NCBI GenBank assembly: GCA_003165195.1
Contig: PLSP01000114.1
Span: 1 to 41,791, forward strand
Reading direction: 5' to 3'
From: Candidatus Bathyarchaeota archaeon
Lineage (GTDB): Archaea > Thermoproteota > Bathyarchaeia > Bathyarchaeales > Bathycorpusculaceae
DNA length: 41,791 bases
Positions 1 through 41,791 of the stretch are shown here, piece by piece. Below the pieces are notes generated by a model that was not told the origin of the DNA, ran no database searches, and was given only the letters and a program-made list of their open reading frames with translations. Position 1 is the stretch's first letter. Each line of letters opens with the position of its first letter. Position numbers and translations under genes: made by a program.

Positions 1-653
1 GGGGCGGCGCAAAAACGGTCACCGCGGTCGTGCCTTACTTGGCTTACGCACGTCAGGACAAAATGTTTCTTGAAGGCGAAGGTATAAGTGTCGAAACCAT
101 CGCGAGAATGTTGAAAGCCTCAGGAATCGATGAACTCGTCACTGTAAATATCCACTCTGAGCCTGCTCTAAGGGCGTTCCCGTTTCCAGCCAAAACCTTA
201 AGCGCCATACCTCTCATAGCAGAATACTTTGTTGCAAAAGGGCACAAAGGTGCATTCGCTCTCTCGCCCGACAAAGGCGCCATGTACATTGCCAATCAGG
301 CTCAGCAGGTTTTGGGCGGCGAGGCAGGGCATCTGGACAAAACCCGTGACCGCTACACTGGGCAAACAGTGCAGACAGCTGAGGGCTTAAACGTGCAGGG
401 ACAAACCGTCATAATTTTCGACGACATAATCAGCACAGGAGGCACAATTGTGGGAGCAGCCAAGATTCTCCGTGAAAAAGGCGCTAAACATGTGTTCTGT
501 GGCTGCGTGCACGGTTTGCTCATCGGCGACGCAGAGAAACGCATCTTAGACGCGGGCGTAGAAGAAATTGTCGGTACCGACAGCGTACCAGGAAACGTAA
601 GTAAGGTTTCGTTGGCGCCGCTGATAAGTCAGGAACTTAAGGCGCACCTGTAG
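1..653 (+). CDS. prs: Ribose-phosphate pyrophosphokinase, C-terminal part (5' end off window)
   Basis: This enzyme transfers pyrophosphate from ATP to ribose 5-phosphate to make PRPP, the precursor of nucleotides and histidine. The reading frame is already open at base 3, and the first visible residues (GAKTVTAVVPYLAYARQDK) are a conserved internal stretch of the family, so the true start lies upstream of the window. About 216 residues are visible. The TRDRYTG segment and the PRPP-binding loop VIIFDDIISTGGT near the C-terminal third are intact. Its stop codon overlaps the start of the next gene by one base (TAGTG), which suggests translational coupling. PyrE, a PRPP consumer, lies elsewhere in the window. 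Family assignment is very safe; only the N-terminus is missing. Confidence 0.95.
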   Translation, partial: GGAKTVTAVVPYLAYARQDKMFLEGEGISVETIARMLKASGIDELVTVNIHSEPALRAFPFPAKTLSAIPLIAEYFVAKGHKGAFALSPDKGAMYIANQAQQVLGGEAGHLDKTRDRYTGQTVQTAEGLNVQGQTVIIFDDIISTGGTIVGAAKILREKGAKHVFCGCVHGLLIGDAEKRILDAGVEEIVGTDSVPGNVSKVSLAPLISQELKAHL

Positions 654-1726
654 TGGCAAAACTTTTCTTTCTTTTATCAGGCGAAAGCGAAACGCTTCCT
701 ATCTCTGAGGTTAAAGCGATTTTGGAAGCAGAAGGATTCATTTACTCAAATTTATCGACTTTTGACCAGACTCTACGATTAGAAGCTGACCCAAACTGCG
801 TCGGGTCGGTTCAGGTTCGGGCTGCCTTTACGAGGCTTTGCGCTTTAGAGCTGTTCACTTCAGAAGCCACCGAAGACCAGGCTGTCCAAGCGACAAGCAC
901 TACTGATTTTGCAGCTGTTCTAAAGCCGGGCGAGAGCTTCTCGGTGCGAATCAACCGCATAAAACAATACGCCGAACAAGACATCAACACCATGCGACTA
1001 GAAGGAAAACTGGGCAAGGCTATTCTGCAACGGGCGCCTCAGGCCAAAGTGAATTTGAAAAGCCCTGACAAAACCTTCATCGGCATAGTAACTAACAACC
1101 AACTCGTCTTCGGCTTAAAACTCACCGAAATCCAAACCAAAACCTTTAGCGAACGAAGACCACGCAAAAAACCCTTCTTCCACCCATCCGCAATGCCTTC
1201 GAAACTTGCAAGATGCATGATAAACTTGGCTCATGCAAAACCTGAATCGCTTCTTCTTGATCCATTCTGCGGTACAGGCACCTCACTTATTGAAGGCACA
1301 TACATTGGTTGCCGAGCGGTCGGAGTTGACGCGCAACGACGAATGATTTTGGGCTGCCAAAAAAACCTGTCGCACTTCAACATTTCTGCTGAAGGCTTAA
1401 TCTGGGCTGACGCACGCCACCTGCCCATCTTTAAAGTGGATTGCGTAGTCACTGACCCGCCGTATGGACGCTCATCAAGCACTTTGAAATCCACTACTAA
1501 GCAGTTAGTGCAGGAAGTTTTGGCGTCGACGCATGAATTGCTCGGTATAGGGCAACGGATTTGTATTGCTCTTCCGATAATGGGCGATGGAAAAGGCAAA
1601 ACTAACCAAATGTCTGCAGACGTAGCGGGGCTTGTAGCGCAGTTGGGATTCAAAAATGTGGAATCACACAAAGTTTTTGTTCATCGGACGTTAACAAGGG
1701 AAATAATGGTCTACGAGAAAAGTTAG
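653..1726 (+). CDS. tRNA (guanine10-N2)-methyltransferase, Trm-G10/Trm11 family
   Basis: Predicted to methylate guanosine 10 of tRNA using S-adenosylmethionine. The 357-residue protein has an N-terminal region of about 170 residues compatible with the THUMP/NFLD RNA-binding module. A Rossmann methyltransferase domain follows, with SAM motif DPFCGTG near residue 203 and catalytic motif DPPYG near residue 267, the N2-guanine type. The length matches archaeal Trm-G10. The start is a GTG sharing its G with the prs stop codon, so the two are probably co-transcribed. A related THUMP methyltransferase with a different target position is possible; the DPPYG motif and length favour G10. Confidence 0.85.
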   Translation: MAKLFFLLSGESETLPISEVKAILEAEGFIYSNLSTFDQTLRLEADPNCVGSVQVRAAFTRLCALELFTSEATEDQAVQATSTTDFAAVLKPGESFSVRINRIKQYAEQDINTMRLEGKLGKAILQRAPQAKVNLKSPDKTFIGIVTNNQLVFGLKLTEIQTKTFSERRPRKKPFFHPSAMPSKLARCMINLAHAKPESLLLDPFCGTGTSLIEGTYIGCRAVGVDAQRRMILGCQKNLSHFNISAEGLIWADARHLPIFKVDCVVTDPPYGRSSSTLKSTTKQLVQEVLASTHELLGIGQRICIALPIMGDGKGKTNQMSADVAGLVAQLGFKNVESHKVFVHRTLTREIMVYEKS

Positions 1727-1792
1727 CGGTTAAGTTTGCGTTTTGGAGAATCCTTATAGGGCAGTGGTGTTAAGTTCCTGTTGGTTTTTAAA

Positions 1793-1879
1793 ATGGTTAT
1801 GTACGTATTTGTCAGAGAAGAAGAAGACGAAGACTGCGAAGACGACTGTGACTGTGAAGACTGCGAAGACGAAGAATAA
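1793..1879 (+). CDS. Possible 28-residue acidic, cysteine-containing micropeptide
   Basis: An ATG-initiated frame of 28 codons lies in the 330-base gap between the tRNA methyltransferase and RNase Z. Residues 1-8 are hydrophobic with one Arg. Residues 9-28 consist only of Asp, Glu and four Cys (positions 15, 19, 21 and 24). The DNA contains a 17-base direct repeat (1829-1845 and 1856-1872) spaced 27 bases apart, an exact multiple of three. A weak TATA-like CTTATA lies about 37 bases upstream. Simple-sequence DNA could give this frame by chance, so coding status is uncertain. A competing 72-codon frame over the same bases gives an unconvincing Lys/Thr-rich product. Confidence 0.3.
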   Translation: MVMYVFVREEEDEDCEDDCDCEDCEDEE

Positions 1880-2056
1880 ACCTTCTCCACTTTCTTTTTT
1901 CATCAAAAAGTTTTCTCAGCACTTAAGCAAAAGTTTTCTATTGCTTGGCCCAAAACATTAAACATTAAAGCATTAGGAGTCCATAAGTTATTCCATGTTT
2001 CGCATACATGCAGAATAAATAAAAGGGGAAATTACAGTGTTTAAGAAGGTGCTTAG

Positions 2057-2980
2057 TTGAGTATCAACGTGGTTTTTCTAGGAACAAGCGGCGCCATTCC
2101 AACGTTGAAGCGGAGCCTGCCGTCAGCAGTTATCGAGTGCCCCAAGGAACTGTTGATGTTTGACTGCGGCGAAAATACTCAACGGCAGATGATGAACTCC
2201 AAAGTGAGTTTCCACAAAAAACTCACAGTGCTTCTAACCCATTTGCATGGCGACCACGTGCTGGGTTTGCCAGGAGTGTTGCAGACAATGGCGCTTATGG
2301 ACCGCAAAGAACCCGTCCGAGTTTATGGGCCCAAGGGCATTAAGGATTTTTTGGTCTGCACTAAAGAAACCCTCAACTTTGGCTTAACGTTCCCGGTGGA
2401 GATCTACGAGGTATTAAGCGAAGGCTTGATTGTGGCAGAGGACAACTACACTGTAACTGCAGTTAAGTCCAACCATGCCGTGGAGAGCTACTCGTTCGCT
2501 TTTACGGAAAAGCCGCGCCCAGGCAAGTTTTACCCAAAAAAGGCCAAAGACTTAGGAGTACCTGTTGGGGAGTTGTGGTCTCAACTACAACGAGGAGAAA
2601 AAATAACTTTACCCGACGGCAAAGTGGTTGAATCAAACGACGTCATGGGTCCACCGCGCTCTGGACGAAAAATAGTTTATACAGGCGATACCCGACCTTT
2701 TCCAGCGTTTGCAGAGTTCGCCGCGGGAGCTGACATAGTTATTCATGAAAGCACATTTGACGACTCTTTGACAGAGAAAGCAGCGCTTGATGGACATTCA
2801 ACACCTAGCCAAGCAGCGGCTGAGGCAAAAGCAGCAGGAGCAATGCAGCTAGTTTTAACACATATTAGCGCACGATATTCTGACACCACATTACTTTTAG
2901 AGCAAGCCAAAAAAATATTTGCAGACACGTTGGTCGCGGAGGATTTTATGCGCTTGGAGCTGCCGCTTAAAGAAAGTTAG
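2057..2980 (+). CDS. rnz: Ribonuclease Z (tRNA 3' processing endonuclease)
   Basis: Cleaves the 3' trailer from precursor tRNAs as a metallo-beta-lactamase-fold zinc endonuclease. The 307-residue length is typical of the short archaeal and bacterial form. The zinc motif HLHGDH is at about residues 62-67. A second metal ligand region YTGDTRP, the HEST segment and the C-terminal LTHISARY motif are all present. The start is TTG, supported by an AAGGTG ribosome-binding site about seven bases upstream. The gene converges with the EndoIV-like gene, whose stop overlaps its 3' end by four bases. Assignment is firm. Confidence 0.95.
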   Translation: MSINVVFLGTSGAIPTLKRSLPSAVIECPKELLMFDCGENTQRQMMNSKVSFHKKLTVLLTHLHGDHVLGLPGVLQTMALMDRKEPVRVYGPKGIKDFLVCTKETLNFGLTFPVEIYEVLSEGLIVAEDNYTVTAVKSNHAVESYSFAFTEKPRPGKFYPKKAKDLGVPVGELWSQLQRGEKITLPDGKVVESNDVMGPPRSGRKIVYTGDTRPFPAFAEFAAGADIVIHESTFDDSLTEKAALDGHSTPSQAAAEAKAAGAMQLVLTHISARYSDTTLLLEQAKKIFADTLVAEDFMRLELPLKES

Positions 2981-3759
2981 GCGAGCATTTGCTGCAGTTT
3001 TGTGATGCTTTCAGGCACTTTGGTTATTGATTCAATAATTACCGATTTATCGTAACCGATTTTGTTGATGGTTTGTTTGAAGTAGTTGTAGTCGATTTTG
3101 CCTTCACCTATGCCGAGGTGCTGGTCGTCTGAGCCGTCGTTGTCGCTGGCGTGGATGTGCACGATTTTGTCGGCTAACTGGTTGAAAAACGGTTGAATCT
3201 GGTTTTCAAGGTTTGCATGTCCTATGTCCAGGACGATGCCAACGGGTACGTTTGTTTCACGATACAGACGCAGGAACTCTTCAGGGGTACTCATAAGGAA
3301 ATAGTATTTTGCCGGCAAATTCTCCAAGGCAATGTTTAGCCCACATTCTTCTGCGGCTTTGCTGAGCTGCTGAATGCTTTCGCTGTTTTGTTTAAACTGG
3401 GCGCCTGGGTAGAATTGGCTGATGCCTGTTTTTGCGCCGGGGTGAAAAACCCAGACTTTTGCGTCCAAAGCAACGGCGTAAGCCATGGATTGCTTGAGTC
3501 GCTTCAAAGATGCGGCCAGAAGGGTTTTTGAGGGCGAGGCGATGTTGATGTCGGCGAAGGGGGCATGCAATGAATATTTCAGGTCAAGGCTTTTTGCGGC
3601 TTCCTTGAGTGTTGCGATGCGGTTTTTGTCAAGTAAATGTGTGCCGTCATCCAAGATTTCGATGTAACTTGTTCCCATGCCGTCTAAGCGTTTAACCATG
3701 CGGTTGAAGGGTTCGCCTAAACAGTAGAGCATTGAGACTCCGATTTTAGCTTTAGACAT
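2977..3759 (-). CDS. AP-endonuclease-family-2 TIM barrel (sugar phosphate isomerase/epimerase-like or EndoIV-like)
   Basis: A 260-residue TIM-barrel protein of the xylose isomerase-like/AP endonuclease family 2 group. Candidate metal ligands line up in order: HAPF, VFHPGA, ALENLP, LDIGHANL, HIHASDNDG followed by DQHLGIGEG, and IIES. This is the full tri-metal ligand pattern of endonuclease IV, but sugar isomerases and epimerases of the superfamily keep much of it. The function could therefore be DNA abasic-site repair or a sugar isomerisation. It is shorter than classical Nfo (about 280 residues). The ATG start at 3759 lies 80 bases from the next minus-strand gene, so it may be transcribed alone. 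Confidence 0.75.
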   Translation of the reverse strand: MSKAKIGVSMLYCLGEPFNRMVKRLDGMGTSYIEILDDGTHLLDKNRIATLKEAAKSLDLKYSLHAPFADINIASPSKTLLAASLKRLKQSMAYAVALDAKVWVFHPGAKTGISQFYPGAQFKQNSESIQQLSKAAEECGLNIALENLPAKYYFLMSTPEEFLRLYRETNVPVGIVLDIGHANLENQIQPFFNQLADKIVHIHASDNDGSDDQHLGIGEGKIDYNYFKQTINKIGYDKSVIIESITKVPESITKLQQMLA

Positions 3760-3838
3760 TTTGGGTCCCCATGTTAATTGGATATTGCTGGTTAAAGGTT
3801 GGAAGCGCTTAAAAAGCTAAAATCGCCGAAACATGTTT

Positions 3839-4357
3839 TTATTGAAATAAGCGTCTGCCCCATTGTTGCTGGGAACCATAGTTGACTGTTCGAGTGGTTT
3901 TGCATTGATCTTGCCGTAGTCCCAGCGCCAGTTCAGTGAACTCTTTTATTTTTAAGTTACGAAACTCCCATGTTGGCGTCCCATAGCGTAAGCCACTGCA
4001 CATGGTGTCCGCGTAAATGTAGAAGCGTACTCCTCGGTAATCGTAGGCTGCTTGGTTTGCTTCGCCGTATTTGGATTCACTTAGGATTTTGAAGGGCCAG
4101 ATTTTGCAGGCGTCAGGCTTCATATTTTGTAGACCGCAATAATAATTTTTGGAGTCGCTGCAGAGGAATGCACAGTCACCGTCGTTGACCCGCTTAATGA
4201 AGAAACGATCTATGATAGCTATGGTGGTTTCTGTGCCGAAGGTTTGGGTTATGTTTAGCCATTCGGGAAAGCTTAAGACGACGCTGTAGAGTTTGCAGCA
4301 GTAGCCGCATGCTTTGCAATGCCAGTCAGCTACGTTTTGCCATGGAACAAACTGCAT
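3839..4357 (-). CDS. YkgJ-type cysteine cluster protein
   Basis: A 172-residue protein whose N-terminal part carries the CxxCxxCC signature (CKACGYCC, about residues 15-22). Further cysteines follow at CAFLC, YYCG and DACKIWPF, the pattern of the YkgJ/UPF0153 cysteine-cluster family, thought to bind zinc or an iron-sulfur cluster. Biochemical function is unknown for most members. The start is an ATG with no clear Shine-Dalgarno sequence, so a leaderless or short-leader transcript is possible. A small hypothetical gene lies upstream on the same strand about 100 bases away. Confidence 0.75.
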   Translation of the reverse strand: MQFVPWQNVADWHCKACGYCCKLYSVVLSFPEWLNITQTFGTETTIAIIDRFFIKRVNDGDCAFLCSDSKNYYCGLQNMKPDACKIWPFKILSESKYGEANQAAYDYRGVRFYIYADTMCSGLRYGTPTWEFRNLKIKEFTELALGLRQDQCKTTRTVNYGSQQQWGRRLFQ

Positions 4358-4453
4358 TTGTAAATAAACCCTTTTTTCTGCAAATAAAAAAGAAAGTAAC
4401 TAAAAACCTTTTTTGCTAAATAAAACTCGTCAAGTTAGCGTGAAAAGATATTT

Positions 4454-4723
4454 TCATACTATCAGAGTTACAGTCTTGATTTCATATATTATTATGTCGT
4501 CGTTTTCATCGATTACTGATAAGTCATGCTTTTTGGCGACTTGCTTTGCAAATTGTTTTTCGCATTCACAGATGCCTTTTATGTGAATTCTGAATCCATG
4601 CGAGATGTCGACGATTTTTGACGTATCAAAAGAGATAGCATAAGGTGACATGTTTATGCATTCTATCTTCATGTTGCTTAGAAAAGCGAGACCCGCTACT
4701 CTGTCCAAGTTTGCTTTCTCCAA
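4454..4723 (-). CDS. Small hypothetical protein (89 residues, TTG start, or 72 from an internal ATG)
   Basis: I do not recognise this protein. The open frame begins at a TTG (4723). An internal ATG at 4672 gives 72 residues starting MKIECINMSPYAISFDTSK. The composition looks protein-like, with alternating hydrophobic and charged residues and a CECEKQ cysteine pair. It has no membrane segment. Neither start has a good ribosome-binding site. A longer frame on the same strand (4626-4874) overlaps it and runs into the repeat at 4855, and is less convincing. Treat the gene as possible rather than established. Confidence 0.4.
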   Translation of the reverse strand: MEKANLDRVAGLAFLSNMKIECINMSPYAISFDTSKIVDISHGFRIHIKGICECEKQFAKQVAKKHDLSVIDENDDIIIYEIKTVTLIV

Positions 4724-4854
4724 AAATATTCTGTTTTGCCAGTTGATTTAAGGCTTGTAGAAGAAATCTATTTAAGCTATATAGGATGAGGAATGAACAG
4801 CCCTCCTCAATCTCCCAGAAAATGGACCATATTTCAACTCCAAAAAATTTAGCC

Positions 4855-5026
4855 GAGGCATAAAGTAACGTCAATATACGCTCTTAAACGCCAAAACACG
4901 CAGGACCACGGGAAAAAACTTTTAGGCACGCTACAGCACGGGAAAACACGCTAAAACACGCAACCCCCCAACGCAGCAAACGCTAAACCAAGAAAGCAAC
5001 TCAAAACGCAAACAAACAAATTACGC
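4855..5026 (+). repeat. 172-bp dispersed repeat, copy A
   Basis: This noncoding stretch matches the reverse complement of 29148-29319 without gaps at about 147 of 172 positions by hand count. The central 72 bases (4893-4964) differ at one position only. Inside it, from about 4861 to 4960, nine of ten consecutive 10-base blocks carry ACG at the same offset (for example AAAACACGC and CAGCACGGG), so the array is phased at about one helical turn. Base composition is A- and C-rich on this strand. No open frame spans both copies. It sits between a small hypothetical gene and a methyltransferase gene. The function is unknown. Confidence 0.9.
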
Positions 5027-5088
5027 TGCAACACAAAACTAAAATTACGCCTAATCAGGCTTTACCTTCGCCATGAGGTTTCTGCGTT

Positions 5089-5565
5089 TTAAGGTTTTTT
5101 GTAGAGGTAGATTGTGTGTGATGGGTAGCCTAACAGTGGGTTTTCGCAGAAGTTTTCTACTCTTTCAGCCCGCCAACCGATAATCTCGTAGTCATGCGAA
5201 ACAATGCGCACACCTTTCTTTAAGTCGGTTTCAAGTTTGGGCCTGATTTTCTCGTTTGCACTCGTGGTCAGATAAAGGTAAACCACGTCCGCTGAGGTCA
5301 AGTTAACGTTGAACATGTCGCTGTTAACTATGGTTACCCTGTCTTCAACGCCGCTCTCATGAATGTTACCCAGCGCTTTCTTCGCTAAGTCCTCACGCAA
5401 CTCAACGCCGACGCCTCTAGCACCGAAGGTTTTAGCCGCCATAATAACGGTACGACCATCTCCGCTACCGAGATCAAAAAGGACTTCGCCAGCCTTTAAA
5501 TCAGCCATCTTAAGCATGTACTCGACAACTGTACTTGGGCTGGGAACAAAAGGAGCAACAAACAC
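5089..5565 (-). CDS. SAM-dependent methyltransferase resembling archaeal protein-lysine methyltransferase aKMT
   Basis: A 158-residue class I methyltransferase with SAM motif DLGSGDGR at residues 31-38, an acidic motif II (VGVEL) and a short compact fold. The N-terminal VPSP-VVEYML segment, the LYLTTSANEKIRPKLETDL region, the VSHDYEI-GW region and the C-terminal HTIYLY ending recall Sulfolobus aKMT4, a broad-specificity lysine methyltransferase that acts on chromatin proteins such as Cren7. The start is GTG at 5565 with an AAAGGTGA ribosome-binding site eight bases upstream. It lies 34 bases after the Cys-rich gene, probably in one operon. Substrate assignment is by similarity recalled from memory. 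Confidence 0.75.
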   Translation of the reverse strand: MFVAPFVPSPSTVVEYMLKMADLKAGEVLFDLGSGDGRTVIMAAKTFGARGVGVELREDLAKKALGNIHESGVEDRVTIVNSDMFNVNLTSADVVYLYLTTSANEKIRPKLETDLKKGVRIVSHDYEIIGWRAERVENFCENPLLGYPSHTIYLYKKP

Positions 5566-5599
5566 TCAAAGTTCACCTTTAAAAAGTACAGTCATGTCT

Positions 5600-5926
5600 T
5601 CATGCCACATAAGCGTCTTTTTTAGCCTGAGGTCGCTTGGCTTCACCGCATTTTACGCAGCTTTGAGCACATAATTCAAGATATTTCTCTTCATCTTTTG
5701 AGTCGAGGGCTTTTGTAGCTTTCGTGCACAATTCACTGGGTTCACGGCAGCCTTCTTCTTTGCATAGGTTAGAGATATAGAGGCAGACTTCTTCGACGTC
5801 TTGAGGCTCTAAAATAGCTCTGTTTGTGCGGACTAAAAGGCAGAGTTCTCTTGCCATCACGCAGGTTTTGACGTATTTTATTCGTTCTAAAACTTCGCTG
5901 CGTAGATTTTTTCGGCTAATTTCCAC
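5600..5926 (-). CDS. Small Cys-rich helical protein (possible four-helix Cys bundle)
   Basis: The likely product is 108 residues starting at GTG 5926, because AGGAG lies seven bases upstream of that codon. A longer frame to 5965 lacks such a site. The protein looks entirely helical, with spaced cysteines (CVMARELC, CLYISNLCKEEGC, SELC, and CAQSCVKC near the C-terminus) and many charged residues. The spacing, one or two helical turns apart, recalls four-helix-bundle copper storage or DUF326-like proteins, but the match is impressionistic. The methyltransferase gene follows immediately. I cannot name a function with confidence. Confidence 0.6.
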   Translation of the reverse strand: MEISRKNLRSEVLERIKYVKTCVMARELCLLVRTNRAILEPQDVEEVCLYISNLCKEEGCREPSELCTKATKALDSKDEEKYLELCAQSCVKCGEAKRPQAKKDAYVA

Positions 5927-6139
5927 TTTTATTCTCCTATGACACTTATAAGCTGACAAGCCCAAATAGGTGTCTTTACCCTTAAAAAGTTGCTGTTGTC
6001 AAGCTTTAGATAACAGTTGTTTTAAAACCTCGAAATCAGCAAACCTAACTACATGGACAAGCGAATACATCTGGGTACGAGAAAACATATGCTCAGAGCC
6101 GCAGAAGTTAGACACAGCTAAAAGCCTAAACTGTGCCCC

Positions 6140-9052
6140 CTAAAACCGTTTGGACAAGGCTTTGCGTTCTGCTTCCATAACTAAATCGTAAAAGTTGTCA
6201 GAAAGCTTTGGCTCTTTCTCCAAAACCGCCGCTACGTCAGGTATTGGGACTCGTCTGGCGCTCAGAGCTACTGCCGCCGCTTTTCCATATTTCTCGATAA
6301 GCTCGGCGGTCTGTTTAGCGTGCATCTGCATCTTTTCTTCTCCTTTAGCTAGATGCGTTTTCTTCTCTATTAGCGGCATAGCTTTGTCCTCGTCAACTTT
6401 TAGCATGCCAAGCGCGTAGGAGCCGCATCTGGGGCATTTGGGTTTATCGGGTAAATCTTTGATTTGCATGGTTTCCATATAGTCCCAGCAGCTAGCGCAG
6501 ACAAAGTTACCTGTTTCGTTTAGGAGCCGTGCTTTGGCGGCTGCAATGAGGACAGCACGCATTTTCTCCGGCGGTATCAGGTCGGTTTTCATGCTTACCC
6601 GCTCGATGCCTACTCGGGCAACTGGTGTTGCGTCGCCGCCTGTCTCGACCACTTGGAAGCCTACATCGCCATCGAGAATCCGCTTGAGCACCATGACAAG
6701 ACCGCCTGCGTCGAGGTCTTTTGAGAAAACCTCCTTGAGGCCTTCCTCGTAAATGGGCGTGCCCTCGAAACTTGAAATCAGCTTCTGGAGACTAACATTA
6801 CTGAAGTCAGCCCACTTCTTGAGTGCCCCAAACCGCCTTGCAACCTGGATTACACGCCGTTTGAAAAGCCCAGTTTTAATGGTTGATCTTGTAAGCGTGA
6901 CTCGGATTAACTGAGGGCTTAAGACTTTTATCTCGTTGAACACTTCAACGATCCGCTGCGCACTCATGGCGCCCATGGTTTGCACGAAGATGCGGTAGGG
7001 GTCATGTTGAACAACGATTCCGCGTCCAAGCTTGTCGGACAGCACTTCGCCTAGCAGCTGCGCCAATGCACGGTTAATGAGCGAACCAAAGTTGGAGTGG
7101 AGAATGACGAATTCACCCCAGTCTTCAACCACTACTCGATGTGGTGTTGGAACTGCCCAACCAGCGTTGACCTGCTCAACCGTCTCTGCCAACGCATGCA
7201 GAATCGTTTCCTCGTTAGCCGGGTACTTTTCACACAGGGACGCGCTGATTTGCGCGGGCGATTCACCAGAATGTAGTTTTTCCTCAACTAAGCCGCGGAT
7301 TTCCGCTACTTCCTGCGCTATAGCATATGGGACTGGGATTTCTTCGCCTATCCAGCTGGGAATTGAACCTGTGGGATCCTCTACTGGACGCACGTAGACT
7401 TTGTCTTCTGTGGCATGCATTATTTGCCATGGGCTTCCACGTATGATGAATTTTGTGCCTGGCTTGCCGTATTCAGCCATAAACGCTTCGTCCAACACAC
7501 CGATGGAAGTATCTTGTGACTCATCAATAACCAGGAATTGCTTTTCTTCAGGAATCATCGATAAATTGTCAAAATAGTACTCGAAGAGCGCCTTAGATCG
7601 CTGTGGTTTGAGGGCAACCTGGTCCTCAGCAGATACCCAAGCTAATCGTGGAAAACGTTCGTGCATATACTTGAAGACTTTTGCAACATCCTCTATTGTT
7701 AAGTTTTGGAACGGTGCAGCATTCTGGGCAAGCTGTAAAACTTCGTTAAATTCTAGGCGTCTGGTTTTTAGCATTAAACCGGCGATCTGGTGGATAAGCA
7801 CATCGAAGGGTTTGTCTGGGATTTCAACCGGCTCCAGCTCCTCTTTGAGTGCTCGACGGGCTATGACCAATGCTTCAAGTGTGTCGTCGGAGTCCATGCC
7901 AATGATTAAGCCTTCAGCAACATGCCCATAAGTGTGACCTGCACGTCCGACGCGTTGAATGAGCCTAGTTACCTGTCTTGGACTCATATATTGAATAACA
8001 AAGTCAATATGCCCCACATCAATGCCTAGCTCGAGGCTGCTGGTGGCAATTAACCCTTTAAGTTCACCCCGCTTGAGCCCTGCCTCCGCTGAGATTCGAG
8101 ACAATTTAGCAAGTGAGCCATGATGGATTGAAATCGGAAAGTTGATGTCCCAAACTTTGAATCGAGAAGCAAGCACTTCAGATATGGATCGGGTGTTTGT
8201 AAATAAAAGAGTTGATTTACGTTTACTCATGTATTCGCGAATTATGCGAAGTCGAGCAGCCACTTCTGGGTGAGTATAAATTTTAGACGCAAAACTAACA
8301 TCTTCCTCAGTCGGTTTGGGGTAGATTACCTGCAGCTTCACCATTTTAGCAACTGGAACACGAACTATTTCCACGGGCCGTTTGCTGCCGACGAGAAACT
8401 TGGCAACTTTTTCGGGGCTGCCGATGGTGGCTGATAAACCAACCATCTGGAAGTCTTTGCCAATCAAGTTTCTGACACGTTCAAGCGCCAAAGACAGTTG
8501 GCTTCCCCGTTTGCTGTCCGCCAACTCATGGACTTCATCGATTACCACCCATTTTAACGCCTGCAAATGCTGACGCAGAATCCACCCGGAGAGTATAGCT
8601 TGGAGGGTTTCAGGGGTTGTTATAAGAATGTCAGGAGGGCTTCGGGATTGACGCAGCCGCTCTTTCGTTTCCGTGTCGCCATGCCGAACCGCGAGCCGGA
8701 TGTCAAGGCTGTTGCACCACCATTGAAGCCTCTCAAGCATATCCCTGTTTAACGCTCGAAGCGGCGTGATATACAGGACCTTTATTCCTGGAGTTTTAGG
8801 CTCTTTTAGAAGCATACTTAACACAGGCAAGAAGGCTGCTTCAGTTTTCCCCGTAGCTGTTGGCGAGATTAAAAGGACATTTTTACCCTCGAGAATTTTC
8901 GGGATTGTTTTTTCTTGAGGTTCAGTAGGCTTAGAGAAGCCCTTCTGTTCAACAAGCCGCCTAACGGGCTTCACAAGCAAGTCAAAAGCATTTTCAGAAG
9001 TCGCCTGCAAAATAAACTGAAACCTCAAATAAAGATAAGCGGAGATTCGCAT
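6140..9052 (-). CDS. Lhr-family ATP-dependent DNA/RNA helicase
   Basis: A 970-residue superfamily 2 helicase, predicted to unwind DNA or DNA:RNA hybrids in repair or recombination. Walker A SPTATGKT lies at about residues 63-70. The DEVH box (VVIDEVHEL), motif III SAT and motif VI QRVGRAGH follow, then a long C-terminal region typical of Lhr-core proteins. Near residue 870-905 is a four-cysteine zinc site (CASCWDY and CPRCGS). The ATG at 9052 has no ribosome-binding site. A TTG at 9010, preceded by GAGGT, would give a start closer to the conserved NAFDLL segment. It is flanked by gaps of about 80-200 bases and is probably monocistronic. Confidence 0.9.
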   Translation of the reverse strand: MRISAYLYLRFQFILQATSENAFDLLVKPVRRLVEQKGFSKPTEPQEKTIPKILEGKNVLLISPTATGKTEAAFLPVLSMLLKEPKTPGIKVLYITPLRALNRDMLERLQWWCNSLDIRLAVRHGDTETKERLRQSRSPPDILITTPETLQAILSGWILRQHLQALKWVVIDEVHELADSKRGSQLSLALERVRNLIGKDFQMVGLSATIGSPEKVAKFLVGSKRPVEIVRVPVAKMVKLQVIYPKPTEEDVSFASKIYTHPEVAARLRIIREYMSKRKSTLLFTNTRSISEVLASRFKVWDINFPISIHHGSLAKLSRISAEAGLKRGELKGLIATSSLELGIDVGHIDFVIQYMSPRQVTRLIQRVGRAGHTYGHVAEGLIIGMDSDDTLEALVIARRALKEELEPVEIPDKPFDVLIHQIAGLMLKTRRLEFNEVLQLAQNAAPFQNLTIEDVAKVFKYMHERFPRLAWVSAEDQVALKPQRSKALFEYYFDNLSMIPEEKQFLVIDESQDTSIGVLDEAFMAEYGKPGTKFIIRGSPWQIMHATEDKVYVRPVEDPTGSIPSWIGEEIPVPYAIAQEVAEIRGLVEEKLHSGESPAQISASLCEKYPANEETILHALAETVEQVNAGWAVPTPHRVVVEDWGEFVILHSNFGSLINRALAQLLGEVLSDKLGRGIVVQHDPYRIFVQTMGAMSAQRIVEVFNEIKVLSPQLIRVTLTRSTIKTGLFKRRVIQVARRFGALKKWADFSNVSLQKLISSFEGTPIYEEGLKEVFSKDLDAGGLVMVLKRILDGDVGFQVVETGGDATPVARVGIERVSMKTDLIPPEKMRAVLIAAAKARLLNETGNFVCASCWDYMETMQIKDLPDKPKCPRCGSYALGMLKVDEDKAMPLIEKKTHLAKGEEKMQMHAKQTAELIEKYGKAAAVALSARRVPIPDVAAVLEKEPKLSDNFYDLVMEAERKALSKRF

Positions 9053-9129
9053 ATTTAAAAAATGTTGTAAAGTTTAACACTTATAGCCCTAATAATTGAC
9101 ATTTTCGGTAAAATACTAGGATGCGCTTT

Positions 9130-9480
9130 CTACCAACCATGTTTAATTGTTGATGGAGCAACTGGATGCTTGTTTTTCTTATCTTTCTTTTTCTGGAACT
9201 TGTTGATTTTTACAACGTTATTGGAGACAGAAACCCAATGGGTAAGGTTGAAGCCTTTACTCTTAAGAAACTTGTTTACCATCTCAGCTAATGAATGCGA
9301 AGAAACGTCGTCATTGTTTAATTCTAAGCCTTCCAGATTTGCGGAGGACGCTAATTTAAAGTGAGTGCTTAAAAATTTGGCTAGACTTTCTTTCTCATGA
9401 TCTAAATCAGCCATGTTTATTTTTACAACACTTCTATGCTTGAACAGCAACACACTTCTGCCCTCTACTTGAATGGACAT
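9130..9480 (-). CDS. Hypothetical protein, 116 residues
   Basis: I do not recognise the family. The ATG-initiated frame encodes a soluble protein with a beta-rich N-terminal part (VEGRSVLLFKHRSVVKIN), a helical middle containing LAEMVNKFLKSKGF, and a very lysine-rich tail (KFQKKKDKKNKH), which may contact nucleic acid. It lies between the helicase and the divergent pyruvate kinase gene. No Shine-Dalgarno sequence is visible. Codon choice and composition look coding, and the opposite-strand frame over the same bases is a poorer, Leu/Phe-rich shadow. Confidence 0.55.
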   Translation of the reverse strand: MSIQVEGRSVLLFKHRSVVKINMADLDHEKESLAKFLSTHFKLASSANLEGLELNNDDVSSHSLAEMVNKFLKSKGFNLTHWVSVSNNVVKINKFQKKKDKKNKHPVAPSTIKHGW

Positions 9481-9623
9481 TAGTTCTAGTTATTAAAACC
9501 TACTCAGGTAACAACCATAACAAACATTTTAAGAGGGTTAAGGCAAACGGGCAAGATGGGTACTTACCGTCAACTTTAACTCTTGATGCACCTCAATTAG
9601 AAGAAGACGAAAGTGGTATTTTA

Positions 9624-10997
9624 GTGAAGAAAACTAAGATTGTGTGCACCGTGGGGCCTGCAAGCGGGTGCAAACAAGTTATAGAAAAAATGTTTCATGC
9701 AGGCATGAACGGTGTGAGAATCAACACTGCTTACGGAAATATCCCTCAATATGAAGTCACAATAAGGGCAGTTCGTGAAGTCGCCGACATCCCAGTAATT
9801 ATAGACATTAAGGGACCCGAAGTCAGAATCAAGGCAACACAAGCTAAAACTCTCATCAAAGGAGACATCTTGGAAGTGGGCTTCAACGGCGAAGACATCT
9901 GCTTTAACCATGACTTGTACGACGAAATGGCGGTTAACGACTTAGTTCTAATTGACAATGGCAAAATAAGGACACATGTGGTTGAAAAGGCGAATCGAAA
10001 ACTTTATTTGAAGATACATAACAGCGGAACAATTGAAGATGGAAAAGGAGTCAATATACCTAACAAGCACCTGTCCCTACCTACCCTTTCCAAAAGAGAC
10101 CTAGAAATCGTTAGGTTTGCCAAGAAATTTGACATCGAATATGTTGCTCTCTCATTTGCCAGAAATGCAAAGGATGTTGAAAATCTTTCCAAAGAACACA
10201 GGTTTGAAGGCGGCATCATTGCCAAAATAGAAAACTATGAAGGCGTCCAAAACATCGAAGAAATTACCGATGCTGCAAGCGGCATAATGGTGGCCAGAGG
10301 CGACTTAGGGATTGAGATTGAGCCAGAGAAGGTTCCGCTGGTTCAGAAATCTATTATTAAACTCTGCAACCAAAAAGGCAAGCTTGTTGTGACAGCAACT
10401 GAGATGCTGGAGTCAATGATACATCAGCCTTGCCCAACAAGAGCAGAGGTAAGCGATGTTGCAAACGCCATATTGGACGGGTCAGATGCGGTTATGCTGT
10501 CAGGCGAAACTGCAATCGGCGAGTTCCCGGTGGAAGCGGTTAAAATGATTACGAAGATAGCAAATGAAACGGAAAAAGCTGTTAAGAGCAACGTTGAAGA
10601 CACCTGCTTTGTTAACGTTTCTGACACAGTTAGCCGAGCAATCCAAAGGATATGTCAGAGTATGCCTGTAGATAAAGTCGTTACAATAACAAGGTCAGGC
10701 TACACCGCTCGAATGATAACCCGCTTTAAGATCGCTCAGCCAATAATTGCTGTTACACCTGACCTTAAAGTAAAAAAGCAGCTGGAAATCGTGTTTGGAG
10801 TTCAGCCAGTGGCGATAAACTACCTTGTGGAAAATGATCGGATTTTTAAAGTCGCGAAACAACTTTGTGAAATGCGGCTACTCGGCGAAAAAGAGACTGT
10901 GTTGTTCACGGCTGCTGTTAGAACAACTATGAAGCATGCAAGTAACTCGATTGAGATCCATAAGATGGGAGAGTTAGAGCAGTTTGCTTCTGGTTAA
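9624..10997 (+). CDS. pyk: Pyruvate kinase with altered monovalent-cation site
   Basis: Converts phosphoenolpyruvate and ADP to pyruvate and ATP, the last glycolytic step. At 457 residues it fits archaeal enzymes that lack the extra C-terminal PEP-utiliser-like domain. Seen motifs are GPASG, KGPEVR (64-69), the catalytic-lysine segment IIAKIEN, MVARGDLGIEI, TATEMLESM and LDGSDAVMLSGETA. The usual NFSHG is NTAYG at residues 34-38, and the usual DTKGPE is DIKGPE at 61-66, so Ser and Thr ligands of the potassium site in well-studied enzymes are replaced. The start is GTG at 9624. It stands alone, divergent from the preceding gene. Confidence 0.9.
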   Translation: MKKTKIVCTVGPASGCKQVIEKMFHAGMNGVRINTAYGNIPQYEVTIRAVREVADIPVIIDIKGPEVRIKATQAKTLIKGDILEVGFNGEDICFNHDLYDEMAVNDLVLIDNGKIRTHVVEKANRKLYLKIHNSGTIEDGKGVNIPNKHLSLPTLSKRDLEIVRFAKKFDIEYVALSFARNAKDVENLSKEHRFEGGIIAKIENYEGVQNIEEITDAASGIMVARGDLGIEIEPEKVPLVQKSIIKLCNQKGKLVVTATEMLESMIHQPCPTRAEVSDVANAILDGSDAVMLSGETAIGEFPVEAVKMITKIANETEKAVKSNVEDTCFVNVSDTVSRAIQRICQSMPVDKVVTITRSGYTARMITRFKIAQPIIAVTPDLKVKKQLEIVFGVQPVAINYLVENDRIFKVAKQLCEMRLLGEKETVLFTAAVRTTMKHASNSIEIHKMGELEQFASG

Positions 10998-11163
10998 GCG
11001 CACAGTTTAAAGAAGGAGTTACTTGGATGTTTGCGAAAAACCATAAGGTACGTTAAAGTTGAGATTGAGACGATTAATAATGGGCTCTAAATCACAATTA
11101 ATTGACAAAAAACTGTCTAAACTAAACATACAAACCTTCAATATGCAGTCAAAAAGTAAAGAA

Positions 11164-11176
11164 AGTTTTTTATGCT
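11164..11176 (+). promoter_or_regulatory. TATA-box region for the zinc-ribbon chromatin protein gene
   Basis: An A-rich stretch followed by TTTTTTATG lies about 45-50 bases upstream of the ATG at 11219 and fits an archaeal BRE/TATA arrangement. Transcription would begin about 25 bases downstream, leaving a short leader that holds the CGGAGG ribosome-binding site at 11205-11210. This is position-based inference only. Confidence 0.45.
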
Positions 11177-11218
11177 ATAATGATAAAGCATGGATGCGAT
11201 AATACGGAGGAAAAAAAA

Positions 11219-11389
11219 ATGGCAAAATGTCCAAAATGCGGAACTGACGTTTCAAAACCAAAAAAGACATGGAAGATGGCTGGCCGTCCAGACAAAGCTG
11301 GAAAACGCATGCAACTAGAAATAGGCCTCTACGAATGCCCCAAATGTGGAAAGGTCTTCCGCGAAGTTCTAAGTAAAAAGAAAATTTAA
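11219..11389 (+). CDS. Zinc-ribbon, Cren7-like chromatin protein (56 residues)
   Basis: The start is the ATG at 11219, set by a strong CGGAGG site nine bases upstream; the longer upstream frame is spurious. The product has CPKCG near the N-terminus and CPKCG again near residue 43, a four-cysteine zinc ribbon. Between them lies a basic stretch with KKTWKMAGRPDKAGKR and IGLYECPKCGKVFREVL. The Trp, the IGLY/F and the GKxFR elements recall Cren7, the crenarchaeal DNA-bending protein, but Cren7 itself lacks the cysteines. It probably coats or bends DNA. The resemblance is from memory and needs a profile search. Confidence 0.65.
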   Translation: MAKCPKCGTDVSKPKKTWKMAGRPDKAGKRMQLEIGLYECPKCGKVFREVLSKKKI

Positions 11390-11520
11390 AATAATCAACC
11401 AGAACGCTCTGATTGCGCTATCTGGCTCTCTTGTTTTTCTTTACACTCAAACGGTAACTTTTAAAACATGGTGAAAGATTATGAACAGGTAACTTTCGTT
11501 TAGCAGAGGCAAAAGGCTTG

Positions 11521-12225
11521 ATGGCTCTAAAAAAGATGTGGAAAAACGACTACTTCAAAACAGTGATTGCCATCATCCTTATCGTGGCAATAGTTTTAGG
11601 TTTCTTCTTTGGCTCGCAATTAGTTCTCCACACCTCGTATCCGGCACTGGCGGTGATAAGCCCCAGCATGTACATAACTAGTAATGGCAATTATTACGTG
11701 GGTGAGGATTCGAGGACAGGAGCGACCCTCCCAACTGCACATAACCTTTGGATAAGCCTCTCTAATCCTTTTACGAGAACACTAGATGTAGGAGACATGG
11801 TAATCGTAGAGGGAATAACCCCTAAAGATTTGAACACAAATTACCCCAATAGCGACATCATTATATTCCACAGCCCAGAAAACGGCGAATTAATTGTTCA
11901 CCGAATAATCAAAGAAGAAACCATTAACGGCACAATGTACTTCCAAACCAAAGGCGACGGAAACGGCAATCCGTGGCCAGAGCAACCAACCTCAGGACAA
12001 GATCCGTGGGACTTTAGTAACCCACCGGGAGTACCTCAAAACCTCGTAGTTGGTAAAGTGATTATGCGGATTCCATGGTTTGGTTGGATAACAATGATTA
12101 TGCAGGAAAGCTCTTGGGGATTGCCGGTAGTTATTGCGCTTATAATGGTGCTTGTGATTGTGGAATTTGTGATTCCCATCCTGAGAGAGAAAACGCCAAA
12201 GCAAGAAAACCCGACGCAGACATAG
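11521..12225 (+). CDS. Signal peptidase I, archaeal/ER (Sec11-like) type
   Basis: A membrane-bound S26 peptidase that removes signal peptides from exported proteins, such as the large surface protein in this window. A transmembrane segment spans about residues 12-34. The catalytic Ser is in SPSM (Ser49), a VHR motif lies near residue 123, and KGDGN supplies the acidic residues near 145. His instead of Lys as general base is the archaeal/eukaryotic hallmark. A second hydrophobic segment (about 200-222) anchors the C-terminus. At 234 residues with an insertion after the Ser (about 55-85), it is somewhat longer than minimal archaeal enzymes. A TTG just upstream (11518) is an alternative start. 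Confidence 0.9.
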   Translation: MALKKMWKNDYFKTVIAIILIVAIVLGFFFGSQLVLHTSYPALAVISPSMYITSNGNYYVGEDSRTGATLPTAHNLWISLSNPFTRTLDVGDMVIVEGITPKDLNTNYPNSDIIIFHSPENGELIVHRIIKEETINGTMYFQTKGDGNGNPWPEQPTSGQDPWDFSNPPGVPQNLVVGKVIMRIPWFGWITMIMQESSWGLPVVIALIMVLVIVEFVIPILREKTPKQENPTQT

Positions 12226-12293
12226 CATAGGTGTATTTATAAAGTCTGAATTTGATTAGGGTAAACAAGGGCGGTTAAAGAGGGGAGGATTGG

Positions 12294-12854
12294 TTGCCAC
12301 AAGTTAAAGCCACCATGAATATTGAGAACGTTGTCGCTTCAGCAACGCTCAACCAGAAAGTGGATTTAAACGCTGTGGTTAAAGGTTACCCAGGTGTCGA
12401 ATACCGACCTGAACAGTTTCCAGGACTTGTTTTCAGGCTTAAAAGACCGAAAACAGCCACATTAATTTTTAGTTCAGGAAAAATGGTCTGTACCGGCGCC
12501 AAATCTGAAAAAGAAGCCAAGAGCGCCGTCATGAAAGTTGTAAAGGAGCTAAAAAAGGGCGGCATAATAATAATAAGCAAGCCTGAACTCAAGATCCAAA
12601 ATATTGTTGCATCAGGTGGGCTTGGCGGCATGATTGATCTTGAAAAAGCGGCATACACACTTGGCCATGCCATGTACGAGCCTGAACAGTTCCCTGGCTT
12701 AATTTATCGAATGGAAGACCCTAAAGTGGTAATCCTTCTCTTTGCAAGCGGAAAGCTTGTCTGCACCGGAGCCAAAAAAGAGCAAGATGTCTTTGTCGCA
12801 GTGGAAAAATTGCATGCGCTACTTGAAGAAACAAATCTAATCTTCTACGAATAA
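12294..12854 (+). CDS. tbp: TATA-box-binding protein
   Basis: General transcription factor that binds the TATA box and recruits TFB and RNA polymerase. The 186-residue protein is two direct repeats of about 90 residues. In each repeat NIVAS-like, PEQFPGL and FSSGK/FASGK-VCTGAK motifs occur in the same order, which is diagnostic. It lacks the acidic C-terminal tail seen in some archaeal TBPs. The start is TTG at 12294, preceded by a GAGGGGAGG ribosome-binding site. It follows the signal peptidase gene by about 70 bases, possibly as a separate unit. Its 3' end converges on pyrE, 11 bases away. Confidence 0.97.
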   Translation: MPQVKATMNIENVVASATLNQKVDLNAVVKGYPGVEYRPEQFPGLVFRLKRPKTATLIFSSGKMVCTGAKSEKEAKSAVMKVVKELKKGGIIIISKPELKIQNIVASGGLGGMIDLEKAAYTLGHAMYEPEQFPGLIYRMEDPKVVILLFASGKLVCTGAKKEQDVFVAVEKLHALLEETNLIFYE

Positions 12855-12865
12855 CCGCATGGTCG

Positions 12866-13495
12866 CTATTGTTTCTTGATTTGTTTTTGGATTGTTTTCA
12901 GGCTGTCCTTATCTATCGCGCCTAAGTCATACAAAGAATTAGCGACTTCACTTATTTTCAAGGGCGAATGAAGTTGAACGCCGTTCTTCTCAAGCAGCTG
13001 TCTTCCTCCTTCTTCCCTGTCAAGAAAGACTACTGCATCCGTAACTACACCGCCTTCAGCTCTTACAGCGTCTACTGCTTTCTTTAGGGTTACTCCAGTT
13101 GTTGCTAAATCGTCTAGCATTAGAACTTTGTCCCCTGAAGCCAAAACCCCCTCTACTCGTCTATCTCTACCGCTCAGACGGACACCTTTGCGTACATAGA
13201 GAAAGGGTTTCTTTAGGTTGTATGCGACTTGCGACGCAAAGATTAGCCCAGCAACAGGGACACCGGCAGTCCTATCGAAGCTTTTTAGACCAACCTGTCT
13301 AGCAATATATTCAGTGTAGAAGTCGCAGATTTCTCTAAAAGCATCTGGGAAACTTGGGATCACCCTTAGGTCTACATAATACGGGCTTGCTTTTCCAGTT
13401 GAAAGCTTGAATACTCCGAATTTTAGGGCGTCAATTTTGTAGAGTATATTTGCCATTCGCTCTTTTGTATCTTGATTATCTTTCTCAATCTTCAT
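12866..13495 (-). CDS. pyrE: Orotate phosphoribosyltransferase
   Basis: Condenses orotate with PRPP to give orotidine 5'-phosphate in pyrimidine synthesis. The 209-residue protein shows the type I phosphoribosyltransferase loop VLMLDDLATTG (about residues 125-135), the FKLSTGKASPYYVDLR segment that contacts orotate, and the AGVPVAGLIFA segment. The start codon overlaps the 3' end of the upstream MBL gene by 11 bases, which suggests co-transcription. No OMP decarboxylase is adjacent. Length and motifs are normal. Confidence 0.92.
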   Translation of the reverse strand: MKIEKDNQDTKERMANILYKIDALKFGVFKLSTGKASPYYVDLRVIPSFPDAFREICDFYTEYIARQVGLKSFDRTAGVPVAGLIFASQVAYNLKKPFLYVRKGVRLSGRDRRVEGVLASGDKVLMLDDLATTGVTLKKAVDAVRAEGGVVTDAVVFLDREEGGRQLLEKNGVQLHSPLKISEVANSLYDLGAIDKDSLKTIQKQIKKQ

Positions 13496-14123
13496 CTTTT
13501 TTTACTTCCTTCTTAGATACTTGATAGATCCTATTTTGTTTAGGAATTAGACATGCGGTTCTCGGCAGCTCCTTTTTTAAAATCTGGGCGAACTCGCTTT
13601 GGCTGGCTGCTAAAGCAGTATGGTAGGGAACCGCCAACTGAGGCTTAGTCAACCACGCTATCTCAAAGCCTGACTCCGGCGAGGAGCCTGCAGCGATACC
13701 TACCGCACAGAAAACAACGTCAAATTTTTCTCTAAGACCAATGGCTACAAGCTCAGGAAACGGTAAGCTGTCTGCTGAATGGAATATTTTAACCCCGTCT
13801 TCGCTGGTTATAATATAAGTTACAGGCGCTAGGGCGGCATGGTTGCATTTTTCTCCCTTGATCGAAACGTCCCCGAGTTTTATTTCATCGCCTGGCTTGA
13901 TTTCTTGGAGTTTGCCGTTAGGAATGACTGTTTGCAGCCTTTTGATTGAGGTGGAATCGGCTATTACGGCGCAGTTTGTTTCTTTCTGGATTTCAGTTAT
14001 GAGTCTTGGGTCCAAATGGTCGTAGTGTTCATGCGTAATTAGTACCGCGTCCAGATTCTGGAAGCTTTTTGCTTTAACGTCAACAGGGTCAATGGCAAGT
14101 GTCTTAGTAGGGGTTTTTAGCAA
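13485..14123 (-). CDS. MBL-fold metal-dependent hydrolase (UlaG-like); N-terminus probably longer
   Basis: A metallo-beta-lactamase-fold protein with zinc motif THEHYDHLD, a later KGEKCNHAALAP histidine region and a C-terminal PYHTAL segment, as in UlaG-like hydrolases of unknown substrate. The annotated frame starts at a TTG (14123). In the same frame 29 more codons upstream read ESVLIIQKIPPKNSVFFVWL and on to the TTG, which looks like the missing first strands of the fold. This extension meets a TAA at 14211 with no standard start. An ATG at 14206 is out of frame by one base, so a single-base deletion or an unusual start is likely. It overlaps pyrE. Confidence 0.7.
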   Translation of the reverse strand: MLKTPTKTLAIDPVDVKAKSFQNLDAVLITHEHYDHLDPRLITEIQKETNCAVIADSTSIKRLQTVIPNGKLQEIKPGDEIKLGDVSIKGEKCNHAALAPVTYIITSEDGVKIFHSADSLPFPELVAIGLREKFDVVFCAVGIAAGSSPESGFEIAWLTKPQLAVPYHTALAASQSEFAQILKKELPRTACLIPKQNRIYQVSKKEVKKDED

Positions 14124-14210
14124 TATGCCAGCGTACTGATTGAGCCAAACAAAAAAAACGCTGTTTTTCGGCGGTATTTTCTGTATTATCAGAACTGATT
14201 CCTCATATAG

Positions 14211-14638
14211 TTAATGTAAGCCGCGTTTTAAAGAAGTTGCGTTAATCCATTCGACGCAGTTTTTCTCTCTTGATAAAACCGCTTCAATTATGGCTCAACG
14301 CCACTGTCATGCTCATTACTTTCAGAGTGATCGGACGAGAGGTGGTGCGCCAAATCCTGCCAATAGCCTCTGATAATAAAGCTAAAACCAAAAGTTTGTG
14401 CCGCTTAGAACAAGGTGCCGTAAGTGAAGAACCAAACAGTATTGCAGAGAAGATAACAACGGGAAACGTAACAAAAATCCGAGAACAGCAATTATTCAAA
14501 AGTTGGTAGGGCAGTACTTATGGCAATTCTGTAAGCATCAAATAAACCTTCCAACAAAAACCATTACACATTTGGTGAAAAATGATTTTTCGACATTGTC
14601 TAACAATTTGTTAATTGTAAAGAGGAAAAGGCGAAAGT
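14211..14638. other. Intergenic stretch of about 430 bases without a convincing gene
   Basis: This lies between the MBL hydrolase start and the end of the frameshifted methylglyoxal synthase. Both strands hold open frames of 70-80 codons (14270-14509 plus, 14284-14499 minus). Neither has a ribosome-binding site or a recognisable motif. The minus frame is somewhat hydrophobic near its N-terminus. I see no tRNA T-loop or terminator-like hairpin. It could be decayed coding sequence. Confidence 0.4.
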
Positions 14639-15101
14639 TCATTGTTGTCCGCCAAACCGTTTCCTATAAACTTCGTAGTCAGGCAATATACGCTGGTAAT
14701 CCTGGCTCATTAGCGGCGAGGAAATAATGAAGTCAGCTGAGGTTCGGTTGCAGGCAATGGGAATATTCCATAACGCTGCGACTCTTAGGAGCGATTTAAC
14801 ATCTGGGTCATAGGGTAGTGGGCAGAGAGGGGTCCCAGAAAAATATTAGGAAGACTATTTCTCCGTCAGCAATACGTGCCCCGATTTTTAAGTCGCCGCC
14901 TAAGGGACCGCTTTCGAGGCAGCGGATTTTTAGACCTAATTCTTTTTCCATGATTTTGCCTGTGGTTCCGGTCGCGTAAAGTTCATGCTGACGTAGCGTG
15001 TCAACGTTGTATTTTGCCCATTCCAGCATGTCGTCCTTTTTGTTGTCGTGAGCGATGAGTGCTATTCTTTTTTTGTACCTTAGCACAGATATTTTCGGCA
15101 T
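14639..15101 (-). pseudogene. mgsA: Methylglyoxal synthase with a one-base frameshift
   Basis: Converts dihydroxyacetone phosphate to methylglyoxal and phosphate. The first 92 residues match the family closely: LIAHDNKKDD, ELYATGTTGK, SGPLGGD and FFWDP. The frame then ends at FFWDPSLPTTL. Removing one C from the CCCC run near 14818-14830 restores an uninterrupted frame reading DPLCPLPYDPDVKSLLRVAA, then NIPIACNRTSADF and ISSPLM, to a TGA at 14639-14641. The repaired protein would be 153 residues, the normal family length. A sequencing or assembly slip is as likely as a real mutation, because both halves are well conserved. LarA nearby could use downstream lactate. Confidence 0.9.
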
Positions 15102-15194
15102 CTTGGTGTTCGCCTGTTTTAGGTGAGCATTGGTTGATTGTTTTTAATTGTATCGCTGTTGTACAGTTGGGTTGAGATTGGGTTTGAGAATAAA

Positions 15195-15203
15195 TCTTTA
15201 TTT
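15195..15203 (+). promoter_or_regulatory. TATA-box for the membrane protein gene at 15227
   Basis: CTTTATTTA is centred about 28 bases upstream of the ATG at 15227. At archaeal spacing this would place the transcription start at or just before the start codon, consistent with a leaderless message. There is no Shine-Dalgarno sequence before that ATG, which agrees with this. Confidence 0.5.
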
Positions 15204-15226
15204 ATGCAGCAGTACGACTTCATATA

Positions 15227-15871
15227 ATGGGAGAGACCATAGTGGGGTCACTGAAAAGCATAGCCCAAGGCTATCTAGCAGCAACAGCGCTCATTATGAG
15301 CCTAAACATAGCTTCGCTTATGAAAAGCGGTGACACATGGCTAGCCCTTCTGTACCTGCTAATTTCACTTATCCCCGCTGGCAGCCTGATATATCTGAAG
15401 TTTGCAAATAAAAACAGCACAGCCCACCCGCTACCGGACGAGAAATGGAGGAACCTGCTTTTTTCATTTCAAGGCGTCGCCCTGGCCTTCTGGACCTTCG
15501 ATTTAACGACTACATTCTATGCCATAAATGTAACGGGCTTGGCAGTTGAGTTAAACCCGCTCGGCTGGCCTCTAGGAATCCTTGGTGCACTTGCATATTA
15601 TGGCCCAACAATAATTGGCTCTTATATGCTTCTTTTCAAAATTAAAGACCGAATTGCATTCTACGCTGCTATACCCCTGACACTGGTAACGCTTGGCATG
15701 AGTGCGCAGAACCTGATGGCTGGAAACCAAAACTTTCAAGTGTTCGTTGATACAACCGCCCTTGCGACAGGTGTGCGCTATTCACTTCTGGCGCTAATTG
15801 CCGTCGTCGGCTTGACAATTCCATTTGCCTTGAAAAAAGTGAATACGCAGCCTAAAGCCGTTTTGTCATGA
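15227..15871 (+). CDS. Multi-pass membrane protein of unknown function
   Basis: A 214-residue protein with about five or six hydrophobic segments: about 13-33, 38-57, 78-100, 113-140, 146-165 and 185-205. Between segments two and three is a short polar loop (FANKNSTAHPLPDEKWRN). The third segment region contains an acidic residue and several Thr (FDLTTTFYAINVTG). I do not recognise a transporter or enzyme motif. It ends with a basic tail (FALKKVNTQPK), and the 3' end overlaps the convergent acetyltransferase gene by 20 bases. Confidence 0.7.
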   Translation: MGETIVGSLKSIAQGYLAATALIMSLNIASLMKSGDTWLALLYLLISLIPAGSLIYLKFANKNSTAHPLPDEKWRNLLFSFQGVALAFWTFDLTTTFYAINVTGLAVELNPLGWPLGILGALAYYGPTIIGSYMLLFKIKDRIAFYAAIPLTLVTLGMSAQNLMAGNQNFQVFVDTTALATGVRYSLLALIAVVGLTIPFALKKVNTQPKAVLS

Positions 15872-16331
15872 CATAAGCGTCTTCGCCATCTGAGTAGTAA
15901 CCGTTTATGGTTCGAGTATTTTCAAAGCCCAGCTTCTTGTAGAGCGATATAGCTGTGTCGTTTGTTACTCTGACTTCAAGGAAGCATTGTTTTGCTTTGT
16001 AGTACTGCATGCCCTCAACTGCACGGTTGATAAGCGCAAACGAGATGCCTCGGCGTCTATACTGGGGCATAACCGCTATGGATACGACGTGCCCTTTCTT
16101 GATTAAGCCTCCAAAACCGTAATTTGACAAGCCGACCTCTATACGACACATGATATAGCCCGCTATTTCCCCCCCGTTTTCCTCGGCCACTACGAAGGTT
16201 TCTGGAAAACGTTGATGCAAATCCATGAAGAAGAAATCTGAATAATTCTCAGGCAAACAGACCCGGTTTATCTGCATGACGCCTTGTAAGTCGTCTGGGA
16301 TGAACTTTCGAAGCTTGAAAGTTTGCTGCAT
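15852..16331 (-). CDS. N-terminal protein acetyltransferase, Ard1/RimI type
   Basis: A GNAT-fold enzyme of 159 residues that transfers acetyl from acetyl-CoA to protein N-termini. It has the archaeal Ard1 features INRVCLPENYSDFFF near the N-terminus, KKGHVVSIAVMPQYRRRGI (the acetyl-CoA-binding Q/RxxGxG-like loop, about residues 83-102), LEVRVTNDTAISLYKKLGF and GYYSDGEDAYVM at the end. These match the Sulfolobus Ard1 pattern, which has broad N-terminal specificity. The start is an ATG at 16331. It overlaps the convergent membrane protein gene. RimI (ribosomal S18) specificity cannot be separated by sequence alone. Confidence 0.88.
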   Translation of the reverse strand: MQQTFKLRKFIPDDLQGVMQINRVCLPENYSDFFFMDLHQRFPETFVVAEENGGEIAGYIMCRIEVGLSNYGFGGLIKKGHVVSIAVMPQYRRRGISFALINRAVEGMQYYKAKQCFLEVRVTNDTAISLYKKLGFENTRTINGYYSDGEDAYVMTKRL

Positions 16332-16406
16332 TATTCCGCCTTCTTAAAGGAGATTCCACAGATTAAACTTAAAGGTTACGCTAAATGAATCTTTGACGGC
16401 GAGTGG

Positions 16407-17696
16407 TTAAGTCTTTGTTTCTTCAGGAGCGACAAAAACAGGCATTGTGTAGCTTCCTTGTGGCATCGCCCAAACTCTTGACGCTGACCCAGCAATCTTG
16501 AGTGCTTCTGCGAAGGCGTCGTTGACTGCGCGAGCCGTTTTGAGCTTAAAGATGCTGGTTGCGTAATAGTCAGGCAATGAGGAAACAAGTATGATTTGGT
16601 GATTCTGGAGGGCTTTTAAAAGGTAATATGCTTTGTGACCGCCCATGACGAAGTTGCGTTTAATCTCTCGTTCCACGTTCTTGATGTCGCCAAATCGGGT
16701 CATCCATTCGTAGAAAACCAAGTTGCCATGCCCCTCAGGACACTCAGCAACAAGGATGATTACGCCGCCCCGTTTAACAGCATCCAACGCGTTGTCCAAC
16801 GCCTTGTAAGCTTGGTAAAGATTGAGGTCTGCTGGGTCCCCGCCAGCGCTGACTACTACAATGTCTGCCCTGCGGTCAATGGTGACACGGTACAATTCAT
16901 CAACCAATTTTACAGCTTCAAGCCACGCCTGCTCTAAATCGCCCGCAAAAGCCTTTACAACGTCGCCTTTTTTGTTCTCAACTAGGTTAACTATAAAATC
17001 AACCTTTGCCAGCCTAGCTGCCTCAACCATGTCTTGGTGTAATGGGTTACCTTCTAAAACTCCGGTTCGGGCGTTGGCGTGCAGAAGCAACGCGTGGTTT
17101 TGCTTGATGGTTTCTTCACCGCATACAGCGGGCAATACACTTTTTCTTCCACCGCCGTAGCCTGCATAATAATGGAAGCCTACATCGCCCAGAAGCACGC
17201 GCACATCTGCTTCAGCGAAAATGCGATTTAAAAGAATTTTATTTCCACATGATTTAGTAGTCCCTGCGTTCACCAAATCTTGGGCTCGGCAGTCATGACT
17301 GACGGTTTTTACACGCCTGAACGATTCAGCGCCAACTAAGACGGCGGCTTCTTCAGGTTTAACCGCGCGGTGGGTGCCACAGCCGAAAATAACCGTGATG
17401 TTCTCGTCTTTTACGCCTGCCAGGTTAAGCTCGGCAAGCACAGGCAGCAGCATGGTTTCGCTTGGTGATCTGCGTGTGTGGTCGTCTACGACTATGGCGA
17501 CTTTGCTCTCAGCTTTGGCTATTTCGCTTAGGCGTTTGGAGCCGACGGGGATGGGGTTTTTTAGGGCACGTTCAACCTCAGCCTTCGGATCTGCAGCAGC
17601 CGGGCGGTCAACGGGATCTATTGCGCCCAGCAGGTTACGGGCTGGAACTCGAACGCAGACGTCGGTTTTTCCGTAAGGAAGCCAAACATCAACCAT
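16407..17696 (-). CDS. larA: Nickel-dependent lactate racemase family protein (LarA)
   Basis: A 429-residue LarA-type racemase; characterised members interconvert lactate or related 2-hydroxyacids with a nickel-pincer nucleotide cofactor. Visible are DDHTRRSP near residue 72, FGCGTHR near 107, and FHYYAGYGGGRKSVLP near 172-187, whose Lys corresponds to the pincer-bearing lysine. NHALLLHAN follows. The histidine ligands are therefore present. The cofactor-making genes larB, larC and larE are not in the window. Substrate could be another 2-hydroxyacid, since the family is diverse. The ATG start at 17696 has no obvious ribosome-binding site. Confidence 0.88.
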   Translation of the reverse strand: MVDVWLPYGKTDVCVRVPARNLLGAIDPVDRPAAADPKAEVERALKNPIPVGSKRLSEIAKAESKVAIVVDDHTRRSPSETMLLPVLAELNLAGVKDENITVIFGCGTHRAVKPEEAAVLVGAESFRRVKTVSHDCRAQDLVNAGTTKSCGNKILLNRIFAEADVRVLLGDVGFHYYAGYGGGRKSVLPAVCGEETIKQNHALLLHANARTGVLEGNPLHQDMVEAARLAKVDFIVNLVENKKGDVVKAFAGDLEQAWLEAVKLVDELYRVTIDRRADIVVVSAGGDPADLNLYQAYKALDNALDAVKRGGVIILVAECPEGHGNLVFYEWMTRFGDIKNVEREIKRNFVMGGHKAYYLLKALQNHQIILVSSLPDYYATSIFKLKTARAVNDAFAEALKIAGSASRVWAMPQGSYTMPVFVAPEETKT

Positions 17697-18106
17697 GACA
17701 TGTCACGTTGAAATGTACTCATCGCAAGAGTCTATTAAGCCTTATCAAAACAGGCACCAAAATAATAGAAGGATGAACTACTTAACAGAAGGGAACGTGC
17801 AAATTGTACCTGCGCTAACAAAAAGTTAGAGACCAAAGCAAAAGCATTCAAAAGCACAGTTGCATGGACCTAGAATTCTTAGCGATATTATAGTTTGAGA
17901 AAAAGAGCCAAAAATCAGACCCCTCCCCTAGGTGAAACACTCAGTTTTGGGTTGCCATTTAAGTTTAGCGTTTGAATCGTTCGCAAGTTGAAACGGAAAA
18001 AGACATAGAAAGACACAAAAAGACAGAAAAGACGAAAAAAGGTGTTGCATTAACGTACGTAACAATCAAGTGAAAACGAAAATGGAAAATAAGTATAAGG
18101 GTTTGG
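17697..18106. other. Intergenic stretch of about 410 bases
   Basis: This separates larA from the 3' end of the L10 gene, both read on the minus strand. It contains no convincing gene, and in particular no L12 (P1) gene, which usually follows L10 in archaea. An 18-codon frame starting near 17774 (AGAAGG then ATG) is too short to support. A short run of AGACA units lies at 18000-18036. Nothing else stands out. Confidence 0.5.
18000..18036. repeat. Short AGACA-type repeat, about four units at roughly 10-base spacing
   Basis: AAGACATAGA, AAGACACAAA, AAGACAGAAA and AAGACGAAAA follow each other, with AGAC recurring at 18001, 18011, 18021 and 18030. It lies about 70 bases downstream of the L10 stop codon. 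It could be simple low-complexity DNA. The near 10-base period resembles, weakly, the phasing in the 172-bp repeat. Confidence 0.5.
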
Positions 18107-18973
18107 TTAGGCTGCTTTGGGTGTGGCTTTGTCGACTGCGCCGCTTAGGCTGGTCATTTCTGCGTTTGCTTTGCGGATGAGTTCTCCGATGGTGTCTTTG
18201 GTCGGTATAGCTGCGCTAACGGCTAAAGCCACAGCTTTCTGATGTGCGTTCTGCAGTAGTGGTTTGATTGTGTCTTTGGATGCATAGTTGATGCCTAATG
18301 CAAGTGCAAAGGCTTCCTGATGGCTGACTTCAACGCTTCTTCGTGTTGCGTCAACGTCAACTTTGAGTTGTTCGCCCACAATCATGAGACCATTGTCGTA
18401 AACTGCACGCATAGAGATGCCCAGTTCCACGGCTTTAATGTTGAGTTTTGAGAGAACACCAGCTAGGCGCTCGTTAATTTCTTCGCCTCTGCGCACAACC
18501 AACGTGTCTTTGCTTACCCAGACGCTGCCTGACTCGATTCTTGTCGGTAATCCTACACCGTTAAGTTGACTGATTATTGGACCTGGAGGTTGACCTGTGT
18601 TGCCTGCTGGAACAACCACATCAAAAGCCGCCGTGTCGCCTGCTTTAGCAGTGGTCTTGACTTTACCCCGCTCAAGCAGCAATGCAAGTTTAAACGGGTT
18701 AAGATCAGTGAATAGATAAACGTTTGATCCTTCCAAGTATTCTTCAAGCTTTTTCAGGTCTTTCTGCTTTAGCTCTTCAATAGCTATTCGCATAAGTGTA
18801 TTCTTTAGGACGCGGAGGTATACTTTGCCAGACATGGTTTTCTTGAGTTCTTGAAGTTGGGAGGCGCGAACCTTCTGCAGGCTGCATATACCCACTGACT
18901 TGTGTTCTTTTAGTATTTCTTTTATGGCTTCAACTTCGCTTGACTTTTCCTCTAGTACCTGTTGGGACGGCAT
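18107..18973 (-). CDS. rpl10: Ribosomal protein L10 (P0), lacking the acidic C-terminal tail
   Basis: Binds 23S rRNA with L11 and carries the L12 dimers of the ribosomal stalk. The 288-residue protein has the conserved N-terminal RNA-binding domain (KNTLMRIAIEEL) and the insertion domain with PAGNTGQPPGPIISQLN. Stalk-binding helices follow (QEAFALALGINYASKDTIKP and later). It then ends with SLSGAVDKATPKAA. The Ala/Glu-rich hinge and the terminal GLGALFG-like factor-binding tail of other archaeal P0 proteins are absent. It is the last gene of the L11-L1-L10 group, and no L12 gene follows. Confidence 0.93.
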   Translation of the reverse strand: MPSQQVLEEKSSEVEAIKEILKEHKSVGICSLQKVRASQLQELKKTMSGKVYLRVLKNTLMRIAIEELKQKDLKKLEEYLEGSNVYLFTDLNPFKLALLLERGKVKTTAKAGDTAAFDVVVPAGNTGQPPGPIISQLNGVGLPTRIESGSVWVSKDTLVVRRGEEINERLAGVLSKLNIKAVELGISMRAVYDNGLMIVGEQLKVDVDATRRSVEVSHQEAFALALGINYASKDTIKPLLQNAHQKAVALAVSAAIPTKDTIGELIRKANAEMTSLSGAVDKATPKAA

Positions 18974-18988
18974 AATTTCTCTTCTCTG

Positions 18989-19639
18989 TTATGGTTTAAT
19001 TTTTACTGGCTCACCCATAGATGTCTTGATGAAAGCATACTTTACGTTTTTCAGACCGCGTTTAAGTTTTCCATCTAAAACACGGAGAACGGTCATGGTG
19101 TTGTCAACGAGGTCTTCATCTTTCATCTGTACAGAGCCTACTGAAACTTGAATGATCGGCTGGTTACGCATTCTAACAACTACGGTCTTACGGTGCTTAT
19201 TTATTATGGAAACAATGTCAGCGGTAGGCGGAACTGGAACAGGCATTTTTCCTCTTGGACCTAAAACTGGACCGAGAATTCTGCCTACAAGCGGCATTAA
19301 CGGAGCTTCAGATATGAAGACATCATAGCTTTCCGCTAGCTTCCGCAGCTCTTTCTTTTTGCCGTTTAACGCGTCCAAGTCGGCACGTTCGATAACGTAG
19401 TCAGCATTTGCGTTTTTTGCTTTCATCGCAAATTCACCAGAAGCGATAACACAGACTTTGTTGGGTTTGCCAGTGACGTGTGGAAGCTCAACGACCTCTT
19501 GGATTTTGCCTTCTGGCGACTTCATGTCGATTTCCATAATATCTAAGATCAAATCTACAGTCTGGTTGAATTTTTTGTCTCCAGACTTAATCTTTGCCTG
19601 TTTAACTGCTTCTGAAATTGTCTTATTGTCTAGGGGCAT
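18989..19639 (-). CDS. rpl1: Ribosomal protein L1
   Basis: Forms the mobile L1 stalk of the large subunit and, in many archaea, represses its own operon by binding its mRNA. The chosen ATG at 19639 (MPLDNKTISEAVKQ) is preceded by GAGG eight bases upstream; a TTG six codons earlier is also open but has a poorer site. The 216-residue product has the LPRGK-like region around residues 30-55 and the conserved GRILGPVLGPRGKMPVPVPP segment. It lies between L11 (58 bases upstream) and L10 (15 bases downstream), the normal archaeal order. Confidence 0.95.
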   Translation of the reverse strand: MPLDNKTISEAVKQAKIKSGDKKFNQTVDLILDIMEIDMKSPEGKIQEVVELPHVTGKPNKVCVIASGEFAMKAKNANADYVIERADLDALNGKKKELRKLAESYDVFISEAPLMPLVGRILGPVLGPRGKMPVPVPPTADIVSIINKHRKTVVVRMRNQPIIQVSVGSVQMKDEDLVDNTMTVLRVLDGKLKRGLKNVKYAFIKTSMGEPVKIKP

Positions 19640-19697
19640 TTTTAAGCCTCGTGCCAATGAGGGATAAGAGACCCATTATAAAAATATTCGCTTAGCA

Positions 19698-20186
19698 TTA
19701 TTCGCTACCAAACAGGCTTTCGTATGTGCCAGCGTCGATGTCTTTTTGTACTTCACGGGGGTCTTTGCCTTCAACGGTGACTCCTAAGCTAACGCAGGTT
19801 CCCAGCATCTCCTTTGTTGCCTTCTTCAGTGTTGGTGATAAAAGTTGAGACTGTTTAATTTTGGCGATTCGCACCATCTGTTCCATAGACAAATTGCCTA
19901 CTTTAACAGTGTTAGGTGTACCCGAACCTTTCTCAACCTTAAGTTCAGCAACAATCAGCGCTGAAGCTGTTGGGGTTCCGACGTTAACTTCAAAGGATTT
20001 ATCTTCCGTCTCTACAATGATTTTTACTGGAACTCTCATTCCAGCGTAGTCTTTGGTTAGCTCGTTAATTTTGTTGACAATGGCCATTATGTTAACGCCT
20101 AACGGACCAAGAGCAGGACCTAAAGGTGGACCCGCGTTGGCTTGTCCTCCACTTACGAGCATTTCTACAGTTTTTTTCTCGCTCAT
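19698..20186 (-). CDS. rpl11: Ribosomal protein L11
   Basis: Part of the GTPase-associated centre of the large subunit. The 162-residue protein carries the family signature near its N-terminus: VSGGQANAGPPLGPALGPLG, then VNIMAIVNKINE. The C-terminal rRNA-binding domain contains VRIAKIKQSQL and GTCVSLGVTVEGKDP. The ATG start is preceded by a short gap of 16 bases after spt5, so the two are almost certainly co-transcribed. No anomaly is seen. Confidence 0.97.
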   Translation of the reverse strand: MSEKKTVEMLVSGGQANAGPPLGPALGPLGVNIMAIVNKINELTKDYAGMRVPVKIIVETEDKSFEVNVGTPTASALIVAELKVEKGSGTPNTVKVGNLSMEQMVRIAKIKQSQLLSPTLKKATKEMLGTCVSLGVTVEGKDPREVQKDIDAGTYESLFGSE

Positions 20187-20202
20187 TTGTTTTCACCTAT
20201 TA

Positions 20203-20673
20203 TTATTTTGCTTTTTCCACTAGTTTCACATAATCTGAGTGTACTGTGATTGGCAAAGTGAACGTTGCCTCTAACAGTTCGAGGGTAACTTCGCCTTTTG
20301 ATTTGTCAAGTCTTGTAATTTTAGCGCGCATACCTTTGAACGGTCCGCCGGTAATTTCCACGACATCGTCTTCGTTGAGATCTTCCATGACTGGTTTACG
20401 CACTATGTAACGTTCGACTTCATTAAAGCTTACCAAGCCCGGTATTCTGGAGCGTACGTGCCTCAGCCCTGATATGGCTTCTTCAACCAGGTGTGGTCCG
20501 TCAGCTTCAACAAACACGTATCCTTTAAGGGTGTCTGGCACAAGAAGAGCTTTAATTGGTATATGGTTCATTTCAACTTTTGATGCAATCAATCGGGCAA
20601 CGTTTCGTTCCTGCCCAGTTGTTGTTTTAACAACGAAAATCTTTACTTGATTTTGCTCTTCTTTCTTTTCCAT
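20203..20673 (-). CDS. spt5: Transcription elongation factor Spt5 (NusG homologue)
   Basis: Binds the RNA polymerase clamp with Spt4 and promotes elongation. The 156-residue protein has the NGN domain (KIFVVKTTTGQERNVARL through RHVRSRIPG, about residues 10-85) followed by one KOW domain (DDVVEITGGPFKGMRAKITRLD, about 98-120). Length is normal for archaeal Spt5. It lies 20 bases after secE and directly before L11, an arrangement shared by many archaea. The ATG start at 20673 seems right, although the first residues are Glu/Lys/Gln-rich and not conserved. Confidence 0.96.
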   Translation of the reverse strand: MEKKEEQNQVKIFVVKTTTGQERNVARLIASKVEMNHIPIKALLVPDTLKGYVFVEADGPHLVEEAISGLRHVRSRIPGLVSFNEVERYIVRKPVMEDLNEDDVVEITGGPFKGMRAKITRLDKSKGEVTLELLEATFTLPITVHSDYVKLVEKAK

Positions 20674-20692
20674 AAAGTTCAGGTGCCCTTTT

Positions 20693-20884
20693 TTATGAGG
20701 TTGATGTTGATGCTGCGCCGCCAGGGATAGCCCACGATAATAGCTTGATTATGAAGCCGATTAAGCCGACCGCGCCGATGCCGAGCAGGCTGATTTTGAT
20801 TGAGAGCCAAACCTCTTCGCGTCCGGGTTTTACAGCTAGCTTTAATGTTCTAGCAGCTTGTTGAAGCCAAGATTTTATTCCCAT
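20693..20884 (-). CDS. secE: Preprotein translocase subunit SecE/Sec61 gamma
   Basis: Single-span subunit of the SecYEG/Sec61 protein-conducting channel. From the ATG at 20884 the product is about 63 residues. It has an amphipathic helix (SWLQQAARTLKLAVKPGREEV) containing the family's KPGREEVW segment, one transmembrane helix (about residues 28-53) and a short Ala/Ser/Thr tail. An in-frame ATG eight codons upstream (20908) is possible but adds unconserved residues. A TTTTTAAAC TATA-like element at about 20941-20949 would start transcription near 20915. It is the first gene of the secE-spt5-L11-L1-L10 operon. Confidence 0.9.
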   Translation of the reverse strand: MGIKSWLQQAARTLKLAVKPGREEVWLSIKISLLGIGAVGLIGFIIKLLSWAIPGGAASTSTS

Positions 20885-20989
20885 ACTTATCGCACATCCA
20901 GATTTCATTTATGAATAATAAACATTACTGTAACTTGAGGTTTAAAAACAAGTTCCTCAAAGCTTTTAAATCTTCGCCCCCAAACAAAC

Positions 20990-21814
20990 TTAAACTTTCT
21001 TAAAAGGCAATCCAACATCCTGCAGTACGGACAAAACCTTAGGCTTATCCTGACCTGCGATTCCCTTCCAATCGAGAACCGCCAATTCGACTTTTTCCAA
21101 AGTTCTTTCAAGGCATTGCGACAACATTTCGCCGTCAATATATGTAAGGGCATATTTCGGTATCATGTGCCCGAACACAGCTTCCCCAGCTAAGGCCATA
21201 CGTGTGAAATTCTGATTGTAATGCGTTCCACCTATACCAAGAACAGCCTCAGTGCCAAGCGTCGAAAACTTTTCGATGGCATGCATCGCTGCATGAGCAA
21301 CGGCTTGCGCTGCCCTTGAATCACCCCATTGCAACTCGCTACTTCCCAGTTCAACAAACATAGTCGGCATATTGAGGCTGGGACCATGATGAGTACACTC
21401 GTATGTAACTTCATAGTCGAGGTCAAGGAGCGCCTTGTGTTCTATAAGCGCTTTCAGAGCGTCACGCATGGCTGTAGCAGGTGCAACTGAAACAACCCTG
21501 GGCAACCCGCCAAGTTCGGCTTCCCCGAAGTTTCCAGGGGCATGAACTGATAGTGTTGGCTTGCCGCTGGCGCTACTGTGCCTTGAAATGAAAACAATTA
21601 GTTCGGCGTCTGGAAAGCTTGAGGCTAAATCTTGTGCTTTAACTGACTCCTCGTTTAGAGTTACCAGCGTCGCTTTTTTTCCGCTTATGATTGCATTGTA
21701 GACGGGATTTTGCTGGAAATGGTCGGCTGTTTCATCGAAGGGGTAATGTTTGAGGACTTGTGCTTTGATGGTGACGCTTGCAGCATCCATATTTGACGCG
21801 ACGATGAGAATCAT
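20990..21814 (-). CDS. dtdA: D-aminoacyl-tRNA deacylase, archaeal type
   Basis: Hydrolyses D-amino acids mischarged on tRNA. The 274-residue protein matches the archaeal/plant DtdA (DTD2) family. It has FISRHSSASGKPTLSVHAPGNFG around residues 75-98, the YECTHHGPSLNMPTMFVELGSS segment in the middle and GIGGTHYNQNFT around residue 195. The conserved His and Glu residues thought to form the active site are all present. It is divergent from the carbamoyltransferase gene and lies just upstream of secE on the same strand with its own leader. Confidence 0.93.
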   Translation of the reverse strand: MILIVASNMDAASVTIKAQVLKHYPFDETADHFQQNPVYNAIISGKKATLVTLNEESVKAQDLASSFPDAELIVFISRHSSASGKPTLSVHAPGNFGEAELGGLPRVVSVAPATAMRDALKALIEHKALLDLDYEVTYECTHHGPSLNMPTMFVELGSSELQWGDSRAAQAVAHAAMHAIEKFSTLGTEAVLGIGGTHYNQNFTRMALAGEAVFGHMIPKYALTYIDGEMLSQCLERTLEKVELAVLDWKGIAGQDKPKVLSVLQDVGLPFKKV

Positions 21815-21868
21815 TTCTTGACACTCAAATACTATTGACTCGTTTAGATGAAAAGGGTTTCCATAAAG

Positions 21869-21876
21869 CTTATAAT
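21869..21876 (+). promoter_or_regulatory. TATA-box for the carbamoyltransferase gene
   Basis: CTTATAAT lies about 40 bases upstream of the ATG at 21912, in the gap between the divergent dtdA and carbamoyltransferase genes. A transcription start near 21897-21900 would give a leader of about a dozen bases. Inferred by spacing. Confidence 0.45.
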
Positions 21877-21911
21877 TGCTGGCTCAGTCAGCGTATCTGA
21901 AGGCAATCGAC

Positions 21912-22820
21912 ATGCATCTCATCAACTTCAAAGAATTATCCAGTCAAGACCTCAACTCAATGGTTGATTTAGGCATCGAAATCAAACATAACCCGCAAAA
22001 ATATGCAAAGGCTTTTGCAGGCAAATCAGCGGCTCTAATTTTTCAGAAAACTTCAACGCGGACAAGGGTAGCTTTTGAGGTTGCAGCTACACAACTTGGC
22101 GGCCACGGACTCTACATTGACTGGCGAACTACCAACTTCACACTTGCCGACATAATAGATGAAATCCAGTACTTGTCCCGCAACGTCGATATTATCATGG
22201 CGCGACTACTTTTTGATAGAGATCTAGTCAAAATGGCTAACGCGTCGCGAGTTCCAGTAATCAACGGCTGCGATGAGATGTACCATCCAAGCCAAGCCTT
22301 AGCCGACCTAATCACCATAAAAGAGAAGAAGGGAGCACTGAAGGGCGCTAAACTAGTTTACTTAGGCGTTCACAATAATGTATGCAACTCGCTGATTGAA
22401 GCATGCACTAAAACAGGGGTAAAGTTAACGACGGTTACGCCGATTTTCAATGAGGCTGCAAGGGACGACGAGTTGTTGATTGAGGCGAAGAAAACTGGGC
22501 TTTGGCAATCAACACTTGACGCAAAAAAAGCGGTCGAAGACGCCGACTTCGTTTACACTGATACGTGGATTGACATGGAGTTTTTCACTGATCCCAAGTT
22601 TGCGGCGGAAAAAGACAATCGAATTAAACTTATGATGCCGTACCAAATCAACGATGAACTGCTAAGAATCAGCGACGCCTACATCATGCATGATATGCCT
22701 ATCCACCGTGGCTACGAAATCACCCTCCAAGCTATTGAAAGCCCCAAATCAGTGATTTATGAGCAAGCGGAAAATAGACTGTACGCAGCTAAGGCGATTA
22801 TGTTAAAGCTTTTAACTTAG
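21912..22820 (+). CDS. Ornithine carbamoyltransferase-like enzyme with altered substrate motifs
   Basis: An aspartate/ornithine carbamoyltransferase-family enzyme of 302 residues (ATG at 21912 chosen; the frame is open from 21876). The carbamoyl phosphate site STRTR is at residues 48-52, and HPSQALADL stands where HPCQ is usual. In canonical ornithine enzymes the second substrate is held by DxxxSMG and HCLP. Here these read DTWIDME (about residue 210) and HDMP (about 258). The fold and carbamoyl phosphate chemistry are secure, but ornithine as acceptor is not. No other arginine genes are adjacent. It may belong to a subclade routinely annotated argF. Confidence 0.8.
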   Translation: MHLINFKELSSQDLNSMVDLGIEIKHNPQKYAKAFAGKSAALIFQKTSTRTRVAFEVAATQLGGHGLYIDWRTTNFTLADIIDEIQYLSRNVDIIMARLLFDRDLVKMANASRVPVINGCDEMYHPSQALADLITIKEKKGALKGAKLVYLGVHNNVCNSLIEACTKTGVKLTTVTPIFNEAARDDELLIEAKKTGLWQSTLDAKKAVEDADFVYTDTWIDMEFFTDPKFAAEKDNRIKLMMPYQINDELLRISDAYIMHDMPIHRGYEITLQAIESPKSVIYEQAENRLYAAKAIMLKLLT

Positions 22821-22830
22821 AGATTGGAAA

Positions 22831-22850
22831 AGTTTTATTTGGTTTTTTTT
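22831..22850 (+). terminator. T-rich terminator after the carbamoyltransferase gene
   Basis: GTTTTATTTGG followed by eight T residues begins about 12 bases after the stop codon. Archaeal RNA polymerase terminates at oligo-T runs in the non-template strand, so this is a plausible intrinsic terminator. Confidence 0.5.
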
Positions 22851-23109
22851 GTAAAAACTAGACTCTAACCCCCTCAACTATGGAACTGGGCTTGCTTGTG
22901 TTGATTTTTCTTGTGGTAAGAGTCTACCTTAATTTTTTTAAGGCTGGATAATGTGTACAGGGGGATTAGAACTACCTTGCTGTTGTTTTCCGAGTTCGTT
23001 TGCAAAGAACCCTTTGAGTCCGATAAAGTTCATTTTGGCGAGCAAAAAGTTTCTCGCCGATAAACCTTAAATGGAAAATACGCCAACGTAAGCTAATAAG
23101 GAGCCGCAT

Positions 23110-23697
23110 GTGTTGAAAGCAGTCATTTTAAACGGTGCCAGAGAAGGAGACATAAAAATAGATGAAATCAGCGAAAAACTAACCTCGATTATGCAGTTGC
23201 TTGGAGAAACCGAAACTTTCATTCTACGTGAATACAAAATCGCAGACTGTTTGGGCTGCTTCGGTTGCTGGATCAAAACTCCAGGCCAATGTGTAATCGA
23301 TGACTCATCCAGGTCAATAGCCAACCAGTTTGGAAAAGCTGATCTAAAAGTTTTCGTCACGCCCATAGTCTTTGGAGGTTACTCCTATGAACTCAAAAAA
23401 CTTCTAGATAGACAAATAAGCAACATTCTGCCCTTTTTAGAAAAAAACAAAAACGGTGAAATCCACCATCCTTCCCGGTTCACAGTAGATACAAGATTTG
23501 TGGCAATCGGCGTACTATCTAAACCTGACGATGAAAGCGAAACAATTTTTAAGACCCTTGCTGGCCGAAACGCACTCAACATGCAAGCCAAAGCATACAT
23601 AGCAATAACTGTGTATTTGACAGATAACGCCGAGCAGGTTACTAAAAAAATTAAGGATGCGTTGGCAGGAGTAGGGATTAAAGATGGAAACGCATAA
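23110..23697 (+). CDS. Flavodoxin-fold NAD(P)H-dependent reductase (first of pair)
   Basis: A 195-residue protein of the NADPH-dependent FMN reductase/flavodoxin-like group. It has an N-terminal beta-strand and phosphate-loop position (KAVILNGAREGD), a CLGCFGCWIKTPGQC segment (residues 50-64) like iron-sulfur flavoproteins, and a VTPIVFGGYSYELKKLLDR segment that would cradle the flavin. The usual GSPR-type loop is only loosely kept. The GTG start at 23110 has an AAGGAG site seven bases upstream. It overlaps the next flavodoxin-like gene by 14 bases, so the pair probably acts together or forms a heteromer. Confidence 0.75.
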   Translation: MLKAVILNGAREGDIKIDEISEKLTSIMQLLGETETFILREYKIADCLGCFGCWIKTPGQCVIDDSSRSIANQFGKADLKVFVTPIVFGGYSYELKKLLDRQISNILPFLEKNKNGEIHHPSRFTVDTRFVAIGVLSKPDDESETIFKTLAGRNALNMQAKAYIAITVYLTDNAEQVTKKIKDALAGVGIKDGNA

Positions 23698-24355
23698 GCG
23701 AGTTTTGCTTCTGGTAGGCAGCCCAAAAGGTCCCGAAAGCTCCTCAGAGGCGCTTGGCAGATATCTTCTGGGAAAACTCGGCGACGGCGGCTTCGAAACT
23801 CAAGGAGCCTACATTCATACATTGATGCGTTCTGCTGAAGGTCAGCAAGCACTGCTAGAGCTGGTAAAAGCAAGCGACATTTTGATATTATCTTTCCCCT
23901 TATACGTTGACTCCCTTCCAGCAACCATGATTGCAGCTTTAGAAAGAATAGCTCAACAACAAGCCAAAGCTACCCAAACAAAAAAGCAGAAGCTAGTGGC
24001 AATCGTGAACAACGGTTTTCCTGAAGCCAGCCAAAACAACACGGCCATAGCGATTTGCAAACGGTTTGCATTTGAAGTTCATTTTGAGTGGATGGGCGGT
24101 TTAAGTATGGGCGGCGGGGGAGTAATTGGTGGACAGCAACTTGATAGGGCAGGATTTGCAGCGAAGAACGCGCGAAAGGCATTGGATTTGGCAGCTAAAG
24201 ATCTTTTAGAAGGCGAACCTGTTTCCCAGCAGGCGGTGCAGTTAATGGCGAAGATGGCGATTCCGAAATGGCTTTACATCATGATCAGCAACAGAGGGTG
24301 GAAAAAGCAGGCGAAAGCTTTTGGAGCAGCAGATAAACTGGAAAATCAACCGTAG
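23684..24355 (+). CDS. Flavodoxin-fold NAD(P)H-dependent reductase (second of pair)
   Basis: A 223-residue protein with the flavodoxin-type phosphate loop LLLVGSPKGPESSSEAL (residues 8-24), LILSFPLYVDSLPATMIAALE near 67-90, and VAIVNNGFPEASQN near 107-120. It lacks the Cys cluster of its upstream partner. The C-terminal 60 residues are helical and basic, with a PKWLYIMISNRGWKKQAK segment that may contact membrane or a partner. It starts at an ATG inside the end of the preceding gene. Electron donor and acceptor cannot be read from sequence. Confidence 0.75.
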   Translation: METHKRVLLLVGSPKGPESSSEALGRYLLGKLGDGGFETQGAYIHTLMRSAEGQQALLELVKASDILILSFPLYVDSLPATMIAALERIAQQQAKATQTKKQKLVAIVNNGFPEASQNNTAIAICKRFAFEVHFEWMGGLSMGGGGVIGGQQLDRAGFAAKNARKALDLAAKDLLEGEPVSQQAVQLMAKMAIPKWLYIMISNRGWKKQAKAFGAADKLENQP

Positions 24356-24369
24356 GATGATTTTGGTTA

Positions 24370-24909
24370 ATGACTAAATACGTAGCTTTTCTTAGAGGGA
24401 TCAATGTCGGCGGACACATAGTCAAAAAGGACCAGTTGCAAAGAGCGTTCATCTTGCTAGGCTTTCAAAACGTCACAGCCTACAAACAGAGTGGTAACAT
24501 AATTTTTGACACTGACGTATCCAAGACGGAAGAAGTTGAGGCTAAAATTGCAGTCGAACTTCGAAGCATATTAGGGTATGATATTGCTGTTTTTGTGCGC
24601 ACCCTTTCCCAGTTAAGAGCCTTCGTTGAGTTGGATCCTTTTAAGGGCCAAGAAAAAGAGGGAGATAGCTTCTTGGTAACAATGCTACAGAATACGGTCG
24701 AGCCGCCTTTGACTTTGCCCATCATCATTCCAAAGTCGACCGCCCAAGTTATCTCAGCCAGAGGTAGAGAGATTTTCAGTGTGACCCATGGCGGCGGAGA
24801 AGGAGCCATGCCTAACCCGTTTATAGAGTCAAAGCTGACGGTTAAAGCTACCACTCGAAACCTGAACATAATCAGAGAGATATTGGAAAAATTTGGCAAC
24901 CCCGAATAG
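24370..24909 (+). CDS. DUF1697 family protein
   Basis: A 179-residue protein that starts with the family hallmark YVAFLRGINVGGH and continues with YKQSGNIIFDTD (about residues 38-49) and RNLNIIREILE near the C-terminus. DUF1697 members are widespread in bacteria and rare in archaea, and their function is not established. The ATG at 24370 lies 15 bases after the second reductase stop, so it may belong to the same transcript. Its bacterial-type distribution could mean horizontal acquisition; I see no compositional break here. Confidence 0.85.
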   Translation: MTKYVAFLRGINVGGHIVKKDQLQRAFILLGFQNVTAYKQSGNIIFDTDVSKTEEVEAKIAVELRSILGYDIAVFVRTLSQLRAFVELDPFKGQEKEGDSFLVTMLQNTVEPPLTLPIIIPKSTAQVISARGREIFSVTHGGGEGAMPNPFIESKLTVKATTRNLNIIREILEKFGNPE

Positions 24910-25067
24910 CAATCTGCATTTGAGTTTGTTCCCATTATTGTGTCGGTTTTTTATTTAAATTCAAAGAATGAATCTACCCTATCGGGTCAACGTGCGATCA
25001 CATGGCAAGCAGTTAAGCAAGTCATAACTATATACGAAAAAAGAGGATCAAAAAAACCAGCCGACCG

Positions 25068-25499
25068 TCATGGCTTTTTCTGCAGAAAGTTGCAACCGTA
25101 GCATTTGCCATCGTGCACACAAACCACATCCCCGCAGCGCGGACACAAATATCGCTGCTGAAGGCTTTTGAGGAACCCGCTCATACCTTTTGTCTTTATC
25201 ATCTTTAAGTTCTCCACCATACTCATGCCATAATGTTCCCGATAGCGGCTGTATAAATGCTCCAGGTGCTTGCAAGGCATTTCAGCGCATTCATAACAGA
25301 ACTTCACCTCATGTTTTGTCAGTTTCTTGCAGCCACGTTTTATGTAACAGTTTTTTTGCCTCGGCAGGCAACCAGCGCAATAGGTAGTTTTGCCTCTTAC
25401 CTTCGGCAAGCGATGTGTGAAAGCTATGTATCCTTTGCATATACCGCAGTTCATACCGCAAGGCGCAATAAGTTCCGAAGTAAACTTACCTTTTTTCAT
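25068..25499 (-). CDS. DUF3795 Cys-rich protein
   Basis: A 143-residue protein (from ATG 25499; a TTG six codons upstream is also open) with the DUF3795 signature APCGMNCGICKGY at the N-terminus. CAGC, CYIKRGC and CYECAEMPC follow, and a C-terminal pair of CPRCG and CYGCN. The N-terminal part probably binds an iron-sulfur cluster or zinc, and the last 30 residues look like a separate zinc ribbon. Function is unknown. AGAGG immediately before the ATG is too close for an ideal ribosome-binding site, so the start is uncertain. Confidence 0.75.
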   Translation of the reverse strand: MKKGKFTSELIAPCGMNCGICKGYIAFTHRLPKVRGKTTYCAGCLPRQKNCYIKRGCKKLTKHEVKFCYECAEMPCKHLEHLYSRYREHYGMSMVENLKMIKTKGMSGFLKSLQQRYLCPRCGDVVCVHDGKCYGCNFLQKKP

Positions 25500-25709
25500 G
25501 ACCTCTAAATGCTTCAAAAACTTTTAATTATTTTTCGTAGGCGAGGCGTGTTTGGTTGTTTTGAGGTTCTTAGAAGTATTTAAGAAACGAAAAATATTAT
25601 TGCTAGATGGCGATAATCAAAGAAACCTCGACTTAACATAGTCAAAGAACAGAATGATACCTAATCGATTTGGCGATAATAGCTCGTAATCAAAATTTTT
25701 GGCTTAATT

Positions 25710-25728
25710 TAAAAAAAAGAAAAAAAGG
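25710..25728 (-). terminator. Oligo-T terminator after the large surface protein gene
   Basis: On the minus strand CCC is followed by seven T, then C, then about nine T, starting about 15 bases past the stop codon at 25742. This fits archaeal oligo-T termination and would close the transcript of the 979-codon gene. Confidence 0.55.
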
Positions 25729-25741
25729 GTATTTTGTTGTC

Positions 25742-28681
25742 TTATGGGTGTTTTCTTATCATTCCAAGTACGACTAATGCTAACACTATTATGATTAAAA
25801 CGAATATTCCTGCGATTGCGGGTACAAAGTATTGGTCAGCGACGCTTTGTGCTGGAGTTGGAGTTGGCGCAGTTGTTGCTTGCGGTGCTGTCACAGTCAT
25901 TGCTGTTTCTGCTGCTGATCCATAGTAGCTGTTGGTGCCTGCGAATGTTGCTGTAATTGTGTAGTCGCCCTGAACGTTTGGAGGAGTCCAAGTGTAGTGG
26001 TATAGGCCTGTTGCGTCAGTTGTGGTTTGACCGATTTGGACCATGTTGCCGTTCGGGTCAACCGCTGTGAGTGACACTGTTACTCCTGTGAAGTTAGTTG
26101 GGCAGGGTTTTTGCATGTAGACGTATTCCATCCATGCGCTTTCGCTTGCGTCGGATGCTACTGGAACTCCATATGGGAAGTCAGCTTTCTGCTCGTTCTG
26201 TTGTGTGCCTGCGGAAACGTCCAAAACTGTACCTTGTATCACTACTTTGTTTCCTACGTTAGTGGCGGATTGCGGTGCTGCCACTGTGGTGGCGCTTGGG
26301 CCTTGTCCGAAAGCGTAGATTTGGTTGTCATACATGTTTTGGTTAACATATTCGCCGTCTGCAACGGAACCTTCTGGGTATCCTGGGCCTCCGTCATTTG
26401 GACCTTGGAATGCTATGGTCCAGAGCTGTTGGCCTGTTGTAGCGTTAAGAACCCAGATGCTTTCGCCCTTGTAGTATGGAGATTGCGCGCCGTTGCCGTG
26501 CTGTTGGCTGTACAAATAGACATTTCCATCTGCAATTGAAGATATCATTGTGGGTAGAAGACCCCAAGGAGAGTTGAGTCCGTCGTTGGTGCTGTTGCCT
26601 GGTGTTCCGCCGTTTCCCCACTGCCATAACAGCTGTCCGTTAGCATCGTTGTAGCACCATATTTCGCCTCCGTAGCCTTGTACGTAGATGTTTCCGTAAG
26701 CTTGTACAGCGCATTGTCCGATGCCTAGTCCACTGCCGAAGTATTGGTAGGCGCCCTGAAACGCTGTGGTTGTTGGTCCCCATAGTAAGTTGCCAGTGTC
26801 CATACTGTAGCCGAGCCATTGGAAAGTTTCTCCGATCTGCATTGTGAAAACGCGGGCTGATTCATCCATAGGTCCGATTCTCTGTGTGAAACTTCCAAGA
26901 TAGGAGTTGCCGGTCATCAAGTTTGGTGCCGTGTAGTTTTGAACCCATTTTATCTGTCCCACTGCTCCATTGGTTGCATTGAGGTTAATTGCCCACATTG
27001 TGAACGGGTTTGGAGTGTACTGAGGTCCTACTGAGACGGTTAGTGCGCTGCTTGTTCCTATCATGATATCGCCAGGGAAGACTCCTAAGATTGTGGGTCC
27101 GCTGGGGGAAACTCCGTATGTGGCTGTCTGGTTGATGACGAGTCCGTTTAAGTTGCCGTTAATTGATACGTTCCAGCTCCAGGGGTTATAGTAGAATACT
27201 GAAGATGATGGAGTGGCGATGCTTCCGTCGATGTTTCTGCCTTCAGGTCTGTATGGGCCTGATGGCGCTGCAAGGTTGTTGATTACTGCTGATGAGTTCC
27301 ATAGTGCTAACCATCCGCTTTGGGTGGAAAGGTTGTAGTCCATGACGTATCTTAGCAGTTCGCCACTTGGGCCATAGGCTGGCATTATTGTCTGTTCTGC
27401 TAGCATTGTTCCGCCTGCGCCGTACTGTGTCCATGCTTGAGGAACATTTGTTATGTTGAAATCCCAGAGTCCAGTGTCGGCATCATAAGCTATCCATGTG
27501 ACGTTACTCATTAAAACGCCAGCTGGGTTTTCGCTGTTTGCGGGTGCAATTGGGGTTGTTACAGCTGCACCGGTTGGAGTCAGAAGCGACCAAGATTGCC
27601 AGAGATAGCCTGCAACGACGCCGGATTGGTTAGGGTCGACTTGGTTGTATAGTTGTCCCCAGGTTGGGTTATATGAGCTATTTGTATTTGTCCAGATCGT
27701 TTGCCCAGTACGAAGATCTACAGCAATGAATGCTCCTCCCACGACAGTTGGGTAACCAGTGTTCGAAGCTGTGTTGCCATTACCGTATACTGTAGTCGTG
27801 CTGCCCCAACCGCCGAAGGGTACTTTGTAGTATAGGATTCCGTTCATTATTATTGAGTTATAGAATCGGGGCTGGTATGAGCTTCCTGAGTAGAATGTTG
27901 CTCCTGAAACGGCTGTGTTGCTTCCTCCTACTACTCCTCCGAACTCCATTGGCTTTGTCCACAATATATGTCCGCTCATTGGTGCTGTTCCGTCAGGTTG
28001 GTAAATGTTGTAGCCTGTTCCGGTTTGAGCTGCTGAGCCGAATTGGTAAGACGAGGGACCGAGCCAATTTGATGCAACGATGTACCAGTTGGTATTCTCG
28101 CCATTTATAGGACGAGTCCAGTAGGATGTTGGAAGTGGATAGTTTATGGTTTGCAGTGGTTGTTGTTGCACTGTGAATGTTTCGCTTATGTGATCGCCCA
28201 AGTAAACGTCTCCGGCAAGGGCGTTGATTGAAGCGTTAGTTGCTGCTGTAAGTGGAACAGTAGAAGTTACCTGGGATAGAGTTGGGTACGTCATTCCTTG
28301 GAAGACAAAGTTTGCCGTGTAATTGCCTACCTGTTGGGGTACGTACGTAGTGAATTGTTCTCCGCCAGTGTTTGCGACAACAGGGTAATTTTGTGTGGTG
28401 TTTGTTCCATCGGGCGCTGTAATGGTTAGAACGTAGTTTTCTTTTCTGATGTTGTTAGTGATTGCTGAGTTTTGCAGGGGTTGAGCAGTCCATATTAGAA
28501 TGCTCAATGTCTGACCTACTCCTATTGGGTTGGGAGCAAGTGCAATAAATGAGTGGTCTTGGATTTGCCATGCTGGTGAATGTGCTTTAGTTGTTGGTGC
28601 TATTGACGTTGAAGCTGCTATCGATAGTACGAATAATATAACAATCGCTATAGCTGCTATTTTGTTTGTTAGTTTTTCCAT
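25742..28681 (-). CDS. Large secreted, membrane-anchored PQQ-like beta-propeller surface protein
   Basis: A 979-residue protein. An N-terminal signal peptide (KLTNKIAAIAIVILFVLSIAA, then an A-rich cleavage region) is followed by an Ig-like region (about 45-150). A long Trp/Tyr/Gly/Asn-rich part has repeats such as GQTIWTN, GNLLWG, GQLLWQWG and GQQLWTI, the spacing of PQQ-type propeller blades. A second Ig-like domain (about 820-930), a Thr/Pro linker and a C-terminal transmembrane helix with the basic end GMIRKHP follow. Many N-x-S/T sites suggest glycosylation. It is probably a cell-surface or S-layer-associated protein; enzymatic activity is not evident. The ATG is preceded by TAGGAG. Confidence 0.85.
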   Translation of the reverse strand: MEKLTNKIAAIAIVILFVLSIAASTSIAPTTKAHSPAWQIQDHSFIALAPNPIGVGQTLSILIWTAQPLQNSAITNNIRKENYVLTITAPDGTNTTQNYPVVANTGGEQFTTYVPQQVGNYTANFVFQGMTYPTLSQVTSTVPLTAATNASINALAGDVYLGDHISETFTVQQQPLQTINYPLPTSYWTRPINGENTNWYIVASNWLGPSSYQFGSAAQTGTGYNIYQPDGTAPMSGHILWTKPMEFGGVVGGSNTAVSGATFYSGSSYQPRFYNSIIMNGILYYKVPFGGWGSTTTVYGNGNTASNTGYPTVVGGAFIAVDLRTGQTIWTNTNSSYNPTWGQLYNQVDPNQSGVVAGYLWQSWSLLTPTGAAVTTPIAPANSENPAGVLMSNVTWIAYDADTGLWDFNITNVPQAWTQYGAGGTMLAEQTIMPAYGPSGELLRYVMDYNLSTQSGWLALWNSSAVINNLAAPSGPYRPEGRNIDGSIATPSSSVFYYNPWSWNVSINGNLNGLVINQTATYGVSPSGPTILGVFPGDIMIGTSSALTVSVGPQYTPNPFTMWAINLNATNGAVGQIKWVQNYTAPNLMTGNSYLGSFTQRIGPMDESARVFTMQIGETFQWLGYSMDTGNLLWGPTTTAFQGAYQYFGSGLGIGQCAVQAYGNIYVQGYGGEIWCYNDANGQLLWQWGNGGTPGNSTNDGLNSPWGLLPTMISSIADGNVYLYSQQHGNGAQSPYYKGESIWVLNATTGQQLWTIAFQGPNDGGPGYPEGSVADGEYVNQNMYDNQIYAFGQGPSATTVAAPQSATNVGNKVVIQGTVLDVSAGTQQNEQKADFPYGVPVASDASESAWMEYVYMQKPCPTNFTGVTVSLTAVDPNGNMVQIGQTTTDATGLYHYTWTPPNVQGDYTITATFAGTNSYYGSAAETAMTVTAPQATTAPTPTPAQSVADQYFVPAIAGIFVLIIIVLALVVLGMIRKHP

Positions 28682-28706
28682 TTTTTTGTTTTCTCCTAAA
28701 AGTTAA

Positions 28707-28727
28707 TGGACAAAAATGTTCTGTCCA
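28707..28727 (-). promoter_or_regulatory. Palindromic leader element before the surface protein gene
   Basis: TGGAC and GTCCA, separated by 11 bases, flank an A/T-rich loop about 26-46 bases upstream of the ATG at 28681. A TATA-like AAAATATAGAT lies just further upstream. The element could be an operator or a short mRNA hairpin. Five-base arms can occur by chance. Confidence 0.3.
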
Positions 28728-28783
28728 ATACTATCTATATTTTATCATCAGTTTTTAAACGTTGCTAGAAAAAAGCAAATGCA

Positions 28784-29125
28784 TTGGGAATTAAAGGATC
28801 TTTTATGCATTTTAATTCATCTCGGTCTCAAATGGCTGAAGGGGTGCTTAGGAATCTTGATGAAAAATACGAGGTATTCAGGTTTGGGATAAATCCAGCC
28901 CCGGTTTCATCCTTGGCCATCTGGTTGATGGTGGAAATAGAAATGGTGGTCTGCGGCGTCATCGAAGTGATGAGCGCCATCCTTCTGCAGGTTCAGCTTC
29001 ACCGACACAACATCTGGGCAATCGTCTTGGTCGCATTCTCTTTAGTCAGTTTTGTCGGCCTGGGCGGTTAGTTCGTAAGCGCAAGCCTTGGCATAGGCGG
29101 CGGCGAATTCGTGCTCTACATCTGA
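28784..29125 (+). pseudogene. Fused relic: ArsC/LMW-phosphatase N-terminus joined to a membrane-protein C-terminus
   Basis: Residues 8-49 of this frame read FMHFNSSRSQMAEGVLRN and then YEVFRFGINPAPVSSLAI. This is the start of a low-molecular-weight phosphatase/arsenate reductase, but with Met where the catalytic Cys of CxxNxxR should be. The frame passes directly into a hydrophobic stretch (GVIEVMSAILLQVQ, then IWAIVLVAFSLVSFVGLGG) that resembles the end of a small membrane protein. A TAG at 29069 interrupts it, and the same frame then continues FVSASLGIGGGEFVLYI to a TGA. No ribosome-binding site is seen. It reads as two decayed genes joined by deletion. The 172-bp repeat begins 22 bases later. 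Confidence 0.75.
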
Positions 29126-29147
29126 AAAACAAACCATAACTTCGGCG

Positions 29148-29319
29148 GCGTAATTTTGTTGTTTGCATTTTGGGTTGCTTTTTTGATTTAGCGTTTGGGG
29201 CGTTGGCAGGTTGCGTGTTTTGGCGTGTTTTCCCGTGCTGTAGCGTGCCTAAAAGTTTTTTCCCGTGGTCCTGCGTGTTTTAGCGTCCGCCTGCGTTTTT
29301 TAGCGTTTATTAATGCCTC
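29148..29319 (-). repeat. 172-bp dispersed repeat, copy B (inverted)
   Basis: The reverse complement of this segment aligns without gaps to 4855-5026 (about 147 of 172 identical by hand). Its 10-base phasing is even clearer than in copy A. From 29211 to 29310 CGT recurs at the fourth base of nine out of ten successive 10-base blocks, and the exception (AGT at 29254) is shared by both copies. It lies between two decayed genes, ending 24 bases before the AbrB-like relic. It is noncoding on both strands. Confidence 0.9.
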
Positions 29320-29343
29320 AGACAAAAGAGTAAATAGAGCACT

Positions 29344-29633
29344 ATGACGTTAACTGAAAAAGTCTCCTTCCCGCCCAACTACAAAGCAGCCACACCGTAC
29401 AAGTTCCCAAGCTTATCCGATGGCATTTCAAACTCGACAACTCTCAAGCCCTAAAAGTCGGCGTAAACTTCCTCGAACTGCATAAAAACTGGCAATTCTT
29501 CTACACAAAAATGCACAAAGACGGACGAATAACAATCCCAAAACTGATTCTTAGCCTCTTTGAAAACGAAAAAACAAACCTAACAGGCAACACTGTAGAA
29601 ATAACAATAGAACCAGCGGTAGGTCAAGTGTAA
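29344..29633 (+). pseudogene. AbrB/SpoVT-like DNA-binding protein with a one-base frameshift
   Basis: An ATG at 29344 opens MTLTEKVSFP, and the frame soon stops. Adding one base near 29371-29373 joins it to a frame that reads AQLQSSHTVQVPKLIRWHFK, LKVGVNFLEL, then KMHKDGRITIPKLIL and VEITIEPA, ending at 29633. The two half-motifs (VQVPKLIRW and GRITIPKLIL) are typical of AbrB-like swapped-hairpin domains used by transcription regulators and antitoxins. The repaired protein is about 96 residues. The fault may be decay or a sequence error. It lies next to repeat copy B. Confidence 0.7.
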
Positions 29634-29842
29634 GTTTGACCTCTCTCTTCTTAACGCTTGTACCCCAGTCGAATCGTAAAGTCTGTGGCAACAAAGTTTT
29701 ATCTCTAAAGCGGATTCAAAAAAAGTTGGCGGTAGCTCAATTGAACAAAGCTTGGCATTTGCAGAATAATTATCACGGCAATTCCTAACATAATTCTTAA
29801 TTACCGCGTCCTCTAAAGTGTCTGGCTTGAGGGATAAGAAAC

Positions 29843-30901
29843 ATGGTAAAGTTGGATTTCGGCGGAGTAATTGAAGAGGTCACGACCCGCAAAGAATTCA
29901 CAGTGGCACAAGCCCAAAAAATCCTAAAAGACGAAGTCGTTGCCACGCTCGGCTACGGCATTCAAGGCCGCTCTCAAGCATTAAACATGAGAGATCAGGG
30001 CATCAAAGTAATTGTTGGACAAAGGAAAGACACCAAAACATATGAGCAAGCTGTAAAAGATGGTTGGGTTCCAGGGCAAAATCTCCTCCCGCTCGAAGAA
30101 GCAGCCCGAAAAGGCACAATAAAAATGATGCTTTTAACCGATGCTGCACAGAAAGAGGAGTGGCCAAAAGTTAAGAAAAACCTCAAGAAAGGCGACGCTC
30201 TCTATTTTAGCCACGGTTTCTCCATCGTTTTTAAAGAGCAAACAGGCGTTGTACCGCCGAAAGACGTGGATGTTATTTTGGTTGCGCCCAAAGGCAGTGG
30301 AACATCTGTACGCCGCAACTTTGTTGACGGCAGCGGCATAAACAGCAGCTTTGCAATATTCCAAGATGCAACAGGCCAAGCAGAGCAACGCACAAAAGCT
30401 ATGGGCATTGCCATCGGTTCAGGATACCTTTTCCCAACCACGTTTGAAAAAGAAACTTATAGCGATTTAACGGGCGAACGTGGAACATTAATGGGCGCAT
30501 TAGCGGGCATCATCGAAGCTCAATATGCTACGCTACGTGAGCGGGGCCATGGACCAAGTGAAGCCTTCAACGAAACCGTCGAAGAACTGACACAAAGCCT
30601 GATACGCCTCGTCGATGAAAACGGCATGGACTGGATGTACTGCAACTGCAGCGAAACCGCACGCATCGGCGCATTGAGGTGGAAGGAACGGTTCCGCGAA
30701 GCAACAAAACCAGTTTTTGACTCACTCTACGACCTTGTTGCGGCAGGCGAAGAAACACGAATTGTTCTGGAAAAGAGCAAGGTCCCCGACTACAAGCAAA
30801 AGCTTGCTGACGAGCTTAAAGCAATGGGTAACAGCGAATTGTGGCGTGCAGGAGCAACTGTACGTTCACTGCGTCCAAGCAAACAAAAGAAGATTGAATA
30901 A
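29843..30901 (+). CDS. ilvC: Ketol-acid reductoisomerase
   Basis: Catalyses the second step of valine, leucine and isoleucine synthesis, a magnesium-dependent alkyl shift followed by NAD(P)H reduction. The 352-residue class I enzyme has the nucleotide loop GYGIQG at 37-42 and the following QRKDTKTYEQA segment that decides cofactor preference. The VILVAPKGSG segment, the knotted domain (ETYSDLTGERGTLMGALAG with Asp and Glu metal ligands) and the CNCSETAR motif are present. The ATG is preceded by GAGGG. It stands alone, with no ilvB or ilvN next to it. The C-terminus is about 15 residues longer than minimal class I forms. Confidence 0.95.
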   Translation: MVKLDFGGVIEEVTTRKEFTVAQAQKILKDEVVATLGYGIQGRSQALNMRDQGIKVIVGQRKDTKTYEQAVKDGWVPGQNLLPLEEAARKGTIKMMLLTDAAQKEEWPKVKKNLKKGDALYFSHGFSIVFKEQTGVVPPKDVDVILVAPKGSGTSVRRNFVDGSGINSSFAIFQDATGQAEQRTKAMGIAIGSGYLFPTTFEKETYSDLTGERGTLMGALAGIIEAQYATLRERGHGPSEAFNETVEELTQSLIRLVDENGMDWMYCNCSETARIGALRWKERFREATKPVFDSLYDLVAAGEETRIVLEKSKVPDYKQKLADELKAMGNSELWRAGATVRSLRPSKQKKIE

Positions 30902-30902
30902 A

Positions 30903-30926
30903 CTTTTTTTTCTTTTTGGTTTTTTA
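30903..30926 (+). terminator. Oligo-T terminator after ilvC
   Basis: Eight T, C, five T, GG and six T follow directly on the stop codon region. Such T-rich tracts terminate archaeal transcription, and the convergent gene ends a few bases away. Confidence 0.6.
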
Positions 30927-30929
30927 ATC

Positions 30930-31721
30930 TTACATCAAAAAATAATTAGGATTAGCTCTGGCTGAGCCCATAAAGTCAGTTAAAGCTTGATTTTCAGAAG
31001 TTAAATCAGCAACACCTAACATATAGGACGGATGTTTCTCTAATTCAACTTCTTTAGTGTAGGGAGTTTTAGTAAAACGAAGCACTGTGTTTGCTTTTGC
31101 ATTGGTTATTTCTTGCAGCATAGTGTTTCTTCTGTTGCTTTCATATGGAAGATAGGATGCGATTACGATAACATGATGTTTTCTTGCGAAGTTTGTTAAA
31201 TAACTCATGATTTGGCTGTAGACTGTTCTTGCTTCTTGATCGTCTACATTGTCATGTAAAAATGGACCGGCTATGTCAGAGATTACTATAAGTTTGGCAT
31301 TGCAGGTTTCTATGGCTTCTTGTAGTTTTTCCATTATTAGCGAAGTTAATCTGTAGGCTGTGTACACACGCATATCGTGGACTCTCTCAAGCGCTGTTTG
31401 GGCGTCTATTTGTTGAAGCTCTGCGATATGTCCTATGTTTGAAAGTGAAGAGCTGCTTGCGCAGTCGATGAAAACAACATCGCTGTCTAATCCGCCTAGT
31501 TGTGCGGGCAATTGGGCACGGACGCAGAGTAGAGAGGTCAGTGTAGTTACTGATTGAGGTCCATAGAGTACGGCGAAGTCTCCTGCTTTGAATCCTGGAA
31601 AAAGGCTGTCGATTTCTGAAATGTTAAAAGCGAATCTTCTCGAGGCAGTTTGGAACGTTTTTTCTTTGTTTGTGAACTGTTTTTGTGTTCTTGATGGTTT
31701 AATTATTAGGCTTTGTTGCAT
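30930..31721 (-). CDS. RecA/RadA-like protein with a degenerate Walker A
   Basis: A 263-residue protein with the RecA-fold layout. It shows FNISEIDSLFPGFKAGDFAVLYGPQ at residues 32-56, where RadA/KaiC proteins have the P-loop. Strand 2 is DVVFIDC, and a Walker B-like LIVISDIAGPF segment lies near residue 143. A later strand is HVIVIASYLP. The P-loop reads GPQSVTTLTS instead of GPxxxGKT, so the phosphate-binding Lys is missing, and ATP hydrolysis is doubtful. It may be a structural RadB/SMS-like partner. The ATG start at 31721 is clear. It converges on ilvC and is divergent from the ArsB-like gene. Confidence 0.65.
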   Translation of the reverse strand: MQQSLIIKPSRTQKQFTNKEKTFQTASRRFAFNISEIDSLFPGFKAGDFAVLYGPQSVTTLTSLLCVRAQLPAQLGGLDSDVVFIDCASSSSLSNIGHIAELQQIDAQTALERVHDMRVYTAYRLTSLIMEKLQEAIETCNAKLIVISDIAGPFLHDNVDDQEARTVYSQIMSYLTNFARKHHVIVIASYLPYESNRRNTMLQEITNAKANTVLRFTKTPYTKEVELEKHPSYMLGVADLTSENQALTDFMGSARANPNYFLM

Positions 31722-31899
31722 TGTGCTTCAACGGAAAACCGTTACGTCTGACCAGCCTATTTAAACTATCATTCAACCAACAGTGCTGCGCAGGGGAGGG
31801 TAGAGTGAAAGTGAAAATGAAACTCATGTTACTGCTTGTTTACCAAGCTAATCTTTTATACAACAAAGCTCGCTTTTCTGCAATAACTGAGGTACCCTA

Positions 31900-33243
31900 T
31901 TGGAGTACATTGCCGTAACCGCGATCACCATCTTTGCTGTGACACTATTTCTAATGATGAAGCGACCAAGGGGTTTGAGGCTGGGTTACGCGGCTGGAAT
32001 CGGAGCTGTGGCTTCACTGCTTTTGGGTACGGTTAGTTTGGGGCAGGCTGCTCAGTCGTTTTTCAACATTTGGGATGCGGCGTTGGCGTTTTTGGGAATT
32101 GTTGCTCTGTCGGTGATACTGGAGGCCATGGGCTTCTTTAAATGGGCTGCCCTACGCGTGGTAGGGCTGGCTGGCGGCAGCGGCTTGCGACTCTACTTCT
32201 ATGTTACCCTTCTAACAGCCGCAGTAAGCATTCTCTTTGCCAACGACAGCGCAATCTTGATCTTAATTCCCATCGTTTTGGAAATTGTTTCCTGCTTAAA
32301 CATCGATTCAAAAGGTAAGCTTGCCTACTTATTTAGTGCAGGTTTAATCGCTGACACAGCAGCCATGCCGCTCCTAACAAGCAATCCAATCAACATACTT
32401 AGTGCCGACTACTTCAAGTACAGTTTCGTTGAACACCTCATCTTTATGGGTCCTATATCTGTGGCAACAATTAGTAGCAGTTTACTCATCGTTTACCTGT
32501 TTTTCAGAAAAAAGATCCCAAAAACCTTCGATCCAAAGAAAGAAGAAACACTAATCAAAAACAAACAGGTAATTTCTCCAAGTCTGCTCAAGATCTGCTT
32601 TGTAACTCTTGCAGTAATAGACCTCGGTTATGTTTTGACTTCTTTGAATAGAACGCCTGTTTCATTGGTAATTTGCAGCGGCGCGGTCTTTCTGGGAGCG
32701 GTTTACTGGATTATTCTAAAGCAAAATGGCTCTGTGAATGGCCAAAATAAGGGGCTAACTCGTCTGGCACGCGAGATCAACTGGGATATTCTGCTGTTTA
32801 TGCTTAGCATATTCATCGTTGTTCAAGGTTTGGAGACCGCGGGCATTACAAACCTGTTAGCTTCTGCGCTTGAAGCCACCAGCAAGTTGCCGTCTGCACT
32901 CGGTGTTTTTGCACCAAGCATGGTGGTTACAATTGGGGCAAGTTTCATGAATAACTGGCCCATGACAATTCTGGGCTTGCTTAGCATTCACCAAACAGGT
33001 GCATCCGGAACAGCGTTAACAGGTTTGATTTTCAGCAACTTGATAGGAAATAACTTGGGCCCACATTTTTTCCCGCTTGGCTCGCTTGCTATTTTGATGT
33101 GGCTGGAAACCATGCGACGCCGGGGTATCAGCATAAGCTTAAAGCAGTACCTAAAAATCGGTGCTATCTTATCTATCGCAGAGGTTGGCGTGGCTTCACT
33201 TGTTCTTTGGGCGGAGCTAAGTGCTGGGTTCAAGCTTTTTTAG
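31900..33243 (+). CDS. ArsB/NhaD-family anion or ion transporter
   Basis: A 447-residue membrane protein with about eleven or twelve helices spread over its length, the ion transporter superfamily layout. It has FANDSAILILIPIVLEI near residue 120, where ArsB-type proteins carry the first re-entrant NDxA motif. TAAMPLLTSNPINILSADYF (about 158-177) is the typical TSNPxN segment, and FMNNWPMTILGLLSI and FSNLIGNNLGPHFFPLGSLA form the second repeat. Arsenite export is one possibility, but other anions or sodium/proton exchange cannot be excluded. The start is TTG at 31900 with GAGGT nine bases upstream. It overlaps the convergent E1-like gene by 27 bases. Confidence 0.85.
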   Translation: MEYIAVTAITIFAVTLFLMMKRPRGLRLGYAAGIGAVASLLLGTVSLGQAAQSFFNIWDAALAFLGIVALSVILEAMGFFKWAALRVVGLAGGSGLRLYFYVTLLTAAVSILFANDSAILILIPIVLEIVSCLNIDSKGKLAYLFSAGLIADTAAMPLLTSNPINILSADYFKYSFVEHLIFMGPISVATISSSLLIVYLFFRKKIPKTFDPKKEETLIKNKQVISPSLLKICFVTLAVIDLGYVLTSLNRTPVSLVICSGAVFLGAVYWIILKQNGSVNGQNKGLTRLAREINWDILLFMLSIFIVVQGLETAGITNLLASALEATSKLPSALGVFAPSMVVTIGASFMNNWPMTILGLLSIHQTGASGTALTGLIFSNLIGNNLGPHFFPLGSLAILMWLETMRRRGISISLKQYLKIGAILSIAEVGVASLVLWAELSAGFKLF

Positions 33244-34275
33244 AATTTCACGATAGATTGCCAAAGCCGTCTTTTCATCTGAAACACCCTTTAGGAGCAT
33301 CCGCCCTCCGTTGAAGAGGCTCACTTCATGACCCTCGTAAATGAACATGAGTGCCAAACGAGATTTCAAACGCAAGGTAAACTGGCTGTTCACTAATGGG
33401 TACACTTCGTCCAGATTTAGCCGTAACGGTTTTTCTGGGTTAATATTAGCTGTGTCCCGTCCGCAAAGCCAAACCAACCTTTCCCTTCCCGAAACAGTAG
33501 ACAGATCACCATGGCAAACTGGGCAGCGGGTGCTTTTCGAGATGTCTATAGTTGTGAAGTCCATGTCACTAAAGTCGCAGACCAACAATTTACCCTTCAA
33601 AGTTGAGCCGACGCCGGCGAGCAGCTTGATGGTTTCCATGGCTTGCAGGGCTCCGACGATTCCCGGGGTAGCCCCGATTACTCCTCGAGTGCTACAGGTT
33701 AAAAGATCGTTGTCTGAGAGGTTCGGCATCAAACACTCAAGGCACCCAGTTTCAGGCGGCGAAAAAACAGAGAGATTGCCTTCAATACCTATGGCGGCTC
33801 CAAAAACATATGGGATTTTCAGTTTTACACAGGTACGGTTGACGAGGTATCGTGTAATCATATTGTCCAATCCGTCGACAACGCAGTCCACCCCGCGTAA
33901 AAGGCGTTCGACGTTGGTGGCGTTGACGTTTTCGGTGAAGGGTTCGGTTTTTATGAGAGGATTGAGTTCGCTCAAGCGCTTTGCAGCAACTTCGGCTTTG
34001 GGATAATGCAGGTCGGCTGAGGTGTAGAGGATTTGGCGATGAAGATTCTGCAGTTCAATTGTGTCCTGGTCAATTAGACGGATGTAGCCAACGCCAGCCA
34101 ACGCCAAGTAAAGCGAAGAAACTGTGCCCAACCCGCCGGAGCCAACCACGGCAACTTTAGCCTTACCCAGTTTCTTCTGCCCTATCTCCCCAATTTCTTT
34201 CATATTGACTTGACGACTGTAAAAATCCTTAGCGAAGACTTCATTCTCTGCTGTATCCAAACGGACCTGCTCCAA
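33217..34275 (-). CDS. ThiF/MoeB-type E1-like adenylyltransferase with an extra C-terminal domain
   Basis: Adenylates the C-terminus of a ubiquitin-like sulfur carrier (for example for molybdopterin, thiamine or tRNA thiolation). The ATP loop is VAVVGSGGLG (41-50). Next come LIDQDTIELQNLHRQILY, DCVVDGLDNMITRYLVN and VFGAAIGIEGNLS. CLECLMP pairs with CPVCHG to form the zinc site, and LLTCSTRGVIGATPGIVG holds the probable catalytic cysteine. The last 90 residues are an unassigned domain (RERLVWLCGRDT onwards, with a ribosomal-L/CRM-like alternation of beta and helix). The start is TTG at 34275. No carrier gene is adjacent. Confidence 0.85.
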   Translation of the reverse strand: MEQVRLDTAENEVFAKDFYSRQVNMKEIGEIGQKKLGKAKVAVVGSGGLGTVSSLYLALAGVGYIRLIDQDTIELQNLHRQILYTSADLHYPKAEVAAKRLSELNPLIKTEPFTENVNATNVERLLRGVDCVVDGLDNMITRYLVNRTCVKLKIPYVFGAAIGIEGNLSVFSPPETGCLECLMPNLSDNDLLTCSTRGVIGATPGIVGALQAMETIKLLAGVGSTLKGKLLVCDFSDMDFTTIDISKSTRCPVCHGDLSTVSGRERLVWLCGRDTANINPEKPLRLNLDEVYPLVNSQFTLRLKSRLALMFIYEGHEVSLFNGGRMLLKGVSDEKTALAIYREILKKLEPST

Positions 34276-34402
34276 AGTGGAATTGTTGCTGTTCAGCCTT
34301 ATTTCTTTTGTAGTAAACGCTCATCTAGTTAAACCACTTTTGTGACAAGCAAAATTAACCCTTATATTGAATCGTTAACAATGATTTGGAGGGTGCAAGA
34401 AA

Positions 34403-34615
34403 GTGGGGAGAGCAGTAGTTACTAAAGGTCAACGTAGACTTGGCAGGACAATTCGAAAGCTTGAGGGAAGCGTGGAGCTCAGCAGCAAGGAAAGCAAAGC
34501 GAAGGTAGAAGAGAAAAAGTATAAGCAGCAAAATCAAGCATCCATAGGATACACCGATGAGTCAGCCGTTGAGAACTTGCGTGACCCCTCAAAATGGAAG
34601 AAAACCATACCCTAA
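34403..34615 (+). CDS. Small basic hypothetical protein, 70 residues
   Basis: I do not recognise it. The GTG at 34403 is preceded by GGAGG about ten bases upstream, a good ribosome-binding site, so it is probably a real gene. The product is rich in Lys, Arg and Gln (KGQRRLGRTIRKLEG near the N-terminus and KVEEKKYKQQNQ in the middle) and ends with NLRDPSKWKKTIP. It looks hydrophilic and largely disordered, possibly a nucleic-acid or ribosome-associated peptide. A run of eight T about ten bases past the stop is a likely terminator. Confidence 0.6.
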   Translation: MGRAVVTKGQRRLGRTIRKLEGSVELSSKESKAKVEEKKYKQQNQASIGYTDESAVENLRDPSKWKKTIP

Positions 34616-34624
34616 ATCATAAAT

Positions 34625-34632
34625 CTTTTTTT
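34625..34632 (+). terminator. Oligo-T terminator
   Basis: An uninterrupted run of eight T, 10-17 bases after the stop of the small basic protein gene, fits archaeal termination and separates that gene from the inverted-repeat element that follows. Confidence 0.5.
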
Positions 34633-34646
34633 AAAAGTCGATTTGC

Positions 34647-34746
34647 TCAGCGAATCAAACGTTTAACAAGGGATTGGTGGAGATTTGGGAGCCCAATCTC
34701 GGGGTTAAATGTGGCTTGGATACCTTGTTAAACGCCGATTCGCTGA
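34647..34746. repeat. 100-nt inverted-repeat element with nested hairpin
   Basis: TCAGCGAATC-aaa-CGTTTAACAAGG at 34647-34671 pairs with CCTTGTTAAACG-cc-GATTCGCTGA at 34723-34746, giving a 22-base-pair stem with one small internal bulge. In the enclosed 51 bases GAGATTTGGG and CCCAATCTC (about 34680-34700) form a second hairpin. The left arm can also fold on itself. The element lies in a 260-base gap between two plus-strand genes and is not simply a terminator. It could be a structured RNA or a terminal-inverted-repeat mini-element. Confidence 0.7.
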
Positions 34747-34876
34747 ACGTTTTGTGGTCGTGTTGGATTGGCGTTCTCTGCAACAACTTTACTTATCTTA
34801 ATCCTCTTATGCGTTTCACAAATAATCTATATAGAAAATAGATTCACACTTCATTGTAACATTTAGGTTTTTTAAG

Positions 34877-35266
34877 GTGGAAACGTTTAGTTTACTTGTG
34901 AATTTTATGTCAGCTTCTTTTGATATTGAAAGCGCATGGAATTTTCGCGTTTTTGACAAACGATTGATTGTTGCTAAAACAAAAAATGAATCGGTTCGCA
35001 AGGTGGCAGTTTTGGATGTTTTAACAAATTTGATGTTTGCTGTTGAAGTGCCAGACATGATTTCGATTAAGGAACTGGACATTGATAAAGAATATCTAGC
35101 TAACTTGCGTGTCTACACTGCGAAAGATGTGGCGAATGTAGATGAGAGTGTCGTTAACTTTTTTGAAGTTTTAGATGTTGACCAAAGAATAGAGGACTTC
35201 ATTAAGGCATATTGGATTTACCCGAGCAAAATACGGTTTGAACTAGTGGATATTGAAGAGCCTTAA
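34877..35266 (+). CDS. Hypothetical protein, 129 residues
   Basis: I do not recognise it. The frame opens at GTG 34877; an ATG at 34907 would remove ten residues and leave MSASFDIESAWNF as the N-terminus. The product is soluble and acidic, with alternating beta-like stretches (FRVFDKRLIVAKTKNES, KVAVLDVLTNLMFAVEV) and a helical, Asp/Glu-rich second half ending SKIRFELVDIEEP. The opposite-strand frame (34816-35082) is shorter and less protein-like. The gene probably stands alone. No membrane segment or metal motif is seen. Confidence 0.55.
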   Translation: METFSLLVNFMSASFDIESAWNFRVFDKRLIVAKTKNESVRKVAVLDVLTNLMFAVEVPDMISIKELDIDKEYLANLRVYTAKDVANVDESVVNFFEVLDVDQRIEDFIKAYWIYPSKIRFELVDIEEP

Positions 35267-35473
35267 GTACTCTCAATGATTGGTTTATTAAGTGAATGTT
35301 ACGGTTCCCTTAAATCCCAAAATGCATTAGCTTTTTAACATAGTCTTGTTCATGGCTAGCAGACAATTTGGCCGGTTGAAATCCAACAATAATTAATTCA
35401 TAAATAGTTTGAAATTCGGATGGTTTTTTTGTCCTACTATTAACTTTTATCTCAAAAGAAAGAGGTACATAAT

Positions 35474-36379
35474 TTAGCGTAGTACCATGTTTACGAATTT
35501 TTCTGGGTTAAATAATTCCAAATCTTTGTACGTTTGTCCTACACCGATGAACAATATGGGCTTTTGAGTCACATAGGTTACGCTTAGCGCTGAACCGCCT
35601 TTAACGTCCGCATCCACTTTGGTCAATATAGTTGCATCTATGCCTACGGCTTTATTGAATTCCTCCGCCTGCTCTACGGCGTCGTTGCCGATTAATGAGT
35701 CAACTGTGAAAATAGTCAGGTCAGGGCTAACAACCCGCTTCACTTTAATCAGCTCATTCATCAGGTTCTGGTTAGTCTGCATTCGTCCGGCTGTATCAAT
35801 CAACACAAAATTAATTCCATGGGCCTTCGCATGGTTCACCGCGTCGTAAGCTACAGCTGCTGGGTCGCCACCGTAGTTGCTTTTAATAACCCGCACACCT
35901 AAGCGTCGTCCATGTTCCTCTAGCTGCTCTATCGAGCCAGCGCGGTAAGTGTCTGCGCCAGCAAGCACCACAGAGTAGCCTTTTTCACGGACAAACTGGG
36001 CAACCTTAGCTATAGTGGTGGTTTTTCCTGTGCCGTTGATGCCCACAAACATTAAAACAAGCGGTTCGTTCTTCTTTCTTTTCTCAGATGCTATCTTGAG
36101 TAAATCTATTTTTTGACCTGTAAGCATAACTTCTAAAAGGACTTGTTTTAGATTATCTTCAACGATTTTTTTTCTATCGTCTAAGCGTTTAACCTGAACG
36201 CCGTTGAGGCGTTTTACAAGGTCGTCGCTGATTTTTTCAGCAACGGGAAAAGCCACGTCGTTTTCGACTAGGCTCATTTTGAAGTCGGATAAAATAGGGG
36301 TTAAATTTTCACTTTTAAGTTCGGTTGTGGTAACCTTGTTTACTAAACCCTTAAAACCTGATTTAAGCTTCTCAAACAT
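35474..36379 (-). CDS. ftsY: Signal recognition particle receptor FtsY
   Basis: GTPase that docks SRP-ribosome complexes at the membrane. From the ATG at 36379 (MFEKLKSGFKGLVNKV) the protein is about 301 residues; 15 further in-frame codons upstream overlap pfdA and are probably not used. It has a helical N domain, then G1 GINGTGKTTT, the DTYRAGSIEQL segment, G3 DTAGR, G4 TKVDADVKGG and the closing GVGQTYKDLELFNPEKFV. There is no long acidic A domain, as in many archaea. It begins five bases after the prefoldin stop and is the last gene of this minus-strand cluster. Confidence 0.95.
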   Translation of the reverse strand: MFEKLKSGFKGLVNKVTTTELKSENLTPILSDFKMSLVENDVAFPVAEKISDDLVKRLNGVQVKRLDDRKKIVEDNLKQVLLEVMLTGQKIDLLKIASEKRKKNEPLVLMFVGINGTGKTTTIAKVAQFVREKGYSVVLAGADTYRAGSIEQLEEHGRRLGVRVIKSNYGGDPAAVAYDAVNHAKAHGINFVLIDTAGRMQTNQNLMNELIKVKRVVSPDLTIFTVDSLIGNDAVEQAEEFNKAVGIDATILTKVDADVKGGSALSVTYVTQKPILFIGVGQTYKDLELFNPEKFVNMVLR

Positions 36380-36383
36380 CGCT

Positions 36384-36821
36384 TCAAGGTTTCCCTTCTC
36401 TCGCATCGTTAAGTAATGTTTCAATCCGGGTTCTGCCAGTATTTATTCGGTCAGCCACTTGTGTGAACTGTTGTTGGGCAGCGTTCATTGTTTTCCCCAA
36501 TTCGTCAAGCCGTTCTTTTAGGGTTGATTTTGCATCAGCCAAAGATTTTTCTACCGATACGCCGGCGCCTAATCCGACAATTACTTTGTTTGTGTCTGTA
36601 ATTTTGGCTTTAACGTAAGAGTTGCCACCAATTGGAACTAGCAGCTCAGTGTTTTCCTTTTCTTTCTCTATTCCTTCCAGCGTTAGGTTAGCATAAGTTA
36701 AGTCTGTGAGAGCTGCATTCACCATGCTTATTCGCTGCTGCAAGGCGTCTGCTGTTTGTTCCAGATAACGCATCTCCATGCTGAGTTTGCGCAGTTCTTC
36801 TTCGGCTGCTCGGTGTGCCAA
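36384..36821 (-). CDS. pfdA: Prefoldin alpha subunit
   Basis: Two alpha and four beta subunits form the jellyfish-shaped prefoldin chaperone that hands unfolded proteins to the thermosome. The 145-residue protein has long N- and C-terminal coiled-coil helices (about 1-45 and 100-140) around a beta-hairpin core with the hallmark LLVPIGGNSYVKAKI (about 61-75) and VIVGLGAGVSVEKS. The start is TTG at 36821, with GGGAG about ten bases upstream. It lies between LX and ftsY, the usual archaeal arrangement. Confidence 0.93.
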   Translation of the reverse strand: MAHRAAEEELRKLSMEMRYLEQTADALQQRISMVNAALTDLTYANLTLEGIEKEKENTELLVPIGGNSYVKAKITDTNKVIVGLGAGVSVEKSLADAKSTLKERLDELGKTMNAAQQQFTQVADRINTGRTRIETLLNDAREGKP

Positions 36822-36826
36822 AATAA

Positions 36827-37054
36827 TTACTCTCCCATGACAAGTTTTTTCAAGATGGGGTTTATGATTTGTTCGGCAGAGACTTCTTCAACCGAGTTAA
36901 TTTTTATATGGCATCTTTTTACTCGGTGTCTACTACCTATTTCAGCATAAACCTTCTCAACTGCATGCTCGCTTTTGTCAGCTAACAGTTCCCTAACAAA
37001 AGGAGTTTTCAAGTTTGGCTTGTTGATTGCGCCTGTTACTTTGTAAGCCTTCAT
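36827..37054 (-). CDS. rplX: Ribosomal protein LX (L20a/L18ae family)
   Basis: A 75-residue large-subunit protein homologous to eukaryotic L18a (eL20). It starts KAYKVTGAI and continues with FVRELLADKSEHAVEKVYAEIGSRHRVKRCHIKI, the conserved helix-strand part of the family. Length is normal. It lies five bases upstream of prefoldin alpha and about 160 bases downstream of aIF6. The annotation rlx/rpl20A/rplX differs by database; I use the archaeal name. Confidence 0.9.
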   Translation of the reverse strand: MKAYKVTGAINKPNLKTPFVRELLADKSEHAVEKVYAEIGSRHRVKRCHIKINSVEEVSAEQIINPILKKLVMGE

Positions 37055-37216
37055 TTTTCATCTTTCCGCAAAACATCCAGTGCATTCCCAATTATAAAGA
37101 TTCACCTTGAAGGGGACATAACCCCTTAAAGGCGGCTAATTTACAATAAAACGCCCTTACCAGATTAGGCGTTGAAGAGAAAAGAGAGAGTCAATTTTCC
37201 AAAAGACTATCAGTGT

Positions 37217-37885
37217 TTATAGTGTGTCAAGGGCGTGTTCAATTATGAACATTTCAGGACCAGTGGTCATAGAACCGGCAACTGCAGCTTTGGAATTTGC
37301 AAGTAAGCCAGTTCCAACATAAGGAACTCCACAGTTAATCGTACCTACATCAACTGGAACCTTGAAGGTGGCTTCTAAGATTTTTCTTTCTTCGCCGTTC
37401 AACAAAGGATGAGCTAATACGCCTTTATTTGTTGCTACAGCTAAGGAGCCAACATAGGGTAAACCACCAATTTCTGTTGGTACAGCTTCGACGCCTAAGG
37501 CTTCAGAGATTTTTTTTATTTCTGCTTCTTTGAATCGGGGGTCAACTACTGCACCCTTGTCGTTGGCTAAAACGAGGTTACCGTACGCTGTTTTCTTGGT
37601 TTCCATGATGGTGATGTTTCCCTCGTAAGCTTCTCTAATTTGTGATAGTTCTTCTTCCCGGACATAGTTGGGGAGGAGCATTCCGTTGCTGTTTGCACAT
37701 GTTAAAGCGCCACAAAGAACAGAACCACCGATCGATGTGTAGACAAGTTTGGTGTTTAGCCAATCAGCGTACTCTTGAGCTTTTTCTTTAGGAACCATGC
37801 GTGGGATTATCACTATTTTTTCGTTGGCTAGTGCATAGACTCCTATGCTTGCGCTTCCAACTATGCTGGATAAGTAAACCGTCAA
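37217..37885 (-). CDS. eif6: Translation initiation factor 6 (aIF6)
   Basis: Binds the large ribosomal subunit and blocks joining with the small subunit until maturation. The 222-residue protein is built of five similar repeats, each with a G-NxNG/ANxxG-like turn: SIGVYALANEK, CANSNGMLLP, LANDKGAVVDP, ATNKGVLAHP and LANSKAAVAG. This gives the pentein fold. The start is TTG at 37885; an in-frame TAA two codons upstream fixes the limit. In archaea this gene normally follows L39e and L31e; here an ATPase cassette lies between. Confidence 0.94.
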   Translation of the reverse strand: MTVYLSSIVGSASIGVYALANEKIVIIPRMVPKEKAQEYADWLNTKLVYTSIGGSVLCGALTCANSNGMLLPNYVREEELSQIREAYEGNITIMETKKTAYGNLVLANDKGAVVDPRFKEAEIKKISEALGVEAVPTEIGGLPYVGSLAVATNKGVLAHPLLNGEERKILEATFKVPVDVGTINCGVPYVGTGLLANSKAAVAGSMTTGPEMFIIEHALDTL

Positions 37886-38105
37886 GAATTATTCTTCCCT
37901 AACTGGCGATGTTTCACGCATACTCCTTTTTTTAGATTGCGGTTTACACCACATTTTCCAAAGCGATTACCATAACATTTATGCGGCGTTTTCTTGAAAA
38001 CAGAGATTAGATAGTCTAATTGATTTTTTGTCGAGGGATGATTTGGTTTTGGATGGATCGCAAAATGCTGGAAGAAACGGAATTAATGCTTTGAAATGGA
38101 AAAAA

Positions 38106-38114
38106 CGTTTTTAG
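38106..38114 (+). promoter_or_regulatory. Possible TATA element of the ATPase cassette
   Basis: GTTTTTAGG lies about 40 bases upstream of the TTG start at 38150. Transcription would start about 38132-38138, inside the palindrome CATACTTAGTATG at 38126-38138. That location would suit autoregulation by a protein bound to the palindrome. Inferred by spacing only. Confidence 0.35.
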
Positions 38115-38125
38115 GTATGAGGGGG

Positions 38126-38152
38126 CATACTTAGTATGGGTACCCCTACTTG
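38126..38152. repeat. 27-bp direct repeat, left copy, with internal palindrome
   Basis: Begins CATACTTAGTATGGG and ends ACCCCTACTTG. It matches 39256-39282 at 26 of 27 positions, with T versus C at the sixteenth base. CATACT-T-AGTATG is a perfect odd palindrome. The last three bases (TTG) are the start codon of the ATPase gene, so the repeat covers its start region. Confidence 0.9.
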
Positions 38153-39244
38153 TACTTTGATCCGAGACCAAAAAACCAAAAAGAAGACCTTTACAATCGC
38201 CAAAGAGAACTAAAACAATTCACAGAAGCCGTCACACACTCACCTCTAATCGTCATCACCGGACTGCGGCGAACAGGAAAAACCAGCTTCCTCAACGTAG
38301 CAATGATCCAATCAAACCAGCCACACACAACCCTTGACCTTCGCGGACTCCCATACAACCCGTCACGAGCAGACATCATACGACGCTTAAATTCCGCTTT
38401 CAACAAGATTGACCACCAATGGTTCTCAAAATTATCTGATGCGCTAAAACATCTCAGAGGAATCTCTATATTGGGAAATGAAATCAGTTTCGATTGGGGC
38501 AAAGATGGCATTGATTTACCTGAGCTTTTCGCCGAAATTGATGCGTGGGCGGGTAAAGAGAAGAAGCATTTTTTGATGGCGTTTGATGAGATTCAACTTG
38601 TTCGAGGTGATAAGTGGATCCCACAATTCTTTGCACACGTAGCCGACACCTACCGTAACGTAACTCTCATACTGACTGGATCAGAATGTGGGATGATGTT
38701 CGATTTTCTTGATTTCGATAACCCAAATGCACCCTTATTTGGAAGAGACTATGTCCAGATTCAAATGGTAAATTTTACTACACAACAAGCTGAAGATTTT
38801 CTAACTAAGGGATTCCAACAAATCGGTGTTGAAGCTTCTCCAAAAGTTGTTAGTTATGCAGTGCAAAATCTTGATGGAATTGCAGGTTGGCTAACTTTGT
38901 TTGGTTCGAGATGCCAAACCAAACACAGTAGTTCAGAAGCGTTAGTTGATGAAGTTGTTTTTGAGGCAGGAAAGTTAGCTAGAGAGGAAGCAGTGAAACT
39001 CACAGCTATTTCTAAGCGGTATGGTTTGGCGCTTAATTATTTAGCAGGAGTCGGTCAGGCGGGTTGGGGTCAAATTAAGGCAGGGATTGAAGCCAATGAG
39101 GGTCATGCAATAACAAACGCAGCCGCATCAAAAATACTAAACACGCTGGTCAAAGTGGCTTTCATACAGAAAATCGAAGAAAAATACTCAATTACTGACC
39201 CGCTTATGGTTAAAGGCATCAAGGAGGAGCCACTTCCACAGTAA
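38150..39244 (+). CDS. Archaeal ATPase (STAND/MNS-like) in a direct-repeat-flanked cassette
   Basis: A 364-residue protein of the archaeal ATPase family. YNRQRELKQFTEAV precedes Walker A GLRRTGKTS (residues 38-46), Walker B FLMAFDEIQLV lies near 142, and the LTGSECGMM sensor-like motif near 178. A C-terminal winged-helix-like region (about 285-350) contains SKRYGLALNYLAGVG and AAASKILNTLVKVAFIQK. These ATPases are multicopy and poorly understood in archaea. The likely start is TTG at 38150, in the left repeat, with no ribosome-binding site. It lies on the strand opposite to the ribosomal genes on both sides. Confidence 0.85.
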   Translation: MYFDPRPKNQKEDLYNRQRELKQFTEAVTHSPLIVITGLRRTGKTSFLNVAMIQSNQPHTTLDLRGLPYNPSRADIIRRLNSAFNKIDHQWFSKLSDALKHLRGISILGNEISFDWGKDGIDLPELFAEIDAWAGKEKKHFLMAFDEIQLVRGDKWIPQFFAHVADTYRNVTLILTGSECGMMFDFLDFDNPNAPLFGRDYVQIQMVNFTTQQAEDFLTKGFQQIGVEASPKVVSYAVQNLDGIAGWLTLFGSRCQTKHSSSEALVDEVVFEAGKLAREEAVKLTAISKRYGLALNYLAGVGQAGWGQIKAGIEANEGHAITNAAASKILNTLVKVAFIQKIEEKYSITDPLMVKGIKEEPLPQ

Positions 39245-39255
39245 GTACCCCCACC

Positions 39256-39282
39256 CATACTTAGTATGGGCACCCCTACTTG
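39256..39282. repeat. 27-bp direct repeat, right copy
   Basis: Lies 11 bases after the ATPase stop and repeats the left copy with one change. Here the palindrome is longer: CCCATACT-T-AGTATGGG. No gene starts from the TTG in this copy; the frame closes after 17 codons. The two copies have the same orientation and are 1,130 bases apart. Confidence 0.9.
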
Positions 39283-39435
39283 CCTATTTGTGCCACAAAA
39301 ATTGGGCTATTTTTATCTTTGGCTGTTTTACAGGGAAAGTCGTAGCAAAAACGGGCAATCTTCGAAACCAAAAGTTTGCAAAAAAGACCCTTTGAAAAGG
39401 ATGTCTAATTTAAAAAATGAAAAGTAATAAAGAAG

Positions 39436-39900
39436 TTATGCGGCTTCGGCCAAGTAAACGGTTACGTTGCCGTCTTTGTCTTTGGCTGCGCGAACCCTGA
39501 TTTTGCGTGGCGGTTTCTCGATGCCTCTGCCCCAGATTTTCTGGTTTACTTCTTGGCTAATGATAAGTTGAGGTAGTTCTTCTTCTTCCTCTTCCTCTGA
39601 GACCTTCATTTCCAGTTTCATGTGTTTGGTTATGAAAATCTTTAGCAATTGAATAGCTCGAGGAGCTCGTTTCTTTGGCGGACGCACCAGCGCTCTTGAC
39701 AAGGGAACAGTATAAGTGCGCTCTTCAACGATTTCTTCTTCCTCTTTTTTGCGCTTGGGTTTTGCTTCCTCTTCTTCTTCAGTTGGAACAGCTTCTACGG
39801 GTTGTTCTACAGGTGGTTGTTCCTCAACGATTTCTTCTGCAGGGAGTTCTGGCGTTTCTTCTTCAGTTTTTTGCAGATCTCCTTGGACTTCTTTAACCAT
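39436..39900 (-). CDS. rpl31e: Ribosomal protein L31e with long acidic N-terminal extension
   Basis: The C-terminal 95 residues are L31e (ERTYTVPLSRALVRPPKKRAP and ITKHMKLEMKV), which lies near the peptide exit tunnel. Two features are odd. The first 58 residues are almost entirely Glu, Pro, Val and Lys, with an acidic run before the core. A second acidic run (SEEEEEEEL) follows MKLEMKV before the LIISQEVNQKIWGRGIEKPPRKIRVRAAK end. Typical archaeal L31e is about 80-100 residues; this one is 154. The ATG at 39900 has GGAG 12 bases upstream. L39e lies 15 bases upstream. Confidence 0.9.
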   Translation of the reverse strand: MVKEVQGDLQKTEEETPELPAEEIVEEQPPVEQPVEAVPTEEEEEAKPKRKKEEEEIVEERTYTVPLSRALVRPPKKRAPRAIQLLKIFITKHMKLEMKVSEEEEEEELPQLIISQEVNQKIWGRGIEKPPRKIRVRAAKDKDGNVTVYLAEAA

Positions 39901-39915
39901 GTAACTTTACGTCTC

Positions 39916-40074
39916 CTATGCCTTTAATTTTCTGGTTCTCCAGTTTCGCCTTTGCTTAGGGTTAACTCTAACTTTGCCGTCAGTACGGGCAATAACCCAT
40001 GTGGGAACGCCCGCGGATTCTTTGCCGGCTTTGGCTAGCCTGAGCTTTTTTGCTGTTGGTTTAACTCGCGCCAT
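39916..40074 (-). CDS. rpl39e: Ribosomal protein L39e
   Basis: A 52-residue protein starting [20 protein letters not shown] and ending [11 protein letters not shown], with the [19 protein letters not shown] middle. This is the small basic exit-tunnel protein eL39. It was found by reading the gap between L31e and PDCD5 on the minus strand: ATG at 40074, TAG at 39916. The stretch is fully open and matches the family length. It lies between the PDCD5-like gene and L31e, the order seen in many archaea, and is probably co-transcribed with both. Confidence 0.93.
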
Positions 40075-40078
40075 TCTT

Positions 40079-40408
40079 CTATATCCTTCTTATTGTTGGT
40101 TCTCGCTTCCGTGATTGAAGCTGGACTAATATTTGTTTTAGCTGAGCATCTGACAATGGAATAGGCAGCTTTCCAGTCTGCGCCATCGAAATCAGCTGCA
40201 TCTCAATTTGCTCAGCGAAGTCAGCCTTAACCATTTTAAGGTTGTTTAGCCGTTGCCGAGCTTCAGGTGCTAATATCTTAGCAAGCAACGCCTGTTTTTG
40301 AGCTTCTACCTGCGATTCTTCTTGAGACTGCCTTTGCTCGTCACTCACGCGACGCTGCATTGACGATAGTTTTCTTTTGCGGATCTGATCAAGCTCGTCA
40401 TCCGACAT
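40079..40408 (-). CDS. DNA-binding protein, PDCD5/TFAR19 family
   Basis: A 109-residue protein homologous to human PDCD5. It has an N-terminal helix ([18 protein letters not shown]), a Gln/Glu-rich helix, then the compact core [17 protein letters not shown] and the [23 protein letters not shown] segment. Archaeal members bind DNA weakly in vitro, and their cellular role is unclear; the link to ribosomal genes suggests translation or folding. It lies four bases after S19e and four bases before L39e, so they form one operon. Confidence 0.92.
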
Positions 40409-40412
40409 TGCC

Positions 40413-40877
40413 TTATTCGCCTTGATATTTCTTGAGCTCAGGTATAGTTTTGACTATTTCCTTTTGCAAATCCCCAGCAACTTCTTGAAGAAGCTTACGA
40501 CCTTTAGGAGTCATTCTTCTTCCCTGAGGCCTAGTAGTTTGGATTAAACCTGCGGTCTCAAGTTGCTGCAGAATTTTTCGGATGTTGTTTCCGCCTGCTT
40601 TAACAGCATGCGATTTCTTCACTCCGTTATTTTTTCTTCCACCGTAGTCAGCACGCAATCTTTCCAGGCCGATTGGACCGTGAACGTAAACTTTGCGGAG
40701 CACAGATGCGCTTCTTGTGTACCACCAGTTTGGGTTCTGCGGTTGCTTTTCTACGTGGTTGCCGGTTTTAGCGAAGGCTGCCCATGGAAGGGGCTGAACT
40801 TCGTCAACGTTTTCCCTAAGGTATTTAGCTAACCGGTCGATGAATTTTGATGATGGAACGTCATGTGGAGTAGTCAA
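40413..40877 (-). CDS. rps19e: Ribosomal protein S19e
   Basis: A 154-residue small-subunit protein needed for 16S rRNA maturation in eukaryotes. It has the early DVPSSKFIDRLAKYLRENV, the PNWWYTRSASVLRKVYVHGPIG segment (about residues 49-70), and a winged-helix-like end with IRKILQQLETAGLIQTT and GRRMTPKGRKLL. All are family marks. The start is TTG at 40877. It heads the downstream part of the cluster, with a 140-base gap towards the ferredoxin gene. Confidence 0.95.
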   Translation of the reverse strand: MTTPHDVPSSKFIDRLAKYLRENVDEVQPLPWAAFAKTGNHVEKQPQNPNWWYTRSASVLRKVYVHGPIGLERLRADYGGRKNNGVKKSHAVKAGGNNIRKILQQLETAGLIQTTRPQGRRMTPKGRKLLQEVAGDLQKEIVKTIPELKKYQGE

Positions 40878-41018
40878 GATTGCTCTAATCCTTTGGTTTT
40901 TCCTTGCAGTACAACAAGGAAGCCTAATATAAATATTCTCTGACTGCCTTTACTGCCCAATCGCTAAGAGAAGCCATTTGCCTCAAGGATAATGGATGGC
41001 TACTCTGATCTTGTTTTC

Positions 41019-41270
41019 TTAGCGCAACGCTGCTTTTGCCAGAAGAGCAGAACGTCTTAAGTCAATCCTTGATGGACACGCGTAGTTGCAGTCGCCGCAA
41101 CCTTCGCATAGCTCAGCATGGAGTTTAATGAGCTGAGAAAAATTTTGTTTATCGAAAGCTTCTTTGATAAATATTGGGCTCAGGTTGTGGGGGCAAACAC
41201 GCAGACAAACACCACAACGGATGCAAGCAACTGTCTTTGGTTTTTCAAGTGTTTGAGAGTTCGCTTTCAT
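41019..41270 (-). CDS. Stand-alone two-cluster ferredoxin resembling the RnfC C-terminal domain
   Basis: An 83-residue protein with two CxxCxxCxxxCP sets: CIRCGVCLRVCP at residues 16-27 and CEGCGDCNYACP near 55-66. Between them lies a helical linker (about 28 residues). Two [4Fe-4S] clusters are expected. The arrangement with ARxxD/SRIDLRR after the second set is that of the C-terminal part of RnfC rather than a classical bacterial ferredoxin. No other Rnf gene is in the window. It could be a small electron carrier or a remnant. The ATG at 41270 has no clear ribosome-binding site. Confidence 0.75.
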   Translation of the reverse strand: MKANSQTLEKPKTVACIRCGVCLRVCPHNLSPIFIKEAFDKQNFSQLIKLHAELCEGCGDCNYACPSRIDLRRSALLAKAALR

Positions 41271-41379
41271 TTATCTCACTTAGTGAACCGAGTTCCCAAG
41301 GAATCCTATATATGTTAACGTTCTAAGCGACTTTTACATTTTCTTCGGATACTATCAGAAAATTATTTCTAAACTCAGT

Positions 41380-41682
41380 TTATTCTATTTTGGCGTCAGC
41401 AGTTTTGCGTTTCTTAAATAGAATGAAAACATGACCCCTAACCTCAACCAATGCGGCGCCTGTTTGTTCAGCGGCTTTAGCCCCTATCATCTGGGCAGTA
41501 TTTTCTGCCGTCAATGCGGCTGGCAATATCCTTACCTTCACCATTTTATTTTTTTCCAGTTGCTTCTGCATTTCGCCTGTACACTGGGCAGTTAAACCTT
41601 CCTTGCCAACCCAGATTGTCGGGTTCTCATCTTTCAATACGTGTCTAACGTGACGTTTCATTCGTGTTGTTATCTTGCTCAA
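41380..41682 (-). CDS. YhbY-type CRM-domain RNA-binding protein
   Basis: A 100-residue single-CRM-domain protein homologous to bacterial YhbY, which associates with pre-50S particles. Visible are RMKRHVRHVLKDENPTIWVGKEGL, where the GKEGL loop corresponds to the conserved GxxG, and VKVRILPAAL and VEVRGHVFILFKKR in the C-terminal part. The start codon at 41682 overlaps the end of the upstream RNase P gene by 38 bases. Location in a ribosome/tRNA-maturation cluster agrees with a role in ribosome assembly. Confidence 0.9.
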   Translation of the reverse strand: MSKITTRMKRHVRHVLKDENPTIWVGKEGLTAQCTGEMQKQLEKNKMVKVRILPAALTAENTAQMIGAKAAEQTGAALVEVRGHVFILFKKRKTADAKIE

Positions 41683-41791
41683 CTTTTTCTGGCTCCTTTT
41701 TGTGGCGCAACATTATGCGGGTTTGGTTGCCGCAAATTAAACATGTTATTACAACATGAGGCTCCCTTTTCTGCTTTACCCTAACGCGGCA
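41645..41791 (-). CDS. rnp4: Ribonuclease P protein component 4 (Rpp21/Rpr2), C-terminal part
   Basis: Only the last 48 residues are in the window (beyond 41791 on the complementary strand). They read CRVRVKQKREPHVVITCLIC, then GNQTRIMLRHKKE, a hydrophilic tail and a TAG at 41645. This is the second half of the zinc-ribbon of Rnp4, where the CLICG pair coordinates zinc with an upstream pair. Rnp4 aids RNase P RNA in removing tRNA 5' leaders. Location upstream of yhbY is common in archaea. Confidence 0.85.
   Translation of the reverse strand, partial: CRVRVKQKREPHVVITCLICGNQTRIMLRHKKEPEKVEQDNNTNETSR

Follow-up and report, generated by a model that had tools for sequence, protein, structure and literature searches.

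The repeat at 4855-5026 of the window, which is the whole analysed stretch of 41,791 nt, is best explained as the promoter and leader of a solitary regulator gene, carrying a helically phased array of 10-nt direct repeats. The regulator is of the AbrB type, with a PhS018-like RIFT barrel; the array would be its putative autoregulatory site, and arrays without a gene would be relics of such loci. The probability of this reading is put at roughly 0.6. A leader with a TATA-like element, a 10-nt array, a start codon and a 92-residue gene follow one another in that order, the array accompanies the gene family across the order, and solo arrays are dispersed in two genomes.

Copies and anatomy of the repeat

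The segments 4855-5026 and 29148-29319 form an inverted pair, as the earlier note had claimed. They are 85% identical over 172 nt by BLAST (E 1.4e-51), with one mismatch in the central 72 or so bases, and ungapped extension within the window gives arms of 182 nt (4848-5029 and 29145-29326) at 84%. A genome-wide search places the pair among about 40 copies: in the draft genome (G000, 3.16 Mb) BLAST gives 28 matches for the 172-nt repeat, and a model of its 46-nt leader (R1) has 44 matches at E <= 0.05 and 39 at E <= 0.001. Applied to 31 further genomes of the genus, the same model detects 56 copies in a sister species (G017) and 0-5 in each of the others. An assembly duplication is rejected in view of these diverged copies in G000 and of those in another species. 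The suspected defined unit is confirmed and proves to be multicopy and intergenic, with 28-44 copies lying between genes. The clean borders described for it hold in part: conservation drops near TTTTTGTTGTTTGC and ATGCCTC (reverse complement GAGGCAT), yet in several pairs the similarity extends over 250-465 bp.

In the sense orientation, a T-rich stretch (TTTTTGTTGTTTGC) precedes the leader (GTTTTGGGTTGCTTTTTTGGTTTAGCGTTTGnnnCGTTTGCAGGTT) in each copy, and a run of direct 10-nt units and the terminal ATGCCTC come after it. The conserved leader is 46 nt long and is followed by 6-12 units of exactly 10 nt with a G(T/A) core. Over the 90 nt past the leader, identity is 0.543 at lag 10 and 0.527 at lag 20, against about 0.27 at unrelated lags. 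The units of the window flavour read GCGTGTTTTA GCGTGTTTTC CCGTGCCGTA and so on; other flavours share the leader but have unit words such as AAAAGTATnn, AAAGACAnnn and TTGACATnnn, among others. Copies of the same flavour differ by whole 10-nt units, and the order of the units is kept among copies. One genome holds several flavours, and the cognate gene is known for at least four of them.

The features of the three window copies are collected in the table. The earlier note mentions neither the periodicity of 10 nt nor the third copy nor the cognate gene, and its statement that neither copy has a conserved open frame is wrong for the copy at 29148: a frameshifted gene of the family begins 24 nt downstream and is 77-80% identical to an intact relative (G000:C84:2459-2734). 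No gene relic follows copy 1, which is a solo array. Copy 3 (17944-18041, plus strand), of the AAAGACAnnn flavour, lies between a lactate racemase-like gene and the gene for ribosomal protein L10.

Table. Positions of the repeat parts in the window and of the second motif at other loci
Feature	Position	Strand	Support
Copy 1 leader, sense GTTTTGAGTTGCTTTCTTGGTTTAGCGTTTG...GGTT	4962..5007	-	model R1, E 1.3e-9
Copy 1 array, 10-nt units GCGTGTTTTA GCGTGTTTTC CCGTGCTGTA ...	4862..4961	-	lag-10 identity 0.54, z 5.2
Copy 1 ATGCCTC, end of conserved unit (reverse complement GAGGCAT)	4855..4861	-	
Copy 2 leader	29168..29212	+	model R1, E 3.2e-12, best in genome
Copy 2 array, 10-nt units	29213..29312	+	lag-10 identity 0.50, lag-20 identity 0.59
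Copy 2 ATGCCTC border	29313..29319	+	
Copy 2 frameshifted AbrB/PhS018-like family gene, MTLTEKVSF... then AQLQSSHTVQVPKLIRWHF...EITIEPA in another frame	29344..29618	+	
Copy 3 leader	17944..17989	+	model R1, E 3.5e-10
Copy 3 array of a different flavour, 10-nt units AAAGACATAG AAAGACACAA AAAGACAG..	17990..18041	+	lag-10 identity 0.50, z 2.9
Second repeated motif, approximately TTGTAAATAGTAGRCCCCTATCCC	L004 1427-1456; L006; L011; L012; L019 2589; L022 2586		

At five loci of G017 (L184, L190, L177, L176 and L180), 2-4 leader-and-array modules stand in tandem, about 130-210 nt apart; their unit words often differ and an intact gene is mostly absent. The second repeated motif of the table lies 40-90 nt upstream of many leaders and also occurs alone elsewhere. 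The upstream motif TTGTAAATAGTAGRCCCCT is a separate repeat, and a coding frame across the leader is interrupted by stops. The array is not CRISPR-like: a CRISPR has identical repeats, about 25-40 nt long and separated by unique spacers, whereas the units here are 10 nt with a short core. The architecture of the array does not fit an attC-like site either.

The gene family and its upstream region

Eighteen of 23 family members match TIGR01439 (AbrB family; best 1.1e-8) and three of the 23 match PF04014 (MazE_antitoxin). The family profile matches PDB 2glw, PhS018 of Pyrococcus horikoshii, along its whole length (E 2.3e-7). In an AlphaFold model built from seven sequences (pLDDT 88), the same structure is the sole match below 0.001 in a fold search (TM 0.76, E 7.7e-5). 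By sequence and modelling, the 92-residue protein is an AbrB-type, PhS018-like RIFT barrel, for which DNA binding is predicted. The gene is solitary: its neighbours differ among all loci examined and no recurrent toxin partner is found, and a type II toxin-antitoxin operon is rejected for want of a conserved partner gene at these loci. At one locus (L121, G060), an AbiEii-type nucleotidyltransferase gene that may belong to a type IV toxin-antitoxin locus lies at 1837-2727, close to a family member.

The gene family was collected by protein alone; within the order it occurs in 24 of 151 genomes, and within the class in 30 of 257. For 32 family genes, the upstream region has an identity of 0.438 at lag 10, compared with 0.27-0.30 at other lags and with 0.266 at lag 10 before 221 control genes taken from the same stretches; lag 10 scores best in 27 of the 32. 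The consensus unit there is AA[A/C]G[T][C]nnnn, and in several genes a Shine-Dalgarno-like AAAGG stands in phase with the units. In about 17 of the 32 genes a TATA-like AAAGCTTAAAT precedes the start codon by 65-83 nt, although this element is degenerate in the window flavour. Because of this position, the array probably covers the transcription start and the 5' leader. One family member from beyond the order (L145) also has an array, with AGACnnnATT as its unit. The array is absent upstream of two family genes of one genus (L099 and L103) and hardly shows at L112; it is therefore not universal in the family.

In the orthologous pair G000 C22 and G017 C35, both genes are intact and GT is kept in each unit, the remainder having diverged. 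In another orthologous pair, L055 and L190, the single array of G000 corresponds to a tandem of three in G017.

The protomers of the protein would bind side by side, one to each 10-bp unit with its core of about AAMGTC, and the bound row, placed between promoter and start codon, would repress the protein's own gene. Differing array words would keep paralogues insulated from each other. The whole cassette would spread, partly by way of tailed viruses and other mobile DNA, and in G000 the gene would then usually decay or stay behind, leaving solo arrays such as 4855-5026.

Dispersal, settings and alternative readings

A gene or relic is found for 14 of the 70 copies in G000 and G017, against one match in the antisense control; the figure is rough both ways, as some of the weakest cases may be chance and shorter relics, among them those at L063, L027 and L048, were spotted by eye only. 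Copies 1 and 3 are missing from the orthologous sites in relatives with conserved gene order: the intergenic gap of copy 1 is 731 bp, as against 73 bp in G022, and that of copy 3 is about 410 bp, as against about 150 bp in G017. The idea that the inverted pair promotes inversion of the 24 kb between its copies finds no support in three genomes of the same genus (G017, G022 and G008), where the order of the genes between the copies is not inverted and the genes to either side are collinear, with their relative orientation unchanged. Within the window, stretches of 11453-12193 match two neighbouring places in the syntenic region of G017, which suggests, as far as sequence matches go, tandem paralogues.

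On an IMG/VR contig (IMGVR_UViG_3300033402_000046), a complete leader, array and gene precede the genes for terminase, portal, scaffold and capsid by about 3 kb. In G103 the cassette adjoins a terminase, and in G085 it is 3 nt from an integrase. Because of these three settings, the cassette is seen to travel on viral or integrative DNA, at least in these cases. Tailed-virus DNA and DNA linked to an integrase are therefore indicated as a vehicle for its spread. The IMG/VR contig (L255) encodes a PadR regulator together with terminase, portal, scaffold/cement and capsid proteins between 1119 and 10381, and is a probable tailed virus of Bathyarchaeia. The end of another viral contig (L254 1-130, IMGVR_UViG_3300033402_000645) encodes the C-terminal half of a family member. 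Plasmid carriage is rejected, one query protein having no match among 72,556 plasmids.

The dispersed copies could also be those of a MITE-like non-autonomous element, a 172-nt unit mobilised in trans, in which the likeness to a promoter array would reflect origin only and have no present regulatory role. This is possible, if distinctly less probable than an autoregulatory site. Some 40 intergenic copies with randomly oriented flanking genes (21/17/15/12), the orthologous sites without the element, the unrelated sequence right after ATGCCTC in at least three 172-nt copies (c12, c14 and c17) and the 56 of 70 copies with no detectable gene relic all suit such an element. However, the array is conserved upstream of intact genes in a number of the order's families, and in one case outside the order, and so has a role there. 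Terminal inverted repeats are lacking, since the ends TTTTTGTTGTTTGC... and ...ATTAATGCCTC are not inverted repeats of each other, and no transposase is found associated with the copies. No target duplications were recognised by eye, in comparisons with relatives that are about 75% identical and too distant for the borders of empty sites to be placed. Of the readings offered earlier, a protein-binding array and a miniature mobile element both survive.

The 10-nt step would also suit a repeated site on the mRNA leader, because the array is probably transcribed. The periodic leader might then bind the encoded protein, or ribosomes, and control translation, the last unit being the Shine-Dalgarno site. 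The location of the array between the TATA-like element and the start codon and the phase of its units with AAAGG in several genes agree with this, and in single-stranded RNA a strict step of 10.0 nt requires no helical geometry. Nevertheless, action on RNA is improbable: the protein belongs to a DNA-binding class, a row of DNA-bound protomers would need a step close to the helical pitch, and no RNA structure is seen. The structured RNA proposed earlier is likewise not borne out, as the repeat has no match in Rfam and folds no better than shuffled sequences (RNA z-scores of +1.0, -0.5 and +1.4). It is more unlikely still that the solo arrays are operators of a regulon, through which paralogous regulators would control the genes beside them. 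Several flavours in one genome, at least four with a cognate gene, speak for such a system, but the downstream neighbour is co-oriented in only 38 of 65 resolved cases, the other 27 copies facing an opposing gene, and relatives lack the two solo arrays of the window at those orthologous sites that were examined.

An autoregulatory array, in the preferred reading, would provide a candidate target and function for PhS018-like RIFT barrels, and would account for one class of the intergenic repeats scattered in Bathyarchaeia. The natural pairs of paralogous regulators and operators would allow studies of specificity, and with about 40 copies, usually without the gene, an unusual family of self-regulating mobile cassettes becomes testable. 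A bolder version, which is doubtful as a whole, is a virus-borne, self-spreading cassette, in which a monomeric RIFT-barrel protein forms a row on the 10-bp-step array of its own leader, with one protomer on each helical turn, words are specific to paralogues and insulated copies coexist; host solo arrays could then act as decoy operators or provide superinfection immunity against viruses with the same cassette. Searches of the open-licence literature for such arrays, for PhS018 and for Bathyarchaeia repeats gave no earlier description of an archaeal regulator family whose conserved upstream region is a strict 10-nt array.

Comparison with known systems

PhS018 (2glw) resembles the 92-residue protein in having two AbrB-like halves in one chain, and the match extends over the whole length in both profile and fold, at 22% identity. 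Neither a leader array nor a function is reported for PhS018 in the open-licence literature searched. AbrB/MazE-type autoregulators (TIGR01439, PF04014) likewise have AbrB-type half-motifs, and, as in the present family, the upstream region of the small regulator's own gene carries the candidate site. In contrast to them, the 92-residue protein has both halves fused in one chain and no toxin partner in the neighbourhoods examined. We know of no strict 10-bp operator array for AbrB itself. Cooperative binding by AbrB is known (PMC4022651).

Archaeal and bacterial MITEs, which have been reviewed (PMC10969869), are also short, multicopy, intergenic and non-coding derivatives of a longer unit. In contrast, neither terminal inverted repeats nor a parental transposase were found for the array unit, which is derived from the leader of a regulator. 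A mechanistic analogue of the proposed binding is BldC of Streptomyces, a small protein that binds rows of head-to-tail direct repeats, variable in number, with 9 bp per subunit (PMC5859096). BldC differs in its unrelated, MerR-like winged helix and in not being an element scattered over the genome. The centromere-like arrays of ParR proteins are clusters of 10-11-bp direct repeats beside the gene of a small DNA-binding protein. Although the cassette differs from them in its dispersed chromosomal copies and unrelated fold, and no ParM or ParA partner is seen beside its genes, it shares with them direct repeats of this length next to the gene of such a protein.
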